Both the position numbers and the translations under genes were made by a program. 64,000 nt of DNA, taken from Clostridia bacterium. GTDB lineage: Bacteria; Bacillota; Clostridia; Monoglobales; Monoglobaceae. The notes beneath the pieces were generated by a model, which was not told the DNA's origin, made no database searches, and saw only the letters and a program-made list of their open reading frames with translations. The stretch spans positions 62,001 to 126,000 of the forward strand of contig JAFQSM010000080.1 of assembly GCA_017409575.1 (NCBI GenBank), read 5' to 3'. Positions 1 to 64,000 of this stretch are shown in pieces. How positions within the stretch are numbered: the first letter of the stretch is position 1; every line of letters begins with the position of its first letter.

Positions 1-344
1 TGCCTGCCTTTTTGATGTTCTTGCTCAACAATTTTATGAATCCGTTTGACAAACGGACAGGTCGCATCTATTACATTTATGTCGTTTCCCAAAAGTTTTC
101 GATATTCTTCTTCTGATATACCGTGTGCACGGACTATAACCGTGCTTCCGTTTGGGATTTCGCTTATTTCATCAATACAAGTTACACCCATTTGTTCAAG
201 CTCGTTTGTCACATCGCTGTTGTGGATAAGCATACCATAGGTGTATACCTGTGATTTTTTTTCTTTTGCTGTATCGTATGCAATCTTTACTGCTCTGTCA
301 ACGCCAAAGCAAAATCCCGCTTTTTCAGCTATCTCAATTTCCAT
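1..344 (-). CDS. ispH: 4-hydroxy-3-methylbut-2-enyl diphosphate reductase IspH, N-terminal part
   Basis: IspH carries out the last step of the MEP isoprenoid pathway, reducing HMBPP to IPP and DMAPP with a [4Fe-4S] cluster in the cytosol. The 114 visible residues contain cluster ligands Cys12 (AGFCFGVDRA) and Cys96 (DATCPF) and the substrate-binding His41 and His74, at the same numbering as in E. coli IspH. The start is the ATG at 342-344, with GGGAG about 9 bases upstream inside the end of plsC, so the two genes overlap by 11 bases. The gene runs off the left edge, so the third cysteine is not visible. Many Clostridia fuse IspH to ribosomal protein S1; the window cannot show whether this one does. 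Confidence 0.95.
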   Translation of the reverse strand, partial: MEIEIAEKAGFCFGVDRAVKIAYDTAKEKKSQVYTYGMLIHNSDVTNELEQMGVTCIDEISEIPNGSTVIVRAHGISEEEYRKLLGNDINVIDATCPFVKRIHKIVEQEHQKGR

Positions 345-933
345 AAGTTCTGGCTCCCGAGAGTACTGCTATTTTTTCCATAACAACCTGGTCTGTAATG
401 TTCTGGACTTCTTCCGGTGTCAATTTTTGTCCTTTATACTCCGAAAGGTCTATGTAATCACCAACTGTGACTTTTACGCGGCTTCTGAATTTGTAAGTCG
501 CCTCTATTCCAACCGGCAAAATACCTACTTCTGCCTTTGTGGCAATCACAACAGCACCCTGCTTGCCCTTGCCCAAAACGCCGGGTGTGTGAACGCGTCT
601 GCCCTCAGGAAACATAACAATATTTTTGCCGTCACGCAAGAATCTTATAGCGGTTTTTATAGCAGCCATACCCTCGCCTCTTTTTACAGGGAATGCCTCA
701 AAAGCCTTGATTACCTGCGCAACTACCGGCACCTTAAAAAGAGAAGCTTTTGCCATATAAGCCACATTTTCGACAGGCAAAAATGCCGCAATTAAAGGTG
801 GGTCAAAATTACTGAGATGATTTGGAGTAACAATAAAATTCTTATCGCAAGGGATTTTTTCTACCCCTTCAATCTCTACTTTAAAGAGAATTTTGTAAAA
901 CAATCTTGCTGCTGCTAAAACAAATTTTTTCAT
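334..933 (-). CDS. plsC: 1-acyl-sn-glycerol-3-phosphate acyltransferase PlsC
   Basis: This 199-residue protein belongs to the LPLAT family, which transfers an acyl group to lysophosphatidate to give phosphatidate, the phospholipid precursor, at the inner face of the membrane. The catalytic HxxxxD motif is His39-Asp44 (NHLSNFD) and the substrate-binding FPEG motif is at 108-111, followed by RR. The hydrophobic N-terminus (about residues 4-18) probably associates with the membrane. The start overlaps the stop of cmk by 4 bases (ATGA) and the end overlaps ispH by 11 bases, so cmk, plsC and ispH are translationally coupled, a common order in Clostridia. Acyl-donor preference cannot be read from the sequence. 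Confidence 0.93.
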   Translation of the reverse strand: MKKFVLAAARLFYKILFKVEIEGVEKIPCDKNFIVTPNHLSNFDPPLIAAFLPVENVAYMAKASLFKVPVVAQVIKAFEAFPVKRGEGMAAIKTAIRFLRDGKNIVMFPEGRRVHTPGVLGKGKQGAVVIATKAEVGILPVGIEATYKFRSRVKVTVGDYIDLSEYKGQKLTPEEVQNITDQVVMEKIAVLSGARTYGN

Positions 934-1610
934 AAGCTTTTTCTTCTTTCATTTATTATATCCATAATAATTTTTACTGATTCTTCTAAGGAATTTCCGG
1001 TTGTGTCAACATAAACGCTGTCCTCTGCCGGTTTAAGCGGGGCAATTTCGCGCTCGGAATCGTTTTTGTCACGATACTGCATATCGCGTTTTACCTCATC
1101 AAAATCACACTCAACGCCTTTTGCCACTAGTTCTTCAAATCTTCGCATTGCCCTGTCCTCGACCGATGCAGTGAGAAAAATTTTGAGCTGGGCATCCGGC
1201 AAAACAACTGTACCAATATCTCTGCCGTCCATAATAACATCTGTTTTTTGGGCAAGTCCGCGCTGAAGCTCCAAAAGTTTTGTGCGGACAGCCGGGATTC
1301 TTGAAACATCCGACGCAGCAACCGAAACCTCGGGCAAACGTATTTCTGTCGAAACATCCTCGCCATTTAAAAAGACCTTTTGCCCGGTTTCAGAATGTGC
1401 GATTTCAACATTAATCTCGGGCAGCATCGCCTCAACTGCTGTAATATCTTTGTCAGGGGCAATACCCTTCCTTATTGCAGCAAGCCCTATTGCACGATAC
1501 ATTGCTCCGGTGTCGACATAAACAATGCCAAGCTCTTTTGCCGCAAGCTTTGCTATTGTACTTTTGCCTGCGCCTGCAGGTCCATCTATTGCGATTTTAA
1601 AAGTAGCCAT
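930..1610 (-). CDS. cmk: (d)CMP kinase
   Basis: Cytidylate kinase phosphorylates CMP and dCMP to the diphosphates with ATP in the cytosol. The 226-residue length is standard. The P-loop GPAGAGKST is at residues 10-18, followed by the family sequence VDTGAMYRA; MDGRDIGTVV, typical of the CMP-binding region, is further on. The start ATG has GAGG about 10 bases upstream. It lies 18 bases after the small coiled-coil gene and overlaps plsC by 4 bases, within the long leftward operon. Confidence 0.97.
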   Translation of the reverse strand: MATFKIAIDGPAGAGKSTIAKLAAKELGIVYVDTGAMYRAIGLAAIRKGIAPDKDITAVEAMLPEINVEIAHSETGQKVFLNGEDVSTEIRLPEVSVAASDVSRIPAVRTKLLELQRGLAQKTDVIMDGRDIGTVVLPDAQLKIFLTASVEDRAMRRFEELVAKGVECDFDEVKRDMQYRDKNDSEREIAPLKPAEDSVYVDTTGNSLEESVKIIMDIINERRKSL

Positions 1611-1628
1611 ATCTTTTGTACCTCTTTT

Positions 1629-1898
1629 TTAGCCAAGCTTTTTCTGCAGTTCTTCAATTTCTGCATTAAGCTTATCAATGTCAGCGCACTTATTTTCAAT
1701 AAAGTCCGCAACATTTCTGTCCTCTTTGCTTGCAAGATAAATTTCCTTGCCAATCTCAGTATATACTTTTTCGATTTCGTTCTTAAGGTCAAAAATCGAA
1801 TATTTTGTCTTGGAGTCTTCTACAAACTCACCTGTCTTTTTTGTCACTGTATGGAAAGTGTTCTCTGCCGCTTTTTTCAAATTTTCAACAAATTTCAT
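1629..1898 (-). CDS. Small charged coiled-coil protein, function unknown
   Basis: I do not recognise a named family for these 89 residues. The protein is lysine- and glutamate-rich, with no signal peptide or membrane segment. The first third (residues 1-30) resembles amphipathic helices of YtxH-like or apolipoprotein-like proteins. Residues 35-65 contain the pattern VYTEIGKEIYLA, and the tail (72-88) is a regular coiled coil (IDKLNAEIEELQKKLG). Similar short proteins in Clostridia sometimes carry an added C-terminal zinc ribbon, which is missing here. A good ribosome binding site (GGAGG) precedes the ATG. It lies between ychF and cmk with gaps of about 20 bases, so it is co-transcribed with them. 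Confidence 0.8.
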   Translation of the reverse strand: MKFVENLKKAAENTFHTVTKKTGEFVEDSKTKYSIFDLKNEIEKVYTEIGKEIYLASKEDRNVADFIENKCADIDKLNAEIEELQKKLG

Positions 1899-1918
1899 AA
1901 TAAACCTCCGATTTTTAT

Positions 1919-3016
1919 TTATACATTAAATCTAAAGAGAATAATATCCCCGTCTTCTACAGTATATTCTTTTCCTTCACTTCTGACAAGACCTTTTTCT
2001 TTTGCTGTATTCATACTGCCGTTTTCCATAAGGTCTTTATATGACACAACCTCGGCGCGTATAAAACCGCGTTCGAAATCGGTATGTATTTTACCTGCTG
2101 CCTGAGGTGCCTTGGTACCCTTTGTGATTGTCCAGGCCCTTACCTCGGGTTTTCCTGCTGTCAGATAGCTTATAAGCCCAAGAAGCTTGTAGCTTGCCTT
2201 TATAAGCTTGTCAAGACCCGATTCTGTTGCCCCAAGTTCTTCCAGGAACATTACCTTTTCGTCTTTGTCAAGCTCAGCGATTTCTTCTTCAATTCTTGCC
2301 GAAACAACCATAACCTCGGATTTTTCGCTTGCGGCAAATTCCGCAATCTTTTTGACATAACAGTTTTCATCCATAGGCTTTGCATAGTCATCCTCGGCAA
2401 CGTTTGCCGCATAGATAACCGGCTTTAAGCTCAGGAGCGAAACCTCCTTAAGCATTTCCTTTTCTTCGTCACTGAAGTCAAGAGCTCTTGCACTGATGCC
2501 TTTTTCAAGCTTTGTGCACAGGTCTTCAAGAAAATCAATCTCGACCTGATACTTTTTGTCACCGCCCTTAAGCTGCTTTTTGAGTCTGTCAATTCGTCTT
2601 GCAATAATCTCAAGGTCCGAGAATATAAGTTCAAAATTTATGGTTTCAATATCACGAATCGGGTCAATGCTTCCCTCAACATGCACAATATTTTCGTCCT
2701 CAAATGCTCTTACCACATGGACAATGGCGTCAACCTCGCGGATATTCGACAAGAACTTGTTGCCAAGGCCTTCGCCCTTGCTTGCACCCTTTACAAGTCC
2801 TGCTATATCAACAAACTCAATTACCGCCGGAGTAACTTTGTCAGGGTCATACATCTCAGCAAGCTTGTCAAGTCTTTCGTCAGGAACAGCCACTATACCG
2901 ACATTCGGCTCGATTGTGCAAAACGGATAGTTTGCCGATTCTGCACCTGCCTGTGTAATTGCATTAAAGAGTGTGCTTTTGCCTACATTTGGAAGTCCCA
3001 CTATACCTAATTTCAT
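1919..3016 (-). CDS. ychF: Redox-regulated ATPase YchF (Obg family)
   Basis: YchF is an Obg-family P-loop protein that prefers ATP over GTP, binds the ribosome and is linked to oxidative-stress responses. The 365-residue length is typical. The P-loop GLPNVGKST is at residues 7-15 and switch/G3 is DIAGLVKGASKGEGLG. The G4 position reads YAANVAE rather than the NKxD of true GTPases, which is the family hallmark behind ATP use. The C-terminal TGS/ubiquitin-like domain ends in DGDIILFRFNV. It is 40 bases downstream of the flavoprotein gene. Confidence 0.97.
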   Translation of the reverse strand: MKLGIVGLPNVGKSTLFNAITQAGAESANYPFCTIEPNVGIVAVPDERLDKLAEMYDPDKVTPAVIEFVDIAGLVKGASKGEGLGNKFLSNIREVDAIVHVVRAFEDENIVHVEGSIDPIRDIETINFELIFSDLEIIARRIDRLKKQLKGGDKKYQVEIDFLEDLCTKLEKGISARALDFSDEEKEMLKEVSLLSLKPVIYAANVAEDDYAKPMDENCYVKKIAEFAASEKSEVMVVSARIEEEIAELDKDEKVMFLEELGATESGLDKLIKASYKLLGLISYLTAGKPEVRAWTITKGTKAPQAAGKIHTDFERGFIRAEVVSYKDLMENGSMNTAKEKGLVRSEGKEYTVEDGDIILFRFNV

Positions 3017-3056
3017 AATATATCAAATACCTTTCTTTTGTTAATCTTTGTCTTCT

Positions 3057-4622
3057 TTACTCAATTTCCAAAATTTTTTGTGCTACTTTTATTCCGTCTA
3101 CTGCGGCGCTCATAATTCCTCCGGCATATCCTGCACCCTCGCCACACGGGAAAAGGCCCTTGTGACTTACACTTTCAAAATTCTCGTCACGCTTAATTCT
3201 GAGTGGTGCGGATGTGCGCATCTCAACACCTGTCAAAATTGCACCGCCTGTTACAAAGCCTTTTATTTTCTTTTCAAACTCGCCAAGACCTTCCGAAAGC
3301 GTGTCCGCAATAAACTGTGGCAAACATTCTCTCAAATCCGCAAATTCAGTCTGCCCGGTAAATGAGGGTTTTACACCATCAAAAGCATCCGAAACCCGAT
3401 TTTTTACAAAATCACGGGCAAGCTGGGCAGGGCCCTTGCCACAGCACAAAGCATAAGCTGCACGCTCATACTTCCGCTGAAATTCCACACCTGCCAAAGG
3501 TGACTCGCCATCAAAATCCTCAGGTCTTACAGTAACAACAAGCGCACTGTTGGAATTTTCTGACATTCGCGCGTGCTCACTCATACCGTTTACACACAGA
3601 CACTCTTGCTCGGATGAGGCATTTACCACAACTCCGCCCGGGCACATACAAAATGAGTATACACTTCTGTTTTCGCCATTGTGAACAAGTCTGTAATCTG
3701 CCGAGGGTAAGAATTCCTTTTCATCACCTTCGCCATACTGCATTTTGTTTATAAACTCGCGCTTGTGTTCAATTCTTACACCTGCCGCAAAGGGTTTTTG
3801 CTCCATATATACGCCGTGCTCTGCAAGCATCTTGTAGGTATCGCGGCTGCTGTGTCCCGGCGCCAGAATAATCGAATCAAAATCAATATATGACGAATTG
3901 TTTAAAACAGCACCGGTTATTTTGCCGTCTTTCACAATCAAATCAGTAAGACAGGTATCAAAAAGCACCTGGCCACCTTGTTTTTTTATCTTTTCGCGAA
4001 TATTCTTTACGCATACCGCCAAAATATCCGTGCCGATGTGCGGTTTAGAATCGTACATAATTTCTTTTGGTGCACCATTTTCGACAAAAGTCTTAAGAAC
4101 AAATCCCTGAAGCTTGCTTCCTATCCGTGTATTAAGCTTGCCGTCAGAAAATGTCCCTGCACCGCCTTCGCCAAACTGAATATTACATTCGGGGTTCAAA
4201 ATGCCTGTATTCCAAAACCTCTGCACCTCTTTTTGGCGGATATCCACTGTGCTGCCGCGTTCAATCAATGTGACATCGGCTCCGCCCAAGGTAAGAATAT
4301 ATGCCGCAAAAAGTCCTGCAGGGCCACTTCCGACTACCAGAACCTTTTTTGACGATGTTTTTCTTAGTATCTCAAAATTTTCCGTTTTTTCAAAAACCGA
4401 TATTCCGGATGGAAGTTTTTCATCTGTGCATTCCGCTTCCATAACCACCGAATACACAAAATGAATATCATTCTTTCGTCTTGCATCAAGCGATTTTTTG
4501 TAAATATACGGATTTTTCGCATTTACTTCTGCCTTTTGAGCAATGCCTGACGCCACTTTAAAAACATCTGCCTCTGTATGACAAACCGGCATTTTAATTC
4601 CGCTTATAATTATCTTTTTCAA
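3057..4622 (-). CDS. NAD(P)/FAD-dependent oxidoreductase, COG2509 family
   Basis: A 521-residue flavoprotein of the widespread but uncharacterised FAD-dependent dehydrogenase family COG2509. The N-terminal ~90 residues form the family's small alpha/beta domain. The Rossmann FAD-binding motif VVGSGPAGLFAAYIL follows, then the ERG that binds ribose, and GEGAGYAGGIMSAA near the C-terminus closes the FAD site. I place the start at the TTG at 4620-4622: GGCGGAG sits 7 bases upstream, and the protein then begins KKIIISGIKMP as family members do. A longer reading from an upstream TTG lacks a ribosome binding site. It follows cdaR with 16 bases between. The substrate is unknown. Confidence 0.88.
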   Translation of the reverse strand: MKKIIISGIKMPVCHTEADVFKVASGIAQKAEVNAKNPYIYKKSLDARRKNDIHFVYSVVMEAECTDEKLPSGISVFEKTENFEILRKTSSKKVLVVGSGPAGLFAAYILTLGGADVTLIERGSTVDIRQKEVQRFWNTGILNPECNIQFGEGGAGTFSDGKLNTRIGSKLQGFVLKTFVENGAPKEIMYDSKPHIGTDILAVCVKNIREKIKKQGGQVLFDTCLTDLIVKDGKITGAVLNNSSYIDFDSIILAPGHSSRDTYKMLAEHGVYMEQKPFAAGVRIEHKREFINKMQYGEGDEKEFLPSADYRLVHNGENRSVYSFCMCPGGVVVNASSEQECLCVNGMSEHARMSENSNSALVVTVRPEDFDGESPLAGVEFQRKYERAAYALCCGKGPAQLARDFVKNRVSDAFDGVKPSFTGQTEFADLRECLPQFIADTLSEGLGEFEKKIKGFVTGGAILTGVEMRTSAPLRIKRDENFESVSHKGLFPCGEGAGYAGGIMSAAVDGIKVAQKILEIE

Positions 4623-4638
4623 GAAATTACTCCGCCTT

Positions 4639-5589
4639 TCAGCCTCTCTTTTCAACCTTTACGTTGACTGTATCCACTCCGTCACGCAAAAATACACCCT
4701 CAGGAAGTTTTATTTTTACGCTCATCACGCCGTTTCCTGATATGTCATCAAGGTTAACCGCGTAGGTCAAAAGTTCCTCAACTGTCTCTAAAATCTCGTT
4801 CTCTGCATAAATTGTGACATTTGCCGGCTGAACCGAAACCTTGTATTCATCGATATCTCCCGATGCTTTGTAGTCAAGTGTAACCGGAACGGTCTTTTGC
4901 TTGTATACCCTGCATTCCACATCTACGGTTTCGATGTTTGTTGTTACAAGGTCATATATTTTTTCGTCGTCAGCAATTCTCTTTCCGTTTTCGTCAATAA
5001 AAAACAATTTTTCAGTATCTTTTATGTCAGCCGCCCTGCCGTCAAAATTGAGTTCTGCCCCAACACTTGATATGTTTTCAATCATTGTCTGGGGGCCCTT
5101 TACTTTGACAAAAGAAACCGAAGAGGTAGCAGTCCCCGCAATATAATTGTTTGCTGTGCTGCCCACAGTAAACACCTTTACCTCGCGTTCTGCCTCAACC
5201 ACTTTGTCAATAAAAATCTCGGCGTTATACGGCTTTTTACTTACAATTTCGTCATATTCATAAGGAATAGAAATCGCGATAGGCAGCGAAAATGTCCCTG
5301 TTTTGCTTATTGTAGCAAGGTCAACTGTTGCATAAATATTATTCTCTTCAATATTTGCTATCCGTTTGCGGCTTCCCCTGATTTTAAGTTCTACTGTTGT
5401 TTTTTCGTCGCTTATCAGGCATAATCCCTTTGACTTTATTAAATCTTCGTTGGTATAGCGGATAGGTATATCCTTGACAGTAACATCAACCGACGGGTCC
5501 ACCACCGCAATAATATAAAACCAAAGGAGAAGAGCAATAACAAATGATAAAACTTTAAGAACAGAATCTTTCAGAAAAAAATCTCTCAT
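4639..5589 (-). CDS. cdaR: YbbR-domain protein CdaR, regulator of the diadenylate cyclase
   Basis: The protein has 316 residues, with one N-terminal membrane anchor (about residues 11-30) and an extracytoplasmic region of beta-rich YbbR repeats. In Bacillus and Listeria CdaR binds CdaA in the membrane and tunes c-di-AMP production. The role here is inferred from that and from the 4-base overlap with cdaA. Repeats are visible as recurring patterns such as KDIPIRYTNEDL, VKVFTVGSTANNYIAG and KTVPVTLDYKASGDIDEY. The order cdaA-cdaR is conserved, but the usual next gene glmM is replaced by a flavoprotein gene. Confidence 0.92.
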   Translation of the reverse strand: MRDFFLKDSVLKVLSFVIALLLWFYIIAVVDPSVDVTVKDIPIRYTNEDLIKSKGLCLISDEKTTVELKIRGSRKRIANIEENNIYATVDLATISKTGTFSLPIAISIPYEYDEIVSKKPYNAEIFIDKVVEAEREVKVFTVGSTANNYIAGTATSSVSFVKVKGPQTMIENISSVGAELNFDGRAADIKDTEKLFFIDENGKRIADDEKIYDLVTTNIETVDVECRVYKQKTVPVTLDYKASGDIDEYKVSVQPANVTIYAENEILETVEELLTYAVNLDDISGNGVMSVKIKLPEGVFLRDGVDTVNVKVEKRG

Positions 5590-6437
5590 TTGTTTTTCTC
5601 CTTTCTTGCAAAAATCGGCTTTTTGATTCGGCTGTCTTTTTTCTTGATGTCAAAAAGCTTCATAAGATTGTTTTCAAGAGCCTCAGCCGAAAGTCGCATA
5701 TTAAGCTCGCCACCGCAAGCAATGGAAATTCCGCCTGTTTCTTCCGACACAATAACAACAACCGCATCCGACTCCTCGGACATGCCAAGACCTGCACGAT
5801 GTCTTGTGCCAAGCTCTTTGCTTACATTGGGATTTTGTGAAAGCGGAAGAAAACAGCTTGCAGCTTCGATTTTGTTGTTGCGTATAATGACTGCTCCGTC
5901 ATGAAGAGGGGTTTTGGGAACAAAAATATTTGTCAGAAGTTCTGCCGTTACATCCGCATTAAGAACAATACCGGTATCGGCAATGTCACCTATTTTAACC
6001 TCGCGCTCCATAACAATCAAAGCACCTATACGGCTTTTTGACATATTCAAACAGCTTTCTTTAACTTCCTTTATCAGCTTTTCTTTTTCTAAGTCATCAG
6101 TCCGTTCTTCAAAGCTGAACCATTGTCCCATTGTGGTACGCCCAAGCTGCTCAAGCGCGCGCCTGAGTTCGGGCTGAAACACAATGATAATCGCAATAAG
6201 TCCAAGCTGCAGGGCATTGCTTAAAAGATAATGCACTGTGTGAAGACTGACAAGCTGGCTGACCTGCATTGTCACAACAAGAACAACAAGGCCTTTCAAA
6301 AGATGTACAGCCCTTGTATCACGAATAAACTTGAGAGCCTTGTATATAAAGAATGTTACAATAAAAACATCGATTATATCAGTAAGCTTTATAAGAGCCA
6401 ACTGATTTATTAACCCCTGGTAAATGCTGTCAAACAC
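5586..6437 (-). CDS. cdaA: Diadenylate cyclase CdaA (DisA_N domain, membrane-bound)
   Basis: CdaA joins two ATP to c-di-AMP, the second messenger that controls potassium, osmolyte and cell-wall homeostasis. Three membrane segments (about 21-37, 47-62 and 72-88) precede a DisA_N catalytic domain. Catalytic DGA is at 180-182 and RHR at 212-214, followed by the SEETGGIS loop; all are intact. The start is GTG at 6435-6437 with a strong AAGGAGG. The gene sits 37 bases after proS and overlaps cdaR by 4 bases. Confidence 0.97.
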   Translation of the reverse strand: MFDSIYQGLINQLALIKLTDIIDVFIVTFFIYKALKFIRDTRAVHLLKGLVVLVVTMQVSQLVSLHTVHYLLSNALQLGLIAIIIVFQPELRRALEQLGRTTMGQWFSFEERTDDLEKEKLIKEVKESCLNMSKSRIGALIVMEREVKIGDIADTGIVLNADVTAELLTNIFVPKTPLHDGAVIIRNNKIEAASCFLPLSQNPNVSKELGTRHRAGLGMSEESDAVVVIVSEETGGISIACGGELNMRLSAEALENNLMKLFDIKKKDSRIKKPIFARKEKNK

Positions 6438-6474
6438 GCCAAAATCCTCCTTTTTCTGTTTATTGAATCAAATT

Positions 6475-7914
6475 TTAGTATGCCTTGCCCCAATAAACCA
6501 ATTTTTTTGCAGGCTTGCCGCAACATACACAGGTCTCCGCAACAGGAGTCTGGTCAAACGGCATACAACGCGAAGTTGCTGATGTATCTGCTTTGATTTT
6601 TTCTTCACATTCCAAATCTCCGCACCACATTGCCTTTACAAAACCGCCTTTTTCTGAAACAATTTTCTGGAATTCTTCATAATTTGCTGCAACACTTGTC
6701 TTTTCTTCTCTGTTTTTAAGTGCTGCATCATACATCTCTTGCTGAATTGCCTCGAGATGATTTTTAACCTCTTCTTCAAGATTATCAAGAGAAATGAAGA
6801 ACTTTTCTCTTGTTGTTCGTCTTACCAATACTGCCTGTTTATTTTCGATATCCTTAGGTCCGATTTCTATTCTAAGCGGAACGCCCTTCATTTCGTATTC
6901 GCTGAACTTCCAGCCGGGTGACTTGTCGCTTGAATCAAGCTTTACTCTGAACTCGCCGCTCAAACGCGCTCTCAGTTCTTCTGCTTTTTCCAAAACGCCT
7001 TCCTTGTGCTGAGCAACCGGAATGATAACTGCCTGAATCGGAGCAATTCTCGGCGGAAGTTTCAGACCTGCGTCATCGCCGTGAACCATTATGATAGCAC
7101 CGATTGAACGTGTGGAAACGCCCCACGAGGTCTGATGAACATAACTGAGTCCGTTGTTTTCGTCCGAATACTGAATACCAAAAGCTTTTGCAAATCCGTC
7201 ACCAAAGTTGTGGCTTGTACCCGACTGAAGCGCCTTGCCGTCGTGCATAAGGCTTTCGATTGTGTATGTAGCCTTTGCACCTGCAAATTTCTCCTTATCG
7301 GTTTTTCTTCCCTTGATAACTGGAATAGCAAGTTCGTTTTCAAAAAACTCTGCATAAACATCAAGCATACGAAGTGTTTCTGCCTCGGCTTCTTCGGCTG
7401 TTGCGTGTGCAGTATGACCCTCCTGCCACAAAAACTCTGCGCTGCGAAGGAAAGGTCTGGTTGTTTTTTCCCATCTGACAACGCTGCACCATTGGTTGTA
7501 AAGTTTGGGGAGGTCTCTGTACGAATGGATTATGTTTGAATAATGGTCGCAGAAAAGTGTTTCGGAGGTCGGTCTTACGCAAAGACGCTCCTGAAGCTTT
7601 TCGTTTCCGCCATGTGTAACCCATGCAACCTCGGGAGCAAATCCCTCTACATGATCCTTCTCGCGCTGAAGCAGACTTTCGGGGATGAACATAGGCATAT
7701 AAACATTTTCGTGCCCTGTTTCTTTAAATCTTTTGTCAAGTCCTTTTTGGATATTTTCCCAAATAGCATAGCCGTACGGCTGAATAACCATACAACCCTT
7801 TACGCCTGAATAATCAACCAGTTTTGCTTTTTTTACAATGTCGGTATACCATTGCGCAAAATCCTCGCTCATGGAGGTTATTTCTTCTACCAATTTTTTT
7901 TCGTCTTTTGCCAA
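6475..7914 (-). CDS. proS: Prolyl-tRNA synthetase, type 3 (eukaryote/archaeal-like)
   Basis: The enzyme attaches proline to tRNA(Pro). It is a class II synthetase of the archaeal/eukaryotic-like type: no editing insertion, and a C-terminal zinc-binding domain with cysteines in [14 protein letters not shown] and [10 protein letters not shown], ending in the typical tyrosine (YWGKAY). Class II motifs appear as [13 protein letters not shown] and [25 protein letters not shown] chose the TTG at 7912-7914: it gives 479 residues and the family N-terminus [13 protein letters not shown], with GAAGGGA upstream. The ATG at 7995 lies about 11 bases from the predicted transcription start and has no ribosome binding site. 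It is first in a nine-gene operon. Confidence 0.95.
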
Positions 7915-8012
7915 ATTTCCCATTCCCTTCGGTTTTACAATTATTTTAATACCATAATGCCCCCATTTTTCCAGTTTTTGGGCATTTGGGTACATTTACA
8001 CATTATGTCTTA

Positions 8013-8041
8013 AGTATAAAGGAAATTCGCCTTTATGTCAA
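8013..8041 (-). promoter_or_regulatory. Sigma-A promoter of the proS-cdaA-ispH operon
   Basis: On the minus strand TTGACA (8036-8041) and TATACT (8013-8018) are separated by 17 bases, nearly a perfect sigma-A promoter. The predicted start near 8006 gives a leader of about 90 bases to the proS TTG. The leader contains a possible hairpin with 7-bp arms AATGCCC/GGGCATT; it has no T-box AGGGTGG signature. Confidence 0.85.
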
Positions 8042-8087
8042 GGGTTTGGGGCAGATTTTTAATTGGAATTTTATACTCTTTCAAAGC

Positions 8088-8122
8088 AAAACGGCAAGAG
8101 CTTTAATCTCCCTTGCCGTTTT
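8088..8122 (-). terminator. Terminator after copA
   Basis: An 11-bp inverted repeat, AAAACGGCAAG and CTTGCCGTTTT, with a 13-base loop lies 6 bases after the copA stop. The A/T arms supply a short U-run on either strand, so it may work in both directions. Confidence 0.8.
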
Positions 8123-8128
8123 AATATC

Positions 8129-8338
8129 TTACTGTATCTCAAGCACCTTATAACCTTTGTCCTCAATCGCTTTTTTTAGCAAATCATCACTAAGTTCGTT
8201 CCGGCTTTCAACAACCGCTGTGCCAGTTTTGTGACTTACTTCTGCCATAGTTACGCCCTGAATTGTTTCAAGTGTGTTTTTTACATTTGCTTCGCAATGC
8301 GGACACATCATACCCTCAATTTTTATTGTTTTTTTCAT
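8129..8338 (-). other. Possible internally initiated CopZ-like copper chaperone
   Basis: This is the in-frame C-terminal domain of copA. An ATG at 8336-8338 starts a 69-residue product that matches a stand-alone CopZ in length and motif (MKKTIKIEGMMCPHC). AAGGAAG at 8350-8356 lies 11 bases upstream, slightly far but usable. The reading is an inference; the domain may be made only as part of CopA. Confidence 0.35.
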
Positions 8339-10582
8339 AGCTTTCTTTTCTTCCTTTTTATTTATTTTTACAAAATTCAACCTGAGTGCATTGGATACCA
8401 CCGAAAAGCTTGAAAGGCTCATTGCCGCAGCACCAAACATAGGGTTAAGTTCCCACCCGAAAATTGATATAAACGCTCCTGCAGCAAGCGGTATCCCTAT
8501 CGTATTATACAAAAACGCCCAAAACAGATTCTGGTGGATATTTCTAAGCACGCTGCGGCTCAGTCTTACAGCCGCAGAAGCATCCATCAGGCTGCTTTTC
8601 ACAAGCACCACATCTGCTGCGTCCACCGCAACATCCGCTCCCGTACCTATCGCAACTCCTGTGTCTGCAGTTGCAAGACTTGGAGCATCGTTTATTCCGT
8701 CACCAACCATCATCACTTTCCCAAAACTCATCAGTTCCCTGACTTTGTCCGCTTTGTCATCAGGCAAAACGCCTGCCACAACCTCTGTGATATGAACCTT
8801 TCCTGCAATCGCATCTGCCGTTTTTTTGTTGTCTCCCGTCAGCATTACAACCTTTATGCCAAGCTTTTTCAGTTGGTCGACCGCTTTGGGACTGTCCTCT
8901 TTTATTTCGTCTGCAACCGCGATTATTCCCAAAGGTTCTGTTTCCCGGGCAAAAAGCATCGGTGTTTTTCCCTGGTCAGCAAGCTTTTCCGCTATGGATA
9001 TTTCTTCCTTCGAAATCTCAATCGCACGACTCACAAAAGACAGACTCCCGGCAATATATTTCTTGCCGTTTATCTCTGCCGAAACACCGTTGCCTGCAAA
9101 AGCTTCAAACTGTCTGCTTTCAAAAAGTTCTGTATTTTTTGCCTTTTCCACAACAGCCTTTGCCAAAGGATGCTCGCTTTTTTGTTCCAACGATGCAGCA
9201 ATTTTCAAAAATTCATCTGCCGAACTGTCGTCAAAGACCACAACATCCGTCACCTCGGGCTTGCCCTTGGTGATTGTTCCTGTTTTGTCAAGTACGGCAA
9301 TTTTCGTTTTGCCAAGGTTTTCAAGAGCAGTTGCATTTTTAAAAAGTATTCCGTTCTTTGCTCCCACTCCGCTGCCTACCATAATGGCAACAGGCGTTGC
9401 AAGACCAAGTGCACAAGGGCAGCTGATTACCAAAACTGATATTCCGCGTGCAAGTGCAAAACCAACATCCTTGCCCAGAATCAGCCATATAAGAGCCGAA
9501 ACAAACGCAATCGCTATCACAATCGGGACAAACACACCCGAAACCTTGTCCGCCGCCTTTGCAATCGGGGCTTTTGTTGCCGTCGTATCAGAGACAAGCT
9601 TTATAATCTGCGACAAAGTGTTATCCTGAAAAGTTTTTGTCACTTCGCATTTTAAAAATCCAAACTTATTAATTGTTGCCGAGGTGACAAAATCACCGCA
9701 AGCTTTGTCAACAGGTATGCTTTCTCCTGTCAGAATTGACTCATCAACAGCACTTTCTCCCTCAATCACAGTGCCATCGGTTGCAATTCTTTCACCCGGA
9801 CGCACAACAAATATATCGCCGATTTTTAAAGTTTCTGCCGCTACAACAACCTCTTTGCCGTCTTTCAAAATCACAGCCGTCTTGGGTGCAAGCTCTATAA
9901 GGGATTTAATCGCCGCAGCCGTCTTACCCTTTGCGCGAGTTTCCAGCATTTTGCCGACCGTTATAAGAGTCAAAATCATAGCTGAGGACTCAAAATAAAG
10001 TCCATGAAGTATATGCGTTGCCGAACTTAAATCTCCGTCAATCAAAAAATTCGACATTGAAAACAACGAAATCGTACTGTATGCAAACGCCGCCCCCGAG
10101 CCGAGTGCCACCAAAGTATCCATATTGGGAGCACCTTTTAAAAGAGAACTTGTTCCGCTTATAAAAAACTTTCGGTTTATTATCAAAACCAAAACTGTCA
10201 GCAAGAACTGTAAAAGTCCCTGCATCATCGGATTTTGAGTCAAACCTGCGGGGAGCGGGAATCCCCACATATTATGTCCCATTGATATATAAACAAGAAT
10301 CAACAAAAATACAGATGAATATATAAGTCTGTTTTTAAGTGTTTTTAATTCGCCGTCACCATTGTTTTTTAGGTCTTCCTGCCTCTCTTTTGACTTTATT
10401 CCATAGCCGGCAGCCACAACCGCCGCTTTGATGGATTCGTCCGGGGCTGTTCCGTCAACACTCATAGAATTTGTAAGAAGATTTACGCTGCACGAAGAAA
10501 CTCCGTCAACTGCGCTCACAGCCTTTTCGACCCTTGCACTGCAAGCCGCACAGCTCATCCCTGTTATTTCAAAATTCTTCAT
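8129..10582 (-). CDS. copA: Copper-translocating P1B-type ATPase with N- and C-terminal HMA domains
   Basis: CopA exports Cu(I) across the membrane using ATP. The N-terminal heavy-metal domain has GMSCAAC (Cys11, Cys14). The transport core follows: CPC at 388-390 in the sixth core helix, DKTGT phosphorylation site at 432-436, SEHPLA in the nucleotide domain, GDGINDAP hinge, and YN plus MSLSS in the last two helices, the Cu(I) signature. Residues 749-817 form a second HMA domain (GMMCPHC, Cys760 and Cys763) resembling the chaperone CopZ, joined by a charged linker; this C-terminal fusion is less common. GGGGGTG precedes the ATG. It is a single-gene unit with its own promoter; I see no CopY box (TACAnnTGTA). 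Confidence 0.95.
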   Translation of the reverse strand: MKNFEITGMSCAACSARVEKAVSAVDGVSSCSVNLLTNSMSVDGTAPDESIKAAVVAAGYGIKSKERQEDLKNNGDGELKTLKNRLIYSSVFLLILVYISMGHNMWGFPLPAGLTQNPMMQGLLQFLLTVLVLIINRKFFISGTSSLLKGAPNMDTLVALGSGAAFAYSTISLFSMSNFLIDGDLSSATHILHGLYFESSAMILTLITVGKMLETRAKGKTAAAIKSLIELAPKTAVILKDGKEVVVAAETLKIGDIFVVRPGERIATDGTVIEGESAVDESILTGESIPVDKACGDFVTSATINKFGFLKCEVTKTFQDNTLSQIIKLVSDTTATKAPIAKAADKVSGVFVPIVIAIAFVSALIWLILGKDVGFALARGISVLVISCPCALGLATPVAIMVGSGVGAKNGILFKNATALENLGKTKIAVLDKTGTITKGKPEVTDVVVFDDSSADEFLKIAASLEQKSEHPLAKAVVEKAKNTELFESRQFEAFAGNGVSAEINGKKYIAGSLSFVSRAIEISKEEISIAEKLADQGKTPMLFARETEPLGIIAVADEIKEDSPKAVDQLKKLGIKVVMLTGDNKKTADAIAGKVHITEVVAGVLPDDKADKVRELMSFGKVMMVGDGINDAPSLATADTGVAIGTGADVAVDAADVVLVKSSLMDASAAVRLSRSVLRNIHQNLFWAFLYNTIGIPLAAGAFISIFGWELNPMFGAAAMSLSSFSVVSNALRLNFVKINKKEEKKAMKKTIKIEGMMCPHCEANVKNTLETIQGVTMAEVSHKTGTAVVESRNELSDDLLKKAIEDKGYKVLEIQ

Positions 10583-10607
10583 TGCGTATCACCCCCAACC
10601 TACATTT

Positions 10608-10636
10608 ATTATACCCATTATCTTTTAAAAAGTCAA
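10608..10636 (-). promoter_or_regulatory. Sigma-A promoter of copA
   Basis: TTGACT (10631-10636) and TATAAT (10608-10613) on the minus strand are 17 bases apart. The leader is only about 20 bases. The G-rich stretch before the ATG is mainly the ribosome binding site; a CsoR-type operator could overlap it but cannot be confirmed by eye. Confidence 0.85.
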
Positions 10637-10650
10637 TTTGTAAATGGATC

Positions 10651-10688
10651 AAAAAAACAAGGCAATCTGCGATTACAAATTGCCTTGT
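10651..10688 (-). terminator. Terminator after secF
   Basis: A 10-bp inverted repeat, ACAAGGCAAT and ATTGCCTTGT, with a 12-base loop is followed on the minus strand by seven U residues. It ends the secDF transcript. Confidence 0.9.
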
Positions 10689-10704
10689 CTGTTTTTAAAA
10701 CAAA

Positions 10705-11619
10705 TTACTTTCTGTTTGATTTAGCTTTTACAGCCGAATCCTTCCATGTTGCCCAAACCGAGCCTGCAATAAAGATTGACGAATAAGTACCAATGAAGAT
10801 ACCAATGATAATCGGAAGTGCAAATGCTTTGATTGAGCTTACACCCATAAGATAAACCATACCGATTGTAAGAAGTGTTGTAATTGTTGTGTTGATTGAA
10901 CGGCTCATTGTCTGGTTTATACTTGTATTTGCAATTTCTGAATATGTCAGTTTCTTTGCGTGACGGGTATTCTCGCGGATTCTGTCAAACACAACAATTG
11001 TCGCATTGATAGAATAACCAAGAACAGTAAGAACCGCCGCAATAAAGTTTGTATCAATCGCAATTCTTGTAATTGAATATATTCCACAAAGAATCAACAC
11101 ATCGTGCACAAGGGCAAGAACAGCACAAACGCCTGATACAAATTCAAATCTGAATGTTACATAGATAAGAATTGCAAGTGCCGCAAAAATTGACATCCAA
11201 ACTGCACTTCTTGCAAGTTCTTTGCCTGTTGACGGAGAAACAATGTCTCTGCTTTTAAGTTCAACACCCGAATAATTTTCACTGAGCTTTGCTGTGATTA
11301 CTTCAATTTTTTCTGCAGCAAAGCTTGCTCGTTCTTCGTCGTTTTTAAGATCGTTGTCATAGCCAAACTTGATAATAACTTCATTTCCTTCTGACTTTTG
11401 AACAGAAGATGCTTTCTTGTTTACACCAAGTGCATCAGAAACATACTTTTCAACATCTTTAACTTCAAAATCACTCTCTATTCCATAAGTTACAGCCATA
11501 CCGCCTGCAAAGTCGGTGTCAAGGTTGAATCCCTGAACGATAAGCGAAACTGCACTGGCAATCATCAAAACAAGAGAGATTGCAAAATAAATCTTTTTTC
11601 TTCCTAAAATGTTAATCAT
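10705..11619 (-). CDS. secF: Protein translocase subunit SecF
   Basis: SecF partners SecD to pull exported proteins across the membrane using the proton gradient. The 304-residue protein has an N-terminal helix (about 7-28), the family motif DFAGGMAVTYG just after it, a periplasmic-side domain, then five helices with the SecF signature STGKELARSA...VTFRFEF and GYSINATIVVFDRIRENTR. The ATG overlaps the secD stop by one base (TAATG), with GAGGAGGGGG upstream, so the pair is translationally coupled. Confidence 0.97.
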   Translation of the reverse strand: MINILGRKKIYFAISLVLMIASAVSLIVQGFNLDTDFAGGMAVTYGIESDFEVKDVEKYVSDALGVNKKASSVQKSEGNEVIIKFGYDNDLKNDEERASFAAEKIEVITAKLSENYSGVELKSRDIVSPSTGKELARSAVWMSIFAALAILIYVTFRFEFVSGVCAVLALVHDVLILCGIYSITRIAIDTNFIAAVLTVLGYSINATIVVFDRIRENTRHAKKLTYSEIANTSINQTMSRSINTTITTLLTIGMVYLMGVSSIKAFALPIIIGIFIGTYSSIFIAGSVWATWKDSAVKAKSNRK

Positions 11620-12908
11620 TAGTTTGCCCCCTCCTCTTTGTTTGATTTTTTGATGCCGTAAAGCCAGAGATTTTTAACATTCATTCCAATCATCTGCTTA
11701 AGCAGGAATCTGGTAATGAATATTGCAGAAATCATGCTGACAACAACACCAATAAGGAGAGTTGTACCAAAGCCCTTGATTGTACCGGTACCAAGCCACA
11801 TAAGTATTACTGCTGCAATAATTGTTGTGATATTGGAGTCAACAACTGCAGAAAGTGCTCTGTTAAAGCCCGCATCGACAGCACTGCGAACCGTCTTTCC
11901 AAGACGAAGTTCTTCTTTGATACGCTCAAATATAACAACATTTGCGTCAACCGCCATACCAATTGCGAGAATTATACCCGCAATACCCGGAAGTGTAAGG
12001 TTTACATGAAGGTTTGCAAGGATAATTCCCTGAGTAGCCATATATGCCAGAAGCGCAATGCTTGCCATTAATCCCGGCAAACGGTAGAACAAAAGCATAA
12101 ACAAGATAACAAGAATAATGCCTATAAGACCTGCAGTAAGAGATGTCTTGAGAGCTGTGTCGCCAAGGGTTGCACTTACGGCTCTGAGTTCAACCTGAGC
12201 AAGTGAGAAAGGAAGCTGACCCGAACGGATATTTCCTGCCAAAGCTTTTGCAGTCTCTGCATCAAATTCACCCGAAATGATACATTCTTCGCTGTCGATT
12301 CTCTCTTTTACGCGGGGAGCAGATACAACCAGATCATCCATCATAATAGCAATGTAGTTGTTTCCGTTTCCATGTACTACAACGCGTTCTGTTGCATCAG
12401 CAAACTTCTTTGCGCCCTCTGGTGTAAGAGTAAGCGAAACAAAATGCTGGCTTGTGCCCATCTGGTCAACGGGGCCGTACTGAGCTGCCGCAGTTTTTAC
12501 ATCGCTTCCGTTGAGGACTTCATTTCCCTGATAGTCAACAAACTTAAGCTGAGCTGTTGCGCCAAGGCTTTCAGCCGCTTTTTCAGGATCTGAAACCGAA
12601 GGAATTTCGATTCTTACTTTTTTTACGCCCTGTCTTGTAACGGTTGCTTCTGAATAGCCAAGTCCGTCAAGACGAGTCCTCATCATATTTGCTACTGTGT
12701 TCATCTGTTCGTCTGTCGGGTCATCAACCTGTGCTTCAAAAACGATTACCGAACCACCCTTAAGGTCAAGACCCTGCACAACTCCGTCGGGGTCCAAAAT
12801 GCCCGGAAATCTTACTGAATCGGTAAAATCCAGTCCGTACAGTGCAACAAACAGAAGTGCTGCGATTACAGCGATTATTGCTGTAAATTTGATAATACTT
12901 CTTGACAC
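11619..12908 (-). CDS. secD: Protein translocase subunit SecD
   Basis: The 429-residue SecD begins with one membrane segment (about 7-25), then LDLKGGSVIVFEA, the conserved start of the first periplasmic domain. The C-terminal transmembrane part contains GIAGIILAIGMAVDANVVIFERIKEE (residues given in part), with the conserved Asp and Arg of the proton path. The start is GTG at 12906-12908 with GAAGGAGG upstream. The P1 head domain is short compared with E. coli SecD (615 residues), as is normal in Firmicutes. It has its own promoter and a leader of about 85 bases. Confidence 0.97.
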   Translation of the reverse strand: MSRSIIKFTAIIAVIAALLFVALYGLDFTDSVRFPGILDPDGVVQGLDLKGGSVIVFEAQVDDPTDEQMNTVANMMRTRLDGLGYSEATVTRQGVKKVRIEIPSVSDPEKAAESLGATAQLKFVDYQGNEVLNGSDVKTAAAQYGPVDQMGTSQHFVSLTLTPEGAKKFADATERVVVHGNGNNYIAIMMDDLVVSAPRVKERIDSEECIISGEFDAETAKALAGNIRSGQLPFSLAQVELRAVSATLGDTALKTSLTAGLIGIILVILFMLLFYRLPGLMASIALLAYMATQGIILANLHVNLTLPGIAGIILAIGMAVDANVVIFERIKEELRLGKTVRSAVDAGFNRALSAVVDSNITTIIAAVILMWLGTGTIKGFGTTLLIGVVVSMISAIFITRFLLKQMIGMNVKNLWLYGIKKSNKEEGAN

Positions 12909-12931
12909 TGTTTTTTCCTCCTTCGTGTCCT

Positions 12932-12954
12932 GTCACAAAAAAATTTTTTATGAC
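12932..12954 (-). promoter_or_regulatory. Palindrome in the secD leader
   Basis: GTCACAAAAAAA and TTTTTTATGAC form a near-perfect A/T-rich palindrome about 25 bases upstream of the secD GTG, inside the transcribed leader. It could fold as a weak hairpin or bind a protein. Its function is unknown. Confidence 0.4.
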
Positions 12955-13002
12955 TTTTTATGTATGTGTTTTAATTATTTTCAGATTAATGCATACTGTT
13001 TT

Positions 13003-13031
13003 ATTATACTCATTTTCATCCCAATAGTCAA
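13003..13031 (-). promoter_or_regulatory. Sigma-A promoter of secDF
   Basis: TTGACT (13026-13031) and TATAAT (13003-13008) on the minus strand are separated by 17 bases. The promoter lies just after the TIGR04086 gene, so secDF can be transcribed independently of yajC. Confidence 0.85.
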
Positions 13032-13074
13032 TAGTTTGAACAAAACTTTTATATAGTTTTGATGCAATATTCTT

Positions 13075-13494
13075 TTATCGTCTGCGATTATGCGCTGTGT
13101 TTATCCCGGCAATTCCGCCCACTGCTCCGCAAAAAACTCCTATAAGCAGCGCAGTCAGAAAAGAAATCCCCAGATTAACCGTTCCCGAAACTATATTACC
13201 TGCAATGCACAAAATAACAGTATATAAAATTCCGCAACCTGCGCCAAAAAAAATACCCTTGCCCGAAAAATGCCGTCCTGCCGAAAATCCTGCAACAAGT
13301 GTTCCTATTGCTGTAACAACATTTGCAAGAATCGAAATGCCCATATTTGACATTGAACGATAGTTTGCAAAAAGTGCCGCTACAAAAAGAAGAACAAGTG
13401 ATATTATGTACGAAAAAAGCACTGTTTTAAGCATAAACAGTAGTCCCTGGACAATTCCTCCGTCATTTACCGGTTTTTGAACTGATTTTAGCAA
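13075..13494 (-). CDS. TIGR04086 family membrane protein
   Basis: A 139-residue integral membrane protein with four hydrophobic segments (about 21-44, 52-71, 81-103 and 108-130) and glycine-rich turns (GFSAGRHFSGKG, FFGAGCGILY, GVFCGAVGGIAGI). This matches the small Firmicutes family TIGR04086, often found next to yajC; no function is established. The start is TTG at 13492-13494. GAGGGGG is 7 bases upstream and is itself the 3' arm of a strong hairpin whose U-run touches the start codon, so expression may be limited by that structure. Confidence 0.8.
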   Translation of the reverse strand: MLKSVQKPVNDGGIVQGLLFMLKTVLFSYIISLVLLFVAALFANYRSMSNMGISILANVVTAIGTLVAGFSAGRHFSGKGIFFGAGCGILYTVILCIAGNIVSGTVNLGISFLTALLIGVFCGAVGGIAGINTAHNRRR

Positions 13495-13498
13495 AAAA

Positions 13499-13554
13499 AT
13501 ACCCCCTCTTTTATTTTACCTTTGCGATAAATATATGAAAAGAGAGGGGGGTAT
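13499..13554 (-). promoter_or_regulatory. Terminator-like hairpin that contains the TIGR04086 ribosome binding site
   Basis: On the minus strand an arm ATACCCCCCTCTCTTTT (13538-13554) pairs with AAAAGAGGGGGTAT (13499-13512) across a 25-base loop, and six to seven U residues follow. This resembles an intrinsic terminator for yajC. The GAGGGGG of the 3' arm is also the Shine-Dalgarno sequence of the next gene, and the U-run leads straight into its TTG start. Confidence 0.7.
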
Positions 13555-13567
13555 ATTACAAAGTATA

Positions 13568-13948
13568 TTATTCCTCGGTCGCGTTTTCAGCAATTTCGGG
13601 CGCAACTTTTTCTTCTTCGCCGCGTTTTATAAATCTGCTGATTGCACTGCGGTCAACAGTGATATAAGATTTATTCTGACCTATTCCGGATTCCAGAACA
13701 AACAAGTCATCCTTGATTCTTGTGATTTTTCCGTGAATTCCGCCGATTGTTGCAACCTCGTCATTTACCTTGAGTGATGCAAGCATATTTTTAAGTTCTT
13801 TTTCCCTTTTCTTCTGGGGTCTCAAAAGAATAAAGTAAAACACCAGAACCATAAGAATAAGCGGAAGGAACGAACCAATCAATCCGGCAGGTCCTGCAGC
13901 CTGTCCTGCTGCAGCAGTTGCATAAGCAGTTGTAGTTAATGAAAACAT
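13568..13948 (-). CDS. yajC: Preprotein translocase subunit YajC
   Basis: YajC is a small accessory membrane protein of the SecDF-YajC complex. From the ATG at 13946-13948 (GGAGG 11 bases upstream) it has 126 residues. One membrane helix lies at about 20-42 after an alanine-rich N-terminus, then the family sequence LRPQKKREKELKNML and a basic beta-rich region VNDEVATIGGIHGKITRIKDD. The tail is acidic. It has its own promoter and lies between tgt and the TIGR04086 gene. Confidence 0.95.
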   Translation of the reverse strand: MFSLTTTAYATAAAGQAAGPAGLIGSFLPLILMVLVFYFILLRPQKKREKELKNMLASLKVNDEVATIGGIHGKITRIKDDLFVLESGIGQNKSYITVDRSAISRFIKRGEEEKVAPEIAENATEE

Positions 13949-13989
13949 TTTGTTTTGCCTCCTTAAAGTCAAAATTATAATTTATAATG

Positions 13990-14018
13990 AGTATACCCTT
14001 TTTTTCCTTATTTTGCAA
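13990..14018 (-). promoter_or_regulatory. Sigma-A promoter of yajC
   Basis: TTGCAA (14013-14018) and TATACT (13990-13995) on the minus strand are separated by 17 bases, in the 97-base gap between tgt and yajC. No terminator is visible after tgt, so read-through is also likely. Confidence 0.8.
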
Positions 14019-14045
14019 GTATTATTTAAAAATTTTACAGTTTGT

Positions 14046-15200
<1,155 letters not shown>

Positions 15201-16226
15201 CTATTCTATAAACATCGCGTCGCCAAAGCTGAAAAATCTGTATTTTTCGTCTATTGCCTCTTTATAAGCTTTCATTATGGACTCTCTGTCATAAAGTGCC
15301 GAAATCAGCATAAGAAGTGTGGACTCGGGCAAATGAAAATTTGTAATGAGTGCATCAACTGTCTTGAACTTGTAGCCCGGGTATATAAAAATTGAAGTAT
15401 CTCCCGATCCTGAAACCACAGTTCCGTCATCAAATGAACTGCTTTCAAGAGTTCTTACGGATGTTGTGCCTACACATATTACTCTGCCACCGTTCTTTCG
15501 GGTCTCGTTTATCAAATCGGCAGTTTCTTTTGAAACCTGATAAAACTCGGTGTGCATTTTATGCTCCTCGATTTTCTCCGCCGACACAGGTCTGAATGTC
15601 CCAAGCCCGACATGCAGCGTCACAAACGCCGTTTTGATGCCTTTTTGACGAATTTTGTCAAGAAGTTCGTCAGTAAAGTGAAGTCCCGCGGTCGGTGCTG
15701 CAGCAGAGCCCTCGATTTTTGAATAAACTGTCTGGTATCTGTTTTTGTCCTCAAGTTTCTCTTTTATATACGGCGGGAGTGGCATCTCGCCCAAAGAATC
15801 CAGAATTTCTTCCCATATCCCATCGTACTCAAACCGGGCAACACGATTCCCATCGTCTTTCACCTCAATAATTTCAGTCTTAAGTCTGCCGTCACCAAAG
15901 ACAAAACGGCTTCCAACCTTTGCTTTTTTCCCTGGTCTTAAAATAAGCTCCCAGGTGTCAATATCAAGCCGTTTAAGAAGCAAAAATTCAATTCTTCCGC
16001 CGCTGCCTTCCTTTGAACCATACAGGCGTGCAGGAATAACACGGGTGTTGTTCATAACAAGACAGTCGCCCGGGTTTAAATAATCAACAATATCAAAAAA
16101 ATGCCTGTGCGAAATCCCACCCGATTCTCTGTTTAAGACCATCAGTCTTGACATGGTGCGGTCTTTGAGAGGAGTCTGTGCGATAAGTTCGGTCGGTAAA
16201 TCATAGTAAAAATCTTTTATATCCAA
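15201..16226 (-). CDS. queA: S-adenosylmethionine:tRNA ribosyltransferase-isomerase QueA
   Basis: QueA transfers and rearranges the ribosyl group of SAM onto preQ1-tRNA, giving epoxyqueuosine. It has 341 residues with conserved [13 protein letters not shown] at the N-terminus, [12 protein letters not shown], and [13 protein letters not shown] in the middle. The start is TTG at 16224-16226 with AAAGGT about 10 bases upstream; no ATG gives the conserved N-terminus. It lies 23 bases after the SpoIID-like gene and 24 before tgt. No queG is in the window. Confidence 0.97.
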
Positions 16227-16249
16227 TGTCCTTGCTACCTTTCAGATTA

Positions 16250-17857
16250 TTAATACGCTTTTTCAAGATGTGTGCCTGTATAATAATGCGTCAGTATTTC
16301 GTCATAACCAAAGCCTGCAGCTGCCATACCTTTTGCTCCATACTGACTCATTCCTACGCCATGGCCCCATCCCTCGCCGGTAAACACAAATGTATCAGGG
16401 TCGCCGTCGGTTGTTTCTGCTTTGTACTGTTTTTTTGACTTGCCGTTAAAAGCCGTGCAGTCATTCGCCACAGTTGATATATTGCCGTTCCCGCCAAGCA
16501 CCGAAATCTTATTTGTACCGACAACACTGATGTTGTCGCCGTTTGTTACTGTTACCGAAGGATATGTCTTTGTCCCTCCGTTTGAAACGGTATATCTTTG
16601 ACTGTAGGTCGCCTCGCTGAATATTGTGCGGCAACGTTCGCGCTCGAACACCTTGCTACCCTTTGTTCCGGTGACCTGAAGTTTAAGTACGCTGTCTGCT
16701 TCTGTCCGTTCAATTACAGAAATATCGGTTACATCACCTATGTCAAAACCGCCCGCTTTCATAATTTCTGTCGCACGCACTTTTGTCAGTGATTTTGACC
16801 ACTTTCCGTTGTAAATATTCTCGGTATCCTCATACGGATTTTCAACACTTACAAGATAAGGGAAATTCGAGCCCCAGACATTTTTTACATTTTCGGTCCG
16901 TTTTCCCATAGAAGACGAGTAAACCGTCTGTACTACTTCATCATTATAAAACAACAGTTCACCCCGTGTTTCGTCAACCGCCGTGTGCACACTTTCGGAA
17001 TTGTCCGCACTTGTCGAATATGCCTGACAGCAAACTGTGCGGCACACATCAAAGCCAAACTTGCTGTGATAATTAATTCTTCTCAATGCAAAGTTTCTTG
17101 CGCAGACCGCCTGGGCTTTTAAAGCCTCAACCTCCCACGACGGTGACATTTCTCGGCAGACAACACTGTAAAGATATTCCTCCACCGGCACAACATTTAC
17201 AACCGTCAGCTTGCCGTCACTCAGGATTTTGCTTTCAAATCCGCCGCGATAACTGCCCTTTGCGCTGCCCGAAATATTGAGGAGTGCATTTTTGTCTTCA
17301 AAATTTTTGCTGTAAACCGCAAGCCCACATTCGCCATCGTCAACCACCAGCAGCGTTTTGCCCGACGAATTTTTAAGGCAGGTTCCCTTTGCCGATACAC
17401 TTATTACACGTCCTTTGACAGCCGCATTTTCAGCCTCCCAAAGTGCATCGTTGTTATTTTCAAATGTACCGCTTAAAATATGGAATTCTGAATCTATGTA
17501 TCCTGCAAAAACGTCTATCCCCAAATTCCTTATTTTCAAAAGCTCGCTTTCCACCATTTCAGCATCGTCGCACACCGAATACGAAACATAAAACTTTTTG
17601 GAACCCCCTGCAGAAGCTTTTTCTACCGTTACTGAACTTCCCGAAACCGAAATCATCGGCACAAATTCCCTCTTTGCAACTACTCCTGCCGCAAAGCCCG
17701 TATCTGAATTAAAAGTCAGGCTGTCAACAGTTGCCGAGTCATAATATATCCCTACCCTCAAAGTATCGGCATATTCTGCCGCAAAAGTGCTTCCTGCTGA
17801 CAAAGCAACTGTCGCTGTCAGTGCAAACAACATAAACCACCTGAAAAACTTTTTCAT
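16250..17857 (-). CDS. spoIID: SpoIID/LytB domain protein (probable peptidoglycan lytic transglycosylase)
   Basis: SpoIID cleaves glycan strands during engulfment of the forespore. This 535-residue protein has a signal peptide or anchor (about 5-26), then about 190 residues of low similarity, then the SpoIID domain. The catalytic Glu is in VVCREMSPSWEVEALKAQAV, followed by VQTVYSSSMGKRTENVKNVW and the C-terminal GEGWGHGVGMSQYGAKGMA. It is much longer than B. subtilis SpoIID (343 residues); the extra N-terminal part probably binds cell wall, as in some LytB proteins. Whether it is the sporulation enzyme or a vegetative paralogue is not certain. A TGTCGAA motif lies upstream. Confidence 0.85.
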   Translation of the reverse strand: MKKFFRWFMLFALTATVALSAGSTFAAEYADTLRVGIYYDSATVDSLTFNSDTGFAAGVVAKREFVPMISVSGSSVTVEKASAGGSKKFYVSYSVCDDAEMVESELLKIRNLGIDVFAGYIDSEFHILSGTFENNNDALWEAENAAVKGRVISVSAKGTCLKNSSGKTLLVVDDGECGLAVYSKNFEDKNALLNISGSAKGSYRGGFESKILSDGKLTVVNVVPVEEYLYSVVCREMSPSWEVEALKAQAVCARNFALRRINYHSKFGFDVCRTVCCQAYSTSADNSESVHTAVDETRGELLFYNDEVVQTVYSSSMGKRTENVKNVWGSNFPYLVSVENPYEDTENIYNGKWSKSLTKVRATEIMKAGGFDIGDVTDISVIERTEADSVLKLQVTGTKGSKVFERERCRTIFSEATYSQRYTVSNGGTKTYPSVTVTNGDNISVVGTNKISVLGGNGNISTVANDCTAFNGKSKKQYKAETTDGDPDTFVFTGEGWGHGVGMSQYGAKGMAAAGFGYDEILTHYYTGTHLEKAY

Positions 17858-17968
17858 ATAAAAACCCTACCTTTCGGCAATAGCATAATACTCCTATTTC
17901 TTATTTTTCGACAAAAACCGCACAAATTCCTTTTGAATAAATATTAAATTTATGTTACAAAAAAATAA

Positions 17969-17997
17969 TTGACAATCCCCTGCCAATGTCATATAAT
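17969..17997 (+). promoter_or_regulatory. Sigma-A promoter of asd-dapB
   Basis: Consensus TTGACA (17969-17974) and TATAAT (17992-17997) are separated by 17 bases. The ribosome binding site GGGAGGA is at 18017-18023. The leader is about 28 bases, too short for a lysine riboswitch. Confidence 0.92.
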
Positions 17998-18031
17998 ATT
18001 TAGATAATGAATTAATGGGAGGACTATTGAC

Positions 18032-19111
18032 ATGAAAAAATTTAATGTAGGTATCATAGGTGCTACAGGAATGGTAGGTCAGAGATTCATTTCACTTTTG
18101 GCTGACCATCCTTGGTTTAATATTGTACTTCTTGCGGCATCGCCCAGAAGTGCAGGCAAAAAATATATCGAAGCCGTAGGTGACCGTTGGGCAATGAGCT
18201 CGGAAATCCCTGCAAAGATTTGCGATATGGTAATGTACGACGCAACTGCAGACATCGAAAAAATCGCGGCTCAGGTTGACTTTGTTTTCTGCGCTGTTGA
18301 TATGAAGAAAGACGAAATCCGTGCACTTGAAGAGGCATACGCAAAAGCAGAATGTCCGGTAATTTCAAACAACTCAGCTCACAGACACACAGCTGATGTT
18401 CCCATGATTATTCCGGAAATAAACCCCGACCACGCCGAAATCATCGAGGCACAGAAAAAACGCCTTGGCACAAAACGCGGTTTTGTTGCTGTAAAATCAA
18501 ACTGCTCACTTCAAAGCTACGTTCCGGCACTTCATCCACTTATGGGATTTGGCATAAAGAATGTTCTCGCTTGTACATATCAGGCAATTTCGGGTGCAGG
18601 AAAAACATTTGAGACATGGCCCGAAATGGTGGACAATGTTATTCCCTTTATCGGCGGTGAAGAAGAAAAAAGCGAAGTTGAACCTCTTAAAATCTGGGGC
18701 AAAATCGAGGACGGCAAGATTGTTGATGCTACATCTCCCTCAATCACCACTCAGTGTCTTCGTGTTCCGGTTTCGGATGGTCACACTGCTGCAGTATTTG
18801 TAAGCTTTGACAAAAAGCCTTCTATTGATGAAATCAAAGCTGCATGGAAAAATTTTGCAGGTGCTCCGCAGGAGCTTTCGCTTCCCTCGGCACCCAAACA
18901 GTTCCTCAATTATTTTGAAGAAGACAATCGTCCGCAGGCAAAGCTTGACCGCAACCTTGAAGGCGGTATGGCAGTTTCAATCGGTCGTCTTCGTGAAGAC
19001 AGCCAGTATGACTACAAATTTGTATGTCTTTCGCACAACACTCTTCGTGGTGCAGCAGGCGGCGCCGTTTTGATGGCAGAGCTTTTGGCAGCAAAAGGCT
19101 ATCTTGACTAA
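18032..19111 (+). CDS. asd: Aspartate-semialdehyde dehydrogenase (archaeal/fungal-type)
   Basis: Asd reduces aspartyl phosphate to aspartate semialdehyde with NADPH, the branch point to lysine/DAP, threonine and methionine. The 359 residues contain the nucleotide motif GATGMVGQRF (10-19) and catalytic Cys158 in VKSNCSLQ, plus YQAISGAGKTF and the GHTAAVF substrate region. Length and sequence fit the archaeal/fungal-like class that many Clostridia have, rather than the E. coli class. It heads the asd-dapB-ECF block. Confidence 0.96.
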   Translation: MKKFNVGIIGATGMVGQRFISLLADHPWFNIVLLAASPRSAGKKYIEAVGDRWAMSSEIPAKICDMVMYDATADIEKIAAQVDFVFCAVDMKKDEIRALEEAYAKAECPVISNNSAHRHTADVPMIIPEINPDHAEIIEAQKKRLGTKRGFVAVKSNCSLQSYVPALHPLMGFGIKNVLACTYQAISGAGKTFETWPEMVDNVIPFIGGEEEKSEVEPLKIWGKIEDGKIVDATSPSITTQCLRVPVSDGHTAAVFVSFDKKPSIDEIKAAWKNFAGAPQELSLPSAPKQFLNYFEEDNRPQAKLDRNLEGGMAVSIGRLREDSQYDYKFVCLSHNTLRGAAGGAVLMAELLAAKGYLD

Positions 19112-19124
19112 TTTAATCAACTAC

Positions 19125-19156
19125 TAATACGGCAGGGCATATGCCTTGCCGTATTA
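19125..19156 (+). promoter_or_regulatory. 16-bp intercistronic palindrome between asd and dapB
   Basis: TAATACGGCAGGGCAT is followed directly by ATGCCTTGCCGTATTA, complementary over 16 bp apart from one G-U pair. There is no U-run after it, so it is probably an RNA-stabilising or attenuating hairpin rather than a full terminator. Confidence 0.6.
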
Positions 19157-19179
19157 AATAACTTAAGGAGTACTTACAA

Positions 19180-19935
19180 ATGATTAACATTCTTTTATGC
19201 GGTTCGAACGGCAAAATGGGTAATGCCGTAAGACGAGTTGCCCAAAACGATGATTTTATCAACATCGCAGCCGGTTATGACATAAACAATTCGGGTTGTG
19301 AATTCCCTGTTTATGACAATCTGAGCAAGATTACCGAAAAAATTGATTGTATAATTGATTTTTCACATCCTTCACTTACAGACAGTATTCTGGACTTTGC
19401 AAAAGCAAACAAAATCCCGGCAGTTATTTGCACCACAGGTCTTTCAAAGGACCAGATTTCAAAAATAGACTTTTATTCAAAGGAAATCCCGATTTTCTTT
19501 TCGGCAAACATGTCAATAGGCGTAAACCTTATTATTGACCTTGTTCAAAAAGCAGCAAAGGTGCTTGAAAGCAATTTTGATATTGAAATTATTGAAAAGC
19601 ATCACAATCAAAAACTTGACGCACCCAGCGGCACAGCACTCGCCATTGCAGATGCAATTGCTGATACCGTAAGTTACAATGCCAAATATACCTTTGACCG
19701 TCACGCCGTAAGACAAAAGCGCGATAAGGCTGAAATCGGCATACATGCAGTACGCGGCGGAAACATTGTCGGTGAGCACAGTGTTATTTTTGCCGGCTGC
19801 GATGAGGTTATTGAGCTTAAGCACTCTGCCACATCAAAAGAAGTTTTTGCAGTTGGTGCCGTTCGTGCAGCAATCTTTATGAAGGACAAGCCTGCAGGAC
19901 TTTACAGTATGTCAGATCTGGTAAAAGAATTCTAA
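19180..19935 (+). CDS. dapB: 4-hydroxy-tetrahydrodipicolinate reductase
   Basis: DapB reduces the cyclic product of DapA to tetrahydrodipicolinate in the DAP/lysine pathway with NAD(P)H. The 251 residues show the dinucleotide motif GSNGKMGN near the start, CTTGLSKDQ, and the family active-site stretch EKHHNQKLDAPSGTA with catalytic His and Lys. AAGGAG precedes the ATG. Tetrahydrodipicolinate is the direct substrate of the ddh gene product encoded 2.4 kb downstream on the other strand. Confidence 0.97.
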   Translation: MINILLCGSNGKMGNAVRRVAQNDDFINIAAGYDINNSGCEFPVYDNLSKITEKIDCIIDFSHPSLTDSILDFAKANKIPAVICTTGLSKDQISKIDFYSKEIPIFFSANMSIGVNLIIDLVQKAAKVLESNFDIEIIEKHHNQKLDAPSGTALAIADAIADTVSYNAKYTFDRHAVRQKRDKAEIGIHAVRGGNIVGEHSVIFAGCDEVIELKHSATSKEVFAVGAVRAAIFMKDKPAGLYSMSDLVKEF

Positions 19936-19955
19936 CTTCAGGGAGGGCATATATA

Positions 19956-20480
19956 ATGAAAGCTAACAAGTTGTCATTATCTGCACTTTTTTGTGCATTG
20001 ACTTTAATCTCCACCATGGTACTACGAATTCCGTCAGGCCTTACCGGCGGTTATATAAACCTTGGAGACATTTTCGTCTTGCTGTCATCATACTTTCTGG
20101 GTCCCCTAAACGGAGCCGTTGTCGCCGCATTGGGCTCGTGTTTTGCAGATATTTTTACCAAACATACAATTTTTGCATTACCAACACTTATAATCAAATT
20201 TTTTACCGCTCTTACAGCAGGCTTGATTTTTAAAAAGTGGCATCGAAAGAAATTTGCCCGGCTTGTCATCTGTGCAACTTTGGGTGAATGTGTTATGGTT
20301 TTCGGGTACTTCCTTGTGGATCTCATGCTCTCGCGAAGTCTCACAACTGCTCTTATCGGAACATACGGAAGCTTTATACAAGCAATATTTGCTATAATAG
20401 TCTCAGCAATTTTTTATAAGGCTCTTATGGAAGACAAAAAAGTTCTGAGGTATTTAAAAAACTCACGAAAAAAACGCTAA
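19956..20480 (+). CDS. ECF transporter S component (substrate unknown)
   Basis: A 174-residue membrane protein with about five or six helices and the S-component hallmark near the N-terminus (LSLSALFCALT, then GGYINLGDIFVLLSSYFLGPLNG). S components bind a vitamin or small metabolite and use a shared EcfA-EcfT energising module, which is not in this window. It begins 20 bases after dapB with GGGAGGG upstream and ends at a terminator, so it is the last gene of the asd-dapB operon. The linkage hints at a substrate tied to lysine or DAP, but this is only contextual. Confidence 0.85.
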   Translation: MKANKLSLSALFCALTLISTMVLRIPSGLTGGYINLGDIFVLLSSYFLGPLNGAVVAALGSCFADIFTKHTIFALPTLIIKFFTALTAGLIFKKWHRKKFARLVICATLGECVMVFGYFLVDLMLSRSLTTALIGTYGSFIQAIFAIIVSAIFYKALMEDKKVLRYLKNSRKKR

Positions 20481-20509
20481 AAACCATTGCCATCGTGCAA
20501 TGGTTTTTT
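20481..20509 (+). terminator. Terminator of the asd-dapB-ECF operon
   Basis: The 10-bp inverted repeat AAACCATTGC/GCAATGGTTT has a 6-base loop and is followed by further U residues, directly after the ECF gene stop. Confidence 0.92.
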
Positions 20510-20530
20510 CTGTCAAAAAATGAAATTTTA

Positions 20531-20559
20531 TTGACTTTTGGGGGATTTTGTGCGATAAT
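20531..20559 (+). promoter_or_regulatory. Sigma-A promoter of the NhaC-family gene
   Basis: TTGACT (20531-20536) and GATAAT (20554-20559) are separated by 17 bases. AAGGAG at 20578-20583 precedes the ATG at 20591. Confidence 0.8.
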
Positions 20560-20590
20560 TATAAAAATTTATTTTTTAAGGAGATTTTTT

Positions 20591-22273
20591 ATGAAAAAAT
20601 CAACAATTATCAAAATTATCATTTCTATTTTGGCTGTTGTTGCAGTTGTAATCAGCGCAATTTGCGTGAAAACTGACATAACAGCTATCGATTGCGCTAC
20701 CTGCGAAGGTGCCGGCGTGATTGAAAGCATCGCATGCGGCGATTGTGAAGGCTCGGGCAAAGTTGCTGTAGGAAGCAACTACTATGCAACCTTTGTTTCG
20801 TTGATGCCTCCGATTCTTGCAATCATTCTTGCACTTTTGACCAAAGAGGTTTACTCTTCGTTGTTCATCGGCATTGTTCTTGCCGGTCTTTTCTCGGCAA
20901 ACTTCAATCCGGTTGTTGCAATGGACAATGTTCTTGGCACAGGTCTGATTGACGCCGTTTCAGGTACAGCAGGAATATTTGTGTTCCTCGTTGTTCTTGG
21001 AATCCTTGTGGCTCTTATCAACAAGGCCGGCGGCAGTGCAGCATTTGGAGCCTGGGCAGAAAAGAACATTAAAAGCCGTACCGGTGCAATGTTTGCAACA
21101 TTTATACTTGGCGTGCTTATCTTTATTGATGACTACTTCAACTGTCTGACAGTTGGCTCGGTTATGCGTCCGGTATGTGACCGTCACAAAATTTCACGAG
21201 CAAAGCTTTCGTATCTTATTGATGCAACAGCTGCTCCGATTTGTATGATTGCTCCCATTTCGTCATGGGCGGCGGCAGTTGCAAGCTACGCTCCTGAGGG
21301 CGAAGGAATTTCACTCTTTATAAAAGCAATCCCTTACAACTTCTACTCGCTTCTGACATTTGTATTTATTATTGTAATTTGCTTCAAAAAGATGGATTTT
21401 GGTCCTATGAAGGTTCACGAACTTAATGCAATTCAAAACGGCGACCTTTATACATCGGGCGAAAGAGTTGACGAAGGCGAAGAAGAAACATTCTCGGCAA
21501 AAGGAAAGGTTATTGACCTTGTTCTTCCTGTTCTTGTTCTGATTGTTCTTTGCGTTCTTGCTCTTATCTATGTTGGTGGATTCTTCTCGGGCGAAAGCTT
21601 TGTAAATGCATTTGCAAACACAGACGCAACAGTGGGACTTCCCTGGGGTGCAATTATCGCTCTTGTTGTTACTATAGTATACTTCATTCTCAGAAAGCTC
21701 ATCAGTTTTAAAGAAGCTATGGAGTGTATACCCAAAGGTTTTGTTGCAATGGTTCCTGCAATACTTATTCTGACCTTTGCAACAGCACTAAAAAATGTAA
21801 ATGGTCTTTTGGGATATGCAACTTATGTAGAGGCTGTCCTTGCAAATGCAAAAGCTCTCCAGAATCTGCTTCCTGCTGTTATATTTGTTGTTGCTTGTAT
21901 TCTTGCTTTTGCAACAGGAACATCGTGGGGAACATTCGGTATCCTTATACCAATCGTTACGGTTATCTTCGATGCAACCAACCCGCTTCTTATAATCGGT
22001 ATGTCAGCTTGTCTTGCAGGTGCGGTTTGCGGTGACCACTGCTCGCCGATTTCTGATACAACAATTATGTCATCAGCCGGTGCTCAGTGCAACCACCTTA
22101 ACCATGTATCAACCCAGTTGCCTTACGCAATCACAGTTGCAGCTGTATCGTTTGTATCGTACATAATTGCAGGATATATCCAGAACTGGTACATTTGTCT
22201 CCCAATCGGTGCCGTTTTAATGGTTGCAACAATGTTTGTCATTGATGCAATTTCAAACAAAAAGACTGCTTAA
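20591..22273 (+). CDS. NhaC-family Na+/H+ antiporter with N-terminal DnaJ-like cysteine motif
   Basis: A 560-residue transporter of the NhaC family (sodium/proton exchange or exchange of organic ions). The ATG at 20591 is supported by AAGGAG; an upstream in-frame start would lie inside the preceding terminator. An N-terminal anchor (about 5-25) is followed by a short loop with two CxxCxGxG units, Cys35-Cys38 and Cys49-Cys52, as in DnaJ zinc fingers. The transport core has about 11 helices, including GVLIFIDDYFNCLTVG and GDHCSPISDTT, which carry charged residues inside helices. The ion or substrate is unknown; neighbouring DAP genes are suggestive only. Confidence 0.88.
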   Translation: MKKSTIIKIIISILAVVAVVISAICVKTDITAIDCATCEGAGVIESIACGDCEGSGKVAVGSNYYATFVSLMPPILAIILALLTKEVYSSLFIGIVLAGLFSANFNPVVAMDNVLGTGLIDAVSGTAGIFVFLVVLGILVALINKAGGSAAFGAWAEKNIKSRTGAMFATFILGVLIFIDDYFNCLTVGSVMRPVCDRHKISRAKLSYLIDATAAPICMIAPISSWAAAVASYAPEGEGISLFIKAIPYNFYSLLTFVFIIVICFKKMDFGPMKVHELNAIQNGDLYTSGERVDEGEEETFSAKGKVIDLVLPVLVLIVLCVLALIYVGGFFSGESFVNAFANTDATVGLPWGAIIALVVTIVYFILRKLISFKEAMECIPKGFVAMVPAILILTFATALKNVNGLLGYATYVEAVLANAKALQNLLPAVIFVVACILAFATGTSWGTFGILIPIVTVIFDATNPLLIIGMSACLAGAVCGDHCSPISDTTIMSSAGAQCNHLNHVSTQLPYAITVAAVSFVSYIIAGYIQNWYICLPIGAVLMVATMFVIDAISNKKTA

Positions 22274-22292
22274 AACAGATATCTTAAAATAC

Positions 22293-22327
22293 AAAAAAGA
22301 GGTGCACAAGTTGCACCTCTTTTTTTT
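22293..22327. terminator. Bidirectional terminator between the NhaC gene and ddh
   Basis: GAGGTGCA/TGCACCTC with a 5-base loop is flanked by A6 on the left and T8 on the right. It can serve both convergent genes. Confidence 0.93.
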
Positions 22328-22340
22328 GTGGAAATATCCA

Positions 22341-23324
22341 TTACACAAGTTCTTTTCTGAGTTCTTCAGGTGATTTTATGCTAAGGAGTCCCGGTGCAAC
22401 ATCAAGCACAGTTTTGCAACCAAAATCCTTTTTTTCTGCCATACGATAAACTGCACGTGCATAGGCAACAATTACCGAAGAAGTAAACTCGGGGTTTGAA
22501 TCAAGCTTAAGGCTGTATTCAATAACGTGATTGTTTTCTTTGTTTTTTCCGGTCTTGCCCGAGTGTATAACAAATCCGCCGTGCGGTATGCCACTATGGT
22601 CCCTTGCAAGTTCATCTGCTGATATAAAATGAACAATGGTATCGTAATCTGCAAAGTAATTGGGCATTGTCTTTATCTCGTTTTCGATTTTCTTAAGGTC
22701 TGCTCCGTCTTCTGCCACAACAAAACACTCCCTGAGGTGTTTTTCGCGTGTTGAAAGGTCCGGTGCAGCTCCACTTCTTACCGCGTCAAGTGCGGCATCA
22801 ATCGGAATGGTGTATTGTCTTGCATCCTTTACGCCTTCAATACGGCGGATTGCATCTGAATGTCCCTGACTTACACCCTTGCCCCAGAAGGTATAGGTCT
22901 TACCCTCGGGAAGAACTGCACTTGCATACAAACGATTGAGAGAAAACATTCCCGGGTCCCATCCGGCTGATATAAGTGCAACCTTTTGGAATTCCTTTGC
23001 TGATTTGTCCACATTCTCAAAATGCTGCGGTATGTTCGCATGAGTATCAAAACTGTCAATTACATTAAAAAGTTTTGCAAGTTCGGGGGTCTGGACAGGA
23101 AGGTCTGTTGCACTTCCACCACAAAGAATCATAACATCAATTTTGTCTGTCATATTTTTTGCCTCGTCAATATGGCAAACACAAACACCCTCTGTGTCAA
23201 TTTTTACTGTTTCGGGCGAGCGTCTTGTAAAAACTGCAGCAAGCTCCATATCAGGATTTTGTCTGATTGCATACTCGACACCTTTGCCCAGGTTTCCGTA
23301 ACCGTAAATTCCTATTCTTATCAT
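22341..23324 (-). CDS. ddh: meso-diaminopimelate D-dehydrogenase
   Basis: Ddh makes meso-DAP in one NADPH-dependent reductive amination of tetrahydrodipicolinate, bypassing the succinylase/acetylase branches. The 327 residues begin with the dinucleotide motif GIYGYGNLGKGVE. Family signatures follow: FTRRSP, CGGSATDLPVQ, DSFDTHANIP, SAGWDPGMFSLNR and WGKGVSQGHSDAIRRIEGV. GGGGAG precedes the ATG and there is a dedicated promoter inside the end of trmO. Confidence 0.98.
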   Translation of the reverse strand: MIRIGIYGYGNLGKGVEYAIRQNPDMELAAVFTRRSPETVKIDTEGVCVCHIDEAKNMTDKIDVMILCGGSATDLPVQTPELAKLFNVIDSFDTHANIPQHFENVDKSAKEFQKVALISAGWDPGMFSLNRLYASAVLPEGKTYTFWGKGVSQGHSDAIRRIEGVKDARQYTIPIDAALDAVRSGAAPDLSTREKHLRECFVVAEDGADLKKIENEIKTMPNYFADYDTIVHFISADELARDHSGIPHGGFVIHSGKTGKNKENNHVIEYSLKLDSNPEFTSSVIVAYARAVYRMAEKKDFGCKTVLDVAPGLLSIKSPEELRKELV

Positions 23325-23359
23325 AATGTATCTCTCCCCAATGTCAAAATCTAATCTTT

Positions 23360-23388
23360 AGTATATCACTTTTTTCAAAGTTTTTCAA
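23360..23388 (-). promoter_or_regulatory. Sigma-A promoter of ddh
   Basis: TTGAAA (23383-23388) and TATACT (23360-23365) on the minus strand are separated by 17 bases. The -35 box overlaps the trmO stop codon. Confidence 0.78.
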
Positions 23389-24074
23389 TCTTTTTTTAAA
23401 GCGTCCACGCTTTCTGCCGAAAGCACCGTCAGAAGTTTTTCCTTGACCCTGAATTTTATCTCAAGTCCCAGAATTTCAAATCCATAAATCCGGGTCTCAT
23501 CATTTTGATAGGTAGGCCGTGGGTCGCCACTTAGCACATCAATCAAAAACTGCTGCTTTTCCTGCGGTATTTTTTCCAGTATATCTTCGGGAATATCTAC
23601 CGCAAGCAATCTTTCTTCAATTCCTTCGGTAAATCCTGCTTTGGCATCGGGAATACTGTCGCAATACGGAAGATACGGTTTTATGTCAAAAACCGGAGTA
23701 CCATCAATCATATCACAACCCGATACAAAAAGAACACATCCCTCGGTTTTGGTCTTTTCGATTTTTTCAAGCTTAAGTACCGAAAGTCCAATGCTATTGG
23801 GCCTGAACGGCGAACGGGTTGCAAAAACGCCCATACGCTTGTTTCCTCCCAAAAGCGGCGGTCTTACGGTCGGCGACCATGCATCTGTTTTTGCTTTTGA
23901 AAATTCCCACAAAACCCAAATGTGCGAAAATTCTTCCAGTCCCACAAGCGCTGATTCGTCGCGGTACTCTTTTTCAAAAACTATTCTGCCTGTCGATGTT
24001 CCCAAAAGTCTGCTTTGCCTTGGTACGCCAAACTTATCTTTAAATTCTGTTTCTATGTGTGCTATTTTTTTCAT
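23385..24074 (-). CDS. trmO: tRNA (adenine(37)-N6)-methyltransferase TrmO
   Basis: TrmO (formerly TsaA/YaeB) methylates t6A37 in tRNA(Thr) using SAM in an unusual beta-barrel fold. The protein has 229 residues from the ATG at 24072-24074, which has GAGGA 8 bases upstream; an ATG 15 bases earlier lacks one. Signatures include FGVPRQSRL, LVGLEEFSHIWVLWEF, and GVFATRSPFRPNSIGLSVL. The C-terminal ~70 residues, with DVLSGDPRPTYQ, form the usual second domain. Confidence 0.95.
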   Translation of the reverse strand: MKKIAHIETEFKDKFGVPRQSRLLGTSTGRIVFEKEYRDESALVGLEEFSHIWVLWEFSKAKTDAWSPTVRPPLLGGNKRMGVFATRSPFRPNSIGLSVLKLEKIEKTKTEGCVLFVSGCDMIDGTPVFDIKPYLPYCDSIPDAKAGFTEGIEERLLAVDIPEDILEKIPQEKQQFLIDVLSGDPRPTYQNDETRIYGFEILGLEIKFRVKEKLLTVLSAESVDALKKD

Positions 24075-24093
24075 TTCATCATTCCTCATTTGT

Positions 24094-24122
24094 ATTTTAG
24101 CACATCTCGCTCCAATTGTAAA
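24094..24122 (-). promoter_or_regulatory. Sigma-A promoter of trmO
   Basis: TTTACA (24117-24122) and TAAAAT (24094-24099) on the minus strand are separated by 17 bases, just downstream of stem-loop repeat copy A. Confidence 0.7.
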
Positions 24123-24127
24123 TATTT

Positions 24128-24163
24128 TTAAACCTTATTGGGTTCAATTCCCCTCGGCTTAAG
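24128..24163 (+). repeat. Interspersed stem-loop repeat, copy A
   Basis: A 36-base element beginning TTAAACCTTATTGGG and ending CCCCTCGGCTTAAG. The ends TTAAACC/GGCTTAA pair with one mismatch and GGG/CCC pair inside. It lies 3 bases after the spoIIIAH stop. Related copies are at 29079-29113 (minus) and 33662-33696 (plus). It has no U-run, so it is not a classical terminator for spoIIIAH. Confidence 0.6.
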
Positions 24164-24166
24164 TTT

Positions 24167-24697
24167 TTATTGCTTGGTCGAAATTTTTATATCGGTAACC
24201 TTTGCACCTGTCTGCTCCACCACAATATCCTTTATTTGTGCAACTCCCGATGCCTCAAGCGAGTCACTTTTTACCACTACTCTTACTCCGCTTTCATCAA
24301 CAAATGCAACGCAATCTGAATAGCCTTTTGCTATTACCATATTTTCAATTGCCGTTTCATCTTCCATATTTTTTGCTGATTTTTCAAGCTTTTCGCGATT
24401 TTTTGCTGCAAGTTCTTCGTTTTCTTCAGTGCCCGTGTTTGAAACTTTCAAAAGTTCTGCCGCCTCAGTCCTTGCGCAATCGCGTTCATAACGCGCCCTT
24501 GCAAAATAATCACCGTCCTGCTCTGTTTCAATTGTTTCCACTTTTTCGGTTTCAGTCACCTCAGCATCGCTCATAACAGCCAGAGTATCACTTTTTTTGT
24601 CTACACTCCAGCGGTAATACCCCGCAATCATAACCAAAACAGCCAGCCCCGATACCAATATTTGTTTGCCCTTTACACCGCTTAAAAATTTTTTCAT
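24167..24697 (-). CDS. spoIIIAH: Stage III sporulation protein SpoIIIAH
   Basis: SpoIIIAH is the mother-cell ring protein that binds forespore SpoIIQ across the intermembrane space. This 176-residue version has one membrane segment (about 12-28), an acidic coiled-coil linker with YFARARYERDCARTEAAELL, and the C-terminal ring-building motif domain ending DIVVEQTGAKVTDIKISTKQ. The ATG at 24695-24697 has AAGGAG 8 bases upstream. It is last in the eight-gene operon. No spoIIQ is in the window. Confidence 0.95.
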   Translation of the reverse strand: MKKFLSGVKGKQILVSGLAVLVMIAGYYRWSVDKKSDTLAVMSDAEVTETEKVETIETEQDGDYFARARYERDCARTEAAELLKVSNTGTEENEELAAKNREKLEKSAKNMEDETAIENMVIAKGYSDCVAFVDESGVRVVVKSDSLEASGVAQIKDIVVEQTGAKVTDIKISTKQ

Positions 24698-24712
24698 CAA
24701 TACCACTCCTTT

Positions 24713-25282
24713 TTATTTTATACTGCCTTTTGCTATTTTTATTCTGTGCCCTGATATTCCATAAAGCGCCTTTACCGCTTCATAAATTTCAAGTCTGACA
24801 CTTTCGTCACCTGCACCTGTTGCCACCACCAGCACTCCCGATGGCAATGGTGGTTTTTCTTTTACCACAAACGGTTTTTCCTCACTTCCCGAGCCATAAA
24901 GAATTGCTGTTTGCTCTTGCTTTGCCGTTTTTGATGTTTTTTCGCTGTCATTTTGCTGATTGCTTTCGCTCTTTTTATCTACCGCTATTACCTTTTCGCC
25001 GGCGCTCTCAACAGTTATCATTGTTTTTACTTTGCCGGCACCCTGAACAGTTGACAAAATCTCATCGAGTCTCTTTTCGTTTTCGGCTATGTACTGCTCG
25101 GTTAAATATTCATTTGAAGCAGTTTTTTGAGTTTTTTCTGTCCGGGTTTTATCCCCTCCTGTTCCGCCAAATGCCAAAATTGCTATGGCGGCTATTATAA
25201 CCAAAATCAAAATCTTATTCCTTTTGTTCATTTGCATTGGTTCAATCTCTACATACTCTCTTTTTTTTAAAAAACCAAACAT
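24713..25282 (-). CDS. spoIIIAG: Stage III sporulation protein SpoIIIAG
   Basis: SpoIIIAG forms the large beta-barrel ring of the SpoIIIA channel. The 189 residues have a membrane segment at about 28-44 (ILILVIIAAIAILAFGG), then the ring-building motif region (YIAENEKRLDEILSTVQGAGKVKTMI, given here as family pattern in pieces) with a charged low-complexity insert (about 107-135, rich in Lys, Gln and Ser), and a second part GVLVVATGAGDESVRLEIYEAV. It is shorter than B. subtilis SpoIIIAG (229). Confidence 0.95.
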   Translation of the reverse strand: MFGFLKKREYVEIEPMQMNKRNKILILVIIAAIAILAFGGTGGDKTRTEKTQKTASNEYLTEQYIAENEKRLDEILSTVQGAGKVKTMITVESAGEKVIAVDKKSESNQQNDSEKTSKTAKQEQTAILYGSGSEEKPFVVKEKPPLPSGVLVVATGAGDESVRLEIYEAVKALYGISGHRIKIAKGSIK

Positions 25283-25291
25283 TCTGTTTTA

Positions 25292-25786
25292 TCACCCCTT
25301 CCCGACAAATATAGTTATTTTATCCCCTTGTATTTCCAGTTGTTTTTCAAGGTATTTTTTTATTTCTTCGATTCTTACAACCTCGCCCTCCTCTGCCTCA
25401 ATTCTTATCTGTATCGACATTATATCGCCAAAATTCTCTTTTTCCCCTGCAATAGCCTTTACCACGCTTGGCATCTTATACTTTGCCATTATTAGTTTTT
25501 CAGTCTCATCTGCAAGTTTATTTTCATAAACTTCCCTGATCGTTTCTTTCTGTTTCAAGGTCATTTCGTCCGAAAATTCCGCTCCATAAGCCGAATAATT
25601 CTGCTCAAAGCCAAGGCGGCTTGTTATATTCCCCGAAATAGGGCGGATTATAGCAAGTACAAGTACTATCCCGAAAATGGGTTTTATGTACTTTTTCATT
25701 GTCCCCTCAATCATAATCATATCGCAAAGCGTGAATAAAATAATTATTCCGGCTATCCTTGCAATCCACTCTCTCAGCAAATCCAC
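25292..25786 (-). CDS. spoIIIAF: Stage III sporulation protein SpoIIIAF
   Basis: The 164 residues have two N-terminal membrane helices (about 10-27 and 33-50) and a C-terminal domain with the ring-building motif fold, ending QLEIQGDKITIFVGKG. The conserved IRPISGN follows the second helix. It starts with GTG at 25784-25786, with AGAGGTG upstream, 10 bases after spoIIIAE. It is shorter than B. subtilis SpoIIIAF (206). Confidence 0.93.
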   Translation of the reverse strand: MDLLREWIARIAGIIILFTLCDMIMIEGTMKKYIKPIFGIVLVLAIIRPISGNITSRLGFEQNYSAYGAEFSDEMTLKQKETIREVYENKLADETEKLIMAKYKMPSVVKAIAGEKENFGDIMSIQIRIEAEEGEVVRIEEIKKYLEKQLEIQGDKITIFVGKG

Positions 25787-25796
25787 AAAATCACCT

Positions 25797-26966
25797 CTAC
25801 CGTCCCAACAAAACTGCGGAATTTCCTATGTTTATAACAATTGTAAGAATAATAACAAACATAACTGCAACCGCTGTGGTCATCCCCAGAACAGCGGATA
25901 TCGAATCTCCAAGTCCGGTCACACATTTCACACTTTTTTCGTCTGCAATCGGCTGAATAAGTGCCGCGCATATCCTGAAAATTATAAGACACGCGCTGAC
26001 TTTGATAAGAGGGAACGCCGATATAATGATTACAGTAACTATCCCGATAACTCCAACTGCATTTTTTATCACAACGCTGCAATTCATAACGGTTTCCACT
26101 GTCTCGGCAAGAAGTCCGCCAACCATAGGGATAAGATTTGCCGCCGCAAACTTTGTTATCTTTACACTAAGTCCATCTGCACTTCCTGCGGCTATGCCCT
26201 GAAGTCCGGTTATGCCGACAAAAACTGTCATCATAATCCCTATACCCCACTTAACAGTTTTGCTGAGTAGCTGAACCAACTTTTCGGCATTCAGGGTTTT
26301 TGATATATTATTTGCGATATTAAGTGCTGCTGACATCATCACAAGCGGCAAAAAAAACTTTTCTACCGCAAGTTCAGTTATTTCGATAACAGACATCAAA
26401 ACAAGCTCAAAAGTCGTAGCGGATATCGCGGCTCCGCTTACAGCAAGGCTTGCCAATGTTACCGGAACAAGCCCTCGTAAAAATACAGCGATATTCCCAA
26501 TCGCTCCCGATGCACACCGGATAGTTTCTATAAATGCCGTTGCCATAATCCCCGACATAACTGTATAAGAAACAAAAAAAGCGGTGTTTGTCGCTCCCTT
26601 GGTTTGAAAGTTTGTGTCAAGACCCAATATGGAGGAATTAATAATAGAAATTGCCGGTATGAAAATAAGCAAGCTTATTGCTTTGCGTATTTCGCCTGCC
26701 AGAAGTTCCAGAAGCCTTTTCAGTATCCCACCGGGTGACCATCTGCTTTTGCCACTTGCAACTTCACTCAAAAGGCTGTCCATGCTGAAATTCGGCATAA
26801 CCGACAAAATATCTTCTCTGGCAGACTCCTGAATCCCACTATCCAGCTTTTCGCCGTATATTTTCGTATATTCCTGGATTATCGCAGTGTATTCCTGTGT
26901 GTCTTCAGCGCAAACCGTCAGGCATAACAGGAATATAACCACTACAAAAACAAAATACTTTTTCAT
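25797..26966 (-). CDS. spoIIIAE: Stage III sporulation protein SpoIIIAE
   Basis: SpoIIIAE is the largest membrane protein of the complex: 389 residues with a cleavable-type signal sequence (about 3-20, ending CAEDTQEY) and about eight membrane helices after residue 90. Conserved stretches include VKWGIGIMMTVFVGITGLQG and LSVKITKFAAANLIPMVGG. It is likely the transport core of the channel. The gene sits 15 bases after spoIIIAD. Confidence 0.96.
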   Translation of the reverse strand: MKKYFVFVVVIFLLCLTVCAEDTQEYTAIIQEYTKIYGEKLDSGIQESAREDILSVMPNFSMDSLLSEVASGKSRWSPGGILKRLLELLAGEIRKAISLLIFIPAISIINSSILGLDTNFQTKGATNTAFFVSYTVMSGIMATAFIETIRCASGAIGNIAVFLRGLVPVTLASLAVSGAAISATTFELVLMSVIEITELAVEKFFLPLVMMSAALNIANNISKTLNAEKLVQLLSKTVKWGIGIMMTVFVGITGLQGIAAGSADGLSVKITKFAAANLIPMVGGLLAETVETVMNCSVVIKNAVGVIGIVTVIIISAFPLIKVSACLIIFRICAALIQPIADEKSVKCVTGLGDSISAVLGMTTAVAVMFVIILTIVINIGNSAVLLGR

Positions 26967-26981
26967 TTGCCTTGTGCCTCA

Positions 26982-27374
26982 TCATTCAAATTTGATTATC
27001 TCATTAACCACTTGCAAAAGACTTGAGATAACCGGCATAGAAAGTGTCATTATTACAACCTTGGCAGCAAGTTCTATCTTGCTGGCTATTGCGCTTTCGC
27101 CGGCGTCGTGACAAAGTTCTGATGCAAACTGCGCTACATAAGCAATCCCTATCACTTTCAGAATAAGCGCTATGTAAGCCGCCTCAATCCCAGCTGCATC
27201 GGACAAACTTTCAAACATTTTTATAATTGCCGAAAGGTACGGAAGTACCGCCGCAAAAATCATCATCGCTGCCAAAAGGGATACTTGTATCGCAAACTCG
27301 GGTTTTTGATTTTTTATAAAAACTGCAAGTGCCGCTGCCGCAATTCCAATTCCTGCAATTTTAAATATCTCCAT
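26982..27374 (-). CDS. spoIIIAD: Stage III sporulation protein SpoIIIAD
   Basis: A 130-residue membrane protein with about four helices, starting MEIFKIAGIGIAAAALAV and with the conserved YIALILKVIGIAYVAQFASE followed by CHDAGESAIA. AGAGGTG precedes the ATG. SpoIIIAC and SpoIIIAD are related small membrane components, here 12 bases apart. Confidence 0.96.
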   Translation of the reverse strand: MEIFKIAGIGIAAAALAVFIKNQKPEFAIQVSLLAAMMIFAAVLPYLSAIIKMFESLSDAAGIEAAYIALILKVIGIAYVAQFASELCHDAGESAIASKIELAAKVVIMTLSMPVISSLLQVVNEIIKFE

Positions 27375-27386
27375 CTGTTTTCACCT

Positions 27387-27584
27387 CTAAAGGTCAAAAA
27401 CCGACTTTATGGTTTCAAAAAGCAGACTTATCTGATCTATAATCATAAACAACACAACCACAAGTCCTGCAAGAGTGGTCAGCATCGCCTGGTCCTCGCG
27501 ACCGCTTCGCACAAGCAGCTGATTGAGAACTGCCACCAAAATCCCAATAGCCGCCACCTTAAAAATCAAATCTACTCCGTCCAT
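27387..27584 (-). CDS. spoIIIAC: Stage III sporulation protein SpoIIIAC
   Basis: A 65-residue protein with two membrane helices (about 6-22 and 33-52) and the family sequence AVLNQLLVRSGREDQA between them. I chose the ATG at 27582-27584, which has AGGAGG 7 bases upstream and gives the usual family length; the frame is open further upstream but without a good start. Confidence 0.95.
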   Translation of the reverse strand: MDGVDLIFKVAAIGILVAVLNQLLVRSGREDQAMLTTLAGLVVVLFMIIDQISLLFETIKSVFDL

Positions 27585-27609
27585 CTTTATTCCTCCTTTG
27601 CAGGTCTTG

Positions 27610-28131
27610 TCAAAGCAAAACAATTACAATAAAAACCCCTGCCAAAAAGCCGAGTCCCCTATACATTTTTACATTTTTGTCAGCTTCGCTCCTTGCCCGG
27701 TCCAATGCCATTTTAAGACGCATATCGGCAAGCTTTATGTTGTTTTTTTCTTTCTCGCGATTCCCCTCGCCCAGTGTTTTTGAAAAATCAATCAAAATGT
27801 CAATGTCCTCTTTGCTGAGTGCCAAATCATATTGATATTTTGTTATTGCCCGTGACCAAAGCCGTTGCATATCTGCCACGGGATTTTTTTTGAGTCTGTC
27901 CGAAATATACAAAAGCACATTTTTAAGTGGGCTTTCAACATTTCTTGAAATCCTTTCAAATGACTCATCAAGGGTAATATTTAAAAAGTCTATATCAAAT
28001 TCAAGCTGCGTCATCACATTTTGGAGCTGGGAAAGCTGGCTTACCCGTTCTTTAAACTTGCCCGACAATACTACTCCCAGCATCCCACAGCCGAGCAAAA
28101 TCACAAAACAGGCAAGAATATAAAGAAACAT
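27610..28131 (-). CDS. spoIIIAB: Stage III sporulation protein SpoIIIAB
   Basis: The 173 residues have hydrophobic helices at both ends (about 2-22 and 153-172) and an all-helical soluble middle related to type II secretion GspF. Its ATG overlaps the spoIIIAA stop by one base (TGATG), so ATPase and platform-like protein are translationally coupled. Conserved patterns include LEFDIDFLN and FSKTLGEGNREKEKNNI. Confidence 0.95.
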   Translation of the reverse strand: MFLYILACFVILLGCGMLGVVLSGKFKERVSQLSQLQNVMTQLEFDIDFLNITLDESFERISRNVESPLKNVLLYISDRLKKNPVADMQRLWSRAITKYQYDLALSKEDIDILIDFSKTLGEGNREKEKNNIKLADMRLKMALDRARSEADKNVKMYRGLGFLAGVFIVIVLL

Positions 28132-29060
28132 CAGTCTACCACCCTGACCTCTCCAAAAATCTCGCTGTTTATTCCTCGTCCCTCTTTTTTCAAGACTATA
28201 ATCTGTCTGAAACCCGTTTTGTCAAATAACGGTTTCAAAAACTCACGGGATAAAACCTCCTCAGCATCTTCCCCGTGCGTGCTTGCAATAACTGAAACAC
28301 CCATACCAAAACACTGTCTGAGAGCCTCAGCATCCGCCCTGCCCGAAATCTCATCGGTAATAACAAGCTGAGGTGACATTGTCCGAAGAAGCATAAGTGC
28401 CGCCTCAGCCTTTGGGGCATTTTCGATTACATCGGTCTGTACCCCTACATTGTTTTGCGGAACTCCCCTGAAAAGTGCCGCAATCTCGCCACGCTCGTCA
28501 GCGATTGCGGTCTTTATGCCCTTGTCCGAAATCTGCCTTGCCAAATCCCTGAGCACAGTCGTCTTTCCACCCATGGGCGGAGAAACAATCAGGGTATTTG
28601 TTATGCCGGTTTCTTTCAAAATGTCATTAACAATCAAATTGGCAGCGCCCAACACTTCCTGTGCTACTCTTATATTCAGCGAACTTATTTCTTTAAATGT
28701 CTCTATGCGGTTTCCGCTTACACAAACACGGCCGGTTATTCCCACTCTGTGTCCGCCTTTTATGGTAACAAAGCCCTGCCTTATATCCTCCGAAAAAGCA
28801 TATACCGAATTCTCGCAAACAGCACGAAAAATCTTTTGAATATCTGCCGAATCCGGTATGTAAGCGCCACCCACCGCAGGCGAAATTTTGCCGTCAGGCA
28901 AGACCGAAAAGTTTCCGGATTCTGTGCCTATTATAAGCGGCAGTTTGTTGCGGATTCTGATTTCGTATATCGTATCGCCGGTCAGCTCAAAAGTCCTGCA
29001 CAGCATACGCCGCATATGCTCGGGCAGATAATTAAGTATTTCTGCGGTTCGTTTGTTCAT
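28131..29060 (-). CDS. spoIIIAA: Stage III sporulation protein SpoIIIAA (ATPase)
   Basis: SpoIIIAA is the cytosolic secretion-type ATPase of the mother-cell channel. The 309 residues carry a Walker A PPMGGKTT (161-168), Walker B region QLVITDEISG, and conserved GHRVGITGR. AAGGAGCG precedes the ATG. It is first in the operon AA-AB-AC-AD-AE-AF-AG-AH; all eight genes are intact with gaps of at most 25 bases. Confidence 0.97.
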   Translation of the reverse strand: MNKRTAEILNYLPEHMRRMLCRTFELTGDTIYEIRIRNKLPLIIGTESGNFSVLPDGKISPAVGGAYIPDSADIQKIFRAVCENSVYAFSEDIRQGFVTIKGGHRVGITGRVCVSGNRIETFKEISSLNIRVAQEVLGAANLIVNDILKETGITNTLIVSPPMGGKTTVLRDLARQISDKGIKTAIADERGEIAALFRGVPQNNVGVQTDVIENAPKAEAALMLLRTMSPQLVITDEISGRADAEALRQCFGMGVSVIASTHGEDAEEVLSREFLKPLFDKTGFRQIIVLKKEGRGINSEIFGEVRVVD

Positions 29061-29078
29061 AATCCATCGCTCCTTTGG

Positions 29079-29113
29079 TTAAGCTGAGGGAATTCAAGTC
29101 CCACAATGTTTAA
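29079..29113 (-). repeat. Interspersed stem-loop repeat, copy B
   Basis: Read on the minus strand: TTAAACATTGTGGGA at one end and TCCCTCAGCTTAA at the other, 35 bases. It is in the leader or promoter region immediately before the spoIIIAA ribosome binding site, inverted relative to copy A at the far end of the operon. Confidence 0.55.
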
Positions 29114-29138
29114 TATCTTATGCCTATATATATGACAC

Positions 29139-29169
29139 TTTGTCCACAATTAGAACACAATTTGTCCAC
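29139..29169. promoter_or_regulatory. Tandem TTTGTCCAC boxes upstream of spoIIIA
   Basis: TTTGTCCAC occurs at 29139-29147 and again at 29161-29169, exactly 22 bases apart (about two helical turns), on the plus strand. The boxes lie about 80-110 bases upstream of the spoIIIAA start. The first reads TTGTCCACA, one base from the DnaA box TTATCCACA. Confidence 0.4.
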
Positions 29170-29181
29170 TCTCCTGCATAC

Positions 29182-29223
29182 AAAAAAGACACCCATTTGC
29201 ATATGCAAAAGAGTGTCTTTTTT
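29182..29223 (-). terminator. Terminator after hflX
   Basis: GACACCC/GAGTGTC outer arms enclose TTTGCATATGCAAA, which also pairs. A runs on both sides give a U-run on the minus strand after the hflX stop. Confidence 0.88.
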
Positions 29224-29233
29224 CTTTTACCTT

Positions 29234-30487
29234 TTAACAGATATAATCCTTAACCTTATCAAAATCCTTTACATCCACAAGAATATCTGCAAAAATTCCG
29301 TCTTCGCGATACTCTTCCAGAAAAACCTTGCCGTTTTGGCGAACCACACTTAAAGCACCCGCTTTTGCGTAAGGTATCAATACTTCAAGCCGTTTTGTTG
29401 TGGGTTTCAGCTCGTCACAAATCGCTTGCAGAAGTCTGTCAAGTCCATAGTCTGTCTTTGCAGATATAAAAACAGTTTTTTCGCCCATAACGGCAGCTTC
29501 TTCGCCCAAAACATCACACTTGTTTGCAACTGTAAGAATGGGAATATCACCACCGCCAAGTTCATCAATCAGATTCTTTGTTATATCAACCTGCTCCCTT
29601 GCCTCGTCCGAGGATATGTCACACACATTCAATATAAGGTCAGCATTTATTGCCTCTTCCAAAGTGGACTTAAACGCCTCGACCAGATTGTGTGGAAGAC
29701 GGCTTACCAGTCCAACTGTGTCAATCAGCATAACCTCTCTGCCGTCAGGAAGTTCAAGTGCACGCGCAGTTGTATCAAGCGTCGCAAACAACATATTTTC
29801 AGCAAGCACACCTGCCTCGGTAAGAGCATTGAGGAGTGTTGACTTTCCTACATTGGTATAACCCACTATTGCAACCGTGGTTACTCCGTCCTTTTTGCGG
29901 CGTTTGTGGGTATACTCGCGACGTTTTTCAAGCTCGCGGAGCTGTTTTTCAAGCTTTTCTATTCTTTGCCTTATATACCGTTTGTCAGTTTCAAGTTTCG
30001 CCTCACCCGGACCTCTTGAACCAATTCCGCCTCCCTGTCTTGACAATGCACTTCCCATACCCGAAAGTCTTGGAAGTCTGTACTTAAGCTGCGCAAGCTC
30101 CACCTGCAGTCGGCCTTCGGCACTTCTTGCCCTTTGTGCAAATATGTCAAGAATAAGGGTTGTACGGTCAATAACTGTTGCTTTTGTTTGCTCTTCAATA
30201 TTACGCATCTGCGAGGCAGTCAGTTCGTGATTAAAAATAACCATCTCTATATCATTGTTTTGGCAAAGTTCAGCCAGTTCTTTGAGTTTTCCGCTGCCAA
30301 GCAAAGTTGCTGCCTCAAATGATGGCGATTTTTGAACAAGATGTGCAAATACATCTGCTCCTGCCGTCTGTGCAAGGCTTTCAAGCTCGTTCATAGAGCA
30401 CTGCATATCAAATGTGCCTGTGTCAACTGCACACAGTACAGCCAGAGGTCTTTGTTCTTCATTGCTTATCTCAATAAGTTCTGCCAT
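29234..30487 (-). CDS. hflX: Ribosome-splitting GTPase HflX
   Basis: HflX rescues stalled or heat-damaged 70S ribosomes by splitting them. The 417 residues comprise an N-terminal domain, a coiled coil with the glycine-rich PRLSGMGSALSRQGGGIGSR (pattern typical of the family, then GPGEAKLETD), and a G domain: GYTNVGKST, DTVGLVSRLPH and NKCD. It is 19 bases after the PBP gene and is the last gene of that operon. Confidence 0.97.
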   Translation of the reverse strand: MAELIEISNEEQRPLAVLCAVDTGTFDMQCSMNELESLAQTAGADVFAHLVQKSPSFEAATLLGSGKLKELAELCQNNDIEMVIFNHELTASQMRNIEEQTKATVIDRTTLILDIFAQRARSAEGRLQVELAQLKYRLPRLSGMGSALSRQGGGIGSRGPGEAKLETDKRYIRQRIEKLEKQLRELEKRREYTHKRRKKDGVTTVAIVGYTNVGKSTLLNALTEAGVLAENMLFATLDTTARALELPDGREVMLIDTVGLVSRLPHNLVEAFKSTLEEAINADLILNVCDISSDEAREQVDITKNLIDELGGGDIPILTVANKCDVLGEEAAVMGEKTVFISAKTDYGLDRLLQAICDELKPTTKRLEVLIPYAKAGALSVVRQNGKVFLEEYREDGIFADILVDVKDFDKVKDYIC

Positions 30488-30506
30488 ATTCCCACTCTTT
30501 CTTTTT

Positions 30507-31889
30507 CTAATCTACCAGACTGAGATACTTTCTCATTACATTACCCGCGATTGGCGCTGCAGTCGCTCCGCCGCTGGCGCCGTCATTTTCCAAAATTACC
30601 GCTACTGCAATTTTAGGGTCTTCGAAAGGTGCATAACCAATAAACCACGAATGGTCCTTTTCTTTTTCGTTTTCGGCAGTTCCGGTTTTGCCTGCAACCG
30701 TAACACCGTTTATGCGTGCATTTCCGCCGGTTCCGTTTTCAACTGCCTGTACCATTTGGAGTCCAACATAATTTGCACATTCTTCGCTTATTGCCTGCCC
30801 AAGTACTTTGGGCGAGGTCCTTTGCACCACCGCATTACCCTTGGTAACGCTGTCCACCAAAAACGGTCTCATAAGCTTGCCACCATTTGCAAATGACGAA
30901 CAAATCATCGCCATCTCTATCGGCGTACAAAGGAGCTGTCCCTGACCTATTGAAACCAACGCACCATCAGTATCGGTCATTTTTTTATACTCAATGCGGC
31001 TTTTTGCTATATCAAGGTCAGATTCAACTTCATCATCAATCCCAAATCGCCTTGCTATACTCAGCACCTTTTCGCTGCCTAAATCAAATCCTACATTGCA
31101 AAAAACCTGATTGCTTGAAACTGCAAACGCTCTTTCAATCGAAATCTCGCCGTATTTTTTGCCGTTGTAATTTTCGACAGTTACATCACCTGTCTTAAAC
31201 TCGCCCACATCGTCAAATACTTTTTCCTGCATTCCGTTTTCAAACGACGCCGCAAGTGTAACAGTTTTGTATGTCGAACCGGGCGGATAAAGCCCCTGAA
31301 TTGCCCTTGGTATAAGCGGCGAATTTTCGTCCTCGACTATATTCCCCCACGTTTTCTCAAGACTTTTTGCCTCGGGGTCAAAGTCAGGAAGACTTACCAT
31401 CGCAAGTACCGCTCCGGTACTTGGGTCCAAAGCAACCAAAGCTCCGCGTCTGCCGCGCATCTGTGAATAAGCATACTTTTGTACTGCATTATTTATTGTA
31501 AGGTTCAAGTCAAAGCCACGTTTTTTATCTCCCTGAAAAAGTCCTATGTCACCTTTCCCCGAAAGCTCGGCATCGTACTTTCTTTCCAAAAGGCTTTTGC
31601 CGTAAACTTTTGAGTAATAACCTATAACATGGCTGTAAATCCTGCCCTCAGGATATTCGCGCGCTGTGTTTCCATCATCATCTGTTGTTGTCTCGGCAAG
31701 TACTACTCCATTCGAGTCATATATACTGCCCCTTGTAACATATCTTTCGTCATCCCATTGTCTGCGGTTGTAAGGGTTGGTTGCAACACTTTCGGCCTCA
31801 AACATATTGAAGTATAACAGATGTGTAAGGAGTCCAAGGAACAAAGCCGAAATAACAATCAAAACCCGAATAATCTTTTTGTTTGTCAT
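30507..31889 (-). CDS. Class B penicillin-binding protein (PbpA/PBP2 type)
   Basis: A peptidoglycan transpeptidase of 460 residues with one N-terminal membrane anchor (about 7-27), a PBP dimerisation domain starting at RGSIYDSNGVVLA, and a transpeptidase domain. Active-site motifs are STYK (in YPPGSTYKTV), SSN, and KTGT (in VAGKTGTAEN). It overlaps the FtsW/RodA gene by 4 bases, a standard SEDS polymerase-transpeptidase pair. The size and the FHA-SEDS-PBP order resemble PbpA of Actinobacteria. Confidence 0.95.
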   Translation of the reverse strand: MTNKKIIRVLIVISALFLGLLTHLLYFNMFEAESVATNPYNRRQWDDERYVTRGSIYDSNGVVLAETTTDDDGNTAREYPEGRIYSHVIGYYSKVYGKSLLERKYDAELSGKGDIGLFQGDKKRGFDLNLTINNAVQKYAYSQMRGRRGALVALDPSTGAVLAMVSLPDFDPEAKSLEKTWGNIVEDENSPLIPRAIQGLYPPGSTYKTVTLAASFENGMQEKVFDDVGEFKTGDVTVENYNGKKYGEISIERAFAVSSNQVFCNVGFDLGSEKVLSIARRFGIDDEVESDLDIAKSRIEYKKMTDTDGALVSIGQGQLLCTPIEMAMICSSFANGGKLMRPFLVDSVTKGNAVVQRTSPKVLGQAISEECANYVGLQMVQAVENGTGGNARINGVTVAGKTGTAENEKEKDHSWFIGYAPFEDPKIAVAVILENDGASGGATAAPIAGNVMRKYLSLVD

Positions 31890-33118
31890 TCTTCCTTTCC
31901 TCCCTTTCTTTCTTCAAGAGCCGAAATTGCCTGCATTATGCCAAGAGATGCAAAGCTTACTGCAATTGAAGTGCCGCCATAGCTGACAAAAGGCAGTGTT
32001 ATACCGGTCAGCGGAATGAATTTTATTACTCCGCCAATAATTATAAAAGTCTGAAGCGAAAACATAAGTGAAAGGCCCAGCCCAACCGCCTTATTGTACG
32101 AATTTTGTGTGTTGAGTGTGATTTTGAAACAACGATAAGCAAACAAAAAGTAAAGAATTATTATCGCTGCACCGCCAAATACGCCCATTTCCTCGCATAC
32201 TGCCGAAAATATAAAATCTGTGTGGACCTCGGGGATATAATCGGGCGACCCATTGCCAATACCCCTGCCAAAATATCCGCCTGAGGCAATCGCGAAAAGA
32301 GACTGCGCTATCTGATAACCTTTGTTCGAAACATCTGACCAAGGGTCAAGCCAGACCCCCACACGCACCTGTATATGGTACAAAAACAAATATCCCAGTA
32401 TCCCGACAACAACTGCTGCCAGAATATTTGCCCACAAAAACCAGGATTTTTCTTCATAAACATAAATCATAAATATAAATATCAAAAATACAACAAGGAT
32501 GGTACCCCAGTCCCGTTGCAAAACCAAAAACAGTATGTAAAGATATGTAACTATCCCTGTGACAAAAGTCGGATGAACCTTTAAAAACGGCTTGTTAAAG
32601 CTGCCCGAATACTTGCAGGCAAGAAACATTATATAAAGGATTTTTATAAGTTCTGACGGCTGAAACGAAAGTGAGCCAAAGCTTATCCAGTTTCGTGAGC
32701 CGTTTACCGTTTTGCCAAACACCAAAGTCAAAACAAACAAAGCCGCTCCGCCCAAAGCATAAAGAAGCCACAGTCTGTTCCAGAATCTTATATTATAAAA
32801 AAAGCTGTAGCTTAAAAAAAAGACAATCGCCCCGACCACAATCCATACAATCTGCCTTGCTCCCATAACTATATCAAGCCGGCACAACATCAAAACGCCG
32901 ACCGTCATAAGCATAAATGCTATCAGCACCAGAAATTTGTCACCCATACGGCAAAGGACCAGTATTGAATATATAAGAACAAACAGTCCCAAAAAGCCTA
33001 TGCCTACATAAAGAACATTTGCCTGCCAGTTGTTTGCGGCACAAAGCAGAGTAAATCCTATGACGCTCATCAACACCAGAAGATATGCCGGCAATTTGTA
33101 ATTTGCTTTTTTTATCAT
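31886..33118 (-). CDS. FtsW/RodA/SpoVE family peptidoglycan glycosyltransferase
   Basis: SEDS proteins polymerise lipid II into glycan strands. This 410-residue member has about ten membrane helices. Signatures include GSRNWISFGSLSFQPSEL (with catalytic region following), KGYQIAQSLFAIASGGYFGRG, DFIFSAVCEEMG, and the C-terminal TGITLPFVSYGGTS. It overlaps both the FHA gene and the PBP gene by 4 bases. RodA, FtsW and SpoVE cannot be separated by eye. Confidence 0.95.
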   Translation of the reverse strand: MIKKANYKLPAYLLVLMSVIGFTLLCAANNWQANVLYVGIGFLGLFVLIYSILVLCRMGDKFLVLIAFMLMTVGVLMLCRLDIVMGARQIVWIVVGAIVFFLSYSFFYNIRFWNRLWLLYALGGAALFVLTLVFGKTVNGSRNWISFGSLSFQPSELIKILYIMFLACKYSGSFNKPFLKVHPTFVTGIVTYLYILFLVLQRDWGTILVVFLIFIFMIYVYEEKSWFLWANILAAVVVGILGYLFLYHIQVRVGVWLDPWSDVSNKGYQIAQSLFAIASGGYFGRGIGNGSPDYIPEVHTDFIFSAVCEEMGVFGGAAIIILYFLFAYRCFKITLNTQNSYNKAVGLGLSLMFSLQTFIIIGGVIKFIPLTGITLPFVSYGGTSIAVSFASLGIMQAISALEERKGGKEE

Positions 33119-33633
33119 GACACCACCTCAAAAATCACTCTGAGTCCGCCAAACAAAAGTTCGTCTCCGTCATGGATGGGTTTTACCTTTTTAAGTCTGA
33201 TTTCATTAAGGAATGTCCCGTTTTTGCTTCCCATATCAGCTACAAACCACTCGCCGTCATCGTACCATATCTGAAAATGCTCAACCGAAAGATACATATC
33301 CGAAATCGATATGTCGCAATTTTTCCCTCTGCCTATTATTGCACCTTTTTCGCTTATTTTATACGATGACTTCATCCTGCTTTCGATGCTTTCTTTGGAT
33401 TTGACCGTTTTAAGCCGTGCCGATGGCGGAACATATTTGAGCGTTTTTACTTCCTCATAATCTTCCTGAGGCTCTGTATCATCCTCACTTTCATAATCCT
33501 CAAGCTCGCGTTCGCCCCGGTTTGCCTTTTTTATATCCATATAAATAAGCGCAATAACGCTGAATATAAAAAGATAAATTATCGCGGTAAAAACATAACT
33601 TAAAAACGATGATATTAACGAATATAATGACAT
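33115..33633 (-). CDS. Membrane-anchored FHA domain protein
   Basis: The 172 residues have one N-terminal membrane helix (about 10-31), a charged linker rich in Glu and Asp, and a C-terminal FHA domain. FHA hallmarks are GRGKNCDISI, the SVEHFQI strand, and MGSKNGTFLNE. FHA domains bind phosphothreonine. The neighbour pair SEDS-PBP suggests it links Ser/Thr-kinase signalling to wall synthesis, as FhaB/FipA does in mycobacteria; this is inference. The kinase is not in the window. Confidence 0.93.
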   Translation of the reverse strand: MSLYSLISSFLSYVFTAIIYLFIFSVIALIYMDIKKANRGERELEDYESEDDTEPQEDYEEVKTLKYVPPSARLKTVKSKESIESRMKSSYKISEKGAIIGRGKNCDISISDMYLSVEHFQIWYDDGEWFVADMGSKNGTFLNEIRLKKVKPIHDGDELLFGGLRVIFEVVS

Positions 33634-33661
33634 ATTTTCCGCCTCCTCTCAAATTGAATTC

Positions 33662-33696
33662 TTAAACCTTATGGGGTTAGGCTCCCCACTGCTTAA
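33662..33696 (+). repeat. Interspersed stem-loop repeat, copy C
   Basis: A 35-base element TTAAACCTTATGGGG to CCCCACTGCTTAA, matching copy A in its first 11 bases and in its ends; the inner GGGG/CCCC pairs. It lies between the foldase gene and the FHA gene. Confidence 0.6.
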
Positions 33697-33699
33697 ACG

Positions 33700-33731
33700 G
33701 AAAGGCAATAATGCCTTTCAGCATTATTGCC
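33700..33731 (-). promoter_or_regulatory. Alternative hairpins between the foldase gene and the FHA gene
   Basis: GGCAATAATGC (33704-33714) pairs perfectly with GCATTATTGCC (33721-33731), 11 bp. A competing pairing GAAAGGC (33700-33706) with GCCTTTC (33713-33719) uses overlapping bases, so both cannot form together. It lies 13 bases after the foldase stop; without a U-run its role as a terminator is doubtful. Confidence 0.55.
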
Positions 33732-33744
33732 CCAAAACTTCAAG

Positions 33745-35241
33745 CTACTCCGCATTACCCTCGGCTGTTTCTTCTGAAGCCACACTGTTTTCGGGCTGTT
33801 CGGGCTCACCAAAATAAAAATTAAGGTCTATTGTTACTCCAATTTTGTCATATACGCCTTTTTTGAGTCTTACAACAGCATTTTTGCTTAAATGCTGGAT
33901 GTAATCATCAGCACTTATTGCTCTTTCAATACGCTTGATTATGTGATAACCATAGTCAGTTTCAACCAAGCCGCTGATTTCGTCAATATTAAGTGCAAAC
34001 GAAGCATCTGCAAATTCCTGCACCATGGTTCCGTCGTTTGCAAAAGTATAACCTTCGTCGGTTGCACCCGGGTCTTCGTTGTATTCTTCAATCAGCTTGT
34101 CAAAATCCTCGCCGCCTTTAGCCTTTTCCAGAACTTCCGCAGCTTTCTTCTTTGCTTCTTCCTTTTCCTCAGCGGTTGAGGCCTGAATTAAAATGTGCTT
34201 TACCGTTATCTTGCCGTCATCAAGTCCTGAACGCATTTCGTCTGTGATATATTTGTCAGGATTGTTTTGGATATCCTCATACACCTTTTGCATATATACA
34301 TTTATACACTGTACTTTATACAAAGTGCTCTCATCTGTATATCCATTGTTTTTGACGATAGTTTCAAAATCATTACCCAAAGAAGCCTTTTGCTCGGCAA
34401 TCCAGTCATTGACTGTTTTTTTGTCAGCATCGTCAAGCACAACGCCATTCTTTTCGCCCTCAATTATCGCCAGGCAAATCGGCACAAGACCTGTCTCGGC
34501 TGCCATTGCTTTTGAAAATTCCTTGTGCGAAAGTCCGGATGCCTCATCAACCTCATCCCAGTCAAATGAAGAAACATCACTCACAAGTCCTGTTTGCAAA
34601 AGCGAGTAGAAATAATTTATAGCTGTAGAATTGACATATGAGTTGAATACATCCTTGTCAATGGGTTCACCATTTACTTTAAAGGCTACACCTTTGTTTT
34701 TGCCGATAAGCATTTCAAATACCGAAACAACAGGGTTTTCGTACTTAATATTATCTGCCTTAAGTTTTTCCCAGAATCCCATTTTTTCCTCTGCCTGAAC
34801 AGATGCCATCGGTACATCAGCAATAGTTTTGCTGCCAAAACCCTCGGTATAGCAGATAAAGAATGCAGCAATTGCCAAAACAGCCGCAATCACTCCGGAT
34901 ATTATCAGCCACTTTTTGCGCTTCTTTTTTTCAAAAGCCTCAATTGCAGCAATTTCTTCCTCGCTCAATTCCACTATCACAGGCTCGGTTTCAACAAATC
35001 CGTCAGGGCGCCATTCTTCGTCCTGCTCCTCTTCAGCATAGGGCTCGCCGTTTTCGTCTTCCTCTCTCATTTCTTCTTTCAATGACGCATCGTCTTCGTT
35101 GCTTTCAGGTGTGTCGGGAATCCACGCTTCTTCCTCATCCTCTTCTTCAAAGACCTCTTCTGTTACGGTTTCTACAGTTTCTTCTTTAATTTCGGATTCT
35201 TCTTCAAACCCTTCATTTCTTTTTATATTTTCGTTTTCCAT
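33745..35241 (-). CDS. Parvulin-type peptidyl-prolyl isomerase (PrsA/SurA-like), membrane-anchored, with acidic cytoplasmic tail
   Basis: A 498-residue extracytoplasmic foldase. Residues 1-105 are extremely acidic (runs of Glu and Asp) and should stay in the cytosol. KKKRKKW then leads into one membrane helix (about 112-132). The outside part has a SurA-like chaperone region and a PpiC domain starting at KITVKHILIQ and containing YGYHIIKRIE. This replaces the lipoprotein anchor usual for PrsA. It has its own promoter downstream of mfd. Confidence 0.9.
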   Translation of the reverse strand: MENENIKRNEGFEEESEIKEETVETVTEEVFEEEDEEEAWIPDTPESNEDDASLKEEMREEDENGEPYAEEEQDEEWRPDGFVETEPVIVELSEEEIAAIEAFEKKKRKKWLIISGVIAAVLAIAAFFICYTEGFGSKTIADVPMASVQAEEKMGFWEKLKADNIKYENPVVSVFEMLIGKNKGVAFKVNGEPIDKDVFNSYVNSTAINYFYSLLQTGLVSDVSSFDWDEVDEASGLSHKEFSKAMAAETGLVPICLAIIEGEKNGVVLDDADKKTVNDWIAEQKASLGNDFETIVKNNGYTDESTLYKVQCINVYMQKVYEDIQNNPDKYITDEMRSGLDDGKITVKHILIQASTAEEKEEAKKKAAEVLEKAKGGEDFDKLIEEYNEDPGATDEGYTFANDGTMVQEFADASFALNIDEISGLVETDYGYHIIKRIERAISADDYIQHLSKNAVVRLKKGVYDKIGVTIDLNFYFGEPEQPENSVASEETAEGNAE

Positions 35242-35302
35242 TAGCCTTGCCTCTTTTCATATTTGATTGAATAAAAATATAATCCTATTTTCTTTAATCT
35301 TT

Positions 35303-35331
35303 ATTATAAACTATTTTTTATATTTTTTCAA
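35303..35331 (-). promoter_or_regulatory. Sigma-A promoter of the foldase gene
   Basis: TTGAAA (35326-35331) and TATAAT (35303-35308) on the minus strand are separated by 17 bases. The -35 box is within the last codons of mfd. Confidence 0.78.
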
Positions 35332-38300
35332 TAAAATCTTTTACAATCTTCAAATACTCCGATGACGAATTGTTCCCTGCAATTTTGTATATAATTTTTG
35401 GTTTTTTCCCGCTTTTGATATCCACCTGTCTTTTCATAAATTCTTCACTTACTACAAGTGCCGAAAGGTCAGGGGCATCGTCCGGTTCAAAAAGCAGAAC
35501 CAGGTTTGTTTTGCTTCCTCTGATTTCAGTAAATTTTTTCCCGGCTGCAATCTTGCGTATGAGCGAAATTTCCATAAGATTATTAACCACATCGGGGACT
35601 TCGCCAAATCTGTCCAGAAGTTCGTCATAGGCGTCATGCAAATCCTCCTCTTTTTCTATTGCGGCAATCTTTTTGTAAGCGCCTATTCGCTGGGCATGCG
35701 CCGAAATATATCCCTCAGGTATATACGCACTTACCGGCAAATCAACTGTTGCGTTTGCTTCGCTCTCAGGCTCAATTCCCTGAATTTCGCCAACGCTCTC
35801 TGCAAGAAGCTTGCAGTACATCTCATAGCCTACACTTTCCATATGTCCGCTTTGCTGAGGTCCTATCACGTTTCCGGTGCCTCTTATTTCAAGGTCGCGC
35901 ATTGCTATTTTAAAGCCCGAGCCAAATTCAGTAAACTCCCTTATAGCGCGAAGTCTTTTTTGAGCGTCTTCATTAAGAACTTTGTCCCGTCTGTAGGTAA
36001 GGTAGGCATACGCAAGGCGGTTAGAGCGCCCCACTCTGCCCCTCAGCTGATAAAGCTGTGCAAGACCAAGTCTGTCCGAATCCTCGATGATTATGGTGTT
36101 TACATTTGGTATGTCAAGTCCTGTTTCAATTATTGTTGTACAAACCAAAACATCTATTGCTCCGTCTGACATATCCATCATTATATTTTCAAGCTCGCGC
36201 TCTGACATTTTGCCGTGAGCCGTTGCAATCCGTGCCTCGGGAAGCATTTTTTGTATGCTGAGCGCTGTTTTTTCTATCCCTTGCACACGGTTGTGCAGAT
36301 AATATACCTGTCCGCCCCTGGCAAGTTCTTTGGCTATTGCTTCGCGGATTACATCTTCGTCATATTCCATAACATAAGTCGCAACCGGATATCTGTCACC
36401 CGGCGGCTCAGCAATTATGCTCATATCCCTGATTCCTGTCATGGACATATGAAGTGTCCTTGGAATGGGGGTTGCTGACAGGGTAAGAACATCTATCTCT
36501 TTTTTCATTTCCTTTATGCGTTCTTTGTGCGAAACCCCAAACCTTTGTTCTTCATCTATAATCAAAAGTCCCAGTTTTTTAAACTCAATAGTCTTTTGAA
36601 GAATTTTGTGTGTGCCGATAACAATATCACATTCACCGCTTTTGAGCTGTTTGACGATATTTTTTTGCTGAGTCGGGGTCGAAAACCTCGAAAGGTTTGC
36701 GATGTTTACCGGGTAATCCTTCATTCTTTGTCTGAAGTTGTTGTAATGCTGACTTGCAAGAATCGTTGTGGGTACAAGATATGCCACCTGATATCCATCC
36801 ATAACTGCCTTAAACGCCGCTCGCATTGCAACCTCGGTCTTGCCGTATCCGACATCACCGCACAAAAGTCGTTCCATCGGACAGGGTTTTTCCATATCTG
36901 CCTTAACCTCGCTTATGCACCTCAGCTGGTCATCGGTTTCGTCATAGGGGAACGCTGTCTCAAAATCACGCTGCCATTCGGTATCCTTTGAAAATGCAAT
37001 TCCCTTTATTGTCTGGCGCTGTGCATAAAGCTCCACAAGTTCTTTTGCCATATCACTGCAGGACTGCCGCACCTTTTGCTTCGCCTTATTCCAGTCCTGT
37101 CCGCCAAGACTGTTAAGTCTTACCCTTGCTCCGTCATTTGATGTATGTTTGTAAATAAGATTAAGCTGGTCGGCAGGGACATACAGCGAATCTCCGCCCT
37201 TATAAACTATCTTAAGATAATCCTTTTGAGCCCCTTCGACCGTCAAACGCTCGATTCCTGTATACTGACCTATGCCGTGATTCTGGTGTACAACAAAATC
37301 CCCTACAGAAAGGTCTGTAAAGTTATCAATTTTATTCTTTTTGTCTACCTTAAAACGTCTGCGTTTTCGCCGCTCGCCACCAAAAATCTCTTTATCGCTG
37401 ATTACAACTGTACGGATAAGAGGATATTCAAACCCTCTGCAAAGTCCACCCTTTGCAACAAGAATACTACCTTCCTCGGGAAGCTCTTTGACCGAGTCCG
37501 AAAAACTGCACAAAACGCCCTCGTCTTCAAGCTGTTTTGCAAGGTTTTGAGCGCGGTATTCACTCCCTGCCAGAATCAGGATTCGGTATTTATTCTTTTT
37601 GTAAAAGTTAAGTGCATCATAAAAGAACTCCATTTTTCCGCCATAAGATGTAAGACTTTTTGCCGAAACATTTACCGCCCTTTGTGGTTTAAGTTCGCCA
37701 CCTGCGTGTGAAAGCGGGCACAAATTTACCGCTCCCATCTGCTTTATTCTTTTTGCCGCCTCCGAAAAATCAAGGTTGTAGCACGTTTTGTTCCCTGACA
37801 AAACGCCCCTCTCAAAAAGGTCTTTTATGTTTTCTGCAAACCTGCTTGCTTCGCCTTTTACTGTATCATATATCCGCATCGGGTCGTCTGTAAAAACAAT
37901 ATAATTATCGGCCAGATAGTCAAGAATTGTCGGGATTTTATCACCGTAAATCTCGGGGATATACTTATCCCGTGACGGAAACGCCACGCCCTGCTCAAAC
38001 CTTTCGATATCCCGTTTAAGTATAGCTTTTTGTTTTTCAATGCTCTCGTCGGTTTCAACCTTTGCCTCAAGCTTTTTAAGGCGTTTTTCAAGAACATTAA
38101 CAACATTTTCTCTTGTTTCCTTGTCCGCCACAATTTCGTCAGCCGGGGTAATTCTTGCAAAAACCTCTTCGATGTCATCTGCCGTCGCACGCTGAGTCTC
38201 GGCTGAAAATTGCCTTATTGAATCGACTTCGCAGTCAAAGAATTCTATTCTGACCGGCATATCGCCAAAGAATGGGAAATAGTCAAATATTCCACCTCTT

Positions 38301-38827
38301 ATACTGAACTGCCCGGGGCCCTCAACCATATCCTCGCGATGATAACCAAAATCGACCATAAGTTGTGCCAGATCATCAAGTTCAATCTGGTCGCCCACCT
38401 TGAGCATTATTGACTTTTCTGCATAAACGCTTTTTGGCACAGTGGCACTTAAAAGTGCCGAAACTGTTGTTACAACAGCATATTCCGAAGGGAACCTTAC
38501 AAGCTTGTCTATTGTTTCAAGACGCTTTTTCTTTATATCTGTTGCAGATGCTTCTATATCATAAAAAAGCAAATCGCGGTTTAAAAACAGAAGTGCCTTT
38601 CCTTTGTAAAAATAACTCAGGTCCTCAAAAATCATTCGCGCCTGTGCGTCTGTTGCCGTCACAAAAAGAGGCAGTTTTTTGCTCTTTTCACAAATACAAA
38701 AAGCCAGGTGCACCCTTGCCGAATCGGATGCCCCGACAACACTTACAGGGGACTCTCCGCGAAGGAGGCCCCCTGTTATCTCTTCAACTTCTGCCAGATT
38801 TTCCAAAATGTTTAAAAATCCATTCAT
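35318..38827 (-). CDS. mfd: Transcription-repair coupling factor Mfd
   Basis: Mfd removes RNA polymerase stalled at DNA lesions and recruits UvrA. The 1169 residues have the UvrB-like N-terminal module, the RNA-polymerase interaction domain (GDFVVHQNHGIGQYTGIE), then a superfamily 2 translocase with Walker A GDVGYGKTEVA, DEEQ box IIDEEQRFGV, and QLRGRVGRS. The C-terminal TRCF domain is complete. AAAAAGG precedes the ATG. It is 23 bases after pth. Confidence 0.98.
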   Translation of the reverse strand: MNGFLNILENLAEVEEITGGLLRGESPVSVVGASDSARVHLAFCICEKSKKLPLFVTATDAQARMIFEDLSYFYKGKALLFLNRDLLFYDIEASATDIKKKRLETIDKLVRFPSEYAVVTTVSALLSATVPKSVYAEKSIMLKVGDQIELDDLAQLMVDFGYHREDMVEGPGQFSIRGGIFDYFPFFGDMPVRIEFFDCEVDSIRQFSAETQRATADDIEEVFARITPADEIVADKETRENVVNVLEKRLKKLEAKVETDESIEKQKAILKRDIERFEQGVAFPSRDKYIPEIYGDKIPTILDYLADNYIVFTDDPMRIYDTVKGEASRFAENIKDLFERGVLSGNKTCYNLDFSEAAKRIKQMGAVNLCPLSHAGGELKPQRAVNVSAKSLTSYGGKMEFFYDALNFYKKNKYRILILAGSEYRAQNLAKQLEDEGVLCSFSDSVKELPEEGSILVAKGGLCRGFEYPLIRTVVISDKEIFGGERRKRRRFKVDKKNKIDNFTDLSVGDFVVHQNHGIGQYTGIERLTVEGAQKDYLKIVYKGGDSLYVPADQLNLIYKHTSNDGARVRLNSLGGQDWNKAKQKVRQSCSDMAKELVELYAQRQTIKGIAFSKDTEWQRDFETAFPYDETDDQLRCISEVKADMEKPCPMERLLCGDVGYGKTEVAMRAAFKAVMDGYQVAYLVPTTILASQHYNNFRQRMKDYPVNIANLSRFSTPTQQKNIVKQLKSGECDIVIGTHKILQKTIEFKKLGLLIIDEEQRFGVSHKERIKEMKKEIDVLTLSATPIPRTLHMSMTGIRDMSIIAEPPGDRYPVATYVMEYDEDVIREAIAKELARGGQVYYLHNRVQGIEKTALSIQKMLPEARIATAHGKMSERELENIMMDMSDGAIDVLVCTTIIETGLDIPNVNTIIIEDSDRLGLAQLYQLRGRVGRSNRLAYAYLTYRRDKVLNEDAQKRLRAIREFTEFGSGFKIAMRDLEIRGTGNVIGPQQSGHMESVGYEMYCKLLAESVGEIQGIEPESEANATVDLPVSAYIPEGYISAHAQRIGAYKKIAAIEKEEDLHDAYDELLDRFGEVPDVVNNLMEISLIRKIAAGKKFTEIRGSKTNLVLLFEPDDAPDLSALVVSEEFMKRQVDIKSGKKPKIIYKIAGNNSSSEYLKIVKDFIEKI

Positions 38828-38850
38828 TTTTTTAAAACCTTTTTGAAAAT

Positions 38851-39411
38851 TTAATTAAATTTTGACATCGCTTTTTCGCAACCGTTTTTAATGATTTCTC
38901 CGACTGCATCAGCGGTATTTATTGCCGTTTGTATAAGAATTTTTACCTCGTCTTTTGTAAACTTTCCAAGCACATAATCCGCCAGGTCGAACTCCGGATT
39001 TTCGGGGCTGCCGACACCCAGCTTTATTCTTGGAAACTCGTCAGAATTAAGCTGATATATTATGCTCTTCATCCCGTTGTGTCCGCCTGCGCTGCCTTTC
39101 TTGCGAATTCGCATTTTGCCGACAGGCAAAGATACATCATCATATATAATTATTATTTGAGAAGTATCGGTCTTATACCAGTTCTTAAACTCCCTGACAG
39201 CCTCACCGCTTAAATTCATAAAAGTCTGCGGTTTTATAAGTACAACCTTTTCGCCCTCTATTGTGCCTTCGCCATAAAGAGCGTTGAACTTGGACTTTTT
39301 TATATCAATATTATACTTTGCCGCAACAGCATCAAGGGCTTCAAACCCCATATTATGTCTGGTCCCCGTGTACTTCTTCCCGGGGTTGCCAAGCCCTGCA
39401 ATTATATACAT
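38851..39411 (-). CDS. pth: Peptidyl-tRNA hydrolase
   Basis: Pth recycles peptidyl-tRNA released from ribosomes. The 186-residue protein has the usual N-terminus with AGLGNPGKKY, catalytic His19 in TRHNMGF, the DDVSLPVGKMRIR segment and GSAGGHNGMKSI. Pth next to mfd is a conserved pair in Firmicutes. It lies 23 bases after potD, so the polyamine genes may be co-transcribed with it. Confidence 0.98.
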   Translation of the reverse strand: MYIIAGLGNPGKKYTGTRHNMGFEALDAVAAKYNIDIKKSKFNALYGEGTIEGEKVVLIKPQTFMNLSGEAVREFKNWYKTDTSQIIIIYDDVSLPVGKMRIRKKGSAGGHNGMKSIIYQLNSDEFPRIKLGVGSPENPEFDLADYVLGKFTKDEVKILIQTAINTADAVGEIIKNGCEKAMSKFN

Positions 39412-39434
39412 AAAGTGATTTTCTCCTCTTTATC

Positions 39435-40475
39435 TTACTGCGCCTTAACCTTTGTCCAAAGCTCTGCGCAATATTTTTTTGTTTCGGCATCCTGATATCT
39501 GAAGAACTCGTCTTTGTCACCATTTTGTCTTGGAACATAAGCCTCGATTTCGCTGTACACAGTTTCTTTAAGTTCTTCAAAAACAGGCTTTACAGGCGAA
39601 GAATATCCAACCATTTCCGAATTTACCATTGCATTTTCAGGCCTTGTCATAAAATCAATAAATTTGTGCGCAAGGTCGGTATTTTCTGAATCTTTCATAA
39701 TAACCATACCATCAATCCAGAGATTTGTTCCCTGACTCGGCTCAAAATATCTCATATCGGGATTTTCGGACATAATATATGCCGCATCTCCCGAATATAC
39801 AATTGCCATTGCCATATTGCCCGAAATCATACTGTCAATAACCTCGTCGCCGACATATATAGGGTTCACAATCTCTTTTTGTTCTATCAGCCATTCATAA
39901 GCCTTGTCAAGCTCGGCTTTGTCGTGTGTGTTGAGCGAAAACCCAAGCGCCTTAAGAGCAATCATAAACGAGTCGCGCTCGGAATCATACATATAGATAT
40001 CTTCTTTGTATTTTAGATTTTTAAGAATTTCCCAGCCATCTTCCAAATCTTCCTCCGAAACTTTGGTACTGTCATAAAGAATACCGACTGACCCCCAGAA
40101 GTACGGCACCGAGTATTTGTTTTCGGCATCGAACGGCTGTGACAAAAGATTATCCGTAATTTCGCCATAATTCGAAATCTTATTCTTGTCAATTTCCTGC
40201 AAAAAGCCCTCTTTGGCAAGTCTTTCTATCATATAGTCAGACGGGATAATAATATCATATTTTTCACCACTCATAACCTTTGTATACATTGACTCATTTG
40301 AATCAAAGGTTTCATACACAACATTACAATTATTCTCATTTTCAAAATCCGAAAGGAGCGTTGTATCAATATATTCACCCGCATTGTATACCTTAAGAGT
40401 AGTTTTCTCCCCACCGCATCCAACAAGGACCGCTGCCGCCAAAATACAAACTGCAAAACTAAATATTTTTTTCAT
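39435..40475 (-). CDS. potD: Spermidine/putrescine-binding lipoprotein PotD
   Basis: The extracellular binding protein of the polyamine ABC importer, 346 residues. The signal peptide ends in a lipobox (LVGC, Cys at about 20), so it is a lipoprotein. Family patterns include YNAGEYID, YDIIIPSDYMIERLA and VPYFWGSVGILYD. It overlaps potC by 17 bases and is the last pot gene. Confidence 0.94.
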   Translation of the reverse strand: MKKIFSFAVCILAAAVLVGCGGEKTTLKVYNAGEYIDTTLLSDFENENNCNVVYETFDSNESMYTKVMSGEKYDIIIPSDYMIERLAKEGFLQEIDKNKISNYGEITDNLLSQPFDAENKYSVPYFWGSVGILYDSTKVSEEDLEDGWEILKNLKYKEDIYMYDSERDSFMIALKALGFSLNTHDKAELDKAYEWLIEQKEIVNPIYVGDEVIDSMISGNMAMAIVYSGDAAYIMSENPDMRYFEPSQGTNLWIDGMVIMKDSENTDLAHKFIDFMTRPENAMVNSEMVGYSSPVKPVFEELKETVYSEIEAYVPRQNGDKDEFFRYQDAETKKYCAELWTKVKAQ

Positions 40476-41271
40476 TTATCTTCCTGCCTTTCTTATTCTT
40501 TAGTTTTGGAATAACATTCACCACAAGTACCGCCACAAATATAACCACAATAACTATTGTCGAAAGTGCATTGATCGTGGGATTTGTCCGTTTGGTCATA
40601 TTGTAAACAATCATTGATATATTCATCACACCGTTGCCGCTGACAAAATACGAAATCACAAAATCATCAAACGACATTGTAAATGCCAAAAGCATTCCGG
40701 CAGTTATACCCGGTTTAATCATAGGCACTATTACCTTCGTAAGTGCCTGAAACGGCGTTGCTCCCAAATCCATAGCTGCATTTGCTATGTTGACATCAAG
40801 CCCCCGCACCTTTGGATAAACACTTGTTATCACATAAGGTGTACAAAACGAAATATGTGCAAGCAGCATTGTAAGATAACCTTTTTCAAACTTCATAGCC
40901 GAAAACAAGAGCATAAGTCCGATTGCCGTCACAATCTCGGGGTTCATTATCGGTATATTGTTGATGTTCGTGAGCCATTCTTTGATAATCTTGCGGCTTT
41001 TCGAAAGTCCTATAGCGGTAATTGTTCCAAGAACAGTTGATATCGCTGTTGCCAGAGCCGCAACGCTGACCGACACCCAGACTGCTGACATAATTTCGGA
41101 ATTCTCAATCAGCTGAGTATACCACCTCAGCGAAAATCCGGTAAATTTGGTCAATGACTTTGACGAATTGAACGAAAATATCATTGTAACAAAAATCGGT
41201 GTATAGAAAAAAGCAAAACACAAAAGCACATACAGTCCCTTTGAAAGGCTGGCAATTCGCCTCACAAGCAC
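40459..41271 (-). CDS. potC: Spermidine/putrescine ABC transporter permease PotC
   Basis: A 270-residue permease with six membrane helices and the ABC-permease EAA-type loop AAMDLGATPFQALTKVIVPMIKPG. Transcription order is potA-potB-potC-potD. Start: the GTG at 41269-41271 is only 3 bases from GAGGGG, so the next in-frame GTG at 41263-41265, 9 bases from it, may be the real start. Confidence 0.94.
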   Translation of the reverse strand: MLVRRIASLSKGLYVLLCFAFFYTPIFVTMIFSFNSSKSLTKFTGFSLRWYTQLIENSEIMSAVWVSVSVAALATAISTVLGTITAIGLSKSRKIIKEWLTNINNIPIMNPEIVTAIGLMLLFSAMKFEKGYLTMLLAHISFCTPYVITSVYPKVRGLDVNIANAAMDLGATPFQALTKVIVPMIKPGITAGMLLAFTMSFDDFVISYFVSGNGVMNISMIVYNMTKRTNPTINALSTIVIVVIFVAVLVVNVIPKLKNKKGRKINEKNI

Positions 41272-41297
41272 TCACCCCTCTGTCTTAAAGATTTTGT

Positions 41298-42116
41298 TTA
41301 GTTCTCTCCGGTATCAATTTTCTTCATCCATTTGATTGCAAAAAGGATTATTCCTGCAAGAACAATCGACAAGGCACTGCCAAAATTCCAGTCCCCTACC
41401 GACACAAACTGGCTTTCAATCAGGTTGCCTATCAGGACATACTGACCTCCACCCAAAAGCTTTGGTATTACAAAAGTCGATATCGACAACAAAAATACCA
41501 TAATTATACCGTTCAAAACACCCGGTATGGACAATTTGAATACCACCTTAAAAAATGTTTGCACCGGGTTTGCGCCCAAATCGTATGCCGCCTCGACATA
41601 GGATTTGTCCATCTTGCTGAGCGAAGTATGTATCGGGATTATCATAAACGGCAAAAAGTCACAGATTTGTCCAATCATAACCGCAAAATCTGTATACATC
41701 ATTTTTATCGGGCCTATACCAAGCTTATCCAAAAAAGCATTTATAATGCCATTGTCCGAAAGCAAGCTAATCCATGCGTAAGTACGAAGCAGCATATTTA
41801 TCCACATAGGTATAGTAACAAGAAGTATCAGTACGCCTTGAGTACTTTCCTTAAACTGCGAAATTATATATGCAAGAGCGTATCCAAGCACAAGGCAAAT
41901 CACAACAGTAATAAGTCCCAGTTTGATTGACTTTATAAAAACGCTCAGATACACAGGCTCGGTAAATCTTTTAAAATTCTCGAATGTAAACTGGATGTTG
42001 ACAAGTGAATTTCCGCTGTTTGTGATTGAATACAAAAGCATCATAAAGATCGGTATAACAATCATAACAGCCGTCCACGCTATGTACGGTTTGACGAGAT
42101 TCTTGAAATATCTCAC
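41298..42116 (-). CDS. potB: Spermidine/putrescine ABC transporter permease PotB
   Basis: A 272-residue permease with six helices and the EAA loop AAYDLGANPVQTFFKVVFKLSIPG. It starts with GTG at 42114-42116, with AAAAGGTGGG upstream. It pairs with PotC to form the membrane channel. Confidence 0.94.
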   Translation of the reverse strand: MRYFKNLVKPYIAWTAVMIVIPIFMMLLYSITNSGNSLVNIQFTFENFKRFTEPVYLSVFIKSIKLGLITVVICLVLGYALAYIISQFKESTQGVLILLVTIPMWINMLLRTYAWISLLSDNGIINAFLDKLGIGPIKMMYTDFAVMIGQICDFLPFMIIPIHTSLSKMDKSYVEAAYDLGANPVQTFFKVVFKLSIPGVLNGIIMVFLLSISTFVIPKLLGGGQYVLIGNLIESQFVSVGDWNFGSALSIVLAGIILFAIKWMKKIDTGEN

Positions 42117-42142
42117 TTAAAATCCCACCTTTTAAAACAAAA

Positions 42143-43180
42143 TTAAACCATCTTCCACATTACATGGATATCCTCGGGGCCAAAGGTAAGACCCACATCA
42201 AGACCAACCTCAAAAAAGTCGGTAGTATGTATCATATAGCTTCGAAGCTCGGTCCTGACCATAATTTCATAATGAACACCCTTGAATACAACGCTTTCCA
42301 CCGTGCCCTTAATTTTGGCATTCTCGGGTTTTACAATATCTATATCTTCAGGTCTTAAAACCACTTCAATCTCTTCGTTTTCTTTAAAGCCCTTGTCAAC
42401 ACACTCAAATTCAAATCCGTCAAACGAAACAAGACAGTCTCTTATCATTGTTCCCTTTATTATATTTGACTCGCCAATAAAGCTTGCAACAAATCTGTTC
42501 TCGGGCTCGTTGTAAACATCTGTCGGAGTCCCTATCTGTTGGATGTATCCGTCATTCATAACCACAACGGTATCAGACATCGAAAGAGCTTCTTCCTGGT
42601 CGTGTGTGACATAAATGAATGTAATTCCTACTTCTTTCTGAATTTTCTTAAGCTCGGTCTGCATCTCTTTGCGGAGTCTTGCATCAAGAGCACCCAAAGG
42701 CTCGTCCAGAAGAAGCACCTTCGGCTCATTTATAAGAGCACGGGCAATTGCAACACGCTGTTGCTGACCGCCCGAAAGTGATGTTACATCACGCTTTTCA
42801 AAGCCGCTTAAGCCAACAAGCTCAAGCATTTTTTCTACCTTCTGCACAACCACAGTCTTGTCTGTCTTTTTTATGTTAAGTCCAAACGCTATGTTTTCTG
42901 CCACATTAAGATGCGGAAAAAGTGCATATTTCTGAAAGACAGTATTTACCTCGCGTTTGTAGGGCGGAAGCTTTGAAATCTCAATTCCGTCAAACAAAAG
43001 CTCGCCGCTGTCGGCCTCGTCAAAGCCTGCAATAATACGAAGAGTGGTTGTTTTTCCGCAACCCGAAGGACCAAGAAGAGTCAAAAACTCATTCTCGTTT
43101 ATTTTGAGGTTTATCCCTTTTAAAACCTGCTGGTCATCAAAGGTTTTTGTTATGTTTTTTAATTCAATCAAAGTATTCAT
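42143..43180 (-). CDS. potA: Spermidine/putrescine ABC transporter ATPase PotA
   Basis: The ATPase of the polyamine importer, 345 residues: Walker [10 protein letters not shown], signature [15 protein letters not shown], Walker [14 protein letters not shown]-loop VTHDQEEAL, and a C-terminal TOBE regulatory domain. The ATG at 43178-43180 has GGAGAAGG upstream. The open frame extends 72 codons further but crosses the promoter and has no ribosome binding site. Confidence 0.96.
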
Positions 43181-43229
43181 AAGCCTTCTCCAATCCATTT
43201 TAACTAAAAGATTGCAAAATACACTCATC

Positions 43230-43258
43230 ATTATACATAATTTTTGCAATTTAATCAA
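43230..43258 (-). promoter_or_regulatory. Sigma-A promoter of potABCD
   Basis: TTGATT (43253-43258) and TATAAT (43230-43235) on the minus strand are separated by 17 bases. It diverges from the gatC promoter 32 bases away. Confidence 0.78.
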
Positions 43259-43289
43259 GTATTTTCTAAAAAATACCCCAAAATATGTG

Positions 43290-43318
43290 TTGCAAAACTC
43301 ATGCAAAAATGGTAGAAT
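43290..43318 (+). promoter_or_regulatory. Sigma-A promoter of gatCAB
   Basis: TTGCAA (43290-43295) and TAGAAT (43313-43318) are separated by 17 bases, 36 bases before the gatC ATG. Confidence 0.75.
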
Positions 43319-43353
43319 ATAGAATAGACTTTTTACAGGGAAGTGATATATAT

Positions 43354-43638
43354 ATGATAAGCAAAGACCAACTCGACCTTTTGTGCGAGCTTTCAAAGCT
43401 CTATCTTTCAGACGAAGAACTGGCTGAATACGGCAAAGAAATGACCGATATCATAAAACTTATGGACACCATCGGCGACTCGGATTTTGAGTATAATCCC
43501 ATCGACACAAGCAACGCCGTGCCGTTTTCTTCACTTCGTGAAGACAAAACCGAAACCTTTGAAAATATGCAGGGTATCGTCAACAACGGACCGCGTACAA
43601 TCGAAAACCAGTTTGTTGTCCCCAAAATAGTGGACTAA
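43354..43638 (+). CDS. gatC: Asp-tRNA(Asn)/Glu-tRNA(Gln) amidotransferase subunit C
   Basis: GatC is the small subunit (94 residues here) that stabilises GatA in the GatCAB complex. The sequence has the usual [21 protein letters not shown] and the C-terminal [22 protein letters not shown]. The ATG at 43354 has GGGAAGTGA upstream; an earlier in-frame ATG overlaps the promoter. Confidence 0.95.
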
Positions 43639-43651
43639 AAGGAGAGATTTT

Positions 43652-45085
43652 ATGAATACAATTTCAAACTTAAGAAAACAGCTTGACAAAAAAGAAATCT
43701 CTTCTGTCGAGCTGACCAAAAAATACCTCGAAAACATATCGTCAAAGTCTGACCTCGGTGCTTTCAATACAGTCTGCGAAGACGAAGCAATCCGTGCGGC
43801 ACAGCTTGCCGACGAAATGATAGCAAGCGGAAATTCTGCATCGTTAACCGGTATTCCCCTGGCAATAAAGGATAACATCTGTACCAAGGACATAAAAACC
43901 ACCTGCTCGTCAAAAATGCTTGGCGATTACAAGCCACCCTACAATGCGACAGTTATCGAAAAACTCGTAAAACAGGGTTTTGTTCCGCTTGGAAAAACCT
44001 CTATGGACGAATTTGCAATGGGCGGCTCATCACAAACCTCGGCTTTTGCAAAGCCGAAAAACCCATTTAATACCGAATGTGTCCCCGGCGGCTCATCGGG
44101 CGGCAGTGCAACAGCGGTTGCAGCAGGACTTTGTGTGGCTGCACTCGGCAGTGATACCGGTGGTTCCATCCGTCAGCCTGCGGCATTTTGCGGAATTACC
44201 GGCATAAAACCCACTTATGGCACAGTTTCGCGTTTTGGTCTTGTTGCTTTTGGCAGCTCGCTTGACCAGATTGGCCCTATGGCAAACTCTGCCGAGGACT
44301 GCGCAATCATTCTTAATGCAATTTCGGGTCATGACGCTCATGACCATACATCAAGAAATCATAACATCGACTTTACTTCTCTTTTGGGCAAAAGCATTTC
44401 CGGTCTCAAAATCGGCATCCCCAAAGAATTCTTTGGCGACGGAATTGACGAAGAAATCAAAACTGCTGTTTTCAATGCAGCAAAATTCTACGAACAAAAC
44501 GGTGCCGAACTAATTGAGGTTTCGATGCCGTCACTTAAATATGCAGTTTCGGCTTATTACCTGCTTGCATGCGCCGAAGCAAGTTCAAACCTTTCGCGCT
44601 ATGATGGTGTCAAATACGGCTATCGCACAGATTCTCCCGAAAGCTATGACCAGCTTATAAAGAAGAGCCGCAGCGAAGGCTTTGGAGACGAGGTTAAGCG
44701 CCGCATATTGCTTGGAACCTATGCTCTTTCAAGCGGATACTATGACGCTTATTACAAAAAGGCTTTGGCTGTGCGCCAGAAGTGCAGATCCGAGCACGAC
44801 GAAATTTTTGCCAAGTGTGACATTATGCTGACCCCGACAACCCCGACGGTTGCTTACAAATGCGGTGAGAATATCGATGACCCGGTAAAGATGTACCTTG
44901 CAGACATCTGTACTGTTACCGCAAACATTGCAGGTATCCCTGCAATATCCGTTCCTTGTGGACTAAACAAAAGTGGTATGCCAATAGGCTTCTCTCTTTC
45001 GGCAAAGCGTTTTGACGATGCAAAGCTTATACAGTTTGCAGACTTGTTCGAAAAAGAAAACCCACATCCTGTGGCAAATATATAA
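43652..45085 (+). CDS. gatA: Asp-tRNA(Asn)/Glu-tRNA(Gln) amidotransferase subunit A
   Basis: GatA is the amidase that frees ammonia from glutamine. The 477 residues carry the Ser-cisSer-Lys triad region: IKDNICTKD (Lys), CVPGGSSGGSATAVA and GSDTGGSIRQPAAFCG. GGAGAG precedes the ATG and the gap to gatC is 13 bases. GatCAB supplies Gln-tRNA in bacteria lacking GlnRS; no glnS is seen here. Confidence 0.98.
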   Translation: MNTISNLRKQLDKKEISSVELTKKYLENISSKSDLGAFNTVCEDEAIRAAQLADEMIASGNSASLTGIPLAIKDNICTKDIKTTCSSKMLGDYKPPYNATVIEKLVKQGFVPLGKTSMDEFAMGGSSQTSAFAKPKNPFNTECVPGGSSGGSATAVAAGLCVAALGSDTGGSIRQPAAFCGITGIKPTYGTVSRFGLVAFGSSLDQIGPMANSAEDCAIILNAISGHDAHDHTSRNHNIDFTSLLGKSISGLKIGIPKEFFGDGIDEEIKTAVFNAAKFYEQNGAELIEVSMPSLKYAVSAYYLLACAEASSNLSRYDGVKYGYRTDSPESYDQLIKKSRSEGFGDEVKRRILLGTYALSSGYYDAYYKKALAVRQKCRSEHDEIFAKCDIMLTPTTPTVAYKCGENIDDPVKMYLADICTVTANIAGIPAISVPCGLNKSGMPIGFSLSAKRFDDAKLIQFADLFEKENPHPVANI

Positions 45086-45099
45086 AGGAGGTATTTGAT

Positions 45100-46524
45100 A
45101 TGTGCAAAAAATACGATACAGTCATCGGTCTTGAAATTCATGCCGAGCTTTCGACCAAAACAAAAGCATTCTGCACCTGCGATGCCTCTTTTGGCGGCGA
45201 CCCGAACACTCACATCTGTCCGGTATGTACCGGTCAACCGGGCGCACTTCCGATTATCAATCACGAAGCGGTTGCCTATGCAATCCGCGCAGGTCTTGCC
45301 CTTGGCTGTGAAATCAACCGCTATTCTCGTTTTGACCGCAAAAACTACTTTTATCCGGATCTTCCCAAAGCTTACCAGATTTCTCAGCTTGATTTACCGC
45401 TTTGCATAAACGGCAAGCTGGAGCTTTCGACAGGTACGGTTGTCCGCATAAACCGAATCCATCTTGAAGAAGATGCCGGCAAAATGGTCCACGACGACTA
45501 CCACGGCGAAAGCTGGGCAGACTACAACCGATGCAGCGTTCCGCTTATCGAAATCGTGACCGAGCCGGACATCAAATCACCCGAAGAAGCAGCGGAATTT
45601 GTTTCCAAAATCGCGCTTTACCTCAAATATCTTGATGTTTGTGATGCGAAAATGCAGGAAGGCTCTATCCGAGCCGATGTCAATATCTCGCTCAAACCTG
45701 CAGGCTCGCTCGTTTTGGGTGACCGTGCCGAAATCAAGAATCTCAACTCGTTCCGCTCAATCCAAAGGGCAATCGAAAGTGAAATTGCACGACAGACCGA
45801 GATTCTAAGCGAGGGTGGCAGGGTTGTTCAGGAAACAAGGCGTTTTGACGATGCAACGGGCACAACCTCATCACTCAGGAGCAAAGAAAACGCCAACGAC
45901 TATCGCTACTTCCCCGAGCCTGACATTATGTCAATCACATTCAGTGAAGAAGATATCGAAAGGGCAAAAAGCGAAATTCCTCTTCTTCCGTACGAGCGCG
46001 TGATGAAGTATACAAAAGAGTACGGTCTTACCGACGAGGATGCGCGAGTTCTTACTTTGGAAAAATATCTTTCTGACTTTTTTGACGAAGCTGTCAGCAT
46101 TTATCCCGAATATAAGAGCGTTTCGAATATGTTCCAGACCGAGATTATGCGCCGCGTAAAAGAAACCGATACCGAAGAAGTTCCGATTTCTGCACGCGAC
46201 TTTGCAAAGGTTTGCGAAATGGCAGACAAAAACACCGTCAACCGAAACGATGCAAAAACCATAATCCGTATTATGTTTGAAGACTGCGGAACCCCTGAGG
46301 AAATCGCAAAAGCAAACGGATTTATTGTAGTGGAAGATACCGCCGCAATCGCCGAAGTTGTTGATGCACTTTTTGCAGAGCGCTACGACCTTATCGAAGA
46401 CTACAAAAACGGCAAAACAAATGTTTTTGGTTTCTTTATGGGTCAGGCGAACCGAGCTCTCAAAGGCAAGGCAACACCAATGTCTGTAAAGGCTTATATC
46501 GAAAAGAAATTTAGTGAGGTTTAA
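45100..46524 (+). CDS. gatB: Asp-tRNA(Asn)/Glu-tRNA(Gln) amidotransferase subunit B
   Basis: GatB activates the tRNA-bound Glu or Asp by ATP and passes it for amidation. The 474 residues contain IGLEIHAELSTKTKAFC at the N-terminus, the zinc-site cysteines CTCDASF and CPVCTGQPGALP, and the C-terminal YqeY-like tail domain (NRALKGKATP). AAAGGAGG precedes the ATG. It is the last gene of gatCAB. Confidence 0.98.
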   Translation: MCKKYDTVIGLEIHAELSTKTKAFCTCDASFGGDPNTHICPVCTGQPGALPIINHEAVAYAIRAGLALGCEINRYSRFDRKNYFYPDLPKAYQISQLDLPLCINGKLELSTGTVVRINRIHLEEDAGKMVHDDYHGESWADYNRCSVPLIEIVTEPDIKSPEEAAEFVSKIALYLKYLDVCDAKMQEGSIRADVNISLKPAGSLVLGDRAEIKNLNSFRSIQRAIESEIARQTEILSEGGRVVQETRRFDDATGTTSSLRSKENANDYRYFPEPDIMSITFSEEDIERAKSEIPLLPYERVMKYTKEYGLTDEDARVLTLEKYLSDFFDEAVSIYPEYKSVSNMFQTEIMRRVKETDTEEVPISARDFAKVCEMADKNTVNRNDAKTIIRIMFEDCGTPEEIAKANGFIVVEDTAAIAEVVDALFAERYDLIEDYKNGKTNVFGFFMGQANRALKGKATPMSVKAYIEKKFSEV

Positions 46525-46530
46525 AAAAGG

Positions 46531-46563
46531 AAAAATGGCAAGCCATACGGCTTGCCATTTTTT
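46531..46563 (+). terminator. Terminator of gatCAB
   Basis: AAAATGGCAAGCC/GGCTTGCCATTTT with a 4-base loop, followed by more U residues, 7 bases after the gatB stop. Confidence 0.93.
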
Positions 46564-46587
46564 GATTGCCCCTATAAATGGGCAATC
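46564..46587. promoter_or_regulatory. Inverted repeat upstream of the XRE regulator gene
   Basis: GATTGCCC and GGGCAATC are perfect 8-base inverted repeats around an 8-base A/T-rich centre, about 40 bases before the XRE promoter. It could be an operator or a secondary hairpin. Confidence 0.45.
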
Positions 46588-46628
46588 TTAGTGCGACAAC
46601 ATAAACATTATACCCTATTTATAGACAA

Positions 46629-46657
46629 TTGCCAAGTGGTAGAGCATATTTTATTAT
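46629..46657 (+). promoter_or_regulatory. Probable promoter of the XRE regulator gene
   Basis: TTGCCA (46629-46634) and TATTAT (46652-46657) are separated by 17 bases. GAGGTGA follows at 46664-46670. Confidence 0.6.
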
Positions 46658-46674
46658 TATATTGAGGTGATAAT

Positions 46675-46875
46675 ATGATTAGCTATGCTCCACTTTACGA
46701 AACTTTGAAAAAGAAAAACATTTCAACATACAAACTTATTAAGGAATATAACATAAGTCGGGGGCTCCTTGACCGTTTGCGGCATAACAAGCCAATCAGC
46801 ACGGTTACCCTAAACGACCTTTGTACAATTCTGGATTGCAAAGTTGAGGATATTTTAGTTTTTATTAAGGATTAA
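46675..46875 (+). CDS. Small XRE-family (Cro/C1-type) helix-turn-helix regulator
   Basis: A 66-residue protein that is just one HTH domain. The helix pattern is LYETLKKKNISTYKLIKEYN, then ISRGLLDRLRHNKPIS and TLNDLCTILDCKVEDIL, as in the short HTH_26-like group. GAGGTGATA precedes the ATG. It is alone, between gatB and ligA, with its own promoter; its target is unknown but self-regulation is the common pattern. Confidence 0.85.
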   Translation: MISYAPLYETLKKKNISTYKLIKEYNISRGLLDRLRHNKPISTVTLNDLCTILDCKVEDILVFIKD

Positions 46876-46880
46876 ATAGG

Positions 46881-46913
46881 AAAAAAGGCTGTGACAATTG
46901 TCACAGCCTTTTT

Positions 46914-46915
<2 letters not shown>
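46881..46915. terminator. Bidirectional terminator between the XRE gene and ligA
   Basis: AGGCTGTGACA/TGTCACAGCCT around a 2-base centre, with A6 before and T7 after; overlaps the ligA stop codon at 46914-46916. Serves both convergent genes. Confidence 0.93.
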
Positions 46916-48960
<2,045 letters not shown>

Positions 48961-48971
48961 ACCTCTCGGCA

Positions 48972-49706
48972 CTACTTTTCCTCAAGCCTTTTTTTCATTA
49001 TTCCAAGAACCTTTTTTTCTATTCTTGAAACCTGAACCTGAGAAATTCCAAGCAAGCCTGCTATCTGAGCCTGGGTTTTTTCCTTGAAATATCTGAGGAT
49101 AATAATCTTTTTTTCCCTCTCATCAAACATACCAAGAAGCTCGTCAATAAGAATTTTGTTTATGACCTTTGCCTCACAATTTTCATGACTTTCGATGCGG
49201 TCAGCCAAAGTCTTACCGTCGTCATCTCCAATGGGGGCATTTATGGACTCAGGTCTGAGTCCTGCTTCCATTGCAATCGCAACATCTTCGGGCGATGCTC
49301 CCAAACGCTCGGCAATTTCTTTGATGCCGGGCTCTGTATTTGTTTCTTTTATTATATTTTCGCGCAGGGCAAAAGCTTTGACCGCAAGTTCCTTGATGCT
49401 TCGGCTCACCTTTATTATGCCATCATCGCGGATAAACCTTTTTATCTCGCCCATTATCATAGGTACCGCATAGGTGGAGAAATTGACATCAAAACTTGTA
49501 TCAAACCTTAAAATAGCCTTTGTAAGTCCAAGACATCCTATCTGAATCAAATCCTCGGTCTCGTAGCCTCGTCCCGAAAACTTTTTGACAATGCTGTAGA
49601 CAAGCCCAAGATTGTCGTTTACTATCTTGTCTTGTGCTGTCTTGTTGCCACCACGGGCAAGTTCAAGCGTCTTATGAAAGTCTTTGTTGAATTCTTTTGT
49701 CTGCAC
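48972..49706 (-). CDS. sigF: RNA polymerase sporulation sigma factor SigF
   Basis: SigF is the first forespore-specific sigma factor. The 244 residues contain region 2 (AQDKIVNDNLGLVYSIVKKF, YETEDLIQIGCLGLTKAI, FSTYAVPMIMGEIKRF), region 3, and region 4 with the HTH QAQIAGLLGISQVQVSRIEKK (in part). Sequence alone resembles both SigF and SigG; location in the spoIIA operon decides for SigF. It starts with GTG at 49704-49706, with AGGGGG upstream. Confidence 0.93.
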   Translation of the reverse strand: MQTKEFNKDFHKTLELARGGNKTAQDKIVNDNLGLVYSIVKKFSGRGYETEDLIQIGCLGLTKAILRFDTSFDVNFSTYAVPMIMGEIKRFIRDDGIIKVSRSIKELAVKAFALRENIIKETNTEPGIKEIAERLGASPEDVAIAMEAGLRPESINAPIGDDDGKTLADRIESHENCEAKVINKILIDELLGMFDEREKKIIILRYFKEKTQAQIAGLLGISQVQVSRIEKKVLGIMKKRLEEK

Positions 49707-49709
49707 AAG

Positions 49710-50129
49710 TCAGCCCCCTATGCGCTTTTTCATGGTTACAACCGTACCCTCACCCAGCTTCGAGCTTACTTTAAGCTCGTCCATAAAGGTCTGCATAACA
49801 GTAAATCCCATACCGCTCCGCTCGCATTCCGGTTTGGATGTAAAAAGCGGCTGCATCGCAGTATCAATATCCTCAATCCCTACTCCATAATCGGTAATTT
49901 CGATTTCGATACACCCGTCTATCATCCGGCAAACAACCTTTATTGTCCCTTTCATATTTGAATATCCGTGAACTATCGAATTAGTGACAGCCTCGGATAC
50001 TGCGGTCTTTATATCAGCAAGTTCTTCAATGCTTAAATCAAGCTGAACAGCAAAAGCGCTGACTACCGCCCTGACCAGCGACTCGTTGCAGCTTTTTGCC
50101 GGAATTTCAAGTTTCATATAGTTTTCCAT
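49710..50129 (-). CDS. spoIIAB: Anti-sigma F factor SpoIIAB
   Basis: SpoIIAB is a GHKL protein kinase that holds SigF inactive and phosphorylates SpoIIAA. The 139 residues show the Bergerat ATP fold: N box [12 protein letters not shown]1 box [12 protein letters not shown], and G2 box [13 protein letters not shown]. The ATG at 50127-50129 has AAAGGAGG upstream; the open frame extends back into spoIIAA without a start signal. The gap to sigF is 3 bases. Confidence 0.96.
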
Positions 50130-50145
50130 ATGTATCCCTCCTTTG

Positions 50146-50454
50146 TTAATGACTGCATTCCATAATGGTTTTAAGCCCCGAGATTTCCAAAATCTTGTCA
50201 ACCTGGGGTTTTACCCTTATCAGCATAACCTTGCCGCCTCTTGCAGTAATTTCCTTGTATCTGCCGGCAATTACTCCAATCCCCGAACTGTCCATAAATG
50301 TCACACGGTCAAAATCAAGTACAAGATTTGTGACATTGTGAACATTAAGTTCGCGGTCAATCTCGCTTTTAAGCATAGCAGCTGTGTGATGGTCTATCTC
50401 GCCATCAATTTTTACAACAAGGGTTGTCCCTATAAGCTCCAGCTTTATATCCAT
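50146..50454 (-). CDS. spoIIAA: Anti-sigma F factor antagonist SpoIIAA
   Basis: SpoIIAA is the STAS-domain switch protein that frees SigF from SpoIIAB when it is not phosphorylated. The 102 residues contain the conserved MDSSGIGVI, in which Ser57 is the expected phosphorylation site. It is first in the operon. Two GAGGAGG repeats precede the ATG; the nearer gives normal spacing. Confidence 0.96.
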
Positions 50455-50496
50455 AATCCTTTCCTCCTCTTTCCTCCTCTTTCTTCCTTTTAATAT

Positions 50497-50523
50497 TTTC
50501 CATATTATTCCATATTTTCCTTT
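50497..50523 (-). promoter_or_regulatory. Candidate sigma-H promoter of spoIIA
   Basis: AAAGGAAAA (50515-50523), 11 bases, then ATGGAAA (50497-50503) on the minus strand. This fits the sigma-H pattern RnAGGAwww-N11-12-RnnGAAT with one mismatch in the last base. Known spoIIA operons use sigma-H. Confidence 0.4.
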
Positions 50524-50546
50524 TGGTTTTTAAGCTTTCGAAAGAC

Positions 50547-50588
50547 AAAAAAATACAGACAACCCTATAAGTTGTCTGTATTTTTTCT
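50547..50588 (-). terminator. Terminator of the lon-valS operon
   Basis: AATACAGACAAC/GTTGTCTGTATT with a 7-base loop and A/T runs on both sides lies just after valS and before the spoIIA promoter. Confidence 0.93.
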
Positions 50589-50609
50589 TTTTTGTCAAAT
50601 TATTTCAAT

Positions 50610-53303
50610 TTACGACATCTTTTTGATACTTTCCAAAACCTTGTCAAGCATCGCCTTATACTTTTCGCCTTTCTGGCGTTCTTCCTCAACTACTGCAGCC
50701 GGAGCCTTGTCGGTAAAGCCCTTGTTAGAAAGTTTTCCTTCAACTCTCTTTATCTCACCTTCAAGTCTTGCCTTTTCTTTAGAAAGACGTTCAATTTCTT
50801 TTTCGCGGTCTACAAGCTCATCCATCGGCAAAAGAATTTCTGCTTTTTCGAGTGCTACCGAAACAACGTTGTCCGAAATTCCTGTTTTGTCGCTTACTAT
50901 TTCGGTTTCTGATGCACCTGCCAGTTTTTCGAAGAATACCAAAGCCTGCTTAAAGAGGTTCTCTTCCTGTGTCACAACATAAAGTTTAACTTTCTTCGAC
51001 GGCGGAACATTCATTTCATTTCTTACATTTCTGATGCCCTTGATGGCGTTCATTATTTCAAGCATTTCTGCTGCTGCAGCCCCGTCGCAAAGTGCAGCAT
51101 CTGCCTTGGGCCAATCCGAAATCATAATGCTCTCGCCCTCGTGCGGAAGAGCCTGCCAGATTTCTTCGGTTATAAACGGCATAAACGGATGCAAAAGTTT
51201 GAGGGTATTCGAAAGCACATAAACAAGTACATTCTGCGCAGTCTCGTTGCTTTCGCCCTTTTCGAAAAATCTTGGTTTTACAAGCTCGATATACCAGTCG
51301 CAAAGCTCGTCCCAAATGAAGTCATACAGCTTTTGAGCCGCAATTCCAAGCTCGTACTTTTCAAGATTTTCTGTAACCTCACTTACAAGCTTGTTGTATT
51401 GGTTAAGAATCCATTTATCCTCGATATGGAGCTTGTCTTTTTCGGGGAGCGAAGCCTTGTCTATGCTTAAATTCATCATTATAAATCTTGATGCATTCCA
51501 GATTTTGTTTGCAAAGTTTCGGCTTGCCTCAACCCCGGGAGCACCCACAATCTTGTTAATCTCAGGATTGGGGTTTTTACCCTTTTCAACAGGCGGCTCA
51601 TAGGTTACCGGGAACCTCATATCGTTACCGGGTGCAACACCTGTAACAAGAGTAAATCTCAGGGCATCTGCACCGAACATATCTATAATCATAAGCGGGT
51701 CAACGCCGTTGCCTTTGGATTTTGACATTTTTTCGCCGTTGCCGTCACGAACAAGGCCATGAATGAACACATGTTTGAACGGAGCCTTTCCGGTATGTTC
51801 ACAAGCCGAGAAAATCATTCTTGATACCCAGAAGAAAATAATATCATATCCTGTAACAAGTGTGCTTGTGGGGTAGAAATAATTGTAATCTTCTGTCTTT
51901 TCGGGCCAACCAAGAGTCGAAAACGGCCAAAGTGCAGATGAGAACCATGTGTCAAGAACATCTTCTTCCTGCCTTACCGGTTTTCCGCACTTGGGACAAA
52001 CAGTAATATCCTCTTTCGAAACCGTCATTTCGCCACAATCATCACAGTAGAACGCCGGGATTCTGTGTCCCCACCAAAGCTGACGCGAAATACACCAGTC
52101 ATATACATTTTCCATCCAGTTCATATATATTTTTGAGAAACGTTCAGGAACAAATTCTGTTTCCCGGCTCGCAACAGCCTCGATTGCCGCTTCTGCAAGG
52201 GGCTTCATTTTTACAAACCACTGGTCCGAAACGATCGGCTCGATTGTTGTACCGCAGCGGTAGCACTGTCCTACATTGTGAGAATGGTCTTCTGTCTTCA
52301 CCAAAAGTCCCATTTCTTCCAGGTCTTTTATCATCGCTGTACGACATTCGTAGCGGTCCATACCTTCATACTTTCCTGCGTATGAATTCATGGTTGCATC
52401 GTCGTTCATAACCTTTATGATTTCAAGGTCATGACGTTTGCCAACTTCAAAGTCGTTGGGGTCATGGGCAGGCGTTATTTTTACACAACCTGTTCCAAAT
52501 TCCTTGTCAACATATTCATCAGCAATAACAGGAATTTCTCTGTCAGTAAGAGGCAAAAGCAACATCTTTCCAACAAGGTCCTTATATCTTTCGTCTTCAG
52601 GATTAACAGCAACTGCCGTATCACCAAAAAGTGTCTCGGGACGGGTTGTTGCAATCACCACATATTCATCAGTACCCTTTATCTGATACTTTATGTGCCA
52701 GAAATGTCCTGCCTGCTCTGCATGCTCGACCTCTTCGTTTGAAAGAGCTGTTATACAGTTAGGGCACCAGTTGATGATTCGGGGCCCTCTGTAAATAAGA
52801 CCTTTTTCATAAAGATTAACAAACACCTCACGAACAGCCTTTGAACAGCCTTCGTCCATAGTAAAGCGCTCTCTGTCCCAGTCGCACGAGCAACCAATCT
52901 TTTTGAGCTGACTGATTATGCGATTTCCGTATTTTTCTTTCCAGTCCCAAACACGTTCAAGGAACTTTTCGCGGCCAAGGTCATAACGGGTAAGCCCTTC
53001 TTCCTCACGGAGCTGTGCTTCAACCTTAATCTGTGTCGCAATACCTGCGTGGTCGGTTCCCGGAACCCAAAGAGCTGCATAACCCTGCATTCTTTTGTAA
53101 CGGATAAGAATATCCTGCAATGTCTCATCGAATGCGTGTCCCATATGAAGCTGTCCCGTAACATTTGGAGGCGGGATAACTATGGTAAACGGCTCCTTGT
53201 CTTTGTCAATTTCTGTATGGAAGTATCCTTTATTTACCCAGTTGCTGTAGATTTTGTCTTCAACAGCCCGTGGGTCGTATGTCTTTGGTAATTCTCTGGA
53301 CAC
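50610..53303 (-). CDS. valS: Valyl-tRNA synthetase
   Basis: ValRS charges tRNA(Val) and edits mischarged threonine. The 897-residue class I enzyme has the HIGH motif as HMGH ([14 protein letters not shown]), KMSKS intact ([14 protein letters not shown]), an editing domain ([15 protein letters not shown]), zinc-type cysteines around CDDCGEM and CPKCGKP, and the C-terminal coiled coil. I chose the GTG at 53301-53303: AAAGGGG is 7 bases upstream and the protein then begins [14 protein letters not shown]. It is last of the lon operon; no T-box precedes it. Confidence 0.97.
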
Positions 53304-53355
53304 TTTTAAAACCCCTTTCTTTATGTGTGCAAGCCTTGTGCTGGTTTCACCCGAC

Positions 53356-54582
53356 TTATGCAACTACTATCTTCAAAAATACTTTTTTACCTTTTTTAAC
53401 AACAATTTTGCCGTCGGCAAATATGTCCTTTGTGACGGTATAAGAAATATCCTCTACTTTGTTTCCGTCTATGCTTATTCCGCCCTGCTGTACCAAGCGT
53501 CTGCCCTCGCCCTTTGACGGTGCAAGCTTTGTAAGTGCAAGCAAATCAACAATGTTTATTCCGTCTGCGATTTCAGCTTCCGAAATCTCGAATGTCGGCA
53601 TATCTGCATCATTGGTTCCTGCACCAAACACAGCCTTTGCTGCGGCATCAGCTTTTTGTGCTTCTTCCTCGCCGTGTACCATTTTTGTAACTTCAAACGC
53701 AAGGCGTTCTTTGACAACGTTAAGCTGCTGACCCTCGAATTTTTCGTACTCTGCGATTTCTTCCATCGATACAAAAGTAACAAGTTTTAAAAGTCTGATA
53801 ACATCCTTGTCATCAACATTACGCCAATACTGATAAAATTCATAAGGTGTAACCTTTTCGGGGTCGAGCCAGAGTGCTCCTTTTTCGGTCTTGCCCATCT
53901 TTTTGCCCTCGGATGTGGTCAAAAGTGTAAATGTCATACCGTATGCATCTTCAGAATCTTTTCTGCGGATAAGCTCGATTCCGCCGATTATATTTGACCA
54001 CTGGTCGTCACCGCCGAATTCCATTATGCAGTCATATTCTTTATGAAGCTTGTAAAAGTCATAACTCTGCATAAGCATATAGTTGAATTCGAGGAACGAA
54101 AGACCTCTTTCGAGTCTTGTCTTAAAGCACTCGGCAGAAAGCATTCTGTTTACCGAAAAATGCACGCCAACCTCGCGCAGAAAATCAACATAATTAAGGT
54201 CAAGAAGCCAGTCTGCATTATTGACCATAATAGCCTTACCGTCCGAAAAATCAATAAACTTGGACATTTGTTCTTTAAATCTGTCAGCATTGTGCTGAAT
54301 TGTCTCGCGGCTTATCATCGGGCGCATATCAGTCTTACCGGTTGGGTCCCCAACCATTGTTGTTCCGCCGCCAAGCAAAATAATCGGTCTGTGTCCTGCA
54401 TTTTGCATATGCTTCATAACAACCAACTGCATAAAGTGCCCTATGTGAAGGCTGTCAGCCGTCGGGTCAAAACCAATATAAAAGGTAATCTTCTTGTTTT
54501 CAAGAAGCTCTTTTATTTCCTTCTCATGTGTCATCTGTGCAATTAAGCCACGTTCTTTTAGTACATCAAAAACATTTTTCAT
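53356..54582 (-). CDS. tyrS: Tyrosyl-tRNA synthetase
   Basis: TyrRS, 408 residues, class I. The HIGH motif is in [10 protein letters not shown], the KMSKS loop is present as KKMGKTEKG (a usual TyrRS form), and the C-terminal S4 RNA-binding domain ([17 protein letters not shown]) is complete. It lies 14 bases after the DUF4340 gene and 52 before valS. Confidence 0.97.
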
Positions 54583-54596
54583 CTTTTGTATCCTTT

Positions 54597-55952
54597 CTAA
54601 TCCATTCTTGCAGGATTATTGATTGCTTCTTTTAATTCTTCCATAAGTTCGTCAACATCTTCGCTGTATATTTCAAACTCTGCCTTGCCGTTTAAAAATA
54701 CCGCATAAGATTTCTCATTGGTTTTGACAAGACTTATGCTTTGAGAACCCTCGTTTTCATAATAAACCGTAATCAGGATATCTCCTGTATTCTGGGGCGC
54801 CTTATCAATTTCGTTTTTAAAGCTTATATCACCAAGAGATTCGAGTATCTCATTAAACACATAACTGCTTGCAGCTTTGCCGTTTAAGAAATACTGCCTT
54901 GTTTCATCGTTGATTTTTGAAGAGGTTATGTCATAAACCATATCGCCCTGTTCAACTTTGACTCCCGTAACCTTTTCTGCAGCATTCTTCAGAATTCCGC
55001 TGTCCAGAACAAAGAACGGTTCAATCTGCAAAAATTCAATCAATGATGAATTTATCAAAAAGACTTCCGGTTTGCCCTCTTTCATAGCAAAAACTGCTCC
55101 GTTCTCGCTTTTGCCTAAGTACAAAGTCTCTCTTTGTTTATCCCAGGTGAACGAAAGTTCTGCTCTTGAGGCTTTGTCAAGTCCATAAACCGATTTGTCA
55201 TCATCAGGGGTATTTACAAACGATTTGGCTTTTATCGCAGGTATCTTGACCGCAATCTGTTGTTCAAACAAATCATCATCAACCTCGCGTCTGTATGGTC
55301 TTTCCATCATATACTTGTTGTTTTTGCCGGTTGCAAGTTCGGATGATGTCTTAAGTCTGACTTCTGTCACCGCACCGTCATAATCAATATATTGGTAATA
55401 GTCAGGCATGGTGTCGGCATCGGCAAGCTGAGGGAAGACTGATGTTACCCTGAGACTGTCAAGGGTCTGCGTCAAAATATCACGGGAGGTTTGATACATC
55501 ACATAAGTTGTCCTGTCTCCCGAAACTCTGAAAGCGCACTGGCTATCCAAAGTCCCTAAAAAACGGATATCAACATCATCTGCGCCGTCAATGTCAAGAC
55601 TTACTGTCATGACATCCGACAAATCAAATTTTTCCAGGTCTTTTCGGCTTAATGTGCCGATTGCCGAAATATTTGATGAAGCGCCTATCATCTTCTCAAT
55701 CGCCGACTGGTCAAGGTCTGCTTTCCTGTCGCCTTCAAGTTTCCAGATTCCATCTTCTTTTTCAATGGTATATACACCACTCTTATAATATACAGAATAT
55801 CCTTCGATTTTGCCCGAAGGACAAACAAATGCCTGATATGTTCCGCTTTTGGTGGAGCCCCCCATACTGCTTACAAAAAATACAATGCAACAAGTCACAA
55901 CAAGCAACAGTATGGCAGATGCCCAAATCAGTACTGCTGTCTGTCTTTTCAT
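54597..55952 (-). CDS. DUF4340 domain membrane protein
   Basis: A 451-residue protein with one N-terminal membrane helix (about 7-29); the rest is predicted outside the membrane. It contains the DUF4340 pattern, two similar beta-rich blocks starting at [22 protein letters not shown] and [25 protein letters not shown]4340 proteins are often found with GldG/GldF-type ABC transporters; no such genes are here, and it sits between aspS and tyrS with gaps of 21 and 14 bases. Function unknown. Confidence 0.8.
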
Positions 55953-55973
55953 CTGATCACCCCCGGTTTTTTG

Positions 55974-57761
55974 TTATTCCTTTTCGGTATCAATCTTTAT
56001 AGCAAGCTCTTTAAGCTGTATATCATCTACCACATCGGGTGAATTTGTCATAAGTTCGGCTGCTGTCTGTACTTTGGGAAATGCAATTACATCACGGATT
56101 GAATCACATCCTGCCATAATCATTACAAGTCTGTCAAGGCCATAAGCAAGTCCGCCGTGAGGAGGAGTTCCGTACTTGAAGGCTTCAAGAAGGTAACCAA
56201 ATCTCTCCCACGCTGCCTCAGGTGTAAAACCAAGTTTTTCAAACATCTTCTGCTGAAGCTCTGTATTATAAATTCTAAGGCTTCCGCCGCCGATTTCGGT
56301 ACCGTTTAATACAATATCATAAGCCTTTGCACGAACATTTTCGGGTTCGGTATCAAGTTTTTCGATATCCTCGTCCATTGGCGAAGTAAACGGATGGTGC
56401 TTTGCAACAAAGCGGTTTTCTTCCTCTGAATATTCAAACAGCGGGAATTCTGTAACCCACAAAAAGTTCATCTTTGTTTTGTCAATAAGGCCAAATCTGT
56501 TTGCAACTTCAAGACGAAGATTTCCCAGTGCGTCATACACAACCTGATTGGTGTCTGCAACAATCAGAATACCGTCGCCTACCTCTGCGTCTGCCTTTTT
56601 AAGAATTTTATCAACTGTTTCCTCGCTCAAGAACTTAGTAATCTGCGAACGAAGTCCTTCTTCCTCAACAACGATCCATGCAAGACCTTTTGCACGATAA
56701 GTTTTTACATATTCAGTCAGCGAATCAAGTGTCTTTCGGCTGAGCGATGTGCCAAGGCCTTTGGCGTTTATACATCTTACACTTCCGCCGTTTTCTATCG
56801 CGCCTGTAAAGACTTTAAAATCGCAGTCCTTAACTTCGTCTGATATATCAATAAGCTCCATACCAAAGCGAGTGTCGGGTTTATCCGAGCCAAAACGGTC
56901 CATAGCTTCTGAGTACGGAAGTCTTAAGAATGGAGTCTCGATATCCTTGCCCAAAACCTCTTTGTAAACTCTTTTCAAAAATCCCTCGTTTACCTCAATC
57001 ACAGTATCTATATCCGCAAATGAGAATTCCATATCCATCTGAGTAAACTCGGGCTGACGGTCAGCACGAAGGTCTTCGTCACGGAAGCAACGGACAATCT
57101 GGAAGTATCTGTCATATCCTGCAAGCATCAAAAGCTGTTTGTACTGCTGGGGTGACTGCGGAAGCGCATAAAACTTACCGGGATGAACACGGCTTGGAAC
57201 AAGATAGTCTCTTGCACCCTCAGGTGTACTCTTTGTAAGCATAGGTGTTTCAATCTCCAAAAATCCCTGTTCGTCAAAATAGTCTCTTGCTATCTTTGCA
57301 ACCTTGTGTCTCATAATCATATTGCGCTGCATATCAGGTCTGCGCAAATCAAGGTATCTGTATTTAAGTCTGAGTGCATCATTTGTGTCAATGCCCTCTT
57401 CGATATAAAACGGAGGAGTCTCGGATTCGTTAAGAATTCGTATTTCCTCGGCAATAATCTCAACCTCACCGGTTTTCATATCGGGATTTATGTTTTCGGA
57501 TGTTCTGAGTGCCACCTTACCTCTGACAGCAACAACATATTCGCTTCTGATTTTTTCTGCTTTTTCAAATACTGCTCTGTCAGTTTCGTCATTGAACGCA
57601 ACCTGAACAATACCTGTCTTGTCCCTGAGGGTCAGGAATATAAGCTGTCCCAAAAGACGGTTTTTTGCTGCCCAACCGAAAAGAACAACCTCTTTGCCTG
57701 CATCCTTTGCGGTGATTTCGCCGCACATATTTGTCCTTTTTAATCCCTGCATTGTTTCCAT
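55974..57761 (-). CDS. aspS: Aspartyl-tRNA synthetase (bacterial type)
   Basis: AspRS of 595 residues with the anticodon-binding OB fold, class II core (motif 2 as FRDEDLRADRQPEF) and the bacterial GAD insertion, ending at motif 3 (GGLAYGLDRLVMIM). At the two positions that usually mark tRNA specificity it has Leu (NRLLGQ, where the relaxed form has RDHGG) and SENIN (relaxed form has a Gly), which looks more like the discriminating class. It begins directly after the hisS stop. Confidence 0.96.
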   Translation of the reverse strand: METMQGLKRTNMCGEITAKDAGKEVVLFGWAAKNRLLGQLIFLTLRDKTGIVQVAFNDETDRAVFEKAEKIRSEYVVAVRGKVALRTSENINPDMKTGEVEIIAEEIRILNESETPPFYIEEGIDTNDALRLKYRYLDLRRPDMQRNMIMRHKVAKIARDYFDEQGFLEIETPMLTKSTPEGARDYLVPSRVHPGKFYALPQSPQQYKQLLMLAGYDRYFQIVRCFRDEDLRADRQPEFTQMDMEFSFADIDTVIEVNEGFLKRVYKEVLGKDIETPFLRLPYSEAMDRFGSDKPDTRFGMELIDISDEVKDCDFKVFTGAIENGGSVRCINAKGLGTSLSRKTLDSLTEYVKTYRAKGLAWIVVEEEGLRSQITKFLSEETVDKILKKADAEVGDGILIVADTNQVVYDALGNLRLEVANRFGLIDKTKMNFLWVTEFPLFEYSEEENRFVAKHHPFTSPMDEDIEKLDTEPENVRAKAYDIVLNGTEIGGGSLRIYNTELQQKMFEKLGFTPEAAWERFGYLLEAFKYGTPPHGGLAYGLDRLVMIMAGCDSIRDVIAFPKVQTAAELMTNSPDVVDDIQLKELAIKIDTEKE

Positions 57762-59027
57762 TTATCTAACCTCCTCAAGTTTTTTTGCTAAAACTTCTGC
57801 ATGAAGCGATATATCAACAGCTTCGCCTGTTTTCATATTCTTTAATTTTGCGGTTTGTGCCACTATCTCATCATCGCCGATTACAATGCTGTTTCTTGCA
57901 CCAAGCTTGTCAGCATACTTCATTTGCGCCTTAAGACTTCTTCCGCACAAATCCTGCTCTGCCGAGACACCTAAATTACGAAGCTCAAAAATCAGTTTTT
58001 GAGCAAACTTCTCTGCTTCATCACCCATTGTCGCAACAAACAAATCCGATGCAGTTTCTAAGCTGCAAGCATCGGGCTGCTGCTTTTTTATCACCAGAAC
58101 AAGTCTTTCAAGTCCTGCGGCAAAGCCTATACCGTCTGCAGGCTTTCCGCCAAGCTCTTCAACAAGACCGCTGTATCTTCCACCGCCACATACTGTTGAC
58201 TGTGCGCCAAGTGCATCCGATACAAACTCAAAAACTGTCTTTGTGTAATAATCAAGTCCGCGTACTATATCCGGGTTTATGACATAGTCAATACCCATAT
58301 TATCAAGTCTTTCTTTTACTGACTCAAAATGTCCGCTGCAATCATCGCAAAGATAGTCAATCATCTTTGGTGCAGTCTTTGCAATCTCACTGCAGATTTC
58401 AGACTTGCAATCTATGATTCGCATAGGATTTTTCTCGAGTCTTTCAAGACAAGTCGGACAAAGGCGGTCCTTGTAGCCTTCAAAATAATTTCTTAATTTT
58501 TCGTTATATTCTTTTTTGCACACCGCACAGCCAATACTGTTGATATTAAGCTGTATGCCGGTAAGTCCAAGTTCTTTAAGGAACATATGCGCAAGAGAGA
58601 TAACCTCGGCATCTGTTGCAGGTGACTCGGCGCCAAAGCACTCAATGCCAAACTGGTGAAATTCACGAAGTCTGCCCGACTGCGGTTTTTCGTACCTGAA
58701 ACAGGGTATTATATAGCTAAGCTTTGTCGGCTGCGGATTTGCATAAAGCGAATTTTCGATATAGCTGCGCACCAGTGTTGCGGTACCCTCGGGCTTAAGG
58801 GTAAGGCTTCTTCCGCCCTTGTCCTCAAAGGTATACATTTCTTTTTGTACCACATCAGTAGTGTCGCCAACACCGCGCTGAAAAAGAGCGGTATCTTCGA
58901 AAACAGGTGTGCGGATTTCTTTGTAGCCAAAACGCTCGCACACGCCTCTTGCCGTTTCTTCGATGTGCTGCCAAAGTTTGCTGTCCTTTGGCAAAACATC
59001 CTCTGTTCCTCTTGGTTTTGTAATCAT
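57762..59027 (-). CDS. hisS: Histidyl-tRNA synthetase
   Basis: HisRS, 421 residues, class II. Signatures include KPRGTEDVLP at the N-terminus, FRYEKPQSGRLREFHQFG (motif 2), HisA loop RGLDYYTKTVFE, and GGGRYSGLVEELGG. The C-terminal anticodon-binding domain is complete. Gap to engB is 20 bases. hisS-aspS is a conserved pair in Firmicutes. Confidence 0.97.
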   Translation of the reverse strand: MITKPRGTEDVLPKDSKLWQHIEETARGVCERFGYKEIRTPVFEDTALFQRGVGDTTDVVQKEMYTFEDKGGRSLTLKPEGTATLVRSYIENSLYANPQPTKLSYIIPCFRYEKPQSGRLREFHQFGIECFGAESPATDAEVISLAHMFLKELGLTGIQLNINSIGCAVCKKEYNEKLRNYFEGYKDRLCPTCLERLEKNPMRIIDCKSEICSEIAKTAPKMIDYLCDDCSGHFESVKERLDNMGIDYVINPDIVRGLDYYTKTVFEFVSDALGAQSTVCGGGRYSGLVEELGGKPADGIGFAAGLERLVLVIKKQQPDACSLETASDLFVATMGDEAEKFAQKLIFELRNLGVSAEQDLCGRSLKAQMKYADKLGARNSIVIGDDEIVAQTAKLKNMKTGEAVDISLHAEVLAKKLEEVR

Positions 59028-59047
59028 TATTTTATTTCCTTTCTGTC

Positions 59048-59668
59048 TTAAAGGTTTGTCTGTTGTTCATCTGTTGCACGGTCATCTTCAAGAACATACT
59101 CAATAAGTTCAAGCACCGCATCTCTTCCCTCGCGGGTCTCTGACGAAAACGGGACAAGCACCGAATCCTCTCCCAGTTCCAGTTCTTCATAAATTGCCGT
59201 AAGATTTGCCTCAATCTGAGACTTCTTCAATTTGTCAAGCTTTGTAGCAACCACAAAAGGCTCATAATTGTAAGTTTTTATCCAGTCAAACATCATCTTG
59301 TCATCATTAGTAGGCTTGTGCCTTGCATCAACAAGCTGAATAACCTGCACCAGATTCTCGCGTTTTGCTAGATAATTTTCAATCATTCCTGCCCATTTTT
59401 CTTTTTCGTTTTTCGAAACCTTGGCATATCCATACCCCGGCAGATCAACAATGCGGAACTTGCCGCCAATCTCATAAAAATTGATTGTAGCAGTCTTTCC
59501 GGGGGTGCTGCTTGTCCGCGCAAGGTTTTTGCGGTTTGTAATGCAATTTATAAGCGACGACTTGCCCACATTAGAGCGTCCAACCAACGCAATCTCAGGA
59601 AGGTCTTTTGAGGGATACTGCTCGTACTTAACAGCAGTTATCAAAAGCTTTGCATCAATAAATTCCAT
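59048..59668 (-). CDS. engB: Ribosome biogenesis GTPase YihA/YsxC (EngB)
   Basis: An essential GTPase for 50S subunit assembly, 206 residues. G motifs: GRSNVGKSSL, the switch TPGKTATINFYE, DLPGYGYAKVSKNEKE, TKLDKLKKSQ. It lies 24 bases after lon, a common Firmicutes pairing. Confidence 0.97.
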   Translation of the reverse strand: MEFIDAKLLITAVKYEQYPSKDLPEIALVGRSNVGKSSLINCITNRKNLARTSSTPGKTATINFYEIGGKFRIVDLPGYGYAKVSKNEKEKWAGMIENYLAKRENLVQVIQLVDARHKPTNDDKMMFDWIKTYNYEPFVVATKLDKLKKSQIEANLTAIYEELELGEDSVLVPFSSETREGRDAVLELIEYVLEDDRATDEQQTNL

Positions 59669-59692
59669 AATATTTCTCCTTATCCCGAAAAG

Positions 59693-62008
59693 TTAGTCGC
59701 ACAAAGCATTTGCAAAAACTTCCTTAATTTCCTTTGCAAACACAAACTTTATTTCTTCTTTTATCTTGTCGGGAAGCTCTTCATAATCCTTTTTGTTTTC
59801 AAAAGGAATTATAATTTTCTTTATTCCCATCCTGTATGCAGCAAGTGACTTTTCGCGAAGTCCACCAATTCCAAGAACTCTGCCGCGAAGAGTAATCTCA
59901 CCGGTCATAGCTATATCTCGCCTTACCGCTCTACCGGTAAGTGCCGATACCAACGCAGTTGCCATTGTAATGCCCGCCGACGGACCATCTTTGGGGACGG
60001 CACCCTCGGGAACATGGATATGAATATCCTTGTCTTTGTAAAAATCTGCATTGACCGAAAGTTCGTCACTGTTGGCACGAATAAAGCTAAGTGCCGTACG
60101 TGCGGACTCTTTCATTACATCTCCAAGATTTCCGGTCAGTTCAAGCTTACCTGTACCCTTCATTGTGTTGACTTCAATCGCAAGGGTATCTCCGCCAACC
60201 TCTGTCCACGCAAGTCCTGTTGCCATACCTACCATATTGGTCTCGGGAGCATGGTCATAAATAAACACCCTGCCACCAAGATATTCTTTCAAAAGTTTTT
60301 CGTTTACTGTTATGCTTGTCTTGCCATTCTCCACAATATCCTTTGCGGCTTTTCGGCAAATCGCGGCAAGCTTTCTTTCCAAAGACCTGACACCTGATTC
60401 ACGGGTATAGCCTTCGATTATCAGGCTGATGACTTTGTCCGAAATTTTGAGTTTTTTTGCATCAAGACCATTGAGCTTTCGTTGTTTGGGTATCAGATAC
60501 TTTTTGGCGATACTCAACTTCTCAAGCTCGGTATAACCCGAAATCTCTATGATATCCATTCTGTCATAAAGCGGTCTTGGAATATTTTCAATCGAATTTG
60601 CTGTAGTAACAAACAAAACCTGCGACAAATCAAACGGAAGTTCAAGAAAATGGTCGCGGAATGCCGCATTTTGCTCTGGGTCCAAAACCTCCAGCATAGC
60701 AGCCGTCGGGTCACCACGGAAGTCGCTTGACATTTTGTCTATCTCGTCAAGCAAAACAAGCGGATTTTTGCTGCCTGCCTGCTTAAGTGCTGTCACAATT
60801 CTGCCCGGCATAGCACCTACATAAGTTTTGCGGTGTCCGCGGATTTCTGCCTCGTTTTGTATGCCGCCAAGACTTACTCTGACATACTTTCTGCCAAGTG
60901 CCTCGGCAAGTGACCTTGCAATCGAGGTCTTGCCTGTTCCCGGAGGGCCGGCAAGGCAAATTATCGAACCCTTGCTCTCGGGCGACAAGGTTTTTACCGC
61001 CAGATATTCAAGTATGCGTTCCTTTACCTTTTCAAGACCATAATGGTCGCGGTCCAGAATCTCTTTTGCTGTCTTTATATCAACATTCTCGTCTGTTTCT
61101 TTGTCCCACGGCATCGCCAGAACGGTATCTATATAGTTCTCAACAACACCATACTCCTGAGACATCACCGAAAGTCTGGAAAGTCTTAAAAATTCTTCTT
61201 CAAGCTTTTCACTGACCTCTTTGGGAAGATTGCGGTTTTTCATTTTTTCGCGGTAATCGTCAGCCTCTGCCGCTCCCGATTCAAAATCGCCCAATTCTTC
61301 CTGAATAACCTTCATCTGCTCGCGAAGTATATAGTCACGCTGATTTTTGTCAAGCGTGGTCTTGAGCTTTGACATAACGCCCTGCTCGACTTCCAGTATG
61401 TTGTTCTCGTTTTCCATTAAAGCAATCAGCTTTTCCAGTCTGAGTCTTACATCAAGAGTCTCAAGCACAATTTGCTGGTCGTGGGGTTTAAGCGGATAAT
61501 TTGAAGCTGTAACATCTGCAAGCTCGCCACCGTCTTCGATTTCAAGGATTGATGCAATTGCCTCGGGATTTATTTTTTCGTGCAAGTCAAAAAAGTCCTT
61601 AAGCAGATTTTGTACCTTTCGCATCAGAACCTGTTCCTGCAGTGAATCCTCGCAAGGTATGTCCTCTTTTTCATGAACGCTTGCCTCAACAAGCTGTTCA
61701 CTGTCATAATATCTTGTGATTGCCGCTCTTGAAATTCCCTCAATCAAAACCCTCAGGTTTCCGTCAGGAAGTCTGAGTATTTGTTTTACCTCGGCAATAA
61801 CACCTATTTTTGATATATCCTCGCGGGTCGGGTTTTCAATAAAGCTGTCTTTTTGATAACTCAAAAAAACAAGTCTGTCCGAAGACATTGCTGCCTCTAT
61901 TGCAGCAATCGACTTTGGTCTGCCCACATCAAAATGAATTACTATCCCCGGAAAAACAGTAAGGCCCCTGAGGGGAATAAGGGGTAATCTATATCTTTTG
62001 TTTGCCAT
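59693..62008 (-). CDS. lon: ATP-dependent protease Lon (LonA)
   Basis: LonA degrades misfolded and regulatory proteins. The 771 residues comprise the N-terminal substrate domain, AAA+ module (Walker A GPPGTGKTS, Walker B VLLDEIDKM), and a protease domain with the catalytic Ser in PKDGPSAGITMA and Lys in GGLREKSLAAYRMG. No CtsR (AGGTCAAA-like) or CIRCE site is visible upstream. It starts the lon-engB-hisS-aspS-DUF4340-tyrS-valS operon. Confidence 0.97.
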   Translation of the reverse strand: MANKRYRLPLIPLRGLTVFPGIVIHFDVGRPKSIAAIEAAMSSDRLVFLSYQKDSFIENPTREDISKIGVIAEVKQILRLPDGNLRVLIEGISRAAITRYYDSEQLVEASVHEKEDIPCEDSLQEQVLMRKVQNLLKDFFDLHEKINPEAIASILEIEDGGELADVTASNYPLKPHDQQIVLETLDVRLRLEKLIALMENENNILEVEQGVMSKLKTTLDKNQRDYILREQMKVIQEELGDFESGAAEADDYREKMKNRNLPKEVSEKLEEEFLRLSRLSVMSQEYGVVENYIDTVLAMPWDKETDENVDIKTAKEILDRDHYGLEKVKERILEYLAVKTLSPESKGSIICLAGPPGTGKTSIARSLAEALGRKYVRVSLGGIQNEAEIRGHRKTYVGAMPGRIVTALKQAGSKNPLVLLDEIDKMSSDFRGDPTAAMLEVLDPEQNAAFRDHFLELPFDLSQVLFVTTANSIENIPRPLYDRMDIIEISGYTELEKLSIAKKYLIPKQRKLNGLDAKKLKISDKVISLIIEGYTRESGVRSLERKLAAICRKAAKDIVENGKTSITVNEKLLKEYLGGRVFIYDHAPETNMVGMATGLAWTEVGGDTLAIEVNTMKGTGKLELTGNLGDVMKESARTALSFIRANSDELSVNADFYKDKDIHIHVPEGAVPKDGPSAGITMATALVSALTGRAVRRDIAMTGEITLRGRVLGIGGLREKSLAAYRMGIKKIIIPFENKKDYEELPDKIKEEIKFVFAKEIKEVFANALCD

Positions 62009-62069
62009 TAATCTAAACTTTCACCCTTTCAAAATGAACAAATAGTCACATTTTGCCCATTATCAGTCT

Positions 62070-62098
62070 ATTATACTATTTTTGTAAAGAAATTTCAA
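62070..62098 (-). promoter_or_regulatory. Sigma-A promoter of lon
   Basis: TTGAAA (62093-62098) and TATAAT (62070-62075) on the minus strand are separated by 17 bases. Confidence 0.85.
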
Positions 62099-62234
62099 CC
62101 CCCAAAGCACTAATTCTTCCAATAAATCTGCATATTTTAAAAACCAAACACAAAACATTATTCCGTTTTTTGCCAAATCACGAATATTTTCTTTTACCTT
62201 GGCTAAAATCTAAATATAAATATTGGCAATTTAC

Positions 62235-62263
62235 TTGCAAATTTTGTAAATTTAGTGTATACT
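62235..62263 (+). promoter_or_regulatory. Sigma-A promoter of rnjA
   Basis: TTGCAA (62235-62240) and TATACT (62258-62263) are separated by 17 bases, giving a leader of about 80 bases. Confidence 0.8.
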
Positions 62264-62281
62264 GTTTGATATTGATAATTA

Positions 62282-62303
62282 CAGAAGCCAGGCTTGGTTT
62301 CTG
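62282..62303 (+). promoter_or_regulatory. Hairpin in the rnjA leader
   Basis: CAGAAGCC pairs with GGTTTCTG (one G-U) around a 6-base loop, about 12 bases after the predicted transcription start. A stem at the 5' end of an RNase J mRNA may protect it from 5' decay. Confidence 0.4.
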
Positions 62304-62348
62304 GGTTATATATTGAACGGTTATTTTTAAGAATATGGAGGATATTTT

Positions 62349-64000
62349 GTGCAAAAAAGTAAAAAAATAAAAATCACGCCGCTCGGCGGACTGCATGAAA
62401 TCGGAAAAAATATGACAGTCTTCGAGTATGGCAGCGACTTGCTGATTTTGGATTGTGGTCTGGCTTTCCCCGACGACGATATGCTGGGAATTGATATGGT
62501 TATACCGGATATAACCTATCTGCAGAAACACAAAAATCGCATTCGCGGTATAGTTCTTACCCATGGTCACGAGGACCATATCGGGGCAGTTCCGTATGTT
62601 TTAAAGGAATTTAATGTCCCTGTTTTTGGAACCAAACTTACGTTGGGAATTCTCAAAAACAAGCTTTCGGAGCATGGAATTTTAAACTCAACAAAGCTTA
62701 ATGTAATAAACCCCGGCGAAACCTTTTCGCTTGGTGAGTTCAAAATCGAATTCATACGTTCTAACCACAGCATTGCAGATGCCGTTGCGGTTGCATTCCA
62801 TACCCCTGCCGGCACTATTCTCCACACAGGTGACTTCAAGATTGATTCAACTCCCATAAACGGCGAAATGATTGACCTTGGCAGAATAGGCGAGCTTGGC
62901 AAAAAAGGCGTGCTTCTTCTTATGTCAGACAGCACAAATGCCGAACGCCGCGGCTATACAATGAGCGAGCGTACTGTCGGCAACACCTTTGACAATGTCT
63001 TTGACAACTGCACCAAACGCATCTTTGTTGCGACCTTTGCATCAAACATACATCGCGTACAGCAAATCATCAATGCTGCTGTCAAGTACGGCAGAAAGGT
63101 TGCAATCTCAGGCAGAAGTATGGAAAATGTCCTTTCTGCAGCTATTGAGCTTGGATATATGGACATTCCCAAAAACACACTTATAACACTTGATGAAATC
63201 GGCAGATACCCAAAAGACAAGCTGGTTATCATCACCACAGGCAGTCAGGGCGAGACAATGTCGGCTCTTTCACGAATGGCATTTTCGGGCCACAAAAAAG
63301 TCAATATCGAGGCTGACGACCTTGTTATAATCTCGGCAAGTCCAATCCCTGGCAACGAAAAAGCCATCTCAAATGTTATAAACGAGCTTTTGAAGCGCGG
63401 AGCCGAAGTTATTTACGAATCCCTGGCCGATGTCCATGTTTCGGGGCACGCCTGTCAGGAAGAACTTAAAATAATACTTGCCCTTGCAAAACCCAAGTAC
63501 TTTATGCCGGTCCACGGCGAGTACAAACACCTCAGCCGCCACAAAGACCTGGCTCTTGAGATGGGTATTCCGTCAAAAAATATTTTTATGATGGAAAACG
63601 GCAAAGTTCTTGAAGTTTCAAATTCATCAGGCAAAATCGCCGGAACAGTCCCTGCAGGCAGAGTCCTTGTTGACGGTCTTGGCGTCGGTGATGTCGGAAG
63701 CATCGTTCTTCGCGACCGCAAACATCTTGCCGAAGACGGCATCATAATCGTTGTGTGCACAATCGACCACGAAATGAAGATGGTTGTTTCGGGTCCCGAT
63801 ATCATATCACGAGGATTTGTGTATGTCCGCGAAGCCGAGGATCTGATGGACAGTATGCGCGAAAAAGCAAGCCTTGTCCTTGACGAGTGCCTTTCGCACA
63901 ACACTCTTGACTGGGCAAGCCTCAAGTCACACCTCAAAAATGAGCTTGGAAGTTATATCTTTGGCAAAACAAAGCGTAAGCCTATGATTCTTCCTGTGAT
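62349..64000 (+). CDS. rnjA: Ribonuclease J, truncated only at its last residues
   Basis: RNase J is a metallo-beta-lactamase/beta-CASP nuclease with 5'-to-3' exo- and endonuclease activity in mRNA decay and rRNA maturation. The 550 visible codons start with GTG at 62349 and GGAGG 9 bases upstream. The zinc motif HGHEDH is at 72-77, HTGDFKID and SDSTNAERRG follow, then the beta-CASP domain and VHGEYKHL with VHVSGHACQEE. The frame is still open at the window edge (KRKPMILPV); other RNase J proteins are about 555 residues long, so little is lost. RNase J1 or J2 cannot be told apart. Confidence 0.96.
   Translation, partial: MQKSKKIKITPLGGLHEIGKNMTVFEYGSDLLILDCGLAFPDDDMLGIDMVIPDITYLQKHKNRIRGIVLTHGHEDHIGAVPYVLKEFNVPVFGTKLTLGILKNKLSEHGILNSTKLNVINPGETFSLGEFKIEFIRSNHSIADAVAVAFHTPAGTILHTGDFKIDSTPINGEMIDLGRIGELGKKGVLLLMSDSTNAERRGYTMSERTVGNTFDNVFDNCTKRIFVATFASNIHRVQQIINAAVKYGRKVAISGRSMENVLSAAIELGYMDIPKNTLITLDEIGRYPKDKLVIITTGSQGETMSALSRMAFSGHKKVNIEADDLVIISASPIPGNEKAISNVINELLKRGAEVIYESLADVHVSGHACQEELKIILALAKPKYFMPVHGEYKHLSRHKDLALEMGIPSKNIFMMENGKVLEVSNSSGKIAGTVPAGRVLVDGLGVGDVGSIVLRDRKHLAEDGIIIVVCTIDHEMKMVVSGPDIISRGFVYVREAEDLMDSMREKASLVLDECLSHNTLDWASLKSHLKNELGSYIFGKTKRKPMILPV

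Follow-up and report, generated by a model that had tools for sequence, protein, structure and literature searches.

The short gap between yajC and a gene of the TIGR04086 (DUF3792) membrane protein family holds a predicted minus-strand promoter of the type used by sigma-E, the sporulation sigma factor of the mother cell, together with a hairpin that is laid over this promoter and masks the Shine-Dalgarno (SD) sequence of the TIGR04086 gene. The arrangement is probably best explained by a sporulation promoter that doubles as a read-through lock, in which the promoter spacer would act as an anti-SD in RNA arriving from upstream and would be missing from RNA that starts at the promoter itself. 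This lock is predicted in silico from the promoter motif, its sigma-E specificity, its box spacing, the placement of the arm, the matching of arm and SD, and the dependence of this matching on a co-directional neighbor; beyond these, we infer the read-through, the start site, the block of translation and the benefit of making no protein during growth. The locus lies in a stretch of 64,000 nucleotides, which as a whole is referred to as the window.

Gene order and hairpin in the window

The minus strand of the window carries the gene order queA–tgt–yajC, followed by the short gap, the TIGR04086 gene, secD and secF (Table 1), where the frame upstream of tgt is presumed to be queA from its reading frame. 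This order fits co-directional read-through, for which yajC would be the source; the yajC stop codon (13570-13568, minus strand) is located 13 nt before the 5' arm of the hairpin. The TIGR04086 product also matches Pfam family PF12670 (64.3 bits, cut-off 31.3). Its TTG start (13494-13492, minus strand) is supported by an N-terminal consensus, M-[S/L]-[K/R]-x-x-Q, that the window shares with six congeneric loci when the chosen starts are used. A downstream start with its own ribosome binding site, named in the sequence-only reading as one observation that would refute its interpretation, was not found; the in-frame ATG considered, at codon 21, has an SD match of only 3 bases and is not favored by SD energy. 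The nearest named relatives (6 loci) are MAGs from gut samples or are labelled Clostridia/Oscillospiraceae. Owing to the sigma-A-like promoter ahead of secD, secDF need not depend on transcription through the TIGR04086 gene, with the proviso that an 11/12 consensus match is by itself no evidence of function. A further terminator-like hairpin of 16 pairs is found at 10690-10655 (minus strand), after secF and before a gene at 10582-8129 that we take, from its reading frame, to be P-type ATPase-like.

Table 1. Features of the yajC–TIGR04086–secD region, in window coordinates
Feature	Position	Strand	Basis or remark
yajC, preprotein translocase subunit	13568..13951	-	NCBIfam TIGR00739, 79.4 bits; co-directional, upstream
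-35 box GTAATATAC of the predicted sigma-E promoter	13551..13559	-	motif from 160 loci
Promoter spacer CCCCCTCTCTTT, 12 nt, also core of the anti-SD 5' arm	13539..13550	-	
-10 box TCATATATTT, almost wholly in the hairpin loop	13529..13538	-	motif; conservation peak after spacer
Putative sigma-E transcription start zone	13520..13526	-	model places start just past the -10 block
SD-sequestering hairpin, able to form only in read-through RNA	13499..13554	-	fold of -18.0 kcal/mol; predicted
SD GAGGGGG of the TIGR04086 gene, within the 3' arm	13502..13508	-	duplex with 16S 3' end, -12.7 kcal/mol
TIGR04086/DUF3792 family membrane protein, TTG start	13075..13494	-	NCBIfam TIGR04086, 62.2 bits, cut-off 30
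Sigma-A-like promoter TTGACT-17-TATAAT ahead of secD	13003..13031	-	consensus scan, 11/12; predicted

The hairpin consists of a 5' arm AUACCCCCCUCUCUUUU (13554-13538), a 25-nt loop (13537-13513) and a 3' arm AAAAGAGGGGGUAU (13512-13499), all on the minus strand, and a run of seven Ts (13499-13493) begins at the last base of the stem and reaches the TTG start. Arms, loop, SD and T-run are thus present as the sequence-only reading had described them. In the minimum free energy (MFE) fold, 8 + 6 arm pairs are formed around a 3-nt bulge, with 2 + 6 further pairs above them. The 64-nt piece folds at -18.0 kcal/mol, a value reached by none of 200 shuffles (z -3.46), and a 96-nt piece with more flank shows a weak effect (z -1.54, 16 of 200 shuffles as good). 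Furthermore, shuffling the window's own spacer yields an arm–SD duplex of equal stability in 72 of 500 trials, which is not significant when taken alone. Because of these shuffled spacers and the weak effect in the longer piece, function is not proven by the window alone, and the case for a functional hairpin, made at the level of sequence, is carried by comparative evidence. The predicted pairing probability of the SD in the window is 0.96 in read-through RNA versus 0.18 if the RNA begins at the presumed internal start.

A promoter motif of the sigma-E type

A gapped motif, seeded with a sigma-E consensus, was fitted to 160 distinct TIGR04086 upstream regions of relatives, with the window's own region included and duplicates removed; these loci are the ones retrieved and represent a subset of the genomes with a match. 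The fitted motif consists of a -35 element G-T/G-A/C-A-T-A-A/T and a -10 element G-C/A-A-T-A-N-A-N-T that are 12 nt apart, a spacing found in 82% of the sites, with 11 nt in 12% and 13 nt in 4%. In 5-fold cross-validation, the 95% point of dinucleotide shuffles was exceeded by 149 of the 160 upstream regions and the 99% point by 127. All 29 hold-out loci, which come from the phylum's other classes and had no part in training, exceeded the 95% point, and 22 of them the 99% point. The whole promoter site in the yajC–TIGR04086 gap is the best motif match in the 64-kb window (20.8 bits). A strict promoter pattern was not enriched in the window's own genome, with 6 matches versus 8 in the reversed control. 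The optimal spacing of Bacillus subtilis promoters is given in PMC517825 as 12 ± 1 bp for sigma-E and 15 ± 1 for sigma-K, and the spacing found here agrees with the former; the sigma-E promoters of B. subtilis spoIIIA and spoIVA treated in the same source likewise have boxes 12 ± 1 bp apart, as at TIGR04086. A second -35 flavor, GTTCTA in place of GTMATA, occurs at nine loci (L063, L064, L065, L069, L077, L091, L115, L135 and L137); many of these are loci where the TIGR04086 gene is not behind yajC, and the flavor is also present at the window's spoIIIA promoter.

The question of which sigma factor the motif belongs to was approached with the motif trained on TIGR04086 alone, which was then applied, at a threshold of 9.58 bits (95% of shuffles), to further genes from the same class. 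The control sets comprised the best 30 matching loci per search, from which one spoVAC locus dropped out (29/30). Among these best 30 matching loci each, the threshold was reached at 27 for spoIIIAA and 26 for spoIVA, and such matches were rare at spoVAC (1/29), yajC (10/113), secD (0/16) and tgt (1/6). According to PMC517825, spoIIIA and spoIVA are sigma-E genes in B. subtilis, and PMC7438776 treats spoVAC as a forespore sigma-F/G gene in Clostridioides difficile. In addition, the second-best motif match in the 64-kb window (17.5 bits, 29156-29126, minus strand) lies behind hflX and before the spoIIIA operon, which extends from SpoIIIAA (29060-28131) to SpoIIIAG (25282-24713) with several members just below the NCBIfam cut-offs; the gene in the SpoIIIAH position (24706-24167) was matched by no model.

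The distribution of the family follows that of sigE. Across 243 genomes, TIGR04086 is present in 183 of the 188 genomes with sigE versus 2 of the 55 without it, with sigE scored as absent wherever the best E was weaker than 1e-50, a single threshold throughout, and with counts made by hand from the search listings. In one of the two exceptions (G146), the TIGR04086 match does not reach the family cut-off; the other (G068) has SpoIVA and SpoVAC, so that the assembly may lack its sigE. Conversely, five genomes with a clear sigE gave no TIGR04086 match (G115, G130, G210, G240 and G277), for which gene loss, a non-sporulating lifestyle or assembly gaps are possible reasons. In the window's own genome, matches to SigE, SpoIVA and SpoVAC exceed the family cut-offs, and the spoIIIA operon is present as well. 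Several genomes, including G284, G293, G308 and G309, contain two or three TIGR04086 matches, of which the extra ones score lower. Two loci (L083 and L084) have TIGR04086 matches with an internal stop (one TAG, one TAA), possibly due to decay or sequencing error.

Motif and co-occurrence suggest that the DUF3792/TIGR04086 membrane proteins, an uncharacterised family, belong to the sigma-E (mother cell) stage of sporulation. No literature on the site or the family was found in a search judged by title and covering largely open-access journals, and searches for yrzE and DUF3792 returned only papers that are unrelated by title. YajC is mentioned in spores in PMC8745062, the main text of which contains neither TIGR04086 nor DUF3792.

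Predicted pairing of the promoter spacer with the Shine-Dalgarno sequence

Superimposing hairpin and promoter in the window shows that the 5' arm runs from the end of the -35 box through the spacer to the first base of the -10 block. The other bases of the -10 block and those transcribed first make up the loop, and the SD lies in the 3' arm. The same layout is predicted in relatives. In the 90 yajC-linked loci in which the SD is paired with the arm at a probability (P) above 0.5, the spacer supplies 513 of the 552 MFE partners of SD bases; 27 belong to the -35 block and 12 to the -10 block, and there are none further downstream. As the SD has no partner downstream of the -10 block, RNA from the sigma-E promoter would be unable to form the hairpin. 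In these loci, the median predicted SD pairing is 0.91 in the read-through RNA versus 0.36 in the short RNA, and in 64 of the 90 the SD is freed by more than 0.3 in the short compared to the read-through RNA.

It had been suggested from the sequence alone that the loop could be bound, and the hairpin opened, by a ligand, an RNA or a ribosome. Such opening is not needed because transcripts starting inside the hairpin would bypass the stem. A regulatory RNA opened through its loop by a ligand, a protein or temperature, such as a riboswitch or thermometer, would account for the masked SD and for the conservation of the loop start within the genus. However, the conserved loop bases are those of the -10 box, and conservation beyond the box is at most 0.45 bits per position versus up to 1.7 within it. 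No Rfam family was found at gathering score in window positions 8000-20000, and in 18 loci the only such hit was one tRNA elsewhere; the best sub-threshold match at the site, L10_leader, reached 22.9 versus the required 44 bits. Furthermore, the arm–SD match falls to chance level where the neighbor is divergent, a dependence that no sensor would require. A sensor RNA is therefore extremely improbable, and the ligand or thermometer version was rejected on the Rfam result and the identity of the conserved loop bases with the -10 box.

Whether the match between arm and SD is selected was assessed with spacers that were shuffled or swapped between loci. The fraction of loci with P > 0.5 proved a weak measure (90 of 108 yajC-linked loci; controls 75-83 with shuffled and 81-90 with swapped spacers) and was superseded by duplex and fold energies. 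An arm–SD duplex of -12 kcal/mol or better is found in 90 of the 108 yajC-linked loci versus about 48 with swapped or shuffled spacers, leaving 18 loci without one, and a duplex of -14 kcal/mol or better in 77 of the 108 versus 31-34 in the controls. At P > 0.8, the corresponding numbers are 63 of 108 versus 31-38. The mean fold of the yajC-linked loci is -21.8 kcal/mol, compared to -16.7 (sd 0.3) with swapped and -16.4 (sd 0.2) with shuffled spacers. With 60 nonredundant spacers, own spacers give -15.5 versus -9.69 (sd 0.37) for exchanged ones, the most stable of 200 exchanges reaching -10.79. The SD masking claimed in the sequence-only reading is strongly supported by this comparison.

As a baseline restricted to genes whose SD is clear, predicted pairing of the SD with upstream sequence reaches P > 0.8 in 58 of 105 yajC-linked TIGR04086 genes, compared to 2/112 for yajC and 0/16 for secD, and to 1/30 for spoIIIAA, 2/30 for spoIVA and 0/22 for spoVAC among the sporulation controls. 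At P > 0.5, the respective numbers are 86/105, 17/112 and 1/16, and 14/30, 11/30 and 8/22. Another reading is that the sigma-E promoter is real and the hairpin a mere by-product of a pyrimidine-rich spacer beside a purine-rich SD, which would explain why shuffled spacers still pair frequently (75-83 of 108 at P > 0.5) and why the window alone gives 72 of 500. That reading is improbable, given that own arms surpass shuffled or swapped ones by about 5 kcal/mol on average, with means of -14.6 versus -9.0 in the hold-out, and given that spoIIIAA has no such match and spoIVA little.

Covariation, which had been proposed as a check, gave a split result. Within the genus, no two-sided changes were seen in 8 pairs over 6 rows, where the structure string was off register in one pair, the coordinates of L032 were faulty in one alignment, and the arms are C- and G-runs that make within-genus covariation uninformative; across the class, the arm-swap test was positive.

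Alternatively, the hairpin could serve the yajC operon as an intrinsic terminator and harbor the next gene's SD in its 3' arm by chance. The window does have the stable stem and U-run of such a terminator, with a stem of -18 kcal/mol in which a G-run is followed by TATTTTTTT, and secD has its own sigma-A-like promoter further on; a simple terminator scan omitted the yajC–TIGR04086 hairpin, as its loops were limited to 8. Among the yajC-linked loci, however, only 37 of 108 have a T-run, defined as 5 or more T within the 8 nt that follow the SD, whereas the arm–SD match is conserved, and a terminator would not account for an arm that consists of a sigma-E promoter's spacer. A terminator as the sole function is thus unlikely. 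The terminator role that had been ascribed to the hairpin alongside masking is possible in the window's lineage, which has the T-run, as part of a dual terminator and lock; it does not hold as a conserved property (37/108).

If the hairpin serves as a lock against read-through, its presence should follow the orientation of the upstream gene. Orientation was assigned with a crude ORF rule; L065 and L069 were moved manually on account of a small conserved co-directional ORF of 55 aa (...YRKMxQxGVFTEEQLDE) that lies upstream of TIGR04086 at both loci. At the 15 divergent loci with a promoter, a duplex of -12 kcal/mol or better is found in 2 (1.5-2 expected) and P > 0.8 in none, and the 24 loci with another co-directional neighbor show a modest excess, with 8 reaching this duplex energy versus 3-5 by chance. 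In the phylum hold-out, half of the yajC-linked loci (7/14) have a duplex of -14 kcal/mol or better where 1.5 would be expected, and the means are -14.6 versus -9.0; for the loci without yajC the count is 3/15, again with 1.5 expected, and the means are -9.4 versus -8.7. The weak P > 0.5 measure gives 11/14 with and 9/15 without yajC. Within the genus, the congener L030, which has a divergent neighbor, has kept the promoter (19.3 bits) and has no lock (-3.9 kcal/mol), and congeners with a co-directional neighbor (L031, L032, L033, L017 and L012) have duplexes of -17.5 to -20.5 kcal/mol.

In translational coupling, the hairpin would be opened by ribosomes that complete yajC or stall near its stop, as in ribosome-arrest systems of the SecM/MifM/VemP type. 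YajC is a Sec component, and in the window its stop codon is close to the arm (13 nt). Yet in 19 of the 90 loci counted as locked (P > 0.5), the distance from the yajC stop to the start of the promoter exceeds 40 nt and reaches up to 127 nt, and coupling leaves the promoter unexplained. It is very improbable here, and ribosome arrest or coupling was rejected as a general mechanism on these distances.

Proposed mechanism and known systems

According to the read-through lock, growth-phase RNA from the tgt–yajC operon would carry both arms, including the promoter spacer as anti-SD, and would fold into the hairpin, so that the SD is masked and the TIGR04086 gene stays untranslated; in the window's lineage, this RNA may in addition terminate at the U-run. 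In the mother cell, RNA polymerase with sigma-E would start at the promoter between yajC and the TIGR04086 gene, and the resulting RNA would begin inside the loop and lack the 5' arm, leaving the SD free for translation. The gene would in this way be shielded from leaky vegetative expression despite its seat in a housekeeping operon, and it is probably made only during spore formation. The earlier proposal that the gene is made only if the hairpin is opened holds for the masking of the SD and not for the opening, as the hairpin would be bypassed instead.

A demonstrated case of this kind is gene e of phage T4, for which PMC3014915 describes long early transcripts that fold an SD-masking helix and give about 100-fold less lysozyme. 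Transcripts of gene e and I-TevI from late promoters directly upstream lack the 5' strand and are translated, and the late promoter sits in the DNA encoding the 5' strand of the helix (PMC3014915). The likeness lies in the SD of TIGR04086, which is predicted to pair with an upstream arm in the long transcript, and in the promoter, which is placed so that its RNA is predicted to lack the 5' arm (552/552 partners). In contrast to T4, a phage that uses the sigma factor gp55, the TIGR04086 site involves a bacterial sporulation sigma factor and a chromosomal housekeeping operon, and most of its anti-SD arm is formed by the promoter spacer, an arrangement seen in several classes of a single phylum. 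A second, proposed case is B. subtilis sigG (spoIIIG), where PMC5942855 proposes that a large hairpin prevents translation of RNA reading through from spoIIGA-sigE; RNA that starts at the sigG promoter cannot form it, as is predicted for TIGR04086. The sigG hairpin has 20+ bp and is combined with a sigma-F/sigma-G promoter of the forespore, whereas the TIGR04086 site has a sigma-E-type promoter and an uncharacterised gene. In the window's genome, a sigE-sigG tandem was not seen, with no sigma-factor frame after sigE on the same strand of a 4-kb stretch. What is new here is the gene, the sigma factor, the promoter spacer as anti-SD and the spread.

The site offers a testable answer to how a spore former silences a developmental gene inside a housekeeping operon, and it suggests that the trick known from T4 lysozyme is used on a chromosome and has been kept across classes of one phylum. 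It also carries the warning that the abundance of read-through RNA of such genes need not reflect protein. More tentatively, the sigma-E spacer may be free sequence into which evolution repeatedly wrote an anti-SD, making the 31-bp promoter a translational insulator as well. This may also have happened at further sporulation genes located behind growth genes, which would make such promoter-embedded locks a general class in spore formers. The Clostridia homologues of spoIIIA and spoIVA have the TIGR04086-type motif, but as groups they have no lock (spoIIIAA, -6.71 versus -6.50 kcal/mol, sd 0.39) or at most a slight arm–SD match (spoIVA, -8.98 versus -7.95, sd 0.38). The design may recur elsewhere, as single loci among the 53 spoIIIAA and spoIVA sites do show a match between spacer and SD. 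The spoIIIAA duplex in L205/L206 reaches -18.1 kcal/mol (0.2% of pooled shuffles as stable) and the spacer–SD duplex of spoIVA in L256 -17.6 kcal/mol (2.6% of pooled shuffles as stable), and these are possibly independent locks.
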